This document shows, piece by piece, positions 1-64,000 of a stretch of 64,000 bases of DNA (its first letter is position 1; each line of letters starts with the position of its first letter). The notes under the pieces are model-generated. The model saw nothing but the letters and a program-made list of their open reading frames with translations, searched no databases and was not told the DNA's origin. The translations under genes were made by a program, and so were the position numbers. The DNA lies in the NCBI GenBank assembly GCA_902517455.1, contig CABYCN010000001.1:1-64000 (forward strand), given 5' to 3'. Source of the DNA: an uncultured Pelagibacteraceae bacterium. GTDB lineage: Bacteria > Pseudomonadota > Alphaproteobacteria > Pelagibacterales > Pelagibacteraceae.

Positions 1-306
1 AAAATTGGACTATCTACAGTGATACTAAAAAAAAAAATATTAAAAAATTACAAATTTTCAGACATGAAAACAAAAGAGGATTTATTGTTATGGATCAATT
101 TATCTAAAAAATATAATTTAGTTGGTTATAATAGAATATTATCAAATTGGAGAAAATTAGATAATTCTTTATCTGCTAATTTCTATCAAAAAATGAAAGA
201 TGGATTTTCATTATATCATAAATATTTAAAATTTAATTTTTTAAAGTCTTTATATTTTCTTTTTTTATTATCTTCTAATTTTGTAAGAAAAAATTTTTTT
301 AAATGA
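1..306 (+). CDS. Glycosyltransferase family 2, C-terminal fragment (5' end outside window)
   Basis: Frame 1 is open from base 1 (KIGLSTVILKKKIL...MKTKEDLLLWINLSKKY), resembling GT2 C-terminal regions (IGxSTVMxR...ED..LW). Confidence 0.6.
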   Translation, partial: KIGLSTVILKKKILKNYKFSDMKTKEDLLLWINLSKKYNLVGYNRILSNWRKLDNSLSANFYQKMKDGFSLYHKYLKFNFLKSLYFLFLLSSNFVRKNFFK

Positions 307-1316
307 ATTTAATGATTGAAATTTCATTATTAATTTTAACGTCATTATTTTTAGTATACATTTGCAACAAAAATTCAATATTAACTCATAACATTGGAGA
401 GGTACATCAAAACTACGTTAAGTCGAAAAAAACACCTTTAATTGGTGGAATAATATTTTTTACAATTTTTTTTATAGATTATAAAAATCTATCATTGTTA
501 CATTTATTTCCTCTTTTAATTTTATTGATTGGAGTTTTATCAGATTTAAGAAAAATGACCTCTGCTTACCTAAGACTTTTTATACAATTAATAGTGGTTG
601 TAATATTTATTCATTTTTATGAAGCATCAGTTGATATGACAAGAATATATATTTTAGATAACTATTTAAAAAATTATTTTGTAGCTGTTTTATTCACAAC
701 TTTTTGTGTTTTAATAATTTTAAATGGAACAAATTTTATTGATGGGTCAAATCTTTTAGTTATAGGATATTTTTTAATTTTAGAATTAGCATTTATTAAT
801 TTAAGTCTCGAAGGATTAAATTTTGAGGGGGTGTTATTTTCAAATAATTTTTTGATTGTTTTGCTTGTGTTACTTTTTTTCAATGCTATAAATAAATTAT
901 ATCTTGGTGATGGCGGCTCATATCTTTTGGGCTTTATTTATAGTTTTAAATGTATTTCTTTTTATTTATCAAATCCTAATATTTCTCCCTTTTTTATCAC
1001 TGTCCTGTTATGGTATCCAGCATTTGAAATTTTATTCTCAATCCTGAGAAAATATAACTTTAATAAATCACCTATAAAGCCAGACTCAAATCATTTACAT
1101 CAATTAATTTATTTTTTGCTGATAAAAAGAGTTTCAAATAATATCCTTAGAAACAACTTAGTAGGAATTATTATCAATATATTTAATCTGTCTATTATTT
1201 ATTTTTCATTAAGTGATATTTACAATACACAATTACAAATTCTTCTATTTATGTTCGCTATATCTATTTATATTTTTGTTTATGTTAGACTCTTAAAATT
1301 TAAACTAGGAAAATAA
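303..1316 (+). CDS. Glycosyltransferase family 4 / MraY-WecA-like polyprenyl-phosphate sugar-1-phosphate transferase
   Basis: Multi-pass membrane protein with NGTNFIDGSN and YLGDGGSYLLGF motifs typical of the WecA/MraY superfamily; overlaps the upstream ORF by ATGA. Confidence 0.85.
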   Translation: MNLMIEISLLILTSLFLVYICNKNSILTHNIGEVHQNYVKSKKTPLIGGIIFFTIFFIDYKNLSLLHLFPLLILLIGVLSDLRKMTSAYLRLFIQLIVVVIFIHFYEASVDMTRIYILDNYLKNYFVAVLFTTFCVLIILNGTNFIDGSNLLVIGYFLILELAFINLSLEGLNFEGVLFSNNFLIVLLVLLFFNAINKLYLGDGGSYLLGFIYSFKCISFYLSNPNISPFFITVLLWYPAFEILFSILRKYNFNKSPIKPDSNHLHQLIYFLLIKRVSNNILRNNLVGIIINIFNLSIIYFSLSDIYNTQLQILLFMFAISIYIFVYVRLLKFKLGK

Positions 1317-1318
1317 AT

Positions 1319-1993
1319 TTAAATTTTTTTATTGAAAAAAATTTTTATAAGAAAAATTAATATCTTTAAACCATCTTGAAACTCATTAACTTTTTTTAAG
1401 CCGGCAATTCTTTTTCTTTCATAAGAGTTAATTGTGCCAATTTTAAGATTATTTCTTTTTGCTTTAATAGGAAGTTCTACACAAAAAGTAAAGTCTTTAC
1501 TTTTAATTCCTAATTTTTTACACTCTTGAGTCTTTCCAAGAACAAATGTGTAAAGAATATCTGAAATGTTTAAATTAAAGAATATTCTTCCAATTAAAGT
1601 AAATATTTTATTTCCAATAAATGTGAGAATGGTGTCGTCCTCGCTGCCAGAATTTTTTTCATATCTTGATGCAAAAATAATGTCTAAATTTTCATTTTCC
1701 AATTTTTTAATCATTTTTTTAATCTCACTTGGATCAAAGGATCCGTCAGCATTAAAAATACAAAAATATTTTGATTTGACGTTGTCAATTCCTGAAATTA
1801 ATGCATCCCCGTATCCTTTGTTATTTTGATAAATTATTTCACTTGAATTCATTTTAATAGCTTCAATAGTTTTTTTATCATCTTTATGTAATACTATTCT
1901 TTTTTTAAAATTATATTCTTCAATTTCTTTTAAAACTAAAGGAAGAGATTCCGACTCATTTTTCGCTGGAATTATTAACGAAAGATCTATCAT
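1319..1993 (-). CDS. Glycosyltransferase family 2
   Basis: LSLIIPAKNESESLPLVLKEI...FNADGSFDPSEI: GT2 nucleotide-binding and D-x-D-like region. Confidence 0.8.
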   Translation of the reverse strand: MIDLSLIIPAKNESESLPLVLKEIEEYNFKKRIVLHKDDKKTIEAIKMNSSEIIYQNNKGYGDALISGIDNVKSKYFCIFNADGSFDPSEIKKMIKKLENENLDIIFASRYEKNSGSEDDTILTFIGNKIFTLIGRIFFNLNISDILYTFVLGKTQECKKLGIKSKDFTFCVELPIKAKRNNLKIGTINSYERKRIAGLKKVNEFQDGLKILIFLIKIFFNKKI

Positions 1994-2059
1994 TATATTT
2001 TTCTTTTAACATTTTATTAGTTCATATATAAAATTTTTTGAATTTATATATAAATTTAC

Positions 2060-3733
2060 ATGCATTTAAACTTAGCATTTTTATTTGTTTTTTACTGGCT
2101 ATCAATATTTTCATGTCTTGGTTATGGAGTTTTAATTTCAAAATTAACACAAAAAAAGGTTTATTTTAAAAATTACGGCTATATAGGCCTTCTAGGAATT
2201 TTATCTTTGATAATATATTCTTACTTATCAAACCTTTTTTATGCACATGGTCTTTTACACAATTTAATCATTATTCTCTCAGGTTTTTTATTATTTGTTT
2301 ATTTTATATTTTCTAATTTTTTTCAAAGAGATAAAATTAGAACTTTATTAGTTATTTTTTTCTTACTATTTATTTCATTTATAATTTACAAACCTCACGA
2401 TGATTTTTCATATTACCATTTTCAATACAGTTATTATTTAACACAATTCCCAATGATCATCGGCGTAGGTCAATTCAATCATGGGTTTTCCACTCCTTCA
2501 TCAGTTTTCTATTTAAATTCTTTATTTTTTTTACCTTTTGCAAAATATTCACTTTTTCATATTTCAGCTCTTTTAGTTTTTGGTTTTTCAAATGTAATTT
2601 TGTTAGAAAAACTATTAAGATATCTAAAAAAAAACCGTCCAAATTATCTCTCGTTTTTTTTATTATTATCTCTGGCATTTATAAATATAATTTTCTATAG
2701 AATTGCTGAACATGGCACTGATCGATCAGCTCAGATCTTGATATTTATTTTAGTATTCGAATTAATTCTTTTTTTAAATAATAAAAAAAATTTTGATAAT
2801 TCTTTAACTAAAATCTTTATTTTACTATCTTTGATTATTAGTTTTAAAGCTTTTTATATTTTATATTTTTTGTTTTTATTTCCAGTTTTAATTTATGGTT
2901 ATAAAAAATTTAAATTTGATCTATTTTTTAAAATTATAAAAAATAATTTTTTTTGGTATTTAGTAACTACATTCTTTATATTAATACTCACAAATTTTTT
3001 TAATTCTGGATGTTTTTTATTTCCTATTAAATTTACATGCTTTGAAAGTCTTGCTTGGTCTTTTTCTTTAGATCACGTCTCGCATATGAATAATTGGTAC
3101 GAACAATGGTCCAAAGCAGGTGCAGGACCAAATTTCAGAGTTGAGAATCCACAGGAATATATATTATATTTTAATTGGATTTCTAATTGGATTGATCAAT
3201 ATTTTTTTAATAAGGTAAGTGATTTTTTATTTGGCTTAATAACTATAATCTTAATTTTTTATTTATCTTTCTGCTCAATCTTTAGAAAAAAAATTATTGC
3301 TAAAGAAAAAATTTTTTCAATTTATATATGTATATTAATACTTTTTTTTGAATGGTTTTATAATCACCCTTCCCTGAGATATGGAGGTTATGTTTTAATA
3401 GGATTGATGTTATTTATTCCGTCTTCGTTAATTTTAGAAAAATTTTCAAAGGATAATATAAATTATAAATTCAAGATTATGATCATGTTGATTTTTATCA
3501 TTTTTATATCAAGAAATATTGATCGGATCGATAATGAAATTGAAAAATATTCTTATAAACCTCTAAAAAACTCTCATTATAGGTTAAATGAGAATTATTT
3601 TAAAATTGATAAAGAAATTAAATCTTTATTAAATAAATATTCACTATGTACCAAATTTGGAAAATGTGATGAAAATTCTACTATTAAAACAGGGAGTATA
3701 TTGGGAAAATTATATTTTAAAAATGAACGATGA
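2060..3733 (+). CDS. Large multi-pass membrane protein of a polysaccharide locus (family uncertain)
   Basis: 557 aa, many hydrophobic segments, flanked by glycan genes. Confidence 0.6.
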   Translation: MHLNLAFLFVFYWLSIFSCLGYGVLISKLTQKKVYFKNYGYIGLLGILSLIIYSYLSNLFYAHGLLHNLIIILSGFLLFVYFIFSNFFQRDKIRTLLVIFFLLFISFIIYKPHDDFSYYHFQYSYYLTQFPMIIGVGQFNHGFSTPSSVFYLNSLFFLPFAKYSLFHISALLVFGFSNVILLEKLLRYLKKNRPNYLSFFLLLSLAFINIIFYRIAEHGTDRSAQILIFILVFELILFLNNKKNFDNSLTKIFILLSLIISFKAFYILYFLFLFPVLIYGYKKFKFDLFFKIIKNNFFWYLVTTFFILILTNFFNSGCFLFPIKFTCFESLAWSFSLDHVSHMNNWYEQWSKAGAGPNFRVENPQEYILYFNWISNWIDQYFFNKVSDFLFGLITIILIFYLSFCSIFRKKIIAKEKIFSIYICILILFFEWFYNHPSLRYGGYVLIGLMLFIPSSLILEKFSKDNINYKFKIMIMLIFIIFISRNIDRIDNEIEKYSYKPLKNSHYRLNENYFKIDKEIKSLLNKYSLCTKFGKCDENSTIKTGSILGKLYFKNER

Positions 3734-4455
3734 TTGCTAAAATTACCTTATTTCTTTTAAATATTTTTGATTTTTTTCATAAACGAAAAATTATAAATTT
3801 TTTTAAAAAAAAACAAATCAATAATTTTGAACTAATCTTTGATATAGGAGGACATAAAGGTGAGACCTTAAATTTTTTTCTTAGAAATTTTGAAGTTAAA
3901 AAAATTATTTCATTTGAACCAAGTTCAATAAATTTTAAATATTTAGAAAAAAATTCAATTAAACTAAAATCAAAATTCACTAAATCAAGAATATATTTAG
4001 AAAACCTTGGTATTGGAAATAAAAAAGAAAAAAAAAAACTAAAACAGCACTATGAAAGTTCATCTTCGACCATAAATGATTTTAACGAAAAATCTGTTTA
4101 CTTTAAAAGAAAAAATTTTCTTTTAAATATTAATAAAGATATCTTTAAAGAGATAGAAATTGATATAATAACTTTAGAGGACTATATAAAAGAAAATGAA
4201 TTTCAAAAAATAGACTTAATAAAAATTGACACAGAAGGTTATGAATTTGAGGTTTTATCAGGCCTAAGAGATAAATTAAATTGTGTAAAATTTTTGATGT
4301 TTGAACATCACTACGATGATATGTTACAAAAGGACTATACTTTTAATGATATAAGTAATTTACTTAAAAAACATAATTTTAAAAAAATTTTCAGATTAAA
4401 AATGCCATTTAGAAAATCTTTTGAATATATTTATATAAATGAAAAAAAGTGTTAA
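3730..4455 (+). CDS. FkbM-family methyltransferase
   Basis: IFDIGGHKGETLNFFL...ISFEPSSINFKYL...IDLIKIDTEGYEFEVLSG: FkbM SAM-binding signatures. Confidence 0.85.
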   Translation: MIAKITLFLLNIFDFFHKRKIINFFKKKQINNFELIFDIGGHKGETLNFFLRNFEVKKIISFEPSSINFKYLEKNSIKLKSKFTKSRIYLENLGIGNKKEKKKLKQHYESSSSTINDFNEKSVYFKRKNFLLNINKDIFKEIEIDIITLEDYIKENEFQKIDLIKIDTEGYEFEVLSGLRDKLNCVKFLMFEHHYDDMLQKDYTFNDISNLLKKHNFKKIFRLKMPFRKSFEYIYINEKKC

Positions 4456-4518
4456 TATTTATAACTGACTATTTGAAAAAAAATCATAAAATGATATGTA
4501 AAAGTTTCTTAAAATGAA

Positions 4519-5568
4519 ATGAAAAAAAAAATAGCACTAGTATTTGGAATAACAGGGCAAGATGGCTCTTATCTATCTGAATTTTTAATAAAAAAAAAAT
4601 ACATAGTTCACGGTGTAAAAAGAAGATCATCATCTATGAACACCAAAAGAGTAGATCATATTTATCAAGATCCACTTGAAAGTAGAAGAAATTTTTTTTT
4701 ACATTACGGAGATATTACTGATTCAAGTTCAGTTTCTCAAATAATAAGCGACACAAGACCTGATGAAATATATAATCTAGCTGCTCAATCTCACGTTGCC
4801 GTTTCATTTGAAGTTCCTGAGTACACTGCAAATGCAGACGCTCTTGGTGCATTAAGAATTCTGGAAGCAATTAAATTTCACAAGTTAGAAAAAAAAACAA
4901 AGTTTTATCAAGCAGGAACTTCTGAAATGTATGGCAATGTGCAAAGTATACCACAAAATGAAAAAACTGACTTTTATCCCCTAAGCCCTTATGGAGTTGC
5001 TAAACTCTATGCTCATTGGATAACTAAAAATTATAGAGAGGCATATAATATACATGGAAGTAATGGTATTTTATTTAATCACGAAAGTCCCAGAAGAGGT
5101 GAGACATTTGTAACAAAAAAAATTGTAAACGCTTTTTGTAAAATAAAACTTGGTAAACAAAAAAAATTATATTTAGGCAATCTTGATGCAAAAAGAGACT
5201 GGGGACATGCAAAAGATTATGTCGTGGCAATGTGGAAAATAGTGCAGCAGAGAAAACCTGACGATTATGTGATTGCAACAGGAAAACAATATAGTGTTAG
5301 ACAATTTGTAAATTTAGTCTCAAAAAAATTAGGATTTAGAATTATATGGAGAGGAACTGGGAAAAATGAAAAAGGTTTTGACCAAATTTCAAAAAAAATA
5401 ATCGTTGAGTGTAATGAAAAATATTTTAGACCGTTAGATGTAAACACGTTACTTGGTGATGCAAAAAAAGCAAGAAAAATACTAAAATGGAAACCAAAAA
5501 TTAATATTACACAACTAGTTGACAGCATGGTATCTGAAGAAATGATATCTCTTAAAAAAAATGATTAA
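4519..5568 (+). CDS. gmd: GDP-mannose 4,6-dehydratase
   Basis: ALVFGITGQDGSYLSEFLIKKKYIVHGVKRRSSSMNTKRVDH...NLAAQSHVAVSFEVPEYTANADALG is diagnostic of Gmd. Confidence 0.97.
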   Translation: MKKKIALVFGITGQDGSYLSEFLIKKKYIVHGVKRRSSSMNTKRVDHIYQDPLESRRNFFLHYGDITDSSSVSQIISDTRPDEIYNLAAQSHVAVSFEVPEYTANADALGALRILEAIKFHKLEKKTKFYQAGTSEMYGNVQSIPQNEKTDFYPLSPYGVAKLYAHWITKNYREAYNIHGSNGILFNHESPRRGETFVTKKIVNAFCKIKLGKQKKLYLGNLDAKRDWGHAKDYVVAMWKIVQQRKPDDYVIATGKQYSVRQFVNLVSKKLGFRIIWRGTGKNEKGFDQISKKIIVECNEKYFRPLDVNTLLGDAKKARKILKWKPKINITQLVDSMVSEEMISLKKND

Positions 5569-6520
5569 TAAAAATTCTAAGATTTTTTTAGCAGGTCATA
5601 AAGGCCTAGTAGGAGGAGCAATTTTTAGAAGGTTAAAATTAACTGGATATAAAAATATTATTACAATTTCAAAAAAAAAATTAGATTTAAGAGATCAAAA
5701 AAAAGTTTTCTTATTTATAAAAAAAAAAAAACCTCAAATTATAATTAATGCAGCAGCCACAGTTGGCGGTATCGTGGCAAATAATAGCTTTAGAGCAGAT
5801 TTTATTTACAACAATATTTCTATTCAAAGTAATTTAATTTATTCAGCTTTTAAGAATAATATTAAAAATTTGATATTTTTAGGTTCAAGCTGTGTTTATC
5901 CAAGAAAATGTAAACAACCAATTAAAGAAGAGTATTTACTTTCTGGTTATTTAGAAAAAACAAATGAACCCTATGCTATAGCTAAAATTTCAGGAATAAA
6001 AATGTGTGAAAGTTTCAACCATCAGTATAAGACTAATTATTTATGTATAATGCCATGCAACACATTTGGTCCTAATGATAATTATGATTTACAAACATCT
6101 CATTTTCTTCCAGCTTTAATAAGAAAAATTATTGAAGCGACTAACCAAAAAAAAAAATCAATCAAGCTTTGGGGCACCGGAGAAGTAAAAAGAGAATTGA
6201 TATATGTAGATGATGTTGCAGATGCTTGTATATTCTTTATGAAAAAAAAAACTAAGCATTCATTAATTAATATTGGAAGTGAGGAAGAGCAAACTATTGC
6301 AACTTTTGCAAAATTGATTGCTAAAAAAATCAAATCAAACATTGAAATTAAATTTGACAAAAATTTTAAAATGAATGGCACACCAAGGAAAATTCTAAAT
6401 TGTTCACTAGCAAGATCTTATGGATGGCGTAAAAAAATTAGTTTCGATAAGGCTTTAGATTTGACAATTAAAGATTTTTTGAAAAATAAAAAATACAAAA
6501 AAATAAAATCTTATAATTAA
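5561..6520 (+). CDS. fcl: GDP-L-fucose synthase (epimerase/reductase)
   Basis: IFLAGHKGLVGGAIFRRL...INAAATVGGIVANN...FLGSSCVYPRKCKQPI...PCNTFGPNDNYD. Confidence 0.95.
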   Translation: MINKNSKIFLAGHKGLVGGAIFRRLKLTGYKNIITISKKKLDLRDQKKVFLFIKKKKPQIIINAAATVGGIVANNSFRADFIYNNISIQSNLIYSAFKNNIKNLIFLGSSCVYPRKCKQPIKEEYLLSGYLEKTNEPYAIAKISGIKMCESFNHQYKTNYLCIMPCNTFGPNDNYDLQTSHFLPALIRKIIEATNQKKKSIKLWGTGEVKRELIYVDDVADACIFFMKKKTKHSLINIGSEEEQTIATFAKLIAKKIKSNIEIKFDKNFKMNGTPRKILNCSLARSYGWRKKISFDKALDLTIKDFLKNKKYKKIKSYN

Positions 6521-6527
6521 ATTTAAC

Positions 6528-7409
6528 TTGATGAAAAATATAATTATTGTAACTGGAGGAGCTGGTTTTATAGGCTCAAATCTAATTGAAAAATTAGTTA
6601 ACAAAACTAAATTTAATATTATCAGTATTGATAATTACTCCTCTGGTTCTAAAAAAAATCACCTTAAAAATAAAAGAGTTATGTATCTAAATTCTCATAC
6701 AAAAGATATTTCTAAAATATTAAAAAGATATAAAAAAAATATAAACTCACTATTTCATTTTGGTGAGTTTGCGAGAATTTATCAAAGCTTTTTAAAAATG
6801 AATGAATGTATTAGTTCTAATACAGTTGGCTCACATGAAGTATTCAATTTCTGCTTATCTAACAATATAAGACTTATCTATTCAGCTACATCAGCAAGTA
6901 TCGGCAATAAAGGTAATGACAAAAACTTATCACCGTATGCTTTTACAAAAGCTAAAAATCTTGAAATGTTAGAGAATTTAAAGCTTTGGTTTAGTTTTAA
7001 ATTTGAGATTGTTTATTTTTATAATGTTTATGGACCAAAACAAATCAAAAGTGGAAATATGGCAACAGTAATTGGAATATTTGAAGATCAATATAAAAAA
7101 AAAATACCGCTTACTGTTGTAAAACCCGGCAATCAATCACGAAGATTTACTCATGTGTCAGATACAATAGATGCATGTCTGTATGCTTGGAGAAAAAGAA
7201 AGTGTCGTCATTACAGTATTTCTAATAAAAAAAGTCATACTATTTTACAGGTCGCAAGAATGTTTCAGACAAAGATAAAATTTTTACCTCCTCGAAGAGG
7301 GGAAAGATATGCCTCAGCTTTAACAAGCATGAACTTGTCTAATAAGGTTTATAAAATGTTCGGTAAAATTCAGCTGTCTACTTATGTATCAAATTTATTG
7401 AGAAATTAG
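6528..7409 (+). CDS. NAD-dependent epimerase/dehydratase (UDP-glucose 4-epimerase-like SDR)
   Basis: IIVTGGAGFIGSNLIEKL glycine-rich motif; SPYAFTKAK (YxxxK); FYNVYGPKQ. Confidence 0.85.
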   Translation: MMKNIIIVTGGAGFIGSNLIEKLVNKTKFNIISIDNYSSGSKKNHLKNKRVMYLNSHTKDISKILKRYKKNINSLFHFGEFARIYQSFLKMNECISSNTVGSHEVFNFCLSNNIRLIYSATSASIGNKGNDKNLSPYAFTKAKNLEMLENLKLWFSFKFEIVYFYNVYGPKQIKSGNMATVIGIFEDQYKKKIPLTVVKPGNQSRRFTHVSDTIDACLYAWRKRKCRHYSISNKKSHTILQVARMFQTKIKFLPPRRGERYASALTSMNLSNKVYKMFGKIQLSTYVSNLLRN

Positions 7410-7432
7410 ATAAAAAAAACAATAATTGATTG

Positions 7433-7460
7433 TTTACAATAATTTTTAATCAAGTATAAA
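7433..7460 (+). promoter_or_regulatory. Candidate sigma70-type promoter for the 5S rRNA
   Basis: TTTACA (7433-7438), 16-nt spacer, TATAAA (7455-7460), ending about 5-7 nt before the 5S 5' end. Confidence 0.55.
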
Positions 7461-7464
7461 ACTA

Positions 7465-7582
7465 TCGCCGGTGATTATTGCGAAGGTGTTATACCCGATC
7501 CCATTCCGAACTCGGAAGTCAAGCCCTTCTGCGCTGATGATACTTTGTCTTAAGACATGGAAAAGTAAGTCGTTGCCGGCAT
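7465..7582 (+). rRNA. rrf: 5S ribosomal RNA
   Basis: Contains ACCCGATCCCATTCCGAACTCGGAAGTCAAGCCCTTCTGCGCTGATGATACT; terminal helix GCCGGT (7467-7472) / GCCGGC (7575-7580). Confidence 0.95.
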
Positions 7583-7594
7583 TAATTTGATTAT

Positions 7595-7720
7595 ATGAAA
7601 ATAAAAAGTTCTTTAAAGTCGGTAAAAAAAAGAGATTTAAATTCAAAACTCGTCAGGAGACGTGGAAGAATCTACATTATAAATAAAATTAATCCTAAAT
7701 TTAAAGCAAGACAAAAATAG
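7595..7720 (+). CDS. rpmJ: 50S ribosomal protein L36 (bL36), cysteine-free form
   Basis: My translation: [41 protein letters not shown]. Matches bL36; missed by the ORF track because it is short. Confidence 0.93.
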
Positions 7721-7725
7721 TTTTT

Positions 7726-7836
7726 ATGGATGATAAAAACCATAAAAATACCTGGAATAATTTTACAAAATTTGTTTTGTGGGGAACTGTCGCGGTTATA
7801 ACGATTTTAGTTCTAATGGCTATATTCTTATTGTAA
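7726..7836 (+). CDS. Small aa3-type cytochrome c oxidase subunit IV-like membrane protein
   Basis: My translation: MDDKNHKNTWNNFTKFVLWGTVAVITILVLMAIFLL*. Resembles the alphaproteobacterial COX4_pro_2 proteins found next to pntA. Confidence 0.65.
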   Translation: MDDKNHKNTWNNFTKFVLWGTVAVITILVLMAIFLL

Positions 7837-7845
7837 GTTTTTTTT

Positions 7846-8934
7846 ATGAAAATTGTTTCAGTTGCAGAGAATACAAATATTGAAAAAAGAGTTGCAATTA
7901 CTCCAGAGATTGCGAAGAAATACAATTCAAATGGTTTTGAGGTTTCGTTAATAAAAAATTATGGAACACATTTAGGTTTCCGAGACGATGAATATGTGGA
8001 AAACGGTGTTAAAATCATAAATGACAACAAAGAGATATTATCAAGTGCCGATATAATTGTTCAACTAGGTTTGCTTTCAGATGAAAATTTTTCTTATCTT
8101 AAAGAGGATCAAATTCTTGTTGGAGTCTTAGATCCATTTACAAATAAAGATAAATTAGACGAGTTAAAAAAGAAAAAGATAAATATTTTTTCCTTAGAAT
8201 TACTTCCAAGAATTACTAGAGCTCAGTCCATGGATATTTTGTCATCTCAAGCAAACTTGGCGGGATATAAAGCTGTAATAGAGTCATTTTCAAACTTTGA
8301 AAAGGCTATTCCAATGATGATGACAGCTGCAGGTACAATTCCTGCAGCAAAAGTTTTAGTAGTTGGAGCTGGTGTAGCTGGCTTACAAGCTATAGCTACA
8401 GCAAAAAGAATGGGTGCAATGGTTTTTGCTACCGATGTAAGGATGGCCTCGAAAGAACAGGTTGAAAGTTTAGGTGGAAAGTTCTTGACAGTAGAGGGTT
8501 CAGAAAATCAAGAGACCGAAGGTGGGTATGCTAAAGAAACTTCTGATGATTTTAAAAAAAAACAAGAGGAGTTATTAGCTGAAACTTTGAAAAAAATTGA
8601 TATCGTTATATGTACGGCTTTAATACCTGGAAAAAAAGCTCCAATTATTATTAAAGAGGAAATGATAAAAAATATGAAATCAGGATCTATTATATATGAT
8701 TTAGCAGCATCTCAAGGAGGTAATACTGCGTTCAGTGAAGTTAATAAAATAATAGACAAAAATGGTGTTAGAATTATGGGAGAAAAAAACATTCTTAACA
8801 AACTACCAACTTCGGCTTCAAATCTTTATTCTAAAAATTTATATAACTTTGTTATAAACTTATATGACAATGAAAATAAAAAAATTAATATTAACTTAGA
8901 AGATGAAATAATTGAAAAAACTATGATTAAATAA
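7846..8934 (+). CDS. pntAA: NAD(P) transhydrogenase subunit alpha part 1
   Basis: MKIVSVAENTNIEKRVAITPEIAKKY...VLVVGAGVAGLQAIATAKRMGA...RITRAQSMDILSSQANLAGYKAV. Confidence 0.96.
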   Translation: MKIVSVAENTNIEKRVAITPEIAKKYNSNGFEVSLIKNYGTHLGFRDDEYVENGVKIINDNKEILSSADIIVQLGLLSDENFSYLKEDQILVGVLDPFTNKDKLDELKKKKINIFSLELLPRITRAQSMDILSSQANLAGYKAVIESFSNFEKAIPMMMTAAGTIPAAKVLVVGAGVAGLQAIATAKRMGAMVFATDVRMASKEQVESLGGKFLTVEGSENQETEGGYAKETSDDFKKKQEELLAETLKKIDIVICTALIPGKKAPIIIKEEMIKNMKSGSIIYDLAASQGGNTAFSEVNKIIDKNGVRIMGEKNILNKLPTSASNLYSKNLYNFVINLYDNENKKININLEDEIIEKTMIK

Positions 8935-8936
8935 TT

Positions 8937-9245
8937 ATGGAAATCGACCCTTTTATATTCAGATTAAGTATTTTTATATTATCCATCTTTGTTGGATATT
9001 ATGTTGTATGGAGTGTAACACCATCTTTACATACACCATTAATGTCTGTAACAAATGCTATATCATCAGTGATAATAGTTGGAGCGATTATAGCAGCTCT
9101 AGCAAATTCTGATGGAGACGTTTTTGCAAATTCTAGTTTATTTGGTTTTTTAGCAATAACTTTGGCTGCAATAAATATTTTTGGTGGTTTTCTTGTAACT
9201 CAAAGAATGTTGGCAATGTATAAAAAGAAAAAAAAAGATAAATAA
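8937..9245 (+). CDS. pntAB: NAD(P) transhydrogenase subunit alpha part 2
   Basis: GYYVVWSVTPSLHTPLMSVTNAISSVIIVGA. Confidence 0.96.
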   Translation: MEIDPFIFRLSIFILSIFVGYYVVWSVTPSLHTPLMSVTNAISSVIIVGAIIAALANSDGDVFANSSLFGFLAITLAAINIFGGFLVTQRMLAMYKKKKKDK

Positions 9246-10642
9246 TGATTTCTGCAAACTTATCAGCAATATTCTACTTAATTTCAGGGGTTCTTTTCAT
9301 ACTTGCCTTAAGAGGATTATCTTCACCAGAAACATCAAGACAAGGAAATTTTTTTGGTATAGTGGGTATGATAATTGCGATTACAGTTACATTCTTAGCT
9401 GTAGGAAATTTTTCCACTGGTCTTTTATATGTTTTTGTTTTTTTATTAGTAGGCGGCAGTATTGGGGCTTTTATAGCTTACAAAATACCAATGACAGCAA
9501 TGCCAGAATTAGTTGCTGGGTTTCATAGTTTAGTAGGGCTGGCAGCTGTTTTTGTTGCAATTTCAGCGTTTATAAATCCTGGTGCATTTAACCTTGGATC
9601 TCCAGGAAATATAAAACTTGCTAGTTTGATAGAGATGTCAATTGGTGCAGCAGTAGGAGCAATTACTTTTTCAGGATCTGTTATTGCATTTTTAAAACTT
9701 CAAGGAATTATGTCTGGTTCGCCTATCACTTTTAAAGGACAACATATTTTAAATGCGATTATTCTTATCTCTATATTTGTTTTAACTTATTATCTGTGCG
9801 CAACACAGTCATCGAATTTATTTTGGATACTTATTGCAGTATCATTTTTAATTGGTTTCTTGTTGATTATTCCTATTGGTGGTGCAGATATGCCAGTAGT
9901 AATATCTATGTTAAATTCTTATTCTGGTTGGGCAGCTGCAGGTATAGGCTTTACTTTAGAAAATACTGCTTTGATAATTACTGGAGCTCTTGTAGGTTCA
10001 TCAGGGGCTATTTTATCATATATAATGTGTAAAGGAATGAATCGATCATTCTTTAACGTTATTTTGGGAGGATTTGGTGCTACAGAACAATCAAAATCAA
10101 ATCAAAATAAAGAGCAAAAACCTGTTAAGAGCGGCAATGCCGATGATGCTGCTTTTTTAATGAAGAATGCCTCATCTGTAATCATTGTTCCTGGCTATGG
10201 AATGGCGGTTGCTCAAGCTCAACATGCTTTAAGAGAAATGGTTGACGCTCTTAAGAAACTAGATGTCAAAGTATCTTACGCAATTCATCCAGTTGCTGGC
10301 AGAATGCCAGGACATATGAATGTTCTTTTAGCGGAGGCAAACGTTCCTTATGATGAGGTTTTTGAACTAGATGAAATAAATAATGATTTCGCTAATGCTG
10401 ATGTTGCTTATGTGATAGGAGCGAATGATGTTACTAATCCAGTTGCAAAAACCGATCCCCAAAGCCCAATTTATGGTATGCCTGTATTAGATGTGGAAAA
10501 ATGTAAGTCAGTTTTATTTGTAAAAAGAAGCTTATCCGCAGGATATGCGGGTATCGATAATGATTTATTTTATAGAGACAATACTCTTATGTTATTTGCT
10601 GACGCAAAAAAAATGACGGAGGAAATAATTAAGAGCTTATAG
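9245..10642 (+). CDS. pntB: NAD(P) transhydrogenase subunit beta
   Basis: GGADMPVVISMLNSYSGWAAAGIGFTL...IVPGYGMAVAQAQHALREM...HPVAGRMPGHMNVLLAEANVPYD. Confidence 0.98.
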   Translation: MISANLSAIFYLISGVLFILALRGLSSPETSRQGNFFGIVGMIIAITVTFLAVGNFSTGLLYVFVFLLVGGSIGAFIAYKIPMTAMPELVAGFHSLVGLAAVFVAISAFINPGAFNLGSPGNIKLASLIEMSIGAAVGAITFSGSVIAFLKLQGIMSGSPITFKGQHILNAIILISIFVLTYYLCATQSSNLFWILIAVSFLIGFLLIIPIGGADMPVVISMLNSYSGWAAAGIGFTLENTALIITGALVGSSGAILSYIMCKGMNRSFFNVILGGFGATEQSKSNQNKEQKPVKSGNADDAAFLMKNASSVIIVPGYGMAVAQAQHALREMVDALKKLDVKVSYAIHPVAGRMPGHMNVLLAEANVPYDEVFELDEINNDFANADVAYVIGANDVTNPVAKTDPQSPIYGMPVLDVEKCKSVLFVKRSLSAGYAGIDNDLFYRDNTLMLFADAKKMTEEIIKSL

Positions 10643-10661
10643 TATTAAAGCAAATAATTTT

Positions 10662-11420
10662 ATGGGATATATTAAAAAACTTTTTTTACTATTTATCCCT
10701 CCGATATTTCATAAATTGTTTAAAAGTAAAAATTATCAATATATCTCTAAATTTAAAACTTATAAATCTGCCCAATTAAAATCAGATATTTATTTTGATA
10801 AAAAAGCTACTGAAAAGTTTTTAGGTCCAAACGAAGTAGAAACATCTGGTAGATTTAATTTAATATCTTTATTAGTATTATCATTAAATAAAAAAAAAAT
10901 AAAAGTAATAGATTATGGAGGAGGATCTAACCCTGTCTTTAGTTACATAAAAAATTCAATTGATAAAAATGTAAAAACTTACATAGTTGAACCAGAAATT
11001 TTTTGTAAAAAAATTAAAAAAAAGATACCTAAGCGGTTTAAAAATTTTATATATTATTTCAGTTCATTAAAAAAAATAAATGTAAAATCAATTGATATTG
11101 TCTGCTTTAACAGCTCTATGCAATATATTGAAAATTATGAGGCTTTAATAAAAAGATTAGTTAATTTAAAACCAAAGTATTTTTTAATTACCAGAACAAA
11201 CTTTCATTTAGGCAAAGAAAATTATTTTACTCTTGAATGTGGAATTAAAGGAAGTTTGCATCCATATACTTTTTTCTCATTTTCTAAATTTGTTAAATTT
11301 ATGAAATTAAATAAATATAATTTGGTTTTTTCAAACAAATATAATATTAATAAATATAATCATGAATATATAGATGGCAAAACATTCTTTCACAAAGATA
11401 TTATTTTTAAAAAAATTTAA
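10662..11420 (+). CDS. Putative SAM-dependent methyltransferase (TIGR04325-like)
   Basis: KVIDYGGGSNPVFSYI motif-I-like sequence; IDIVCFNSSMQYIENYEALIKRL. Confidence 0.6.
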   Translation: MGYIKKLFLLFIPPIFHKLFKSKNYQYISKFKTYKSAQLKSDIYFDKKATEKFLGPNEVETSGRFNLISLLVLSLNKKKIKVIDYGGGSNPVFSYIKNSIDKNVKTYIVEPEIFCKKIKKKIPKRFKNFIYYFSSLKKINVKSIDIVCFNSSMQYIENYEALIKRLVNLKPKYFLITRTNFHLGKENYFTLECGIKGSLHPYTFFSFSKFVKFMKLNKYNLVFSNKYNINKYNHEYIDGKTFFHKDIIFKKI

Positions 11421-11435
11421 TTGTAGAAGTTGCAA

Positions 11436-12128
11436 ATGACTAAAATATTTTGCGATATAGCTGACATTAAAATAATCAAAAAATTCAATAAAAAAAAAAT
11501 CGTAAAGGGCTTCACAACCAATCCTAGCTTAATTAGAAAAGCAGGAGCACAAAATTACTCAGAGTATTGTAAAAATATTTTAAGAACTGTAAAAAAACCT
11601 ATTTCATTTGAAGTGTTTGCCGATAGTGAAAAAGAGATAATTGATCAAGCACTATTAATAAACAAATGGGGAAAAAATGTTTATGTAAAAATTCCAGTTA
11701 CTAATTCAAAAGGAAAGTTTCTTGGTAAAGTAATAAAAAAACTTAATAACGATAACATTAAATTAAATATTACTGCAGTTTACACAGCAAGACAAACTAA
11801 CAAAATTCTTAAGGCAATAAATAAAAAAACGAAATTGATAATATCTATTTTTGCTGGTAGAGCAGGAGATACTGGTAAAGACCCAGTGCCTGAAATTAAA
11901 AAAAGTATTCTTTTAGCAAAAAAATTTAAAAATGTTCAAATTTTATGGGCAAGTGTAAGGGAACCATACAACTACATTCAAGCAAAACAACTTGGTTGTG
12001 ATATCATAACCGTTCCTCCAACAACTATTCAAAAGATAGAGAAATTTGGTAAATCATTTAATCAATTGACTATTGAGACAGTCAAAGCGTTTTTAATTGA
12101 TAGTAAAAAATCGAGATTTAAAATTTAA
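11436..12128 (+). CDS. Transaldolase (Fsa/TalC-like)
   Basis: MTKIFCDIADIKIIKKF...VKGFTTNPSLIRKAG...LNITAVYTARQ...ISIFAGRAGDTGKDP. ATG at 11436 preferred over TTG at 11430. Confidence 0.9.
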   Translation: MTKIFCDIADIKIIKKFNKKKIVKGFTTNPSLIRKAGAQNYSEYCKNILRTVKKPISFEVFADSEKEIIDQALLINKWGKNVYVKIPVTNSKGKFLGKVIKKLNNDNIKLNITAVYTARQTNKILKAINKKTKLIISIFAGRAGDTGKDPVPEIKKSILLAKKFKNVQILWASVREPYNYIQAKQLGCDIITVPPTTIQKIEKFGKSFNQLTIETVKAFLIDSKKSRFKI

Positions 12129-12133
12129 TATAT

Positions 12134-12210
<77 letters not shown>

Positions 12211-12216
12211 ATATAA

Positions 12217-12423
12217 TTAAATCCTATTTTTTAGTTTATTAAGCTTTTTAACTCTTTTGATATTTTCTTGAAGTATTCTTTTCTTTTTTTCAGAGGGTTT
12301 TTCATATGTATTTTTCAATTTAATAATTTTGAAAAAACCATCTCTTTGAAGTTTTCTTTTTAAAACTCTTAAAGCTTGCTCTATATTATTGTCTTTGACT
12401 TCTATTTTAATAACTACCTCCAA
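12217..12423 (-). CDS. rpsU: 30S ribosomal protein S21
   Basis: IEVKDNNIEQALRVLKRKLQRDGFFKIIKLKNTYEKPSEKKKR. Confidence 0.93.
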   Translation of the reverse strand: MEVVIKIEVKDNNIEQALRVLKRKLQRDGFFKIIKLKNTYEKPSEKKKRILQENIKRVKKLNKLKNRI

Positions 12424-12476
12424 AAAAAACGATAAGTATCATCTTTGTAAATTTTTGTCCATAAATTTAATTATTT

Positions 12477-13055
12477 TTATTGAACTTTACTTTGATTTTT
12501 CAGTTTTTCTTTTTCTTTTTTTTCTCTCTTAATTCTTCTTTCAGCTTTTTCTAAGGCCTCAACTAAATCTTTTTGATTGAAAAGATTTAAAGCTACAGGA
12601 TCCTTTGGATTTAAATTATTATAATTCCAGTAATTTTTATTTCTAATTGAAGTGACTGAATTTTTAGTTATGCCAACTAACTTGGCTATTTGCGAGTCTT
12701 TCAATAAACTGTGTTGCTTTATCAACCACAAAGCCGAGTCAGGCTTATCTTGTCTTTTGGAAAGAGGAATATATTTCTTAATCTTTTTTTCAGAATTTGA
12801 TATCTCAATGTCTGCACTTTGAATTTTAAGTGGTCTGTTCTCATCTTTTGAGGATAAATCAATCTCTTCTCTAGATAATTGCCCAGAAATGATGGGATTA
12901 TAAGCTTTAATACCCTTAGCAACTTCACCATCTGCGATACCTTGAATTTCTACCTCGTGTAAATTACAAAAATTAGCAATTTGCTTAAAAGTCAAAGTTG
13001 TGTTTTCTACAAGCCATACAGCAGTAGCTAATGGCATAAGAGGAGCGCTAGACAT
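12477..13055 (-). CDS. trcR: DUF1013 family protein (cell-cycle regulator TrcR-like)
   Basis: MPLATAVWLVENTTLTFKQIANFCNLHEVEIQGIADGEVAKGIKAYNPI, characteristic of the alphaproteobacterial DUF1013 family. Confidence 0.85.
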   Translation of the reverse strand: MSSAPLMPLATAVWLVENTTLTFKQIANFCNLHEVEIQGIADGEVAKGIKAYNPIISGQLSREEIDLSSKDENRPLKIQSADIEISNSEKKIKKYIPLSKRQDKPDSALWLIKQHSLLKDSQIAKLVGITKNSVTSIRNKNYWNYNNLNPKDPVALNLFNQKDLVEALEKAERRIKREKKEKEKLKNQSKVQ

Positions 13056-13286
13056 TTAATTTTTTTTTTCTGATTTAAAATTTTGAAACTTTTTATTGAA
13101 TTTACTTATCCTACCTTTATCCATTAATTTTTGTTTTCCCCCAGTCCAAGCAGAATGAGACTTTGGGTCAATTTCTAATTTTAATAAATCTCCTTTAACT
13201 CCCCATGTTGATTTTGTTTCAAACTGAGAACCATCTGTCATTTCTACTTTAATGGTATGATAGTCTGGATGTAAGTTTTTTTTCAT
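13056..13286 (-). CDS. rpmE: 50S ribosomal protein L31
   Basis: [29 protein letters not shown]...[20 protein letters not shown]. Confidence 0.95.
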
Positions 13287-13321
13287 TTTGAGATTTATAA
13301 CAAAAGAATTTTCTAAAACAA

Positions 13322-14062
13322 TTAAAAGTTATCTAATTTTTCAAGTAATTTTGGGCTTATATTTGCACTTGAAGCAATAACTTTAACATTAATGTTATTA
13401 TTTAGGTTGATTTCATTTACTGAGCCTCCAGCCTCTTTTACTAATATTATCCCAGCTGCAATATCCCATAAGTTTAAATTCTTCTGAAAATATCCATCAT
13501 ATCTTCCTGAAGCAACGTAAGCCATGTCCAAAGCTGCACAGCCAGATTTTCTAAGTGTTAAATCTAGGCTGTTGTTTATTTGGCCGCCAGTTGCAAATAA
13601 ACAATCATTGAGCAAATTTTTTTTTGAAACCCTAATTCTATGATTATTAAAAAAAGCACCTGCATTTTTTTCTGCATAGAACATTTCATTTTTAATAGGA
13701 TCAAATATTAATCCAGAAATAATTTCACCAGAGGATTTTAGTGCTATAGAAATTGCAAAATGGGGTATGCCATGTAAAAAATTAATTGTTCCATCTATTG
13801 GATCTATAATCCATACGTTATTTTTGTCTTTATTATTTTCAGAACCATCCTCTTCGCTTATTATTGAATAATTTGGCCTAGCTTTCTTTAATTCTTCAAT
13901 AATTATTTTTTCTACTCTTCTGTCTGAGCTAGTAACAAAGTCTTTTGGTCCTTTTCTAGAGACTTGTAAATTTTCAATTTCACCAAAATCTCTAATAATT
14001 ACCTTCGAAGCTTTTTCAGAAGCTTTAATCATTATATTCATATTTGGAGATATTGAATTCAT
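13322..14062 (-). CDS. suhB: Inositol monophosphatase family protein
   Basis: [32 protein letters not shown]...[25 protein letters not shown]...[15 protein letters not shown]. Confidence 0.93.
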
Positions 14063-14067
14063 TTTAA

Positions 14068-14628
14068 TTAAATTTTTTTAACGTATTCTATATTTCTTGT
14101 ATCAATAATAATTTCGTCTCCAGCCTCAATAAATGGAGGTACCTGTATACTTAACCCATTATTTAAAATAGCAGGTTTATATGAAGAAGAAACTGTTTGA
14201 CCTTTTAATGCTACATCTGTTTCTTCTATCTTACAAGTTACTTGATTTGGTAAATTAACTGATATGGGGGTATTATTATAAAAACTGACTAACACATCTA
14301 AGTTTTCTGTTAGAAATTTACCTTTATTGCCTATTATATTTTTTTTTATTTCTATTTGCTCGAAAGATTTGGGCTCCATAAAAAAATAGTTTCTGTCATC
14401 CTCATATAAATATTTGAAATTTACTTCTTCTAATGATGCTTTTTCAACAGTCTCACTAGATCTAAATCTTTCGTTTAATTTTGTATTTTTATTTACACTC
14501 TTCATTTCTACTTGTGCAAACGCTCCTCCTTTGCCAGGTTTTACATGTTGCGTTTTAAGAACTTGCCATAAATCATTTTTATGTTCTAACAACATTCCTA
14601 CCCTAATTTCACTCGCATTAATTTTCAT
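14068..14628 (-). CDS. efp: Elongation factor P
   Basis: MKINASEIRVGMLLEHKNDLWQVLKTQHVKPGKGGAFAQVEMKSV...IQVPPFIEAGDEIIIDTRNIEYVKK. Confidence 0.96.
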   Translation of the reverse strand: MKINASEIRVGMLLEHKNDLWQVLKTQHVKPGKGGAFAQVEMKSVNKNTKLNERFRSSETVEKASLEEVNFKYLYEDDRNYFFMEPKSFEQIEIKKNIIGNKGKFLTENLDVLVSFYNNTPISVNLPNQVTCKIEETDVALKGQTVSSSYKPAILNNGLSIQVPPFIEAGDEIIIDTRNIEYVKKI

Positions 14629-15239
14629 TTCAATTTTTTTATTGCATCTACTGGTTTTAGTTTTTTATTATTCCAAATGTAGCCTGAAATAGCTAAAAAG
14701 TTGGCTTTATTCAATAGCAGTTTTTTATAATTATTTGCATTTATACCGCCGATAGCAACTATAGGCGTTTTAGTAAGCTTTCTTGCTTTTTTTAATAAAT
14801 TAATAGAGGCCTTATGTTTTATACTTTTAGTTTTTGATGAATTGAATGCCCCAAGAGCTATGTAATTGGCTTTATTTTTTACTGCAACTTTCAACAATCT
14901 AATTGAGTTGTGACAAGTAATTCCTACTATTTTATTTCCAATCAATTCTCTCGCTTTTAAAATATTCATGTCTTTTTGACCTAAATGACAACCATCAACA
15001 TTTAATTTTTTTGAAAGAAAAACATCATCATTTATTAAAAATTTAACATTAAATTTTTTACATATTTTCCTAATTTTCCTTCCAATAATTAATTTTTTTT
15101 TAAAACTTTCATTTTTAAGTCTTAGTTGAAAAAAACTTACTTTCTTATGTTTTAGAACTTTGGTTAAATCACCATAGAAAAATTTGTTAATTTTCAATGG
15201 TGAAATAAGGTAAATAAATTTTTTTTTATTAAATCTCAA
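14625..15239 (-). CDS. thiE: Thiamine phosphate synthase
   Basis: FFQLRLKNES...FLINDDVFLSKKLNVDGCHLGQKDM...GITCHN...KTPIVAIGGINANN. Confidence 0.88.
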   Translation of the reverse strand: MRFNKKKFIYLISPLKINKFFYGDLTKVLKHKKVSFFQLRLKNESFKKKLIIGRKIRKICKKFNVKFLINDDVFLSKKLNVDGCHLGQKDMNILKARELIGNKIVGITCHNSIRLLKVAVKNKANYIALGAFNSSKTKSIKHKASINLLKKARKLTKTPIVAIGGINANNYKKLLLNKANFLAISGYIWNNKKLKPVDAIKKLK

Positions 15240-16236
15240 GATCTTTTGACCAATTTCCCTGAGCAGCCAATGTGTTCATTTTTGCTCGATGGTTAAAAAC
15301 CTTTTGAGTGCCTTCAATATTTCTAATATCCTTTGACCAAAATTTTAAAGCACTTTGTTGAAGAGCTCTTCCATAAGAGTAGCTAATTATGAAATTAGTA
15401 TCATTAATCTTACTAATTAAATTTAGATTTTCTGTCGATTCTATCTCTGATTGGCCACCAGATAAAAAGGCAATTCCTGGAACTTCGGTTGGTACTGAAT
15501 TTTTTAAACATTTCAAAGTTAATTCTGCAACCTCTTTATTTGAAATTTTATCTTTAGATTTATTACCAGCCAATATCATATTTGGTTTAAGTATAATTCC
15601 TTTTAAATCAACTTTATGTAGAATTAATTCCTCAAAGCATTTTTTAATTACTTCTGAGGTTTTTTCAAAACAATCTTTTGCTGAATGTTCACCATCCATC
15701 AAGACTTCCGGCTCAACTATTGGAACCATATTATTTTCCTGAACTAATGCAGAATATCTTGCTAATGCGTGCGCATTAGATTGTATTGATAGTTTGCTAG
15801 GATAATTTTCAGATATATTGTAAACACCTCTCCATTTTGTAAATTTTGCACCAAGTTTATAATATTCTTTTAATCTTTCTCTTAACCCATCTAAGCCTTC
15901 AGTAATTTTTTCATTTGTTGAGCCAGCTAGGATCTTTGCGCCTGTATCAACCTTTATACCAGGTAAAGAGCCCATCTCTAAAATTAATTTAGGGATTTTA
16001 TCTTTTTTTGAGCTTTCTTGTTTTATTGTTTCGTCATAAAGAATAACACCTCCAATACATTCACTCATACATGATGCGCTAAAAAGTGTCTCTCTAAACA
16101 ACAATCTATTATCTGGGGTTGATGGAACATTAACATCTTCTAATCTTTTGGTCATTGTTCCAGTACTCTCATCGGCAGCTAAAATACCTTTTCCTTTTTC
16201 CAAAATTTTAAGAGCTATGGTATTTAATTCTGACAT
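15229..16236 (-). CDS. Fructose-bisphosphate aldolase, class I
   Basis: KGILAADESTGTMTKRLE...KFTKWRGVYNI...GIILKPNMILAG...GIAFLSGGQSEIESTENLN. Confidence 0.95.
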   Translation of the reverse strand: MSELNTIALKILEKGKGILAADESTGTMTKRLEDVNVPSTPDNRLLFRETLFSASCMSECIGGVILYDETIKQESSKKDKIPKLILEMGSLPGIKVDTGAKILAGSTNEKITEGLDGLRERLKEYYKLGAKFTKWRGVYNISENYPSKLSIQSNAHALARYSALVQENNMVPIVEPEVLMDGEHSAKDCFEKTSEVIKKCFEELILHKVDLKGIILKPNMILAGNKSKDKISNKEVAELTLKCLKNSVPTEVPGIAFLSGGQSEIESTENLNLISKINDTNFIISYSYGRALQQSALKFWSKDIRNIEGTQKVFNHRAKMNTLAAQGNWSKDLEI

Positions 16237-16237
16237 A

Positions 16238-17416
16238 TTATTTTAGTGCTTTTATACCAGGAAGTTCTTTTCCTTCAAGGTATTCTAAGAATGCTCCACC
16301 AGCAGTTGAAACAAAGTTGAAATTATCAATTGCACTAATTTGATTTATTAAAGCTATAGTGTCTCCACCTCCAACGACAGAAAAAATGGATTTATCTTTA
16401 TTTTTCTTAATTATAGCTTTTGCAATTTCATAACTACCGTTTGCAAAATTTGGGTTTTCAAAATAACCAGCAGGCCCGTTCCACAGAACCGTTTCACTAA
16501 TTTCTATAATTTTTTGAATTTTGTCTATAGTTTTCGGCCCAATGTCTAATATTAGATCATCGTTTTTTATTTTATTTAATTCTTTAATTTGCGAAGAATC
16601 ATTCATATGTTTGCCAACTAAAACGTCTTCTGGATAAATAATTTTACAAAAATGACTTTTAGAAATTTTAAAAATTTCATCAATTATCTGTTCGCAATTT
16701 TCCTCTCTAATTGACTTTCCTATTTGATTTCCTTTATAACCAAGAATAGTATTTGCCATTCCACCAACGATAATAATATTGTTAAATTTTGGTATTAAAT
16801 TTTTAATTATTCCAATTTTTGTAGAGATTTTTGATCCTCCAATAATACAAGTAATTGGTTTTTTAATTTCAGTTGTAACTTTTTTTAAGGCATTTATTTC
16901 TGTTTCTAATTGTAATCCTGCAAAAGATGGTAAAAATTCGGTGATTTTACACAATGAAGCGTGGGATCTATGCGAACAAGAAAATGCATCATTTACGAAC
17001 AAATCAGCAAGTTGGGCTAATCTTTTTGCAAAAGAAGCGTCATTATTTTCTTCTTCCTCATAAAATCTAATATTTTCCAAAAAAACTATCCGATCATTAG
17101 GGTCTTTAAATAAATCCTCTTTTTTTAATTTAAAAATATCTTCATAGATAACTCTAATTTTTTTTTGAACTTTTTTTTCTAAATTTTCACAAATTGGTTT
17201 GAGAGACAGATCTTTATTTTTTTTGCCTTTTGGTCTTCCCACATGGGAGATTATTATTATTTTTGAGTTATTACTTATTAAAAATTTGATAATTGGTAAG
17301 ATCTTATCAATTCTTGTTTGATCTGTAATAACACCATCTTTTAATGGAACATTTAAATCTAATCTTAGTAAAACTTTTTTTTGATTAAGATCCCCATAAT
17401 CTCTAATATTTTCCAT
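16238..17416 (-). CDS. pgk: Phosphoglycerate kinase
   Basis: KKVLLRLDLNVPLKDG...ISHVGRPKGKK...FVNDAFSCSHRSHAS...ETVLWNGPAGYFE...VVGGGDTIALI. Confidence 0.97.
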   Translation of the reverse strand: MENIRDYGDLNQKKVLLRLDLNVPLKDGVITDQTRIDKILPIIKFLISNNSKIIIISHVGRPKGKKNKDLSLKPICENLEKKVQKKIRVIYEDIFKLKKEDLFKDPNDRIVFLENIRFYEEEENNDASFAKRLAQLADLFVNDAFSCSHRSHASLCKITEFLPSFAGLQLETEINALKKVTTEIKKPITCIIGGSKISTKIGIIKNLIPKFNNIIIVGGMANTILGYKGNQIGKSIREENCEQIIDEIFKISKSHFCKIIYPEDVLVGKHMNDSSQIKELNKIKNDDLILDIGPKTIDKIQKIIEISETVLWNGPAGYFENPNFANGSYEIAKAIIKKNKDKSIFSVVGGGDTIALINQISAIDNFNFVSTAGGAFLEYLEGKELPGIKALK

Positions 17417-18417
17417 TAAGAATTCTTATGAAGATACTCTACTATATCACACATCCTATTTGAAAAGGCCCACTCATTGTCATACCAAGCTGAAATTTTT
17501 CCCATGTTCTTCGTAACCACAGTTGTTAAACTTGCATCGACAATTGAAGAGGCAGGATTATGGTTAAAATCCACAGAAACAAGTTTCTCATTTGTGATTT
17601 TAAGAACTTTATTTTTTTTACTAAAACTCTGGAACGCCAAATTAATTTTTTCAATACTCAAGTCATTTTTTGTGCAAAATACAAATTCTATTAAAGAAAC
17701 ATTTGGAGTAGGAACTCTTATTGCTATACCTTCCAATTTACCTTTTAAAGAGGGTATAATTTCACCAATTGCCTTAGATGCACCTGTAGATGTTGGCACT
17801 ATAGATTGATTAGCTGATCGAGCTCTTCTAGGATCTTTGTGAGAATTATCTAAAATTCTTTGATCACTTGTAAAAGCGTGTATTGTTGTCATAAAACCTT
17901 TTTCAATTTTAAAATTTTCATTTAATACATGTGCTACCGGTGCAAGACAGTTTGTTGTACATGACGCTGCAGAAATAATTTTATCCTCTTTTTTTAACTC
18001 TGTTTCATTTACTCCAAACACAACAGTTTTGTCAGCATTTTTACATGGAGCAGAAACTATGACTTTTTTTATTCCATTATTTAGATGAGGTAATAATTTT
18101 TCTTTAGAATTAAATTTGCCAGTGCATTCAAAAACATAATCAACATCATATTTTTTCCAATTTATATTATTTATATCCATTTCTTGGCTAAAAGAGATTT
18201 TGTTTTTATTTATAAAAAGATATTTTTCATCAAAATTTATTTGAGCATTAAATTTACCATGAATGGAGTCGTATTTTAAAAGATTTGAGCAAACTTCAGG
18301 ATTTGTTCTGTTATTAATATGTTTAATTTCAATATCTTTAAAATTATTCTCTATAATAGATCGAATAATCATTCTTCCTATTCGCCCCATTCCATTTATT
18401 CCAATTTTTATTTTCAT
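17416..18417 (-). CDS. gap: Glyceraldehyde-3-phosphate dehydrogenase
   Basis: [16 protein letters not shown]...[22 protein letters not shown]...[14 protein letters not shown]. Confidence 0.97.
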
Positions 18418-20357
18418 AATCTTTTTTTTATTTTATCGGCAATACTCTCTGGATTTAATCCAAAATAATTGTATATTTTTTTATATGGTGCACTTTTTCC
18501 AAAATCATTTATTCCAAAATTCAATCCTTTAATACCAGTGTATTTTTTCCAATAACCTGTCTCAGAGGCCTCAATAGACACAACAAGTTTAGTTTCACTT
18601 AAAATTTTATTTTTGTAGCCTTCACTTTTTTGGTCAAATAATTCGTGACAAGGCATCGATATCACTTTTGAATAGATACCATCTGTGGCTAATTTATGAC
18701 TTACATCAATTGCCACCTTGGTTTCTGATCCAGTTGCAAGGATTGTTAAACTTATATTTTCTCCAGATCTTAAAATCTCGTAAGCACCGTCAGCAGACTC
18801 ATTCTTTGATGAATTTTTTAGTCGAACAGGTTCAATTCCTTGTCGGGTTAAAGCAATTACACTTGGAGTATTTTTATTTTCAATCGCTAACTGCCAACAT
18901 TCAAAAGTTTCGATTAAATCAGATGGCCTAAAAACATTTAAATTTGGAATAGATCTTAAACTTGTCAATTGTTCGATTGGCTGATGAGTAGGTCCATCTT
19001 CACCTAGTCCAATAGAGTCATGCGTGAATACATATATAATTCTTTGTTTCATCATCGCTGCCAGTCTAATTGATGGTTTACAATAATCACTAAATATTAA
19101 AAATGTACCACCGTATGGAATTAAATTACCGTGTAATGCAATTCCATTCATTATTCCACACATTGCGTGTTCTCTGACTCCATAGTGAATATAGTTTCCA
19201 GAAAAATTTCCAGGTTTCATTATTTTATGATCTTTAGTTTTGGTATTATTTGATCCAGCCAAATCTGCCGAACCTCCAATTAAATTTGGTAGTTTAGATA
19301 TAATATTTAAAAATATTTCAGAGGATTTTCTAGTAGCAAGTGGATTAGAATTTTTTAAATAATCACTTTTTGTTTTTTCAATTAAATTTTTAAATGAGTT
19401 TAAATTTTGAAAATTTTTAAGAACTCTTTTATATTTATTTTGATGCTTCCTTGCTTTTTTTGAGGCACTTTCTCCAATTTTTCTCCATTTAACTAACAGT
19501 TCATTTGGTATTTTAAAAGGTTCACAATTCCATTCGAGTTTTTTTCTAACAAGTTTGATTTCGTCTTTCCCCAAAGGACTTCCATGGGATGATGCTTTGC
19601 CACCTTTATTTGGAGATCCATAACCGATTGTCGTTTTGCATGAAATTGCTATTGGCTTATTCGATTTTTGGGCTTTTTTAAGAGCATTTGATATTTCTTT
19701 ATAGTTATGACCATTGATTTTTAAAAAATCCCAACCATAACTCCGAAACCTTTTTTCATGATCATCAGAAACTGCTAAGCTAGTAGGTCCATCAATTGAA
19801 ATAGAATTATTATCAAAAAGTAAAATTAGATTTTTAAGTTTAAGATGACCAGCTAAGCTTAAAGCTTCATGACTAATTCCCTCCATTAAGCAACCATCAC
19901 CTGCTAATACATAAGTTTTGTGATTAATTTTATTTTTTCCAAACTTTTTTTTTAAAATTTCTTCAGATATCGCAAAACCAACTGCATTCGATATTCCTTG
20001 ACCTAAAGGGCCAGTTGTTGTCTCAATACCTGTGTTAGGATGATATTCGGGATGACCAGCACAAATCGAATCTAATTGCCTAAAATTTTTAATATCATTC
20101 AATGAAACGCTTTTGTAACCTGTTAGATACAAAAGAGAGTAAAGCAACATAGACCCATGACCTGCAGAAACAACAAATCGATCTCGATTTATCCAATCCG
20201 GACTTTTTGGATTGAAATTTAAAAAATCTTTAAATAAAACAGTAGCAACATCAGCCATTCCCATAGGCATTCCTGGATGCCCCGAATTAGCTTTTTGAAC
20301 AGCATCAATAGATAAAAACCTGATACAATTAGCTAGTTTCCTATATTGTTTATCCAA
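18414..20357 (-). CDS. tkt: Transketolase (TTG start proposed at 20357)
   Basis: [35 protein letters not shown]...[13 protein letters not shown]. The track start at 20459 overlaps the divergent ORF; TTG at 20357-20355 gives [13 protein letters not shown]. Confidence 0.93.
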
Positions 20358-20410
20358 AATTATCCTGTCTAGACTAAGAAGATTCGATTTAATAATATAA
20401 TTATATATAT

Positions 20411-20734
20411 ATGAATTCTGTGATCGAAAAAGAAAAAAAATTAAATTTAGCGCTAACAAAATTAAAAAATTTAAATCTTGAAAACCCAGATATTAAAAAT
20501 AATATCGAAAATCTCACACTTCAAAAAAATCAATTAGAAATTGAAAAACAGGAATTAGAGGAAAAATATAAAAATTTAATGTTAGATTTTAATAATTTAA
20601 CTAAAAAATTAGATGAGTTTAAAGAGCAAGATGATATTGAACAAAAAAAACAACTAGAGTTTTCAGAAAAAATTGATGAATTAAATCAGGAAACAGATAC
20701 TTTGTTAGATGAAATAGATAAATGGCAAACGTAA
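20411..20734 (+). CDS. Small coiled-coil protein upstream of zapA
   Basis: Lys/Glu-rich heptad-like 107-aa protein; 13-nt overlap with zapA implies one operon. Confidence 0.6.
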
Positions 20735-21165
20735 GTATTAAATTTAATGGAAAAGAATTTTTATTATCTTGTGATGATGGACAAGAGGATCATTTAGAGG
20801 AGTTATTGATTCAAATTAATCAAAAGTTTAATGAACTTAAAAATGATTTGGGAAATTTAGGTGAAAATAAACTTTTATTGATTACTGCTGTAAAAGTAAT
20901 GGATGAGTACCACGAAACAAAAAAAAAAGTAGAACAAAAAAAAATCGAGCTTAAGAATCTTTCAAATAAGTTTAAAGAATTAAGATCATTAATTTATGAT
21001 TATAGGGATCAAAAAGAGTTAGAAATTAAAGAATTAAACAAGAATCACATTGAACTAAAAAATGAAATTGAAATAAATCAAAAAAATTACGAAAAATTAA
21101 TCGACGATGCTGCTGATGAAATCACGGACTTTGTTGAAAAAGCAAATTTTGAAAAACTATCTTAA
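20722..21165 (+). CDS. zapA: Cell division protein ZapA
   Basis: [39 protein letters not shown]...KLLLITAVKVMDEYHE, a typical ZapA N-terminus, then a coiled coil. Confidence 0.85.
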   Translation: MANVSIKFNGKEFLLSCDDGQEDHLEELLIQINQKFNELKNDLGNLGENKLLLITAVKVMDEYHETKKKVEQKKIELKNLSNKFKELRSLIYDYRDQKELEIKELNKNHIELKNEIEINQKNYEKLIDDAADEITDFVEKANFEKLS

Positions 21166-21174
21166 TAAATTTTT

Positions 21175-21711
21175 GTGCGTAAATCAAAAATAAGAAAAAA
21201 AATATTTAAAATTAGAAAAAGAGAACATTCAAAAAAAAACATAATAAATTTTAAAGCAATACTTAATATTATAAAAAAAAAAAAAATTATAGGAAAAAAT
21301 ATAGGAGGATATTACCCCTATAACTATGAAGTTGACGTTATGCAAATTTTAAATAAATTTCAAAAATTGAAATTTACTATCTCAATGCCTAAAATTAAAA
21401 AAAATTTTCAAATGGATTTTTTTCAATGGACTTCAAAAGATCCATTAATTATTAACAGATATGGAATACCTGAACCAATTTCAAATAAGATCAAGTATCC
21501 TGATATTTTGTTAGTACCACTTGTGGCTTACGATAAATATTTAAATAGAATTGGCTATGGTGGTGGATTTTACGATAGATATATTAAAAAAATTAAGAAA
21601 AAAAAAAATATTACTGCAATTGGATTGGCTTATTCATTTCAAGAGGTAAGAAAAATACCTACTAAAAATTATGATATTAAACTTGATTTCGTAATAACTG
21701 AAAAAGATTAA
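21175..21711 (+). CDS. 5-formyltetrahydrofolate cyclo-ligase
   Basis: IIGKNIGGYYPYNYEVD...PDILLVPLVAYDKYLNRIGYGGGFYDRYIKK; GTG start. Confidence 0.93.
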   Translation: MRKSKIRKKIFKIRKREHSKKNIINFKAILNIIKKKKIIGKNIGGYYPYNYEVDVMQILNKFQKLKFTISMPKIKKNFQMDFFQWTSKDPLIINRYGIPEPISNKIKYPDILLVPLVAYDKYLNRIGYGGGFYDRYIKKIKKKKNITAIGLAYSFQEVRKIPTKNYDIKLDFVITEKD

Positions 21712-22515
21712 ATGAGAATATTATTTCTAGGAGATGTTGTGGGAATTTCAGGTTGTTCGAAATTAACTGAAAACCTTTCATACCAACTAAAATTAAATAA
21801 AATTGATTTTGTAATAGTAAATGCAGAAAATGCAGACAAAACCGGAGTAGGCTTAACAAAAAAAATTTGTGAGGATTTTTTTATTTGTGGAGTGAATGTA
21901 ATAACAACAGGTAATCACGTCTGGGACCAAAAGGAAATAATGAATTTTATTGATAAAGAAAGTCGAATACTACGACCTAAAAATTTATTTGAGCCCTCTC
22001 CTGGAAAGGGTTTTACAATTTACACTACAAAAGAAAATATGAAAATTGGTGTACTAAATTTAATGGGAAACGTTTTTATGAAGAAATGCGATGATGTTTT
22101 TATAACTGCAAAAAACTTCATGAATGAATATAAGTTAAAAAAGGATTACGATTTTCTAGTAGTTGATTTTCATGGAGAAATCACAAGCGAAAAAAATGCA
22201 ATGGGTCATTATTTTGATGGTAAAGCAACTCTTGTAGTGGGAACCCATACACACATTCCAACTAACGACTGTAGAATTTTAAAAAATGGAACTGCGTATC
22301 AAACAGATGCGGGGATGTGTGGAGATTACGACTCAGTCATAGGAATGGATAAAATTAATTCTATAAATCGATTTATGAAAAAAGATTCTGTAAAACATTT
22401 TCCTGCAAAGGGAGAGGCTACCTTAAGCGGGGTAATTGTTGAGTGTGATATTAAAACAGGTTTAGCTAGTAAAGTTGAAAGCTACATTTTCGGAGGTCAG
22501 TTAAGTCGTACCTAA
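21712..22515 (+). CDS. YmdB-family metallophosphoesterase
   Basis: MRILFLGDVVGISGCSKL...NAENADKTGVGLT...TTGNHVWDQKEIM...DFHGEITSEKNAMGHYFDGKATLVVGTHTHIPT. Confidence 0.92.
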   Translation: MRILFLGDVVGISGCSKLTENLSYQLKLNKIDFVIVNAENADKTGVGLTKKICEDFFICGVNVITTGNHVWDQKEIMNFIDKESRILRPKNLFEPSPGKGFTIYTTKENMKIGVLNLMGNVFMKKCDDVFITAKNFMNEYKLKKDYDFLVVDFHGEITSEKNAMGHYFDGKATLVVGTHTHIPTNDCRILKNGTAYQTDAGMCGDYDSVIGMDKINSINRFMKKDSVKHFPAKGEATLSGVIVECDIKTGLASKVESYIFGGQLSRT

Positions 22516-22522
22516 TTTATTT

Positions 22523-23245
22523 ATGGCAGGTCATTCACATTGGGCAGGAATTAAACACAAAAAGGGTAAGGCCGATAAAAATAGATCTAAAATTTTTTCT
22601 AAATTATCTAAAGAAATTACTGTAGCAGCTAAGTTAGGTGACAAAGATCCAGCCATAAACCCAAGACTTAGATCAGCTATTCAATCAGCTCGGTCGGCAA
22701 ATATGCCAAAGGATAATATTGAGAGAGCTATCGATAAGTCATCAATTAATACTGAGTTAAATTTTGAGAATTTAAGATACGAGGGTTTTGGTCCTGAAAA
22801 AGTTGCAGTTATTATTGAGGCTTTGACAGATAATAAAAATAGAACCGCATCAAATATTAGAACAATTTTTCAAAAAGCTGGAGGAAGTCTTGGTTCACAG
22901 GGGTCAGCTTCACACAACTTTTGTCAATTAGGAGTGATTAAAATTGATAAACAAGAAATTTCTGATGATAAAATTTTTGAATTAGCTACCGAAGCTGGAG
23001 CGCATGAATGTCAATCAGGTAATGATGTTCATGAAATCCAATGTCCAATTAATGAAATTTACAAAGTTAAAAAAGAATTGGAGAAAGAAATAAGTAATTT
23101 TATATCTACAGAAATACAGTGGATAGCTTTGAATAATGTTGAAATTTCAAAAGAAAAAAAAGAGGATTTGATAAACTTTTTTGAAACTTTAGAGGATGAT
23201 GATGATATACAAAATATATATAGTAATGCGAAATTTTTAAAATAG
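22523..23245 (+). CDS. yebC: YebC/PmpR family protein
   Basis: MAGHSHWAGIKHKKGKADKNRSKIFSKLSKEI...ARSANMPKDNIERAI. Confidence 0.97.
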   Translation: MAGHSHWAGIKHKKGKADKNRSKIFSKLSKEITVAAKLGDKDPAINPRLRSAIQSARSANMPKDNIERAIDKSSINTELNFENLRYEGFGPEKVAVIIEALTDNKNRTASNIRTIFQKAGGSLGSQGSASHNFCQLGVIKIDKQEISDDKIFELATEAGAHECQSGNDVHEIQCPINEIYKVKKELEKEISNFISTEIQWIALNNVEISKEKKEDLINFFETLEDDDDIQNIYSNAKFLK

Positions 23246-23248
23246 ATC

Positions 23249-23743
23249 ATGTTAATTATTGGAATAGACCCTGGGATATCTGGATCAATTTGTTTTTTAA
23301 AGGATGGTAAAATTCTTGATGTTATTGATATGCCCACTATGGCGGATGGAAAAAAAAATAAAAAACAAATTAATGGTTCACAAATTTATAATGAAATTAT
23401 AAAAAAAATTGGTAATGAAGAAAATCAAAACGTAAGAGTGATAATCGAACATGTTTCAGCTATGCCAGGACAAGGAGTCACAAGCATGTTTAACTTTGGA
23501 CAATCGTTTGGAATTCTCAAAGGAATATGTTCAGCAATGCGATTACCAATGTATTTTGTGAGACCAGCTAAATGGAAAAAATATTTTAACCTTATCAATT
23601 CTGAGAAAGATGCAAGTAGAACAAAAGCAATAGAAATATTTCCATATTTTTCATCACAATTATCAAAAAAAAAGGACTCTAATAAGGCTGACGCTATTTT
23701 GATATCAAATTTCTATTATGAAACTTATAAAATTGCTGAATAA
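23249..23743 (+). CDS. RuvC-like Holliday junction resolvase (phage-like subfamily)
   Basis: IIGIDPGISGSICFL...VIIEHVSAMPGQGVTSMFNFGQSFGILKGI...KKDSNKADAILIS: RNase H-fold acidic residues. Confidence 0.8.
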   Translation: MLIIGIDPGISGSICFLKDGKILDVIDMPTMADGKKNKKQINGSQIYNEIIKKIGNEENQNVRVIIEHVSAMPGQGVTSMFNFGQSFGILKGICSAMRLPMYFVRPAKWKKYFNLINSEKDASRTKAIEIFPYFSSQLSKKKDSNKADAILISNFYYETYKIAE

Positions 23744-23794
23744 TCAAAAATTATTAAGACAAAATCATGACACATTTAAGTGTGAGAAGACTTT

Positions 23795-24469
23795 ATGGAA
23801 GCTGATATTTCGACCCAAGCTGTAGGTTTAGCCTCTAGTGCTGATTTTTCAATAATAAATTTATTTATTCGTGCAGATATTATAGTTAAAACAGTAATAC
23901 TTTTGTTGATTGCTTGTTCCATTTACTCATGGGCAGTTATAATAGAAAAACTGAAGTTATTTAGAAAGATTAATAAATCAACAGAGGAATTTGAATCAAA
24001 GTTTTGGAATTCTAAATCTGCTGAGTCTTTTTATAACAACCTTCCTGCAAATATAGACGACCCTATGGCATTGGTTTTTAAAGATGCGATGCAAAATTTA
24101 TTAAAAAAGAAATCTAAAATAGATTTAAATAACAGAATGACTACTCTGTTAGAAACAGGTATTGAAAAACAAATGTCCAAAATTAGTAAAGGATTTACTT
24201 TTTTAGCAACAGTTGGTTCTACCGCACCATTTATTGGACTGTTTGGGACTGTTTGGGGTATAATGAATTCTTTTCAATCGATTGCAATTTCAAGAAATAC
24301 TAGTTTGGCAATTGTAGCACCAGGTATTGCCGAAGCTCTTTTTGCCACAGCTTTAGGTTTATTGGCAGCGATTCCTGCTGTGATTGCATATAATAAATTT
24401 AATAATGACTCAATTAAGTACACTCAAAAATTAGAAAACTTTTCAAAAAGATTTCTAACAATAATTTGA
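23795..24469 (+). CDS. tolQ: TolQ
   Basis: ATVGSTAPFIGLFGTVWGIMNSFQSIA...LAIVAPGIAEALFATALGLLAAIPAVIAYNKF, next to tolR. Confidence 0.95.
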   Translation: MEADISTQAVGLASSADFSIINLFIRADIIVKTVILLLIACSIYSWAVIIEKLKLFRKINKSTEEFESKFWNSKSAESFYNNLPANIDDPMALVFKDAMQNLLKKKSKIDLNNRMTTLLETGIEKQMSKISKGFTFLATVGSTAPFIGLFGTVWGIMNSFQSIAISRNTSLAIVAPGIAEALFATALGLLAAIPAVIAYNKFNNDSIKYTQKLENFSKRFLTII

Positions 24470-24470
24470 A

Positions 24471-24887
24471 ATGGCATTTAAATTTAATCGCTCACAAAAA
24501 GAACCAATGAGTGAAATAAATGTTACTCCCTTCGTGGATGTAATGTTGGTACTTTTGATTATATTCATGGTTACTGCGCCTTTATTAACAGTAGGTGTTC
24601 AAGTTGATCTACCTGAAAGTTCAGCAGACTCGTTGCCAGAGGAAGCAGAACCTCTTACTTTATCTATTAATGCGAAGGGAGAAATTTTTATTCAAGAATC
24701 CAAGGTAGAGTATGAAAAAATTATCGCAAAAGTTTTAGCTGTTTCAAAAAATAGAACTGATACTAGAATTTATGTAAGAGGTGATAAAACCATTAATTAT
24801 GGAAGAGTATTAGAAATTATGGGTCTCTTATCTGGTTCTGGATTTACAAAAGTAGCGCTTATTTCAGAGCCTTATAAAGAAAGGTAA
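24471..24887 (+). CDS. tolR: TolR
   Basis: MSEINVTPFVDVMLVLLIIFMVTAPLLTVGVQVDLPES. Confidence 0.95.
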   Translation: MAFKFNRSQKEPMSEINVTPFVDVMLVLLIIFMVTAPLLTVGVQVDLPESSADSLPEEAEPLTLSINAKGEIFIQESKVEYEKIIAKVLAVSKNRTDTRIYVRGDKTINYGRVLEIMGLLSGSGFTKVALISEPYKER

Positions 24888-24892
24888 CTAAA

Positions 24893-25702
24893 GTGAATAG
24901 AAGTATATTTGTTTCTTCTTTCATTCATTTAATAGTAATTATGATTACAGCAATGAGCTTGCCCTTTTTAGCAAAAAAACCAATAGATCTACCTCCAATT
25001 GTTTCCGTGGAGTTAATACAAATTACTGATAAAACAAACATTCCTTTTGCACCTAAAGCAAAAAAAATTATCGAAAAAATTAAAGATAAAGAAAAAAAAT
25101 TAGTTTCTGAGCAAGCACCACCAAAGAAAGTTAAAAAAATTAAACCAGATTCAGTGCCTATGCCTGAGGATAAAGTTAAGAAAGTTGAGAAAATAAAAGA
25201 GGATAAACAGAGTCCTGAAAAAATTGATAATGAAGTAAAGCAAGTCTCAGAATTTGAAAAGGATGAATTGTTTGATCCAAATAATATTGCTGCATTAATT
25301 GATAAATCAAAAGTTGAAGAAGCTGAAACTTTTAACAAAAATAATAAAATTACTCAGGATCAAGAAAAGAGTGTTGATATTTCTGGATTATCTTTAAGTG
25401 AAGAAGATGCGCTTAAGGCTCAAATATTTGGTTGTTGGAGTATTCCTTTAGGATTGCCATATAATGAAAATTTACTTGTAAAAATAAAACTTCAATTAAA
25501 CCCTGATGGAACAGTATCTCAGTCAGAAATATTAGACCATGCAAGAATGAACAAACCTGGCCAAGGTTTTTATAAAGTGTTAGCAGAAAGCGCTTTAAGA
25601 GCTGTGAAACTTTGTCAACCACTTAGAGTACCAACCACTGGATATGAAAGGTGGAAAGAATTACAATTAAATTTCGATGCAAGAGAAATGTTGGAGGGAT
25701 GA
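24893..25702 (+). CDS. tolA: TolA-like protein
   Basis: N-terminal TM segment, Lys/Glu-rich middle, C-terminal domain; between tolR and tolB. Confidence 0.85.
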   Translation: MNRSIFVSSFIHLIVIMITAMSLPFLAKKPIDLPPIVSVELIQITDKTNIPFAPKAKKIIEKIKDKEKKLVSEQAPPKKVKKIKPDSVPMPEDKVKKVEKIKEDKQSPEKIDNEVKQVSEFEKDELFDPNNIAALIDKSKVEEAETFNKNNKITQDQEKSVDISGLSLSEEDALKAQIFGCWSIPLGLPYNENLLVKIKLQLNPDGTVSQSEILDHARMNKPGQGFYKVLAESALRAVKLCQPLRVPTTGYERWKELQLNFDAREMLEG

Positions 25703-25712
25703 TATTATTTAG

Positions 25713-27053
25713 ATGATAAGAAACTTATTTATAATTGTTTTTACAATTTTATCAACAAAATCTCTAGCTTTGATAGAAGTTGATATCACTAGGGGAAACT
25801 TAAACCCACTTCCAATAGCAGTATCACCACTATCAATTGATGAGGACTCAAGAAAAAGTTTTGAAAAAATTATAAAAAAAAAAGATATAGGTGCTGAAAT
25901 TTCAGGCGTTATCGAAAATAATCTTATAACTTCAGGACTTTTTAATCCTTTAGACAAAAATGCCTTTCTCCAAGCTCCTGATATTGCAAATTTAAAACCA
26001 AGATTTGAGGACTGGAATTTAATTAAAGCTCAAGCTTTAATTACGGGAAAAGTTAATTTTGTAAATGATAAATTGAGAGTTGAATTTAGATTATGGGACG
26101 TCCTAGCAGGAAAAGAAATGATGGCTTTAGCATTCACGACAGTTCCAAATAATTGGAGAAGAGTAGGACATATCATTACTGATAAAGTTTATGAGAGACT
26201 AACAGGAGAAAAGGGTTATTTTGACACAAGAATTATTTATGTTTCTGAAGAAGGTCCTAAAACTAGAAGAATTAAAAAACTTGCTATAATGGATCAAGAT
26301 GGTGCAAATAATAAATTTTTGACATTAGGTAATGAGTTGGTTTTAACTCCAAGATTTAATCCCACTAGTCAAATGGTAACCTATCTATCCTATTTTAGAA
26401 ATTTGCCAAGAGTTTACCTTCTAGACATAGAAACAGGGATGCAAGAAGTAGTTGGAGATTTTCCTGGAATGACTTTTGCTCCTAGATTTTCTCCAAATGG
26501 TCAAAAAATAATTATGAGTTTTGCTAAAGATGGAAACTCAGATATTTTTACCATGGATTTAGAAAATAGAGTTGTTGAAAAAATTACAAATCATCCTTCA
26601 ATTGACACCTCACCTTCATATTCTCCCGATGGCAAATTTATTTGCTTTAATTCTGACAGAAGCGGTTATCAACAAATATACATTATGAAAAGTGATGGAA
26701 GCGATGTAAAGAGAATTTCTTTTGGTAAAGGTTTATATGGAACCCCTGTGTGGTCTCCAAGAGGAGATTTGATTGCATTTACAAAACTTCATAAAGGTAA
26801 ATTTTATATTGGAGTAATGAGAGTAGACGGAAGCGGAGAAAGACTACTAACAGAAAATTTTTATCAAGAAGCACCTTCATGGTCACCTAATGGTAGAGTT
26901 TTAATTTTTTATAGAGAAACAAAAACAGACAGTAAAGGAGAAGGATTCTCGGCTAAATTATGGTCTATAGATTTAACAGGCTATAATGAGAGGCTAGTTA
27001 GCACTCCTACAGATGCCTCAGACCCATCATGGTCAGCTTTATTAAGTAATTAA
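25713..27053 (+). CDS. tolB: TolB
   Basis: Repeated propeller motifs ([57 protein letters not shown]). Confidence 0.97.
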
Positions 27054-27137
27054 TTAAATATTATCTTGATTTTTAACTTGAAACATCTATCTAATTGTGA
27101 AAAAGTTAGAATAAGTAATATTGATCAAGGAGCAATA

Positions 27138-27617
27138 ATGAAATTAAACAAAATTCTAAAAAATGCTTTTTTAATAACAATCGCATGTATTGCACTCTCT
27201 GCATGCGCCACTTCAAAGAAAACAACAGGACAAATGCAAGGAGATGTTTATACTGGAACAGATACAGTCGAGTATTTAGCATCTGGGGTTCCTGATAGAG
27301 TTTTCTTTGCAACAAATGAATCGGTTTTAACTACTGCATCTAGAGAAACTCTAAGGAAACAAGCTGCATGGCTAAGAAAAAATTCTAACATTACTATTGT
27401 TTTAGAAGGACATGCTGATGAAAGAGGAACTAGAGAATATAATTTGGCACTTGGTGAAAGAAGAGCTAACGCTGCAAAAGATTATTTAATGACATATGGT
27501 ATTTCCTCAGATAGAATTTCTGTATTAAGTTATGGGAAGGAAAGACCAGTCGACTCAGGATCTAATCCATTAGCTTGGTCAAAAAATAGAAGATCAGTAT
27601 CAGTAAAAGCAAACTAA
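27138..27617 (+). CDS. pal: Peptidoglycan-associated lipoprotein Pal
   Basis: Lipobox IALSACATS; VLEGHADERGTREYNLALGERRANAAKDYL. ATG at 27138 with AAGGAGC upstream preferred over track start 27066. Confidence 0.95.
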   Translation: MKLNKILKNAFLITIACIALSACATSKKTTGQMQGDVYTGTDTVEYLASGVPDRVFFATNESVLTTASRETLRKQAAWLRKNSNITIVLEGHADERGTREYNLALGERRANAAKDYLMTYGISSDRISVLSYGKERPVDSGSNPLAWSKNRRSVSVKAN

Positions 27618-27629
27618 TTTTTCATATTT

Positions 27630-27668
27630 AAGACCCTTAAACATTAATTGTTTAAGGGTCTTTTTTTT
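27630..27668 (+). terminator. Rho-independent terminator after pal
   Basis: AAGACCCTTAAAC-ATTAATT-GTTTAAGGGTCTT followed by a T run. Confidence 0.9.
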
Positions 27669-27695
27669 GCCATTATTTTAATAATAACCTGAAAT

Positions 27696-28694
27696 ATGAA
27701 ATGTTTACTAAAAAAATTTATTTTATCATTTTTTTTATTATTCAATTTTTTTTCTTTTACTCAATCATTAGCTGATAATCACAATTTTTATGAAATTTTA
27801 GAAAAACTTCAAAATGATGTAAAAACTTTAGAGAAGGCCGTTTATTCTGGAAGTATCCAACTCAATGAAAATTTAGACGCAAATAATAATTCAATTAATG
27901 AGCCTAATAACAATTCCGAAGATGTTCTTACAAGACATCTGTTAAAGCTATCTGAAATTGAAAATCAGTTTCAAGAACTTACGAATAAATTTGAGGAAAT
28001 TAATTTTAAATTAGATAAACTATCTAATAGAATTTCAAAAGTTCAAGCCGATAACCAAATGAGATTTCAAGATTTGGAGGGCTTAGCTTTGTCCCAACAA
28101 ACAGGAAAAGTTTCACAAAAAATAGATAATAAAGATAATGAGATACTTCCAGGGAGTTCTGAGCCTCAAGATTTAGGGTCAATATCTTATAATGATACAG
28201 CAACAAATGAAAAATCTCAAAAAATTCAGTCAGTAGACTCAACTGCTACAATTATAACTGAAACTTTTAATTCAGAGGAAAAAATTCTTCCAGATGAAAA
28301 TGCAAATAAACAATATGATTTTGCAACAAGTTTTTTAAAAGTAGGGGACTATTCAATGGCGGAAAGAGCTTTTAGAGAATTCGTAACTATAAATCCAAAT
28401 CATGAATTAGCAGGTAATGCTCAATATTGGTATGCAGAAACTTTTAGGATTAGACAGCTTTACACTGACGCCGCTTCCGCTTATTTGGAGGGATATCAGA
28501 AATATCCTAAAGGTGAAAAGGCTCCAATAAATTTATTAAAATTAGGAGTATCAATGGTGCAGATTGGAGAAAAAGATCAAGGTTGCAAAATGATAAATGG
28601 AGTTGAAAAACAATATCCTGAAGCTAATCTATCAGTGATTCAAAAAGCTAAATATGAGTCCCAAAAATTTGAATGCAAAAATCAAAATTCCTAA
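27696..28694 (+). CDS. cpoB: Tol-Pal system coordinator CpoB/YbgF
   Basis: Signal peptide, coiled coil, then TPR region (YDFATSFLKVGDYSMAERAFREFVTINPNHELAGNAQYWYAET). Confidence 0.9.
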   Translation: MKCLLKKFILSFFLLFNFFSFTQSLADNHNFYEILEKLQNDVKTLEKAVYSGSIQLNENLDANNNSINEPNNNSEDVLTRHLLKLSEIENQFQELTNKFEEINFKLDKLSNRISKVQADNQMRFQDLEGLALSQQTGKVSQKIDNKDNEILPGSSEPQDLGSISYNDTATNEKSQKIQSVDSTATIITETFNSEEKILPDENANKQYDFATSFLKVGDYSMAERAFREFVTINPNHELAGNAQYWYAETFRIRQLYTDAASAYLEGYQKYPKGEKAPINLLKLGVSMVQIGEKDQGCKMINGVEKQYPEANLSVIQKAKYESQKFECKNQNS

Positions 28695-29682
28695 GCTTCT
28701 AAAAATTAAGTTAAATAATAAAAAAATTAGTCAAATTTTTAAAAAGTTTGAAAAATCTTTAATCATTAAAGAAAACTTTATAGTAGCTGTTTCTGGTGGC
28801 CCAGATAGCCTTGCTTTAGCTTATTTGGCTAAAATTTATGCATTAAAAAATAATCTAATTGTTAAATTTATAATTATCGATCATAAACTTAGATCAGAGT
28901 CGACCAAAGAGGCCAAAAAAGTAAAAAAAATTTTAAAGAATTTTTACATTGAAAGTAAAATTTTAACTTGGCTAGGCCCAAAACCAGATAAAAATATCCA
29001 ATCATTTGCAAGAAAAGAAAGATATAAATTATTATTTAAGGAATGTAAAAAATATGAAATTAGAAATATACTATTAGCTCATCATCGAGATGATTTGTTA
29101 GAAAACTTTTTTATAAGAATGTTAAGAGGAAGTGGATTGAAAGGTTTAATCTCATTAAATAAAAAAACCAATATAGACAATATAAATTTATTAAGACCAT
29201 TATTAGATCAAAAAAAAGAGGATTTAATTTTTCTTTCAAAAAAGGTATTTAATTTTTTTGTTATTGATCCAACAAATAAGGATGACAAATATCAAAGAGT
29301 AAAAATTAGAAATTTAATCATAGAATTAAAGAATAACGGATTAGATATGAGGAAGTTTTTAAAAACCATCAAAAATTTACAAGACTCAGATTTTGTCGTA
29401 AACTTTTATGTAAATAGAAATCTAGAGAAAAATAGTTTTTTTTCGTTAAAGAATAAAAAATTAATTTTAAATAGTGATTTTTTTCAACAGCCATACGAAA
29501 TAATTTTCAGGTCATTCTCAGAGACGATTAATTCTATTGGAAAAAAATATTATCCACCTAGGGGAAAAAAACTGGATAGATTAATTAGAGATATCAAAAA
29601 AAATAGATCATTTAGGGCGACATTAGGTGGATGCGTCATTGAGAAGGTCAATCAAACAGTAATTATCTCAAAAGAAGGTTAA
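28654..29682 (+). CDS. tilS: tRNA(Ile)-lysidine synthase
   Basis: [23 protein letters not shown]-loop; [37 protein letters not shown]. Confidence 0.93.
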
Positions 29683-29744
29683 ATTATTTCAACATTATTC
29701 AATTTGTCACTTGTTTAATTGATAATAATTCTTATTTTATACGC

Positions 29745-31646
29745 ATGAGTATGAAAAATTTAGCTATGTGGGCTATAATAGTTTTTTTAACTATTGGTCT
29801 TTACAACATGTTTAAAAGTCCTCAATCAAATGTAAGAGCTGGAGATAAAGTAATTTTTTCAGAATTTCTAACTTCTGTTGATAATGGAGAAGTTGTTAAA
29901 GTTGAGATACAGGGTAACAATATTAAAGGTGTTTATTCCAATGGTAATAACTTTACCACCTATTCTCCTAACTTCCCAAATTTAATTGAAAAACTTTCAG
30001 AAAAAGGTGTCAGTATTTCAGCAGCTCCCATAGAGGAGAAGATGCCCTCTTTATTTGGAGTTTTACTTTCTTGGTTTCCTATGTTGTTATTAATTGCAGT
30101 TTGGATTTTCTTTATGAGACAAATGCAAGGAGGCAAAGGTGGAGCAATGGGATTTGGAAGATCAAAAGCTAAAATGATGAATGAGTTAAAAGGTAAAATT
30201 ACTTTTAATGACGTAGCAGGCGTAGAAGAGGCAAAAGAAGAAGTTGAAGAAATTGTTGAGTTTTTAAAAGATCCGAAAAAATTTAGTAGACTTGGTGGAA
30301 AGATACCAAGAGGCGCTTTGTTGGTTGGACCTCCTGGCACAGGAAAAACATTACTTGCCAGAGCTATTGCAGGTGAAGCTGGGGTACCTTTTTTTACTAT
30401 ATCCGGATCAGACTTTGTAGAAATGTTCGTTGGTGTAGGAGCTTCAAGAGTTAGAGATATGTTTGAACAAGGTAAAAAAAATTCACCATGTATAATTTTT
30501 ATTGATGAGATAGATGCAGTTGGTAGAAGTAGAGGGGCAGGTTTAGGAGGAGGAAATGATGAAAGAGAACAAACTTTAAATCAGCTTTTGGTAGAGATGG
30601 ATGGATTTGATACAAATGAGGGTGTTATAATAATAGCTGCAACTAATAGACCTGATGTATTAGACCCCGCTTTATTAAGACCAGGTAGATTTGATAGACA
30701 AGTTGTAGTTTCTAATCCTGATATTATCGGAAGAGAAAAAATTTTAAAAGTTCATGTAAAAAAAATTAAAATGGCACCTGATGTTAATTTGAGAACTGTT
30801 GCAAGAGGTACGCCTGGATTTTCTGGAGCAGATCTTGCGAATATTGTTAATGAAGCTGCCTTGCTTGCTGCAAGAAAAAACAAAAGAATAGTAACTTTGA
30901 ATGAATTTGAAGAAGCAAAAGATAAAGTAATGATGGGTGCAGAAAGACGATCAATGGTAATGACTGAAGACGAAAAAAAATTAACCGCATATCATGAGGG
31001 AGGCCATGCTCTAGTTTCATTTAATATGCCTAGTTATGACCCGATACATAAGGCTACAATTATTCCAAGAGGAAGAGCTTTGGGAATGGTAATGAACCTT
31101 CCTGAAAGAGATCAACATGGTCATTCAATTAAATACTTAAAGGCAAGACTGGCAGTTTGTTTTGGTGGAAGAGTTGCTGAAGAAGTAATATTTGGTAAAG
31201 ACAATATATCTACTGGTGCTGGTGGAGGCAGTGGATCAGATATCAATCAGGCCACACAACTGGCTAGGGCAATGGTAACTAAATACGGAATGAGTGAAGA
31301 AATGGGACCAGTTGAGTATGGCGAAAATCAAGAAGAAGTTTTTTTAGGAAGATCTGTTACACAAACACAATCAGTTTCAGAGGAAGTTGCTCAAAAAATA
31401 GATAAAGAAATTAGAAAATTGGTTGATGAGGGTTATAATAAAGCAAGAGAGATTTTGACTGACAAAATTGATGATTTACATAAAATTGCAAAAGCTCTTA
31501 TTACTTATGAAACTTTAACAGGTGAAGAAATTGAAAATATTATCAATAAAAATATATATCCAGCAGACAAACAAGATTTAAAAGTTGAAGATGAAAAAGG
31601 ATCTGCTATGGGCGCTTTGGGACTTAAACCAAAAATAGTTCACTAA
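29745..31646 (+). CDS. ftsH: ATP-dependent zinc metalloprotease FtsH
   Basis: [23 protein letters not shown]...[14 protein letters not shown]...[10 protein letters not shown] (HExxH variant HEGGH, as in FtsH). Confidence 0.98.
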
Positions 31647-31651
31647 AATAA

Positions 31652-32701
31652 ATGCCTAGATATTACACAAGGGCGTGTAATTTCTATTATGGTTCGAAAT
31701 CTAAATTTCTAGTAAAGCAGAAAAAAGCTATTCCATTGAATGGTAATAGTGAAATTTCTTTTGATAAAATAGAAATTATTTCAAGAAAAACTCAAAAAAA
31801 AATTCCTCTAAAAAAGATCAATTCTCTCCCAAAAAATTTAAGAAAGTTAGTAAAAAAGAATCTTAAACTTATTTCTCAAAAAAAAAAAAGTTTTGAAAAT
31901 TTTAATTTTCGAAATAACCCAAATATAATGGGTGTTTTGAATATGACACCAGATAGTTTTTCTGATGGTGGAAAATTTAATAAATATAATTTAGCAATAA
32001 AACAATTAAATTATCTTTTTCAAAGTGGTGCTAATTTAGTTGATATTGGGGGTGAGTCTACCAGGCCAGGTTCTAAGCCTGTTAAGTCTAGTATAGAATG
32101 GGATAGAATAAAAGATGTTCTAAAAAAAATAAATAAAAAAAATATGGTATCCTTAGATACTAGAAAATCAGAAATTATGGAAAGAGGTATAAATTTGGGA
32201 GTAAATTTGATTAATGATGTCTCTGGATTTAATTATGACAAAAACTCAATAAATATTATAAGAAAGTATAAGATACCATTTGTACTTCAGCACTCGCTTG
32301 GAAATCCTGACAAAATGCAAGATAATCCAAAATATAAAAATGTTTTATTAGATATTTATGATTTTTTTGAAGAAAAGATAAAATTTTTTAAAAGTGTAGG
32401 CATAAATCATAATAAAATTATCCTAGATCCAGGCGTAGGATTTGGAAAAAATTTGAAACATAATATGACAATAATCAAAAATATATCAATTTACCATTCT
32501 TTAGGACTCCCTATACTACTTGGTATATCAAGAAAAAAATTCATTAAAGAAATATCGTCTGACAATGATAGTTCTTTAAGATTAGGAGGAACTATTAGTT
32601 CAAGTTTATTCGCAATGATGCAAGGTGTTCAAATATTAAGAGTGCATGATGTAAATGAGGTAATTCAAAGTATTAAAGTATTTAAAGAGCTAATTAAATA
32701 A
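31652..32701 (+). CDS. folP: Dihydropteroate synthase
   Basis: NIMGVLNMTPDSFSDGGKF...VDIGGESTRPGSKPV...ILDPGVGFGKN. Confidence 0.95.
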   Translation: MPRYYTRACNFYYGSKSKFLVKQKKAIPLNGNSEISFDKIEIISRKTQKKIPLKKINSLPKNLRKLVKKNLKLISQKKKSFENFNFRNNPNIMGVLNMTPDSFSDGGKFNKYNLAIKQLNYLFQSGANLVDIGGESTRPGSKPVKSSIEWDRIKDVLKKINKKNMVSLDTRKSEIMERGINLGVNLINDVSGFNYDKNSINIIRKYKIPFVLQHSLGNPDKMQDNPKYKNVLLDIYDFFEEKIKFFKSVGINHNKIILDPGVGFGKNLKHNMTIIKNISIYHSLGLPILLGISRKKFIKEISSDNDSSLRLGGTISSSLFAMMQGVQILRVHDVNEVIQSIKVFKELIK

Positions 32702-32703
32702 AG

Positions 32704-34029
32704 ATGAAATACTTTGGTACAGATGGAATTAGAGGACCCGTTAATAGCAAAAACATAAATGGAGATATGTTTTTTAGATTTGGATTAGCTGCTGGTAAAT
32801 ATTTCACAAATTTAAAAAAAAAAAAACAAATAGCTATAATTGCTAAAGATACAAGACTTTCAGGTTATGCTCTTGAGCCTGCATTAGTCTCAGGATTAGC
32901 GTCTGCAGGGATGCATGTTTATACACTAGGACCATTACCAACTAATGGTCTGGCTATGTTAACAAAATTGATGCATGCTAATTTAGGTATAATGATAACG
33001 GCATCTCACAATTTATTTGATGATAACGGTTTAAAATTGTTTGGGCCTGATGGATTAAAATTGTCTGATAAAATAGAAAAAAAAATTGAACATTTGATTG
33101 ATAGCGAAGCCCAGAAACATTTGGCTAAACCTAAGTTTTTAGGTCGAGTTGAAAGATTAGAGACAGGCACAAAAGAATATATTAGAATTCTCAGAAAAAG
33201 AATTCCATACAATTTTAAAATAAAAAATATGAAAGTCGTATTAGATTGTGCGAATGGGGCTGGATATAAGTCGGCACCTAAAATACTTAGATCTTTAGGA
33301 GCTAAATTAGTAGTTCTAGGTAATAAACCAAATGGTTTCAATATCAATAAAAATTGTGGATCAACTTTTCCAGAAAAACTTAAAAAAAACGTAAAAAAAC
33401 ATAAAGCGCATTTAGGGATTTCTTTAGATGGAGATGCAGATAGAGTAATAATGTGTGATGAGAAGGGATCAATAATTGATGGTGATCAAATTATAGCAGC
33501 CTTAGCAGTTTTTTGGAAAAAAAAAAAAATTCTCAAGGGTGGGGTTGTTGGAACTTTAATGTCAAATTATGGATTAGAAAATTTCTTTAAAAGAAAGAAA
33601 ATTAAATTTATTCGAGCTAATGTTGGTGACAGATATGTAAAAGAAATTATGCAAAAAAAGAAATTTAATTTAGGTGGAGAACAATCAGGTCATATAATTC
33701 TTGGAAAATTCGCAACAACAGGTGATGGACTTTTAGTTGCTCTGGAGGCTATTAAAGCATTAGATAAAAACTTAAAAGCCAGTAATTTTTTTAATGTATT
33801 TAAGAAAATACCTCAAAAATTAGAAAACGTAAATTTTGAAGATAATGACATACTCCATAAATTGCCTGTAAAAAAAGCAATCAAGATTGCAAAAAAAATG
33901 ATTAAAGGACATGGAAGAATTCTTGTTAGAAAATCCGGGACAGAGCCCAAAATAAGAATAATGGGTGAAAGTGAAAACTTAGCATTACTAAATAAATGTA
34001 TTAAAATTATAAAAAAAACAATTAACTAA
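32704..34029 (+). CDS. glmM: Phosphoglucosamine mutase
   Basis: MKYFGTDGIRGPVN...GIMITASHNLFDDNGLKLFG...GISLDGDADRVIMCDEKG...ILVRKSGTEPKIRIMGE. Confidence 0.97.
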   Translation: MKYFGTDGIRGPVNSKNINGDMFFRFGLAAGKYFTNLKKKKQIAIIAKDTRLSGYALEPALVSGLASAGMHVYTLGPLPTNGLAMLTKLMHANLGIMITASHNLFDDNGLKLFGPDGLKLSDKIEKKIEHLIDSEAQKHLAKPKFLGRVERLETGTKEYIRILRKRIPYNFKIKNMKVVLDCANGAGYKSAPKILRSLGAKLVVLGNKPNGFNINKNCGSTFPEKLKKNVKKHKAHLGISLDGDADRVIMCDEKGSIIDGDQIIAALAVFWKKKKILKGGVVGTLMSNYGLENFFKRKKIKFIRANVGDRYVKEIMQKKKFNLGGEQSGHIILGKFATTGDGLLVALEAIKALDKNLKASNFFNVFKKIPQKLENVNFEDNDILHKLPVKKAIKIAKKMIKGHGRILVRKSGTEPKIRIMGESENLALLNKCIKIIKKTIN

Positions 34030-34030
34030 A

Positions 34031-37025
<2,995 letters not shown>

Positions 37026-37065
37026 AAAGAGTTTATCTAATTAATATTATATTTTTTTCAATATT

Positions 37066-38043
37066 TTATTTATACGTGTTTCTTAGCATTTTCAAAATTA
37101 TTTCAAGCTCTTGTGGCAAAATTGAGTTAAATATCATATCTTTGTTTTTTTTGGGATGTATGAATCCAATAGTTTTAGCATGAAGAAATTGTCTATTTAA
37201 ATTAGTAAGTTTTTTTTCTAAAATTGGATCAATATTCTTTAATTTCTTAAACCTTTTTTTATATTTATCATCACCCACAATACTGTTTCCCAAATAATTC
37301 ATATGAACTCTAATTTGGTGAGTTCTACCAGTTTCTAATTTACATTCTAAAAAACTTAATGTTGGTGTATTTTTATTTTCAAAAATTTCTGTTGTCTTAT
37401 AATTTGTAATAGCTTTTTTTCCCTTAATACTACTTACCTCCATCATTTGTCTATTTTTAGAACTTCTGGTAATCAGTGTTTCAATTTTTCCTTTAGAGGG
37501 TCTAAGCTTCCCCCAAATTAGTAATTGATAAATTCTAGTGATTGAATGTTTGCTGAATTGATTTGAAAGATGTTCGTGAGTTTGATTGTTTTTTGCAATG
37601 ACAACTAACCCAGACGTATTCTTGTCTATTCTATGAACAATTCCAGGTCTTAGTTCATGACCGATATTAGACAATGAGTTTTTATTATAATCTAACAAAG
37701 CATTTACTAGTGTGTTATCTAAATTTCCCGCACCGGGGTGCATTACAATTCCTGCAGGCTTATTTAAAACGATTAAATCTTTGTCTTCATAAATAATATC
37801 TAGTTTATACTTAAAGGGCTTTAGTGACATTTTTTTTGGATTAGGAATAATTAACTCTAATAAATCACCTGCAGAGACCTTTTTTGAAGGATTTTCAATG
37901 ATCTTATAATTTAACTTTAATTTTTTGTTTAAAATTAAACTTTTAATTCTGGTTCTACTGATTTCATTCTCTTTTTTATTAATAAAAGCATCTACCCGCA
38001 TGTTTTTAACTCCATCTTCAACAATCAAATTTATTTTTTTCAT
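37066..38043 (-). CDS. rluD: RluA/RluD-family 23S rRNA pseudouridine synthase
   Basis: VLNKPAGIVMHPGAG...LRPGIVHRIDKNTSGLVVIAK...ETGRTHQIRVHMNYLG. Confidence 0.92.
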   Translation of the reverse strand: MKKINLIVEDGVKNMRVDAFINKKENEISRTRIKSLILNKKLKLNYKIIENPSKKVSAGDLLELIIPNPKKMSLKPFKYKLDIIYEDKDLIVLNKPAGIVMHPGAGNLDNTLVNALLDYNKNSLSNIGHELRPGIVHRIDKNTSGLVVIAKNNQTHEHLSNQFSKHSITRIYQLLIWGKLRPSKGKIETLITRSSKNRQMMEVSSIKGKKAITNYKTTEIFENKNTPTLSFLECKLETGRTHQIRVHMNYLGNSIVGDDKYKKRFKKLKNIDPILEKKLTNLNRQFLHAKTIGFIHPKKNKDMIFNSILPQELEIILKMLRNTYK

Positions 38044-38066
38044 AAAATGTTATATCAGTATTATAT

Positions 38067-38143
38067 GCGCTTGTAGCTCAATTGGATAGAGCGCCTGACT
38101 TCGGATCAGGAGGTTCTGGGTTCGACTCCTAGCAAGCGCGCCA
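38067..38143 (+). tRNA. tRNA-Arg (TCG)
   Basis: GCGCTTGTAGCTCAATTGGATAGAGCGCCTGACTTCGGATCAGGAGGTTCTGGGTTCGACTCCTAGCAAGCGCGCCA; anticodon loop CTTCGGA; perfect acceptor stem; encoded CCA. Confidence 0.96.
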
Positions 38144-38144
38144 T

Positions 38145-38936
38145 TTATTCACCCATATTTATCAGAGTTCCTTTAATGCGTGCTTTTAAGAAAGAGAAAT
38201 AAAACGAAATAATTCCACACATTAGATAAATAAAATTTAAATAATATGCTTGTTTTAAATTTTCATAATTTACAAAATTATTTAATAAAATGTTTCTTGT
38301 TTCATCAAAAATATAAACTAGTGGCAAACATTTAGCTATAGTTTGAAAGAAGCTAGGAAGGATTTCTATTGGATAATATATACAACCTAAAGGAGCCAGT
38401 AAAAACAAAGATGACCAGGCAATATTTTCAAAAGAGGGTCCAAATCTCATTAGACCAGCACTGACGAATAAACCCAATGTAATTCCAAAAATATATAGAC
38501 TTAAAAATAAAAAAAGAAGTGGAAAACCTAATTTTAAAACTGAAACTCCAAATAAAGGAGATGTTAATATAATTGCTGGCACTAAACCAATTAATGTTCT
38601 TATCAGTGCTGTAAAAATAAGTGATGTTATTATTTCTTTCAACTTTAAAGGGGCAATAAATAAATTAGTAAAGTTTCTAGACCAAATTTCTTCTAAAAAA
38701 AGCATATTAAAACTTATGCTAGATCTAAAAAGAATATCGTATAGAATTGCACATGTAAGAATTACTCCTAGAGTATTATTATAATAATCGCTGTAAATTG
38801 AAAAAAACTTAGAAATAAAACCCCAAAGAATAATCTGAATAGTTGGCCAATAAACAAGATCTAAAATTCGTGGTAGAGAACTTTTTATTAGATAAAAATG
38901 TCTTAAAAAAAGACCATACATTTTGTTAAAATTCAT
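38145..38936 (-). CDS. ABC-2 type transporter permease
   Basis: Six hydrophobic segments; paired with the upstream ATPase by ATGA overlap. Confidence 0.85.
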   Translation of the reverse strand: MNFNKMYGLFLRHFYLIKSSLPRILDLVYWPTIQIILWGFISKFFSIYSDYYNNTLGVILTCAILYDILFRSSISFNMLFLEEIWSRNFTNLFIAPLKLKEIITSLIFTALIRTLIGLVPAIILTSPLFGVSVLKLGFPLLFLFLSLYIFGITLGLFVSAGLMRFGPSFENIAWSSLFLLAPLGCIYYPIEILPSFFQTIAKCLPLVYIFDETRNILLNNFVNYENLKQAYYLNFIYLMCGIISFYFSFLKARIKGTLINMGE

Positions 38937-39661
38937 ATTTTTTCTCTTGATAATTTTAAAAAAACTTCTTCCATATTTTTTCTCCCATGTTTTTTGATCA
39001 GTTCTTTTGGACTACCTTTATCAATAATTGATCCTTTATTCATCATTAACACTGAGGAACATAGTCTTTCTACTTCAGCCATATTATGAGAGGCCAATAA
39101 AATTGAAGTTTCATTTTCTTTTTGATATTGTTCTAAAAAACTCCTTACAAAATCTCCAGTTTCAGGATCAAGGGATGCAGTTGGTTCGTCTAAAAGTAGA
39201 ATAAATGGATCATTAATAATTGATTTGGCAAGAGATACTCTATTCTTCTGTCCAGAAGATAGCTCACCAGTGATCTTATTTAAAATTTCATTTAGTCTAA
39301 GTTTTTCACAAAGATATTCAATTTTTTCTTCTAAATTTTTAATGTCATAAAGCCTACAGTAAACTTCTAGATTTTGCTTTACAGTAAGTTTTTTTGGTAA
39401 TTCAACATAAGGAGAAATAAAATTTAAATTTTCTAACAAACTGACTCTTTTAGTTTCGATTTCAATTCCATTTATTAGCACTTTTCCACTTGATGGTTTT
39501 AACAATCCTAAAATCATTCCAATAGTAGTGGTTTTTCCGCATCCATTAGGACCAAGAATTCCAATAATTTGATTTTTATTTAATTTAAAAGAAATATTCT
39601 TCACTACTTCTTTATCATTATAAATTTTAGACAAGTTAATTAGTTCAAGTGGTGTTCTCAT
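38933..39661 (-). CDS. ABC transporter ATP-binding protein
   Basis: GILGPNGCGKTTTIGMILGL Walker A; LSSGQKNRVSLAKSI signature; LLLDEPTASLDPE Walker B. Confidence 0.95.
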   Translation of the reverse strand: MRTPLELINLSKIYNDKEVVKNISFKLNKNQIIGILGPNGCGKTTTIGMILGLLKPSSGKVLINGIEIETKRVSLLENLNFISPYVELPKKLTVKQNLEVYCRLYDIKNLEEKIEYLCEKLRLNEILNKITGELSSGQKNRVSLAKSIINDPFILLLDEPTASLDPETGDFVRSFLEQYQKENETSILLASHNMAEVERLCSSVLMMNKGSIIDKGSPKELIKKHGRKNMEEVFLKLSREKI

Positions 39662-40593
39662 TAAAATTTTGATGCCCTGAGTAGCCTATCGTTAATAGTT
39701 TTTCCTAAACCTTTATTAGGTATTTTATCTACTGCTATTGATTTATAGTTATTTTTTTTTATTTTTCTTAAAGTGCTATACAAATTTTTTGCTGCTTCAT
39801 TTAAATTACCCTTATTAGATAAAAAAAAATAATTTACTTTATTTGGTTTTTTTTTTTTTAACATCAAATAAGCTTCTCCATCTTTAATTTTTTTTACATT
39901 TAATCTGATAGGGATACCAGGAGAATAATGAAGTTTTGATTGACCAGGGGAAGAAACTTTTGATGGATTAATACTTTTTACAATTTTTTTGTTTAATGTT
40001 TTTCTAATAATTGAAAGTTCCAAGCCTCCTAATCTTAATATTTTTGGTTTATTTCTAAGATCCACTATCGTTGACTCAAGCCCGATTGATGATTTTCCAC
40101 CCTTAAGAATATATTTAATTTTTTTACCAAAATCTTCTTTCACATCGGTTGAGTGAACAGCACTTATTTTTGATGAAATATTTGCGCTAGGGGCTGCCAG
40201 AGGAAATTTTAAACTTCTTAATAAATTTCTTGTCACAGGATGTTTTGGAAATCTTACTGCTAAAGTTTTCTTTTTATTAGTTGCGATCTTAGAAATTTTT
40301 GAATTTCTTTTTAAATCTAAAATAAATGTTATTGGTCCAGGGCAAAATTTTTCATAAAGTTTAAGAAATTTATTATTAAAGTTACAATCTTTTTTTAGAT
40401 CTAAGTTATTATAGTAATGAACTATAAGAGGGTTATTTCTTGGTCTTTTTTTTAATCTAAATATTTTTTTACATGCAACATCTGAATAAGCATTCCCTGC
40501 CAACCCATAAACAGTTTCAGTAGGTATAGCTACACATTCACTTTTATTTAGTAGTTTTTGGGCTTTTTTAATATTTGCAAGATTAATTTTCAT
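39661..40593 (-). CDS. L-threonylcarbamoyladenylate synthase (Sua5/TsaC)
   Basis: VAIPTETVYGLAGNAYSDVACKKIFRLKKRPRNNPLIVH...LAAPSANISSKISAVH...GLESTIVDL. Confidence 0.94.
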   Translation of the reverse strand: MKINLANIKKAQKLLNKSECVAIPTETVYGLAGNAYSDVACKKIFRLKKRPRNNPLIVHYYNNLDLKKDCNFNNKFLKLYEKFCPGPITFILDLKRNSKISKIATNKKKTLAVRFPKHPVTRNLLRSLKFPLAAPSANISSKISAVHSTDVKEDFGKKIKYILKGGKSSIGLESTIVDLRNKPKILRLGGLELSIIRKTLNKKIVKSINPSKVSSPGQSKLHYSPGIPIRLNVKKIKDGEAYLMLKKKKPNKVNYFFLSNKGNLNEAAKNLYSTLRKIKKNNYKSIAVDKIPNKGLGKTINDRLLRASKF

Positions 40594-40613
40594 GTATTAT
40601 TTGAGAGTAATAT

Positions 40614-40868
40614 ATGAAAGATAAAAATTTACCAAATGATTATAATTCTCAATCTCTCGAGGAATTAACTAAAAAAGCCAATAAGATGATTGAGGATTTA
40701 GAGAATCAAAAAGATCTAGAAAATTCAATAGAAAAATATCAAAATTTACTAAAACTCAATAATATTATTGAAAATAAGTTCAAAAAAAATGCTAAAAATA
40801 TTAGTAAACAAACTAAAGAAAATATTCTGGAAGTAATTTCAAAAAAAAATGCAAAAAGAATTAAATAA
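40614..40868 (+). CDS. xseB: Exodeoxyribonuclease VII small subunit
   Basis: SLEELTKKANKMIEDLENQKDLENSIEKYQNLLKL; upstream of ispA-dxs as in many bacteria. Confidence 0.8.
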   Translation: MKDKNLPNDYNSQSLEELTKKANKMIEDLENQKDLENSIEKYQNLLKLNNIIENKFKKNAKNISKQTKENILEVISKKNAKRIK

Positions 40869-41721
40869 AATTGCCAAAGATACCAATTTGTTTTTAAAAA
40901 GATTTATTAAAAAACAAAAAAAATCGGAATTAATTATTCCAATGCAATATGGTTTATTTTCTGGTGGTAAGAAAATAAGATCAAAAATTTTAATTGATAT
41001 TGGATTTTTATTTAAGTTAAATTATAGGTCTTTGATTATAATTGGGTCTGCAATTGAATGTATTCATGCATATTCTTTAATTCATGATGACCTTCCTTGT
41101 ATGGATAACGATTTAATCAGACGTGGAAAACCAGCAACACATGTAAAATTTGGCCAGTCCACTGCTGTATTAGCTGGTAACTCACTTCTGACTATGGCTT
41201 TTGAAATTTTAAGTCACAAAGATTTAAATGTTTCTGAAAAAATTAAAATAAATCTAATTAATAAAATTTCTGAAAGTTCTGGACATTTGGGTATAGCTGG
41301 TGGCCAGTATTTAGACTTAAGTTATGAGCATAAAAGAATTTCTAAAAAAAGAATTATTGAAATGGAAATCAAAAAGACAGGTAAACTTTTTAGCTTTTGT
41401 TGTGCAGCTCCTTTAATCTTGAAAAAAATGAGCAAGAATGAAATCAAGAAATTTGAAAGTATAGGTGCAGATATAGGGTTACTATTTCAATTAGCTGATG
41501 ATTTGATTGATATAAAAAGCAATTCAATAATAGCAGGAAAAAAAACCGGTAAGGATAAATTAAAGGGTAAAGCTACTCTAATTAGTTTACTAGGACATAA
41601 AAATACTATTAAATATGCTAATAAATTAATTTTAAAAATAAATGATAGATTAAAAAAGTATGGTTCAAGAGCGAGAAAATTATCTGAAACTTTAGACTAT
41701 ATTTTGAATAGAAATAAATGA
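40849..41721 (+). CDS. ispA: Polyprenyl (farnesyl/geranyl) diphosphate synthase
   Basis: [27 protein letters not shown]...[11 protein letters not shown]. Confidence 0.94.
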
Positions 41722-43631
41722 ATAAAGATCAAAGATTATTAGAACAGATAAATTTTCCTTCTGATTTAAAAAAAATTCCTGAGTCACAGTTACAAAAAGT
41801 AGCCGACGAGTTGAGAGAGGAAATGATAGATGCAGTCTCTGTTACTGGAGGACATCTTGGAGCGAGTCTTGGAGTTGTTGAGTTAAGTGTAGCACTACAT
41901 TATATTTTTAATACCCCTAATGATAAATTGATATGGGATGTAGGTCATCAGTGTTATCCACATAAAATTTTAACAGGGAGAAAAGACAGAATTAGAACCC
42001 TAAGACAAGGTGGGGGACTTTCTGGTTTTACAAAAAGGTTAGAGAGCGAATATGATCCTTTCGGTGCAGCACATAGTTCAACTTCATTATCCTCAGCCTT
42101 AGGTATAGCTGTTGCAAATAAGCTTTCAAATAAATCAGATAATGTCGTAGCTGTTATTGGTGATGGTGCAATAAGTGCAGGTATGGCATATGAGGCAATG
42201 AATAATGCAGGTGCCTCAAAAACTAAAATGATTGTAATATTAAATGATAATGACATGTCTATTGCTAGGCCTGTTGGAGCTATGGGTACTTATTTAGCTA
42301 AAATTTTTTCAGGCAAGATCTACTTCAGTTTAAGAGAGACAATTAAACTTATCACATCAGCATTTTCAAAAAGATTTACTGCTCAAGCAGGTAAAGCAGA
42401 AGATCTTCTTAGATCTGCTGTGACAGGAGGCACTTTGTTTAGTTCACTAGGATTCTATTACATCGGCCCGATAGATGGACATGATTTGAGTTCCTTAATC
42501 CCAATTTTAAAAAATGCAAGAGACTCTAAACATGAGGGCCCAATTTTGATTCACATTAAAACAAAAAAAGGTAAAGGATATTCTTTCGCTGAGATAGCAA
42601 AGGACAATTACCATGGAGTATCTAAATTTAATGTCAAAACAGGAAAACAATTTAAAAGCACAAGTAAATTACCTTCTTATACTAAAGTGTTTGCAAATAC
42701 TTTGATTGAACATGCAAAAAAAGATAGTAAAATAGTTTCTATAACTGCGGCAATGCCAGATGGAACAGGCTTGGACAGCTTTCGTAAGGAGTTTCCAGAG
42801 AGAACATTTGATGTTGGGATTGCAGAACAACATGCAGTTACATTTGCAGCCGGTTTGGCTACAGAAAACTATAAACCATACGCTGCTATTTACTCAACAT
42901 TTTTGCAGAGAGCATATGATCAAGTAGTTCATGATGTGGCTATTCAAAGCTTACCGGTCAGGTTTGCAATTGATCGGGCAGGACTAGTGGGTGCAGATGG
43001 GCCAACTCACGCAGGTAGTTTTGATACTACTTATCTGTCGACATTGCCAAATTTTATAGTGATGGCGGCTAGCGATGAAGCTGAGCTAGTAAGAATGATT
43101 AATACATCAACAGTAATAAATGATAGGCCTTGCGCTTTTAGATACCCAAGGGGGACTGGATTGGGATCAGTTTTGCCTTCGATTAACGAAAGGATAGAAA
43201 TAGGAAAATCTAGAATTATTTGTGAGGGAAAAAAGCTAGCTATTTTAAATTTTGGTGCAAGATTGAATGAGTCACTTAAAGCAGCAGAAAATTTAAAAAA
43301 AAAAGGTGTTCACATAACAATTATAGACGCAAGATTTGCAAAACCTTTAGATGAAAATCTGATTTGGCAATTAGCAACAACACACGAAGCGATTATAACT
43401 ATTGAAGAAGGATCTATAGGAGGGTTTGGTTCTCATGTAGTTGATTTTTTAACAAAAAAAGGATTGTTGGATAATAATTTAAAATTTAGGTCAATGATGC
43501 TTCCAGATATCTTTATCGATCAAGACACACCAGATAATATGTATAAAATTGCGAATTTAGATTCAAGTTCTATTGAGGAAAAAGTTCTCGATGTTTTAAA
43601 CTCAAATATTGTATTACAAAAACAAAATTAA
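41718..43631 (+). CDS. dxs: 1-deoxy-D-xylulose-5-phosphate synthase
   Basis: [45 protein letters not shown]...[21 protein letters not shown]. Confidence 0.97.
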
Positions 43632-43636
43632 TTTAT

Positions 43637-44719
43637 CTAGCCACATTGAGCTTTATTCATTAGATAATGGTCTAGTAAAACACACGAGAGCATAGCTTCA
43701 CCTACTGGTACGGCCCTAATCCCCACACAAGGATCATGCCTACCTTTAACATTTATAGTGGTATTTTTTCCAAATTTATTTATTGTTTTTCTACTTTTTA
43801 GAATTGAAGAAGTTGGTTTTACAGCAAATGATACAATTATTTCTTGACCTGATGAAATACCTCCAAGAATTCCACCTGCATTATTTGAAGCGAATTTCAT
43901 TTTTTTTTTGTTTTGAGAAATTTCATCTGAATTTTCTTCTCCTGATAACTGAGCAGAATTCATCCCAGAACCAATATTAACGCCTTTTACTGCGTTTATG
44001 CTCATCATAGCTGAAGCTATATCAGAGTCTAGTTTTGAGTAAATTGGTGCGCCTAACCCAGATGGTACACCATTGGCTCTTACTTCAATAACAGCACCAC
44101 AAGATGAACCAGCTTTTCTAATACTTAACAAATATTTTTCCCATATCTTTATCATTGATTTATCTGGACAAAAGAATGGATTTTTATAAATTACTTTATC
44201 GTCCCATTTTTTAGTATCACACCCTAGAATACCAAGTTGTGTAACAGCAGCAGAAATTTTAAATCTTTTTCCAATCTTTTTTTCTAAAACTTTTTTTGCT
44301 ACAGCCCCCGCTGCAACTCTTGAAGCTGTTTCTCTAGCTGACGATCTACCACCACCTCTATAGTCTCTAATCCCATATTTCTTGAAATAAGTGAAATCAG
44401 CATGTCCTGGTCTAAATTTGTCTTTTATATCATCATAATCTTTTGATCGCATATCTTCGTTATAGATTATCAATGAGATGGGAGTACCAGTTGTTTTACC
44501 TTCAAAAACCCCAGAGAGAATTTGAACCTTATCACTTTCCTTTCTTTGAGTAGTGAATTTAGATTGTCCTGGTTTTCTTTTGTCTAGCTCCTTTTGGATA
44601 TCTTCCTCCTTTAATTGAATTAAAGGTGGACATCCATCAATTATACAGCCAATAGCAGGACCATGAGACTCTCCCCAAGTTGTAAAGCGAAAAACCTTTC
44701 CAAATGTATTAAATGACAT
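43637..44719 (-). CDS. aroC: Chorismate synthase
   Basis: [23 protein letters not shown]...[24 protein letters not shown]...[18 protein letters not shown]. Confidence 0.97.
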
Positions 44720-44752
44720 TATTTATATTATATAGATTATTTTGTTAAAATT

Positions 44753-45379
44753 ATGAATCAAAAAAACTCACTAGGGCTTGATAAATGCTTCTTAGATCTA
44801 GATAATCCTTTTGAATTATTTCAAATATGGTTTGAGGAGGCTGAAAAAAAAGAAATAAACGATCCAAATGCTTTAGCACTTGGTACAGCCAATAGAGAAG
44901 GTGTTCCGTCAGTAAGAATGGTTCTTCTCAAAGGACATGATGAAAATGGATTTGTTTTTTATACAAACTTAAATAGTCAAAAAGGAAATGAAATTAAAGA
45001 AAATCCAAATGCAACTATGTGTTTTCATTGGAAAAGCCTTTTAAGACAAATAAGAATAGTTGGAAAATTAAAGCAAGTAGATGAACAAACTGCAGATAAC
45101 TACTACAACTCAAGAGCTTATGATAGCAGAATAGGTGCTTGGGCCTCTAAACAAAGCAGTGTACTTAAAAACAGAGAAGAACTTTTAAATGCTTTAGAAA
45201 ATTTTAAAAAAAAATTTAAGGATAAAAATAATGTGCCAAGGCCAGCTCATTGGTCAGGTTGGAATTTAAAGCCATCAAGCATTGAATTTTGGCTTGATGG
45301 AGATAACAGAATTCATGAAAGATTAAAGTATACTCTAGATGAAAATAATAATTGGACTAAAAGTCTTTTAAGTCCTTAA
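44753..45379 (+). CDS. pdxH: Pyridoxamine 5'-phosphate oxidase
   Basis: NALALGTANREGVPSVRMVLLKGHDENGFVFYTNLNSQKGNEIKENP...RPAHWSGWNLKPSSIEFW. Confidence 0.95.
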   Translation: MNQKNSLGLDKCFLDLDNPFELFQIWFEEAEKKEINDPNALALGTANREGVPSVRMVLLKGHDENGFVFYTNLNSQKGNEIKENPNATMCFHWKSLLRQIRIVGKLKQVDEQTADNYYNSRAYDSRIGAWASKQSSVLKNREELLNALENFKKKFKDKNNVPRPAHWSGWNLKPSSIEFWLDGDNRIHERLKYTLDENNNWTKSLLSP

Positions 45380-46389
45380 AAATCTCTAGATAAACTAAAT
45401 GATGTTAAATTTTCAAGGATATTTTTTTCATTACAATCTTTAAATATTGATAATGAACTTGATGCTAAATTTATGTAATGATGTGCCTTTTGATAACATC
45501 CTTTGATGACTTCATAATTTTTAATCAATTTTAAAGTATAATCAAAATCATTTTCGTTCCTTATTTTTTTAGAAAAAATTTTTTTTAGGTTTTCTTTTTC
45601 TAAAGAGTTTCCTTTTTGGTATAACAATATTATTGGGAGGGTAATTTTTCCTTCATAAAAATCTTTTCCAATTTTTTTTCCAAATAACTTCGATTCAGAA
45701 TTATAATCTAAAGTATCATCAGCAATTTGAAATGTTAAACCAAGATTCCTTCCATAAAACTCCAAAGCTTCCTTCTCTTTTGTTTTCATGTCAGACAAAA
45801 TAGCACCAACTTTAGTAGCCGCAGCAAATAATTCAGCAGTTTTAGCAGAAATAATTCTTAAGTAAGTCTCCTCTAACATATCAACTTCACCTTTGTGTTG
45901 GAGTTGGAGAACTTCACCTTGTGCAATTTTTGACGAAGTTGAGGATAGTAATTTTAAAACTTCGATATTACCATCGTCTACCATCATTTCAAAACATCTA
46001 CTGAGTAAATAGTCACCAACTAAGACCGAAGGATGATTATCCCAAATTTTATTTAATGTTTCTTTGCCTCTTCTAATAGATCCATTATCTATTACATCGT
46101 CATGCATTAAAGTTGCTGAATGAATTAGTTCCACGCAAGCAGCTAAATTTATATCTCGAGCACCTTTTGCATAACCACATAATTTTGCTGAGCCTAAAGT
46201 CAGTAAAGCTCTTAATCTTTTTCCACCTGTTTTTAGATGATAAGTTGTCATTTTTTGAACTAAGCTGACGTCGCTCTCTAATTTAGACTTTATTTTTTCT
46301 TCAACCAACGTCAATCTATCTTCCACTGAGTCTTTTAATTGAAAATAAGAATTGTTAATTTTGTTTTTTAATTGTATTACATTGCCCAT
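45376..46389 (-). CDS. ispB: Octaprenyl/polyprenyl diphosphate synthase
   Basis: LIHSATLMHDDVIDNGSIRRGKETLN...GLTFQIADDTLDYNSE. Confidence 0.92.
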   Translation of the reverse strand: MGNVIQLKNKINNSYFQLKDSVEDRLTLVEEKIKSKLESDVSLVQKMTTYHLKTGGKRLRALLTLGSAKLCGYAKGARDINLAACVELIHSATLMHDDVIDNGSIRRGKETLNKIWDNHPSVLVGDYLLSRCFEMMVDDGNIEVLKLLSSTSSKIAQGEVLQLQHKGEVDMLEETYLRIISAKTAELFAAATKVGAILSDMKTKEKEALEFYGRNLGLTFQIADDTLDYNSESKLFGKKIGKDFYEGKITLPIILLYQKGNSLEKENLKKIFSKKIRNENDFDYTLKLIKNYEVIKGCYQKAHHYINLASSSLSIFKDCNEKNILENLTSFSLSRDF

Positions 46390-46501
46390 TTTAACACAAA
46401 TTAGTGTAATAGGTTTCTATTGATACTTATCAATTGACGCACCTGATACTTCAATTATAAGGTGTCTTTATATTCATAAAAAAGTTCTATAAATATTAAA
46501 A

Positions 46502-47308
46502 ATGTTCTCATTTTTTAAAAAGAAAAAAATTGTTCCACACATCAAATTAACTGGTGTTATTGGAAATGTAGGAAAATTTAAACAAGGTATAGATTTTTCT
46601 GGTCAAGAAGAAATTATTTCAAAAGCTTTTTCAGTCAAAAAAGCTTCATGTGTTGCAATTACAATTAATTCTCCGGGAGGTTCTCCAGTACAGTCGCATC
46701 TAATTTATAGCTTTATAAGACAACAGGCAAAAAAAAATAAAAAAAAAGTAATAGTTTTTGCTGAAGATGTTGCTGCCTCAGGTGGTTATTTAATAGCGTG
46801 TGCTGGGGATGAAATATATGCAAACTCAAGTTCAATAATTGGTTCTATAGGTGTTATTTATTCTTCTTTTGGTTTTACTGAATTAATTAAAAAAGTAGGC
46901 GTAGAGAGAAGAGTTCATACCGCTGGAAAAAATAAAAGCACATTAGACCCATTCCTTGACGAAAAAAAAGAGGACATTGAAAGATTAAAAAATATTCAAT
47001 TAGATCTACATAAAGATTTTATAGATATTGTCGAAAAAAGCAGATCCTCTAAATTAAAAAAATCTGAAGTAGAATTGTTTTCTGGTGAGTTTTGGTCTGG
47101 TAGGAAAGCCAAAGCACTTGGTTTAATAGATGAAATTGGAAACGCTAACCAGATTTTAAAAGAAAAATTTGGAGAGGATGTCATTATAAAAAGATTTGAA
47201 AAATCGAAAAGTTGGATTAGTAAAAAATTATCATCCTCAAATAGTCATGTCGATCAGATCGCAAACATTTTGGAGGAAAAATCAGTTTGGCAAAAATATG
47301 GTCTCTAA
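46502..47308 (+). CDS. S49 family serine peptidase (SohB/SppA-like)
   Basis: [24 protein letters not shown]...[34 protein letters not shown]. Confidence 0.92.
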
Positions 47309-48179
47309 AAAAAATAAAAAGAAACCAAAATTTCAAACTTTCCAAGATACAATTTTAAATCTTCAAAAGTTTTGGAGTAAAAATGGATGCGTAATTTTAC
47401 AACCATATGATATGGAGGTTGGAGCGGGAACATTTCATCCTGCTACTACCCTAAGGTCACTTGGACCAAAGCCTTGGAAAGCAGCTTATGTACAACCTTC
47501 GAGAAGACCTACTGATGGAAGATACGGGGATAATCCAAATAGACTTCAACACTATTATCAGTTCCAAGTTATAATAAAACCTTCTCCATTAAATATCAAA
47601 AGACTTTATTTAAATAGTTTATCTGTAATAGGAATTAATCATAAAGATCATGATATAAGATTTGTTGAGGATGATTGGGAAAGTCCTACTCTCGGAGCTG
47701 CTGGTCTTGGGTGGGAAATATGGTGTGATGGAATGGAAGTATCTCAATTTACATATTTTCAAAAAATGGCTGGGTTTGAATGTAAGCCAGTTTCAGTTGA
47801 AATCACTTATGGTTTGGAGAGAATTTGTATGTTTACTCAACAAAAAAAAAATGTCTTTGATTTAATTTGGAACAATGAGGGCATAGAGTATAGGGAGGTT
47901 TTTCATCAAGCAGAAAAAGAATTTTCAGCATATAATTTCGATCATGCAAATACTGATAATTTATTTAAGATTTTTGATATGTTTGAAAATGAGGCAAAAT
48001 CATTAGTAGAAAAAAAGATATCTTTACCAGCCTATGACCATTGTTTGAAAGCTAGTCATATCTTTAATGTATTAGATGCTCGTGGAGCTATAAGTGTAGC
48101 CCAAAGAGCAGAATATATTGGAAGAATAAGAGAGATCACAAAATTAGCTGCTGCAATTTGGATAAATACACAAATATAA
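47298..48179 (+). CDS. glyQ: Glycyl-tRNA synthetase alpha subunit
   Basis: [81 protein letters not shown] at 47298 preferred over track start 47196. Confidence 0.96.
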
Positions 48180-48180
48180 A

Positions 48181-50253
48181 ATGTCAGAATTTTTTTTAGA
48201 ACTTTTTAGTGAAGAGATTCCTGCTGGACTACAAAAGAACTTAAGAGAAAAAATTTTTGAGGATTTTAAAGTTTTATTTGAGAAAAAATCTTTAAAATCT
48301 AAAAAAAGTTTTTCTTTATCTTCTCCTAATAGATTAGTAATAGTTTTTGAGGGACTCAATAAACAGATAGAGATTAAGCCTAAAGAGATAAAAGGTCCAA
48401 AAACTAATGCTCCCGACATAGCCTTGGAGGGTTTTTTAAGATCAAACACAATTGAAAAAAAAGATTTATTAAAAAAAAAAACTGAAAAAGGTGAATTTTA
48501 CTTTTACAAAACGAAATCAGGCGTTTTAAAAACTCACAATTTACTTGCAGAATTCATTCCAAAAATTTTAGGTAATTATCAATGGAAAAAATCAATGAAA
48601 TGGGGTGAATTTGACTTAAATTGGGGAAGACCATTGAAATCGATTTTATCAATATTTGATAAAAAGATCGTTAGTTTTAAGTTTCATCATTTAATTTCCT
48701 CAAATTTAACTTTTATAGATAAAGATTTTGAAGAAAAGAAAAAATCTTTTGAAAATTTTAAGGTATACGAAAAATTTTTTGAAAAAATCGGGGTCTTCAT
48801 CAATCACAATAAAAGACAAAAGATCATTAATAGATCTTTCTCAAAAATATTGATTAAAAGAAAATTAAAGATTAATGAAAATCCTAAGCTTATTGATGAG
48901 GTAGTAAATTTAGTTGATAGTCCAAATATCTTATTATGTAAATTTGATCAAAAATTTTTACTGGTTCCCAAGGAGATTTTAACCTTGACTATGGAGTCTC
49001 ATCAAAAATATTTTCCAACCTTTAATTACAAAAATGAGATCACTAATGAATTTTTAATTGTAACTAATAAAAAAGATCAAAAAGGACTTATCAAAATTGG
49101 CAATGAAAGAGTAGTAGATGCAAGATTAAGTGATGCGGAATTTTTCTGGAACAAAGATAAATCACAAAACTTAGTAAAAAAAGTTTCAGAATTAAAATCA
49201 ATGAATTTTTTTAAAGGGCTTGGAACCTATTTTGATAAAGTACAACGTATGCGAAAACTTGGTGGAATGATTTCAGATGAATTATTAATCAGCAAAGAAA
49301 AAGTAGAATTGTCAGCCTCAATTTGTAAAACAGATTTGACATCTGACCTCGTAGATGAATACCCAGAACTTCAAGGTTTATTAGGGGGATATTTTTCCGA
49401 AAATCAAGGTTTTGATAAAGATATCTCTCAAGCAATAAGAGAGCAATATTTACCAATTGGTCTCGATTCTCAGGTTCCAAAAAAATCACTTAGCATAGCA
49501 TTATCTATTACTGACAAAATTGATTCTTTAGTAGGTTTTTTTGGCATTAATGAAAAACCAACAAGTTCAAAAGACCCTTTAGCATTGAGAAGAACTGCTT
49601 TAGGTATCATTAGAACTGTAATAGAAAATAATAAGAATTTAAAAATAACTGATCAATTAATTTATTCTTCACGTTTATATGAGGATCAAGGATATAATCT
49701 TGAAAATAAAGATTTACAAAAAGAATTACATTTTTTTTTAAAAGAAAGATTTAAATATTATTTAAAGGAAAAGGAAATTCGATACGATATAATTGATGCT
49801 ACTATGTCGTCAATTTCATTAAATAATTTATATTCTTCTTTTCAAAAAGCTAAATATCTTAACAAAGTTATAAATAATCAAATTGGTATAGATATAAACT
49901 CAAGTTACAAAAGGGCCTCGAGTATTTTAGATAATGAAATGAAAAATAACGAAATAGAGATCAATGACACAACTGATCCAAATATCTTTAAAAGTGATTT
50001 TGAAAAAAATTTATTTAAAAAAATTAATGAAATTAATAAATATTATTCTTCTATAAATGATGATGAAAATTATGAAAAATCGTTATCAATTTTAGCCGAA
50101 ACTAAAAAAGAAGTTTTTGAGTTTTTTGACAATGTAAAAGTAAATGAAGAAAATGAAACTCTAAGAAAAAACCGATTGGAACTCGTTAATTTGTTATGTA
50201 AAACGTTTCAAAATTATATAAATTTTCAATTCTTAAAAGCAAATAATGAATAA
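48181..50253 (+). CDS. glyS: Glycyl-tRNA synthetase beta subunit
   Basis: FFLELFSEEIPAGLQ...LTMESHQKYFPTF...DPLALRRTALGIIR. Confidence 0.95.
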   Translation: MSEFFLELFSEEIPAGLQKNLREKIFEDFKVLFEKKSLKSKKSFSLSSPNRLVIVFEGLNKQIEIKPKEIKGPKTNAPDIALEGFLRSNTIEKKDLLKKKTEKGEFYFYKTKSGVLKTHNLLAEFIPKILGNYQWKKSMKWGEFDLNWGRPLKSILSIFDKKIVSFKFHHLISSNLTFIDKDFEEKKKSFENFKVYEKFFEKIGVFINHNKRQKIINRSFSKILIKRKLKINENPKLIDEVVNLVDSPNILLCKFDQKFLLVPKEILTLTMESHQKYFPTFNYKNEITNEFLIVTNKKDQKGLIKIGNERVVDARLSDAEFFWNKDKSQNLVKKVSELKSMNFFKGLGTYFDKVQRMRKLGGMISDELLISKEKVELSASICKTDLTSDLVDEYPELQGLLGGYFSENQGFDKDISQAIREQYLPIGLDSQVPKKSLSIALSITDKIDSLVGFFGINEKPTSSKDPLALRRTALGIIRTVIENNKNLKITDQLIYSSRLYEDQGYNLENKDLQKELHFFLKERFKYYLKEKEIRYDIIDATMSSISLNNLYSSFQKAKYLNKVINNQIGIDINSSYKRASSILDNEMKNNEIEINDTTDPNIFKSDFEKNLFKKINEINKYYSSINDDENYEKSLSILAETKKEVFEFFDNVKVNEENETLRKNRLELVNLLCKTFQNYINFQFLKANNE

Positions 50254-52912
50254 ACTTATTTTAAATTTTAATTCAAAAGTTACAAAAAAAATAAAAAACC
50301 CGAAAAATTTTTTAGGCGGTAAAGGTGCTAATTTATCTGAAATGGGCAGGATGGGTTTACCAGTACCACCTGGTTTCACTATATCAACAAAAGTTTGTGA
50401 AATATTTTATAAAGACAAAAAAAAATTAAACTTAAAATTAATTAGTCAAATTAAAAAAGAAATCAGGAAAGTAGAAAAAGATGTATACAAAAAATTTGGA
50501 GATTTAAAAAATCCTCTTCTTTTATCTGTAAGATCGGGAGCAAGAGTTTCAATGCCAGGTATGATGGATACAATTCTGAATCTTGGGCTTAATGACAAAA
50601 CTGTACTTGCATTGGCTAACAAAACGTCAAATGGAAGGTTTGCAAAAGACAGTTATAGAAGATTCATACAAATGTATGGCAGCGTTGTTATGGGTGTTGA
50701 GAGTTATCGTTTCGAGGAGTTAATAGAAAATTATAAATTAACTAAAGGCGTATTACTCGATACAGAATTAGATGAACAAGACTGGGATGGTTTAATTATA
50801 GATTTTAAAAATTTGGTTAACCAAAAATCTAAAGAAGAGTTTCCACAAGATGTTTATAAACAATTATTTGGAGCTATAGGTGCAGTATTTTTATCTTGGG
50901 AAAGTAATAGATCAAAAGTTTATAGAAAATTAAATCAAATTCCATCAGAGTGGGGTACGGCAGTTAATGTTCAATCTATGGTATTTGGAAATATGGGAGA
51001 TGATTGTGCGACTGGTGTAGTATTTACAAGAAACCCATCGGATGGCTCAAATAACATTTACGGAGAATATCTTATCAACGCTCAAGGCGAGGATGTAGTG
51101 GCTGGTACTAGAACACCTCAATACATAACAAAAAAAGCAAAGAATGAAGCAAAAGTTAGTGATGCTTCAATGGAGGAGTCGATGCCAAAAGTTTATTCAA
51201 AGTTATATAAAATTTTAAAAAAACTTGAGAAACATTATAAAGATATGCAAGACGTAGAATTTACAGTTGAAAGTGAAAAACTTTGGATATTACAAACTCG
51301 CTCAGGTAAACGAACATCAAAATCTGCAGTTAAGATAGCTGTCGATATGGTTAAAGAAAAGCTAATTTCAAAAAAAGATGCTGTTTTAAGAATTGATCCA
51401 AATTCACTTGATACTTTATTACATCCAACTTTAGACGAAAAAAGTTCAATTGATTTAATTGCGAATGGATTGCCTGCCTCTCCCGGTGCTGCCAGTGGAA
51501 AAGTAGTTTTTTCCTCTGAAGATGCTGAAAGATTAAATGATATGATGCAAGATACTATACTTGTTAGAATAGAAACATCACCAGAGGATATTCAAGGTAT
51601 GCATGCTGCTAAGGGAATTTTAACAGCTAGGGGTGGCATGACTAGTCATGCTGCGGTAGTTGCAAGAGGAATGGGAAGACCCTGTGTTTCTGGCTCTAGT
51701 GAAATTGAAATTAATTATGAAAAAAAGATATTTAAAACATCATCAGTTGAAGTTAAAGAAGGTGAGATTATCACAATAGATGGCTCAACTGGAAGAGTCA
51801 TTCTAGGAAATGTGCCAACAGTAAAACCAGAAATTTCAGGAGACTTTTCAAAATTAATGGGATGGGCAGATAATATAAGAAAATTAAAGGTTAGAACAAA
51901 TTCTGAAACTCCAATTGATACAAAGATCGCAAGAGAATTTGGAGCGGAGGGAATCGGGCTATGCAGAACAGAACATATGTTTTTCGAAGAAGAAAGGATT
52001 TTATCCGTTAGAGAAATGATATTATCAAAAACTCAAGAGGATAGAGCTAAAGCTTTAGAAAAACTTTTGCCACACCAGAAAAAAGATTTTATGGAAATAT
52101 TTAAGATTATGCACGGCCTTCCAGTTACTGTGAGATTGCTAGATCCTCCTCTTCACGAATTTTTACCTAAGTCCGATAAAGAAATATCTGAAATTTCAAA
52201 AATTGTAAATGTAGACTTAAAAGAGGTTAAGTCAAGAATAGACGAACTTCATGAGCAAAATCCAATGTTGGGTCATAGAGGTTGTAGATTAGGAATCTCT
52301 TTTCCTGAAATTTACGAGATGCAGTGTAGAGCGATTTTTGAAGCTTTGACAGATCTCAAAAAGACCAAGCAAAAATCGGCTTTTCCAGAAATAATGATAC
52401 CACTTGTCTCAACTGAAGCAGAAATAAGAATAATGAAAAATCTTGTGATAAATGTCGCAAAAAAAATTCAACAAGAAAATAACATGAAAATTAATTTTTT
52501 GGTGGGAACAATGATAGAATTACCTCGAGCAGCAATCAAAGCAAAAGATATTGCTAAGCATGCAGAATTTTTTAGTTTTGGAACTAATGATTTAACTCAA
52601 ACTACTTTTGGGATTAGTAGAGATGATAGTGGAAAATTTTTAAATGATTATATAGATAATAAAATTTTTTCCATAGATCCGTTTATTTCAATTGATGATG
52701 GAGTTCAAGATTTAATTGAAATAGCAGTAAATAAAGCAAAAAAACAAAATAAAAATATTAAACTAGGAATTTGTGGTGAACACGGAGGTGATCCAAAAAG
52801 CATTATTTTCTGTTCAAAAACAGGTTTACATTATGTATCATGTTCACCTTATAGGGTTCCTATAGCAAGATTAGCCGCAGCACAAGCGGAGCTGAAAAAA
52901 AATAAAAAATAA
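50246..52912 (+). CDS. ppdK: Pyruvate, phosphate dikinase
   Basis: GGKGANLSEMGRMGLPVPPGFTIST...GGMTSHAAVVARGMGRPCVSG...GEHGGDPKSIIFCSKTGLHYVSCSPYRVPIARLAAAQ. Confidence 0.97.
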   Translation: MNKLILNFNSKVTKKIKNPKNFLGGKGANLSEMGRMGLPVPPGFTISTKVCEIFYKDKKKLNLKLISQIKKEIRKVEKDVYKKFGDLKNPLLLSVRSGARVSMPGMMDTILNLGLNDKTVLALANKTSNGRFAKDSYRRFIQMYGSVVMGVESYRFEELIENYKLTKGVLLDTELDEQDWDGLIIDFKNLVNQKSKEEFPQDVYKQLFGAIGAVFLSWESNRSKVYRKLNQIPSEWGTAVNVQSMVFGNMGDDCATGVVFTRNPSDGSNNIYGEYLINAQGEDVVAGTRTPQYITKKAKNEAKVSDASMEESMPKVYSKLYKILKKLEKHYKDMQDVEFTVESEKLWILQTRSGKRTSKSAVKIAVDMVKEKLISKKDAVLRIDPNSLDTLLHPTLDEKSSIDLIANGLPASPGAASGKVVFSSEDAERLNDMMQDTILVRIETSPEDIQGMHAAKGILTARGGMTSHAAVVARGMGRPCVSGSSEIEINYEKKIFKTSSVEVKEGEIITIDGSTGRVILGNVPTVKPEISGDFSKLMGWADNIRKLKVRTNSETPIDTKIAREFGAEGIGLCRTEHMFFEEERILSVREMILSKTQEDRAKALEKLLPHQKKDFMEIFKIMHGLPVTVRLLDPPLHEFLPKSDKEISEISKIVNVDLKEVKSRIDELHEQNPMLGHRGCRLGISFPEIYEMQCRAIFEALTDLKKTKQKSAFPEIMIPLVSTEAEIRIMKNLVINVAKKIQQENNMKINFLVGTMIELPRAAIKAKDIAKHAEFFSFGTNDLTQTTFGISRDDSGKFLNDYIDNKIFSIDPFISIDDGVQDLIEIAVNKAKKQNKNIKLGICGEHGGDPKSIIFCSKTGLHYVSCSPYRVPIARLAAAQAELKKNKK

Positions 52913-52917
52913 TTTGG

Positions 52918-52944
52918 AGGGGCGTTCTGTTGCCAGGTGCCCCG
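52918..52944. repeat. 27-bp perfect direct repeat, copy 1
   Basis: AGGGGCGTTCTGTTGCCAGGTGCCCCG, identical to 53182-53208. Confidence 0.95.
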
Positions 52945-52953
52945 AACTTTTTT
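52918..52953 (+). terminator. Hairpin with T run after ppdK; copy 1 of the 27-bp repeat
   Basis: AGGGGCGTTCTGTTGCCAGGTGCCCCG followed by AAC and a T run; GGGGC/GCCCC stem. Confidence 0.7.
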
Positions 52954-52954
52954 A

Positions 52955-53149
52955 TTATATTACATTATCTTTAAAATCATCGAATGCGTAAATTAAATTT
53001 GCTATTGAAAAAATTAAAAGCCCATGGTGCGCTGCAAATCCATCAAATGCATGTATTCCCATTTCAAAAGATATTTCTACTAGACAAGATGCGCACAAAA
53101 GTAAAGTTACTACAATCATTATTATTTTATGAATTTTAGTTTTTATCAT
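52955..53149 (-). CDS. Small hypothetical membrane protein (64 aa) between the repeat copies
   Basis: MIKTKIHKIIMIVVTLLLCASCLVEISFEMGIHAFDGFAAHHGLLIFSIANLIYAFDDFKDNVI; two hydrophobic segments. Coding status uncertain. Confidence 0.45.
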   Translation of the reverse strand: MIKTKIHKIIMIVVTLLLCASCLVEISFEMGIHAFDGFAAHHGLLIFSIANLIYAFDDFKDNVI

Positions 53150-53181
53150 ATTGTTTCCATATTATTTGTTATTGTTTGACA

Positions 53182-53208
53182 AGGGGCGTTCTGTTGCCAG
53201 GTGCCCCG
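53182..53208. repeat. 27-bp perfect direct repeat, copy 2 (3' hairpin of the tmRNA coding piece)
   Basis: Identical to 52918-52944; on the minus strand CGGGGCACCTGGCAACAGAACGCCCC folds with an inner CTG-GCAA-CAG hairpin. Confidence 0.95.
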
Positions 53209-53443
53209 GACCCCGTTTACTTAATTAACATTGTTAATTAAGCAGCAAGTGCATAACTTTCGTTAGCAATTATAAATTAGCCCGTTGCGGTGGAACAATT
53301 CCGAACGAAAGAATAGCCTTTAGTCACCCGTCGAATCTAGTTCACCCCCATAAGTTGTAAATGGTGGAGGTGGTGGGTACTGCCCCCACGTCCGCAATGG
53401 TTATTACGAAATTCGTTTATCGTCGTAGTTGGCAAGCCAACTC
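53183..53443 (-). ncRNA. ssrA: Transfer-messenger RNA, circularly permuted two-piece form (alphaproteobacterial type)
   Basis: Minus strand order: acceptor piece ...GGACGTGGGGGCAGTACCCACCACCTCCACCA (3' end 53362); 12-nt spacer; coding piece GGGGGTGAACTAGATTCGACGGG... (5' end 53349); tag frame GCT AAC GAA AGT TAT GCA CTT GCT GCT TAA = ANESYALAA* (53267-53238); terminal hairpin. Acceptor stem GGGGGTG/CACCTCC keeps G3:U70. Outer ends approximate. Confidence 0.92.
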
Positions 53444-53447
53444 TATT

Positions 53448-53475
53448 AATATAAAAACAATTACAAGAGATTCAA
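53448..53475 (-). promoter_or_regulatory. Candidate promoter for ssrA
   Basis: On the minus strand TTGAAT (53475-53470), 16-nt spacer, TATATT (53453-53448), just upstream of the acceptor piece. Confidence 0.55.
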
Positions 53476-53483
53476 TAAAAATC

Positions 53484-54431
53484 ATGAAATTAACTAAAGA
53501 ACAATCAAAAGAGATTAAAGATCAACAATCTCAACAAAATTCAACAAAAAGAGTCACGGTTCCTGAGCTTGAAAAAATTCTTTATGAAGCAATGCCAGCT
53601 CTTGATCATGGATTTGTGAGGGTGGTAGATTACATGGGTGATGATACATCAATTGTTCAGTCTGCAAGGGTCTCATACGGAAAAGGGACCAAACAAGTCT
53701 CGTCAGATGCTGGGCTTATTAAATATTTGATGAGGCATTGGCATAGCACTCCATTTGAGATGTGCGAAATAAAGTATCATGTAAAACTACCAATATTTAT
53801 AGCTCGACAGTGGATTAGACATAGAACAGCAAATGTTAATGAATACTCAGCAAGATATTCTATTTTGGATAAAGAATTCTATTTACCCACAGCAGAAAAT
53901 TTAGCAGCTCAATCCTCAATCAACAGACAAGGAAGAGGTGATGTGATTGAAGGGGAACAAGCCAAAGAAGTTTTAGAGCTTTTGAAAAATGATGCTGAAA
54001 GAACCTATGATAATTATGAAATGATGCTCAATGAGAGATTTGATGGGTCTACGATTGATGAAAATAAAAAAGGCTTAGCAAGAGAGCTGGCAAGAATGAA
54101 CTTAACTTTAAATACTTATACCCAGTGGTATTGGAAAACAGATTTGCTGAATTTAATGAATTTTTTGAGATTAAGAGCTGACAGTCACGCTCAATATGAA
54201 ATTAGAGTTTATGCAGATTTAATGTTAGACACTGTAAAAAAATGGGTTCCTATTACTTATGATGCATTTATGGATTATAGGGTTGGCGGAACAGAAGTTT
54301 CTGCTAAAGGAAAGCTAATTATTCAAAAACTAATTAAAGGTGAGAAAGTTGATGCAGAAAACTCAGGATTATCTAAGAGAGAGTGGAATGAGCTTATGAT
54401 TGCTTTTGATCTTAAAGATAGGTTGATTTAA
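53484..54431 (+). CDS. thyX: Flavin-dependent thymidylate synthase ThyX
   Basis: [22 protein letters not shown] (ThyX RHRxxxxxxxS motif). The N-terminal extension in the track (from 53361) lies in tmRNA sequence; ATG at 53484 is more plausible. Confidence 0.95.
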
Positions 54432-55236
54432 TTTTATTAGCAAAATTTAGATATATTTTTGAAATTTCATGAAAAGGATTCGTTACAACTATAGGCCTTC
54501 CTTCATCACTATATTTTCCAATATCAGGATTAATTGGTATTTCTCCCAAAAATTCTTTTTTAAATTTCTCTGCTGTCCTTTTAACTCCACCTTCTCCAAA
54601 AATTTTGTATTTTTTTCCATCGTCTCCAACAAAAAAACTCATGTTATCAACTAGACCTAAAATCCTCACTCCAAGTTTATCAAACATCTTAATTCCTCTA
54701 ACGACGTCTAATAAGGCAACCTCTTGAGGTGTTGAAACTATAATTACTCCATCCATTTTAATTTCTTGAGAAAAAGTTAATTGCGTATCTCCAGTCCCTG
54801 GAGGCATATCCACAATTATAAAATCTAAATCTTTCCAATTAACTTTTTGTGTAAAAGTTTTGATTGCACTCGTCACCATTGGCCCTCGCCATATCATGGG
54901 TGTTTGTTGATCTGCCAAAAAACCAATAGACATACACTGGATATCATACTTAGTTAGTGGCTCAAGTTTTTGTCCATCACTTTTAGGTTTTTCATTTATT
55001 CCAAGCATTTTAGGCACAGAAGGTCCGTAAATATCTGCATCTAACAGTCCAACTTTACATCCAACATTCTTCAATGCCAGGGCTAGATTTGTTGCAAAAG
55101 TAGATTTTCCAACTCCACCTTTTGCACTAGAAATCGCTATGGTAAATTTTGTTCCATTGATTGGATTTTTCTCAGGGGTTTTTTTGCTTAATTTAGCACG
55201 CATTGCGTCACTAAATTCTGGTTTTTCTTTTGGCAT
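54412..55236 (-). CDS. Mrp/ApbC-family Fe-S cluster carrier ATPase
   Basis: [47 protein letters not shown]...[15 protein letters not shown]. Confidence 0.95.
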
Positions 55237-55287
55237 TTTTAGATCTTAACTTGTTTTTCTTCATAAAGACATTATATAGATTGCCGT

Positions 55288-56391
55288 ATGTCAGATGATT
55301 TTAGGCAAAGAGGTGGAAGCCCTTGGGGAAGCCCCCCGGGAGGTGGAAGTGGTAATGGCTCAGGAAGAGGCCCAACACCACCAGATATTGAAAAAATTAT
55401 AAGAGAATTTCAAGAAAAAATTAGAAAATTTTTACCAGGAAACGGTTCTTCTGGAGGCAAACAAGCTATTTTAGTTTTAATTATTCTAGGTTTCATATGG
55501 TTAGCAAGTGGACTTTATAGAGTTTTACCAGATGAACAAGGAGTTGTTCTAAGATTTGGTAAGTTTGTAAAAACGACACAACCTGGATTAAATTATCACA
55601 TACCTTTTCCAGTTGAGTCAGTGCTTACACCAAAAGTTACAAAAGTTAACAGAATAGATATTGGTTTTAGGTCAGAGAGGGATAGCGGATTTTCTTCTTC
55701 AGGAGGGGTAGCAGATGTACCACAAGAAAGCTTAATGCTTACTGGAGACGAAAATATAGTAAACATAGATTTTTCAGTTTTTTGGGTAATTAAAGATGCA
55801 GGAAATTTTTTATTCAAGATCCAAGATCCGGAGGGTACCGTTAAAGCTGCAGCTGAAACAGCAATGAGAGAGGTGATTGCTAGATCTAATATTCAACCTA
55901 TTTTAACAGAGGGTAGATCAGTAATAGAGACTGATACACAAGAAATAATCCAAAAAATTTTAGATGAATATACTAGTGGAATTCAAATTACTCAGGTTCA
56001 AACCCAAAAAGCTGATCCACCAGATCAAGTTATTGATGCATTTAGAGATGTTCAAGCTGCAAGAGCTGATATGGAGAGATCAAAAAACGAGGCTGAAGCT
56101 TATGCTAATGATGTAATTCCAAGAGCAAGAGGAGAAGCACAAAAAATTCTTCAAGCCGCAGAGGCTTACAAAAAAGAGGTTGTTGCGAAAGCAGAAGGTG
56201 AAGCAAGTAGGTTTTTGGCAATCTATAACGAATATAAATTGGCTAAATCAGTAACTCAAGAAAGAATGTACTTAGAAACTATGGAAAAAGTTTTGGCTGA
56301 TATTGATAAAGTAATTATTGAGAAAAATGCAGGCTCAGGTGTTGTACCTTACCTTCCATTACCTGAATTAAAAAAGAAAGCGACTAATTAA
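55288..56391 (+). CDS. hflK: HflK
   Basis: Gly-rich N-terminus, TM, band-7/SPFH domain (LPDEQGVVLRFGKFVKTTQPGLNYHIPFPVE); followed by hflC. Confidence 0.95.
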   Translation: MSDDFRQRGGSPWGSPPGGGSGNGSGRGPTPPDIEKIIREFQEKIRKFLPGNGSSGGKQAILVLIILGFIWLASGLYRVLPDEQGVVLRFGKFVKTTQPGLNYHIPFPVESVLTPKVTKVNRIDIGFRSERDSGFSSSGGVADVPQESLMLTGDENIVNIDFSVFWVIKDAGNFLFKIQDPEGTVKAAAETAMREVIARSNIQPILTEGRSVIETDTQEIIQKILDEYTSGIQITQVQTQKADPPDQVIDAFRDVQAARADMERSKNEAEAYANDVIPRARGEAQKILQAAEAYKKEVVAKAEGEASRFLAIYNEYKLAKSVTQERMYLETMEKVLADIDKVIIEKNAGSGVVPYLPLPELKKKATN

Positions 56392-57261
56392 ATGAAAACA
56401 GGAAAAATTATTGCCGGAATAATTGTTTTACTTGCAGCTACGGCATTCTTTTCAATTTTTATAGTTAAAGAAGTAAATCAAGCTATTGTTCTCCAGTTTG
56501 GTGACCCTAAAAGAATTATTTCTAAACCTGGACTAAATTTTAAGATCCCATTTATACAAAACGTAGTTTTTTTAGATAAAAGAATTTTAAACTTAGATAC
56601 TCCACCAGAGGAAGTTATTGCTTCTGATCAAAAAAGACTAATCGTAGACGCTTTTGCAAGATTTCAAATTATTGATCCTCTAAAATTTTATATTTCAGTG
56701 GGAAATGAAAGAGTTGCAAGATCTAGATTAGCAACAATTATAAATTCTCGTATAAGAAACGTTTTAGGTCAACAGGAACTTCAGACACTTTTATCGGAAG
56801 ATCGAACCAAGCAAATGGCTTTAATTCAAGAGGGTGTAAATAATGAAGCTGAGAATTTTGGTATCAAAATTAATGATGTAAGAATTAAAAGGGCAGACTT
56901 ACCTCAAGCTAACAGTGATGCAATTTTTAGAAGAATGCAGACAGAAAGAGAGAGAGAAGCAAAAGAATTTAGAGCAAGAGGAGCAGAGATGGCTGTAACC
57001 ATCACCTCAACTGCAGATAAAGAAGTGACCGTAATACTAGCTGATGCTCAAAAAAAATCAGAAATAATGAAGGGTGAAGGGGATGGTAAAAGAAATAATA
57101 TTTTTGCTGGTGCTTTTGGTCAAGATCCTGAATTTTTTGCATTCTATAGAGCTATGCAAGCTTATGAAAAAGCTTTAATTGGTGGTGAAACATCATTGAT
57201 ATTATCGCCAGATAGTGAATTTTTTAAATTTTTTGGAAATATCAAGCCTGAGTCAAATTAA
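56392..57261 (+). CDS. hflC: HflC
   Basis: SPFH domain (VKEVNQAIVLQFGDPKRIISKPGLNFKIPFIQNVVFLDKRILNLDTPPEEVIASDQKRLIVDAFARF). Confidence 0.95.
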   Translation: MKTGKIIAGIIVLLAATAFFSIFIVKEVNQAIVLQFGDPKRIISKPGLNFKIPFIQNVVFLDKRILNLDTPPEEVIASDQKRLIVDAFARFQIIDPLKFYISVGNERVARSRLATIINSRIRNVLGQQELQTLLSEDRTKQMALIQEGVNNEAENFGIKINDVRIKRADLPQANSDAIFRRMQTEREREAKEFRARGAEMAVTITSTADKEVTVILADAQKKSEIMKGEGDGKRNNIFAGAFGQDPEFFAFYRAMQAYEKALIGGETSLILSPDSEFFKFFGNIKPESN

Positions 57262-57269
57262 ATTTTTAA

Positions 57270-57455
57270 ATGAATGAGATGATCATAGCTTTTGGTCTAT
57301 TTCTATTTATTGAGGGTATTTTATATGCAATATTTCCATCGAGAATGAAAAGTATGCTTAAAAGATTAGAATTAATAAAAGAAAGTCAATTAAGAACTGG
57401 TGGATTAATTTTTGCAATAATAGGATTTGCTATAATTTACTATATAAAGAGTTAA
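57270..57455 (+). CDS. DUF2065 family small membrane protein
   Basis: 61 aa, GLFLFIEGILYAIFPSRMKSMLKRL, between hflC and the DegP-like gene. Confidence 0.8.
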   Translation: MNEMIIAFGLFLFIEGILYAIFPSRMKSMLKRLELIKESQLRTGGLIFAIIGFAIIYYIKS

Positions 57456-57456
57456 A

Positions 57457-58863
57457 ATGAAAAAGGTAAAATTATTTTTATTAGTTATAATAGCTTCTTT
57501 GTATTTACAAACAAATTCAATTTCCCAAAATTCGCCTGGATCCTTCGCAGATTTAGCTCAAAAATTAATGCCATCGGTTGTAAATATTTCAACTACAACA
57601 GTTGTAACTACTCAGTCTAATCCATTTCCTTTTCAATTTCCTCCAGGATCTCCTTTTGAAGATATGTTTAAAGAATTTGGCGCACCTCAAGAAAGAAAAT
57701 CAGCTGCATTAGGATCAGGGTTTATAATTGATGAAAAAGGATTAGTAGTAACTAATAATCATGTAATAAGTGATGCCGAGGACATAATTGTTCGTGTTAA
57801 TGGTGATAAGGAATTTAAGGCAAATGTTATCGGAGCGGACCCACTATCGGATATTGCCGTTTTACAATTAGAAACGACGGAAAAATTTATTCCTATAGAA
57901 TTTGGAGACTCTGATAAGGCAAGAATTGGAGATTGGGTCATTGCAATAGGAAATCCTTTTGGTTTAGGTGGAACTGTTACATCAGGAATTATATCTGCCA
58001 GAAATCGGTCTATTGGATTATCGAGATATGAGGATTACATCCAAACAGATGCATCAATTAATTCTGGAAATTCAGGAGGACCGTTATTTGACATGAATGG
58101 AGATGTGATAGGAATTAATACTGCAATCCTTGGAAGAAACGGTTCTATAGGAATAGGTTTTTCCATACCATCCAACAGTGCTAAAATAGTAATCGATCAA
58201 TTAATAAAGTTCGGTGAGACTAAAAGAGGTTGGCTGGGCGTTCGTATTCAAGAGGTGACTAAAGAGATCGCTGAGGTAGAAAAATTAGATGAGCCAAGAG
58301 GAGCTTTAGTTGCTAGTGTTGCCCAAAATAGCCCTTCAGAAAAAGCAGGTGTGAGAGCTGGGGATATTATACTTGAATTTAATGGAGAAAGAATACAACA
58401 AATGAAAGAACTTCCAATAATAGTTGCGAGAACTGAAGTTGGAAAAAAGGTTAAAGTTAAAATTTGGAGAAATAAAAAAGAAATTAGCAAAACAATCACA
58501 CTTGGAAGATTAGAAACTTCTGAAGATTTTAAAATCGCAGAAAAAATTAAACCTGAAAAAGAAATAAGGATTGAAAATCTGAAAATTTCAGTCAAAAAAA
58601 TTACAGATGAGGATATTAAAAATAGAAATTTACCAAATCAAACTTCCGGTCTAGTAATAACAAAAATTGATAATGACAGTCCATTAATCAATTCTATAGA
58701 GATTAATAGCATTATTTTAGAAGCTCAAAAGAAAAAGATAAGATTGCCAAATGACTTAAATAAAATTGTTAAAGAGGTTATTGATAGTAACCAAAAAACT
58801 ATCTTATTAGTAATTTATAACACTCAAAATCAGAGAAGATATATCGGCGTTAAATTAGATTAA
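57457..58863 (+). CDS. Do/DegP-family periplasmic serine protease
   Basis: GSGFIIDEKGLVVTNNHVI...DPLSDIAVLQLE...TDASINSGNSGGPLFDMNGDVIGINTAI; PDZ region. Confidence 0.95.
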   Translation: MKKVKLFLLVIIASLYLQTNSISQNSPGSFADLAQKLMPSVVNISTTTVVTTQSNPFPFQFPPGSPFEDMFKEFGAPQERKSAALGSGFIIDEKGLVVTNNHVISDAEDIIVRVNGDKEFKANVIGADPLSDIAVLQLETTEKFIPIEFGDSDKARIGDWVIAIGNPFGLGGTVTSGIISARNRSIGLSRYEDYIQTDASINSGNSGGPLFDMNGDVIGINTAILGRNGSIGIGFSIPSNSAKIVIDQLIKFGETKRGWLGVRIQEVTKEIAEVEKLDEPRGALVASVAQNSPSEKAGVRAGDIILEFNGERIQQMKELPIIVARTEVGKKVKVKIWRNKKEISKTITLGRLETSEDFKIAEKIKPEKEIRIENLKISVKKITDEDIKNRNLPNQTSGLVITKIDNDSPLINSIEINSIILEAQKKKIRLPNDLNKIVKEVIDSNQKTILLVIYNTQNQRRYIGVKLD

Positions 58864-58866
58864 GCT

Positions 58867-59775
58867 ATGGATTTAAAATCCAAAATTATTTTAATTTATG
58901 GACCTACAGCCTCTGGCAAATCAGATTTTGCAATAAAGCTAGCTAAAAAAATAAAAGGTGAAATAGTTAATGCTGATAGCATGCAGATATACAAAGAATT
59001 AAAAATTTTATCGGCAAGACCACCTTCAAAAAATTATAAAAAAGTTAATCATCATTTATATGGATTTTATAGTGTTAAAAAAAGTTTCTCCACTGGAGAT
59101 TGGTTAAAATTAGTTAATAAAAAAATTTTAGATTTAAAGAAAAAAAAAAAAGTACCGATAATCGTTGGAGGAACAGGATTATATTTTAAAGCTTTGACAG
59201 AAGGCTTGGTGAATATTCCAAATATTCCAATCAAATTTAGAGAAAAAGTAAGGTCTTTACATAAAAAAGTTGGATCAAAAAAATTTCATATTAAATTAAT
59301 CAAATTAGATCCACTAGCAAAAAAACATGTCGACCCCTCAGATACACAAAGATCCATAAGAGCTTATGAAATAAAATTATTTACCCAAAAATCTCTTTAT
59401 GAATGGTTTAAAAGTACCAAATCGAATTATGAAGAAAAAGATTTTTACAAAATCTATATTGATTTTCCAAGGAAAGAACTTCTCGATAGAATTTTAAATA
59501 GATCTCAAGAAATGCTAAAAAAAGGAGCTATTGAGGAAGTTAAAAGATTTTTTAAATTGAGAATATCAAAAAACAAAAGCGCCAATAAAGCTATTGGGAT
59601 TAAGGAAATCAGAGAATACCTTCACAAAAAAATTACAATTACCCAGGTAATTGAAAAAATATCAATAAAGACAAGGCAATATGCTAAAAGACAGAGCACG
59701 TGGAGCAGGGGAAATATGATGAGTTGGAATAAAATCAGTCCAAAAGGTCTTATTAAATTTTTAAAAAAAATTTAG
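58867..59775 (+). CDS. miaA: tRNA dimethylallyltransferase
   Basis: IILIYGPTASGKSDFAIKLAKKIKGEIVNADSMQIYKELKILSARP...IIVGGTGLYFKALTEGL. Confidence 0.96.
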   Translation: MDLKSKIILIYGPTASGKSDFAIKLAKKIKGEIVNADSMQIYKELKILSARPPSKNYKKVNHHLYGFYSVKKSFSTGDWLKLVNKKILDLKKKKKVPIIVGGTGLYFKALTEGLVNIPNIPIKFREKVRSLHKKVGSKKFHIKLIKLDPLAKKHVDPSDTQRSIRAYEIKLFTQKSLYEWFKSTKSNYEEKDFYKIYIDFPRKELLDRILNRSQEMLKKGAIEEVKRFFKLRISKNKSANKAIGIKEIREYLHKKITITQVIEKISIKTRQYAKRQSTWSRGNMMSWNKISPKGLIKFLKKI

Positions 59776-59828
59776 ATATCTCTTACTTAGCCTTGACCAA
59801 TTAGCACAACTTCAGCTAGATTGCATAA

Positions 59829-61594
59829 ATGTCTAAATTATACACAGGTGCTGAAATTGTATTTAAATGTCTTGAAGATCAAGATGTTGAATTTATTTTT
59901 GGTTATCCGGGAGGAGCAGTTTTACCAATTTATGATGAATTAAAAAATCACTCCTCAATTAAACATATTTTAGTAAGACATGAGCAAGGAGCAGGACATG
60001 CTGCAGAGGGATATGCAAGATCTTCAGGCAAACCCGGAATTGTTTTAGTTACCTCAGGACCTGGGGCCACAAACGTTGTTACTGCTTTGACTGACGCTTA
60101 TATGGACTCAATTCCATTAGTTTGTATTTCAGGCCAAGTACCAACTCATTTAATTGGCACAGATGCATTCCAAGAATGTGATACCACAGGAATAACTAGA
60201 CCATGTACTAAGCACAATTGGTTAGTTAAAGATATAAAAGATTTATCTAAAATTTTACATGAAGCTTTTAGAGTTGCAACGACAGGAAGACCTGGCCCTG
60301 TTTTAGTGGATATTCCTAAAGATATTCAATTTGCAAAAACAAATTATTTTAAACCTAAAAATGAAAGAAAAATAAATGGCAAAATACACAATAAGTTTTC
60401 TCAGGATGAAATTAATGACCTAATTGGTTTGATTTCTAATGCAAAAAAACCTGTAATTTATTCTGGTGGAGGAGTTATAAACTCTGGGCCAAAAGCGAGT
60501 GAGGCTTTAAGAGAGTTTGTTAGATTAACTGGTTTTCCTATAACGTCAACATTGCAAGGTCTTGGAGCTTTTCCAGGTGATGATAATCAATTCATAGGAA
60601 TGTTAGGAATGCATGGAACTTATGAAGCAAATAATGCCATGCATGATTGTGACCTACTAATAAATATTGGAGCAAGGTTTGATGATAGAATTACTGGAAA
60701 GATAGATGAGTTTTCACCTAAATCAAAAAAAGTACACATTGATATTGATCCATCATCAATTAATAAAATTATAAAAGTAGATTTGGCAATAGTAGGAGAT
60801 GTTAATGAAGTTCTTAAAAGTGCTATTAAAAAAATTAATAAAAAACAGAATGGTTCTAAGATTTCTAATAAACAGAAAATATCAAAATGGTGGGAACAGA
60901 TTCAAAAATGGAGAACAAAAAACTCTTTAGGTTATATAAATAGTAATGAATCAATTAAACCTCAGTATGCTGTCCAAAGACTTTACGAGTTAACAAAAAG
61001 TAAAGATACTTTTATTACCACAGAAGTTGGTCAACATCAGATGTGGGCTGCACAACATTATAAATTTAACAAACCTAATAGATGGATGACATCTGGTGGA
61101 CTTGGTACCATGGGCTACGGTCTTCCAGCTGCAGTTGGAGTCCAAATTGCGCATCCAGATAAACTTGTTATTGATATAGCTGGGGAGGCTTCAGTTTTGA
61201 TGACAATGCAAGAAATGTCAACTGCTGTTCAATACAATTTACCAATTAAAATTTTTGTTTTGAATAATCAGTATATGGGAATGGTAAGACAATGGCAGGA
61301 ATTACTTCATGAAAAAAATTACTCAGAAAGTTATTCTGAGGCATTACCGGATTTTGTTAAATTAGCAGAAGCTTATGGATGCAAAGGTATTAAAGCCGAT
61401 AATCCTGAGGATCTTGATATAAAAATAAAAGAAATGATTGATCATAATGGCCCAGTAATATTTGACTGCCAAGTAGATCCTAATGAAAATTGTTTTCCAA
61501 TGATACCCTCAGGAAAGCCACATAATCAAATGATTTTGGGCCCAAACGATAAAAAAGAAAATAAGATTTCTGGCAAAGGTAAAGCTTTAGTTTA

Positions 61595-61595
<1 letters not shown>
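59829..61595 (+). CDS. ilvB: Acetolactate synthase large subunit
   Basis: IFGYPGGAVLPIYDEL...VRHEQGAGHAAEGYARSSGKPGIVLVTSGPGATN...TTEVGQHQMWAAQHY. Confidence 0.97.
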
Positions 61596-63180
<1,585 letters not shown>

Positions 63181-63285
63181 TCCTCAAAATAGACCCAAAA
63201 AGACCAATAATATAAACTCAAATTTGACATTTATTTTGCAATATCACTTATAGATTGTATTATAGGTTTTCAAAAAAATTTAAAT

Positions 63286-64000
63286 ATGAAAGACAAAGAT
63301 AAAGTTTACATTTTTGATACCACAATGAGAGATGGTGAACAGTCACCAGGTGCATCTATGAGTGTAGAAGAAAAGATTCAAATATCTAGAGTTTTTGATG
63401 AGATGGGCATTGATATTATTGAGGCTGGTTTCCCTATATCCTCACCAGGGGATTTTGAAGCCGTAAGTGCTATCAGCAAAAGTATAAAAAATTCAATTCC
63501 TTGTGGGTTAGCAAGAGCTACTAAAAAAGATATAGACGCTTGTCATGAGTCTTTAAAATTTGCAAAAAGATTTCGTATTCATACATTTATTTCTACTAGT
63601 CCAGTTCACATGAAACACAAACTTAACATGACTGATGAACAAGTTTTAGCAGCGATAAAAGAGAGTGTGACTTATGCTAGAAAATTTACTGATGATGTGG
63701 AATGGTCATGTGAGGACGGCACAAGAACTAACTTAGATTTTATGTACAAAACAATTGAACTTGCTATTAATTGTGGGGCAACAACTATTAATATTCCTGA
63801 CACTGTTGGTTATTCAATACCAGAAGAATTTGCAAAGACCATTACTTCAATTAAAAATAACGTTCCTAATATAGATAAAGCAATCATTTCTGCACATTGT
63901 CACAACGATCTTGGTTTGGCTGTAGCTAATGCTTTATCTGGATTGTCTGCTGGAGTAAGACAAATTGAGTGTACTATTAATGGTATAGGTGAGAGAGCTG
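63286..64000 (+). CDS. leuA: 2-isopropylmalate synthase, N-terminal part (runs off window)
   Basis: My translation from 63286: MKDKDKVYIFDTTMRDGEQSPGASMSVEEKIQISRVFDEMGIDIIEAGFPISSPGDFEAV. Confidence 0.95.
   Translation, partial: MKDKDKVYIFDTTMRDGEQSPGASMSVEEKIQISRVFDEMGIDIIEAGFPISSPGDFEAVSAISKSIKNSIPCGLARATKKDIDACHESLKFAKRFRIHTFISTSPVHMKHKLNMTDEQVLAAIKESVTYARKFTDDVEWSCEDGTRTNLDFMYKTIELAINCGATTINIPDTVGYSIPEEFAKTITSIKNNVPNIDKAIISAHCHNDLGLAVANALSGLSAGVRQIECTINGIGERA

Follow-up and report, generated by a model that had tools for sequence, protein, structure and literature searches.

The question raised by this locus is why the end of a tmRNA gene should occur twice, in perfect copies, on either side of a single small reading frame. 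The window, by which is meant the whole 64,000-nucleotide stretch of Pelagibacteraceae DNA that was analysed, carries the 27-mer AGGGGCGTTCTGTTGCCAGGTGCCCCG on the plus strand at two positions, in the same orientation, without a mismatch and 264 bp apart from start to start, as the original prediction had read it (Table 1). The Rfam alpha_tmRNA match lies on the minus strand and ends at 53180, so that the right copy forms the hairpin in which the tmRNA coding piece ends, while the left copy is separated by 5 nt from the ppdK stop at 52912 and is followed after a few bases by CTTTTTT; both placements, and the small ORF between the copies, had likewise been predicted correctly. When the 27-mer was counted across the genome's own assembly (745 kb, 66% complete), only these two copies were found, and allowing up to 3 mismatches added none, either in the assembly or in the window (0 expected in shuffles); the assembly being 66% complete, an extra copy could still lie elsewhere in the genome. 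The insert contains the 64-aa ORF and nothing else, with no integrase gene of its own, and begins with GAACTTT, as do other units described below. The ORF shares its reading direction with ssrA, stops about 11 nt from the left core, has no Pfam or PHROG match and has a single homolog among 399 genomes, at 46% identity (L132, G274:C16:10744-10905). This homolog adjoins a tRNA-Leu gene without an ssrA core. The insert itself lies at the ssrA 3' end and carries a direct duplication of that end, by which it qualifies as an ssrA element. On the other side of the tmRNA gene, the longest frame of thyX (53361-54431) begins within ssrA, and the true thyX start probably lies further downstream, past the tmRNA gene, an issue likewise noted for HTCC1062 (PMC2704228). 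An Rfam CsrC match at 55330 was disregarded, as it scored 13.9 bits against a cut-off of 61.

Table 1. Features of the ppdK-ssrA interval, in positions of the window.
Feature	Position	Strand	Basis
ppdK (pyruvate, phosphate dikinase), left neighbour	50246..52912	+	888-aa ORF; synteny and empty sites in L045, L050, L099
Left attachment core, duplicate of the ssrA 3' hairpin	52918..52944	+	Exact 27-mer; position equals that of the single core of empty sites
Mini-cassette of 264 bp, core to core, one core counted	52918..53181	.	Missing from L045, L050, L099
Small ORF, 64 aa, hydrophobic	52955..53149	-	ORF list
Right core, terminal hairpin of the tmRNA coding piece	53182..53208	-	Exact 27-mer; Rfam
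ssrA, permuted two-piece tmRNA, tag ANESYALAA	53180..53479	-	Rfam RF01849, 220.7 bits; ARAGORN

Two origins had been offered for the left copy, namely that a miniature or residual element had entered the permuted ssrA at its end, or that the hairpin had been copied for use as a ppdK terminator, and relatives at the same junction bear on both. Across 399 genomes of the genus, the present one included (nearly all Pelagibacteraceae records, plus one Rhodobiaceae MAG, which places the host in SAR11), a search with a 23-bp core at up to 3 mismatches found the core in 340 of the 399 and in all 57 genomes of at least 90% completeness, 27 of which, by a count of rows, hold at least two copies. Single-copy loci present an empty site, in which ppdK or tRNA-Leu is followed directly by the ssrA hairpin (L045, L050, L099 and others); in the empty-site relatives with ppdK, the hairpin comes directly after the stop codon of that gene. 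Multi-copy loci present the order ppdK-core-insert-core-ssrA, the inserts being unrelated, or else arrays with as many as 5 cores; these loci were picked for several copies, so that their numbers are not frequencies. At the position of the mini-cassette itself other inserts are found in L074, L071, L084, L096 and L093, and direct copies of the hairpin flank each differing insert. Empty and filled sites were compared by listing the joined flanks; a MAFFT alignment misplaced the large gaps. The one-copy alleles and alternative inserts that the original prediction had said to look for are thus both present, and together with the recurrence of units from core to core they bear out an inserted element, making a strong case for insertion in the window. 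The outer cores of the multi-copy loci are often degenerate and the ssrA-proximal core is usually intact, as would be expected if new units enter beside ssrA. Within the genus the hairpin is not confined to ssrA: relatives carry extra copies both there and elsewhere, the same cores and some cassette gene families occur at at least three other chromosomal sites, and in the G028 lineage a loop variant, GTTACCCGG, is found at ssrA and also in cassette cores.

The intervals between cores behave as units. Their median length is 989 bp (n=73), and two small ones recur at full length, core to core, in unlike surroundings: L033 and L038 share 97% identity over 367 bp, and L064 and L082 share 94% over 269 bp, with dissimilar flanks on both sides in either pair. 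Both recurring units resemble the window insert in having a short ORF directed toward the left core with its stop near the core, another frame being slightly longer than this reverse ORF in L064. The majority of intervals below 560 bp contain such a reverse ORF, many of them hydrophobic, and those of the mini-cassettes often end within about 25 nt of the core. At the other extreme, a core-bounded unit of 7.5 kb (L100:2086-9566) carries an HsdM gene, confirmed by Pfam, beside ORFs that by inspection resemble HsdS and HsdR, and looks like a whole type I restriction-modification system taken up as cassette cargo. Further cargo comprises an MrcB-like protein, a SET-domain protein, a cupredoxin, a DUF805 protein and many small membrane or exported proteins.

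A second recurring feature lies beyond the core. The right flanks of cores other than that of ssrA fall into A/T-rich families and are followed by two direct words of 7-8 bp with an 11-bp period; among 88 distinct sites this period peaks at offsets +56 to +62, with 16 sites at offset 60, and any other period reaches at most 8 sites. The word varies by cassette (GACGCCA, TGTGCC, TTCCGTC, CCCGTAC, GTGCGGA, GCCGACT, GGACGAG and CCGACCAA, among others), and in 17 of the 27 cassettes with a strong pair it returns, on the same strand, at a distance of 40-95 bp to the left of the core that follows, against a mean of 3.0 and a maximum of 9 matched cassettes in 2000 shuffles of the right ends. A strong left-end pair is absent from 46 of the 73 intervals, and the window insert has no recognisable pair at either end. 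The pattern GACGCCA-N4-GACGCC has 4 matches in 201 genomes, every one at a cassette end, 3 of the 4 being in loci that had yielded the word. By their position, repetition and symmetry, the repeats are read as putative arm-type sites of an integrase. A role as promoter operators only was considered, since one flank family has its repeats close to -10-like sequences, and was set aside because the same word recurs at the opposite cassette end. A dispersed, REP-like repeat, which the original prediction had named as the finding that would overturn it, was rejected because the copies bound units whose arms are matched; extra copies do exist in relatives, but as cassette boundaries.

Candidates for the recombinase are few. 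Matches to PF00589, the tyrosine recombinase family, mostly number one per genome in the 37 array genomes, and only two integrases in the 399 genomes, both of this family, are adjacent to ssrA (G201 and G282; loci L076 and L272). That of G201 lies inside a 6.2-kb core-bounded element adjoining ssrA, together with a primase-like gene (DUF5906; PHROG DNA primase), and its closest relative among the 399 genomes is that of G282, 52% identical and immediately beside the ssrA core; the other 17 relatives are at most 44% identical, most of them 28-34%, and those whose loci were opened sit elsewhere, some at tRNA-Met genes. The G201 element has CGACCAAA at both ends and the G282 integrase region carries GACGCCACCATGACGCC, and both words are also found in integrase-less cassettes, a sharing that supports mobilisation in trans. 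In other SAR11 genomes, tyrosine integrases that share about 30% identity with the ssrA-adjacent one stand beside tRNA-Met (L280, L281, L282), which suggests parallel families of site-specific elements at that gene. As to a vehicle, the search of IMG/VR turned up no contig, from phages or viromes, that carries an attP-like core; the exact 25-bp core, tried as a phage attP, occurred there only within phage tmRNA genes with the tag ADENLALAA or similar. A looser 18-mer drew from the viral contigs more phage tmRNAs and four partial matches (L287, L289, L293 and L294), in which neither a tmRNA nor an integrase was identified. A pattern scan of viral contigs found no relative of the L076 integrase, and its comparison with GenBank phages gave no match of at least 60% identity, the best being about 31%. 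Permuted tmRNA genes were observed on IMG/VR contigs L053-L060, L286, L288, L290-L292 and L295, with the tags ADENLALAA, ANDDMVFALAA and ANDNEAFSLAA and one called as AKTINADENLALAA. Of the viral contigs with a permuted tmRNA, eight hold the 25-bp core of SAR11 ssrA without a change, which means that an attachment site could be offered by a phage genome itself.

These data allow a model for the locus and for the genus. It is probable that the insert in the window is a mini-cassette without an integrase, integrated at ssrA. In related genomes the end of this gene is a busy insertion spot where small cassettes lacking a recombinase pile up, probably moved in trans by integrases that are encoded elsewhere. 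The attachment core would be the 25-27-bp terminal hairpin of ssrA, and integration would preserve the ssrA end at one border of the insert and place a second core next to ppdK at the other border. The insert would then represent the smallest class of a genus-wide system, whose units span about 0.2-7.5 kb, mostly have no recombinase gene and are stacked in arrays of direct repeats, both at ssrA and at several secondary positions with the same core. At each end of the longer cassettes lies a lambda-like attachment half, made of the core, an A/T-rich spacer and two direct arm words of 7-8 bp; tyrosine integrases encoded by satellite-like elements at ssrA, or by phages, would bind the core and the matching arm word and thereby move the cassettes. 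With perfect cores and no arm pair, the insert is classed as a mini-cassette whose own mobility is putative, and it may have arrived with an armed neighbour that later left. Somewhat more tentatively, the system may be a two-part one, in which a universal core supplies the target and the variable arm words allot every integrase-less cassette to one among several integrase specificities, several helper elements thereby using a single array of small genes; arm-less reverse mini-cassettes like that of the window would form another class, in which the hairpin doubles as attachment site and as terminator for the gene of the cassette.

Other explanations must be weighed against this model. The insert could be the decayed end of a larger ssrA element or array, in which an internal deletion left 264 bp; larger elements are in fact present at this site in relatives (L076, L100), and the insert has neither arms nor a recombinase. 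However, neither of its cores has a mismatch, its ORF is unbroken and has a homolog, and other mini-cassettes, 204-343 bp long and of the same layout, are found repeatedly as whole units, so that decay is regarded as unlikely. It is quite unlikely that the cassettes spread by homologous recombination between shared cores and flanks, or by natural transformation, with a site-specific step that is rare or ancient. Frequent recombination has been proposed for SAR11 (PMC2217521) and the cores within arrays are identical, but 25 bp is short for efficient homologous recombination, recurring units lack similarity in their flanks, and arms are matched and maintained within each cassette but have diverged from one cassette to another.

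Segmental duplication or gene conversion, with the left hairpin then kept as a terminator for ppdK and for the small reverse ORF, would dispense with a mobile element altogether. The hairpin folds stably on both strands, a T run follows the left copy on the ppdK strand, and the stops of mini-cassette reverse ORFs cluster near cores; yet a terminator scan gave no site at the left hairpin, and neither the empty sites and alternative inserts found at this junction nor the core-to-core recurrence of units with matched arms would follow from such an origin, which is very unlikely and not needed to account for the duplicate. What survives of the predicted terminator is a secondary role, in that the left core may terminate ppdK or the 64-aa ORF. 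Finally, many records of the genus look like single-cell genomes, where chimeras occur, but an artefact of assembly or amplification is scarcely credible, as independent genomes, some 97-99% complete (G338, G158, G195), have the same core-bounded layout with coherent ORFs.

The integrated mini-cassette and its larger relatives combine traits of several known systems. In the attachment sites of phage lambda a core is joined through an A/T-rich spacer to arm-type direct repeats, and the integrase bridges core and arms; the armed SAR11 cassettes have the same three parts, but the arm words beside their common core change from one cassette to the next, and no int gene is carried by the units. Integron cassettes and the arrays of them that lack an integrase (CALIN) are small gene units with a hairpin-forming site between them, moved in trans, and are in this respect like the SAR11 arrays with their hairpin-forming core. 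However, the SAR11 core is a conserved ssrA sequence forming a short hairpin, whereas attC is conserved in structure; SAR11 cassettes have repeats resembling integrase arm sites and many reverse ORFs, and no intI was identified near them among the adjacent integrases, which alone were classified. In the hypervariable regions of SAR11, an earlier study detected no attC or other integron-type site (PMC2217521). In Dehalococcoides, tandem units at the ssrA 3' end are bounded by short direct repeats of 20 bp of the tmRNA gene 3' end, the recombinase is the serine recombinase DsiB, and many units lack an integration module and were suggested to be cis-mobilizable (PMC3146451). SAR11 shares the tandem arrangement and the ssrA-end repeats but has a permuted-tmRNA hairpin as its core, much smaller units, variable and matched arm words, and tyrosine integrases, the two beside ssrA being of that family and not a DsiB/DsiA-type serine module. 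Additive flexible genomic islands of Methylophilaceae have tRNA-end repeats and lie at tRNA-Lys, and the parts of that account consulted describe them without arm sites, core-to-core unit analysis or a cognate integrase (PMC10872708). Tycheposons, as described in the same source, span 4-200 kb at a tRNA-gene border and carry their recombinase; like the SAR11 units they are tyrosine-recombinase elements at RNA genes of streamlined marine bacteria, but on that description they differ from units with a median of about 1 kb that mostly lack a recombinase, and from the window insert, which has 264 bp, sits at ssrA and has none.

The use of ssrA as an integration site, tandem ssrA islands (PMC3146451) and additive islands with tRNA-end repeats (PMC10872708) were thus already known. 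A literature search covering at most a minority of subscription papers found no report of such ssrA cassettes in SAR11. Three aspects appear to be new, namely the scale of the system in SAR11, the small units without an integrase, and the arm words, which are matched within a cassette and specific to it on a core common to all; the original prediction, which considered one locus, had missed that such core-bounded cassettes, most of them without an integrase and with matched arm sites as a class, extend across the genus. SAR11 cells rank among the most numerous in the ocean, and their genomes are streamlined. The core, the readable arm words and the empty and occupied alleles provide a testable entry route for small genes, including restriction-modification, into these genomes, and the SAR11 cassettes constitute a natural data set for the diversification of arm specificity in tyrosine integrases.
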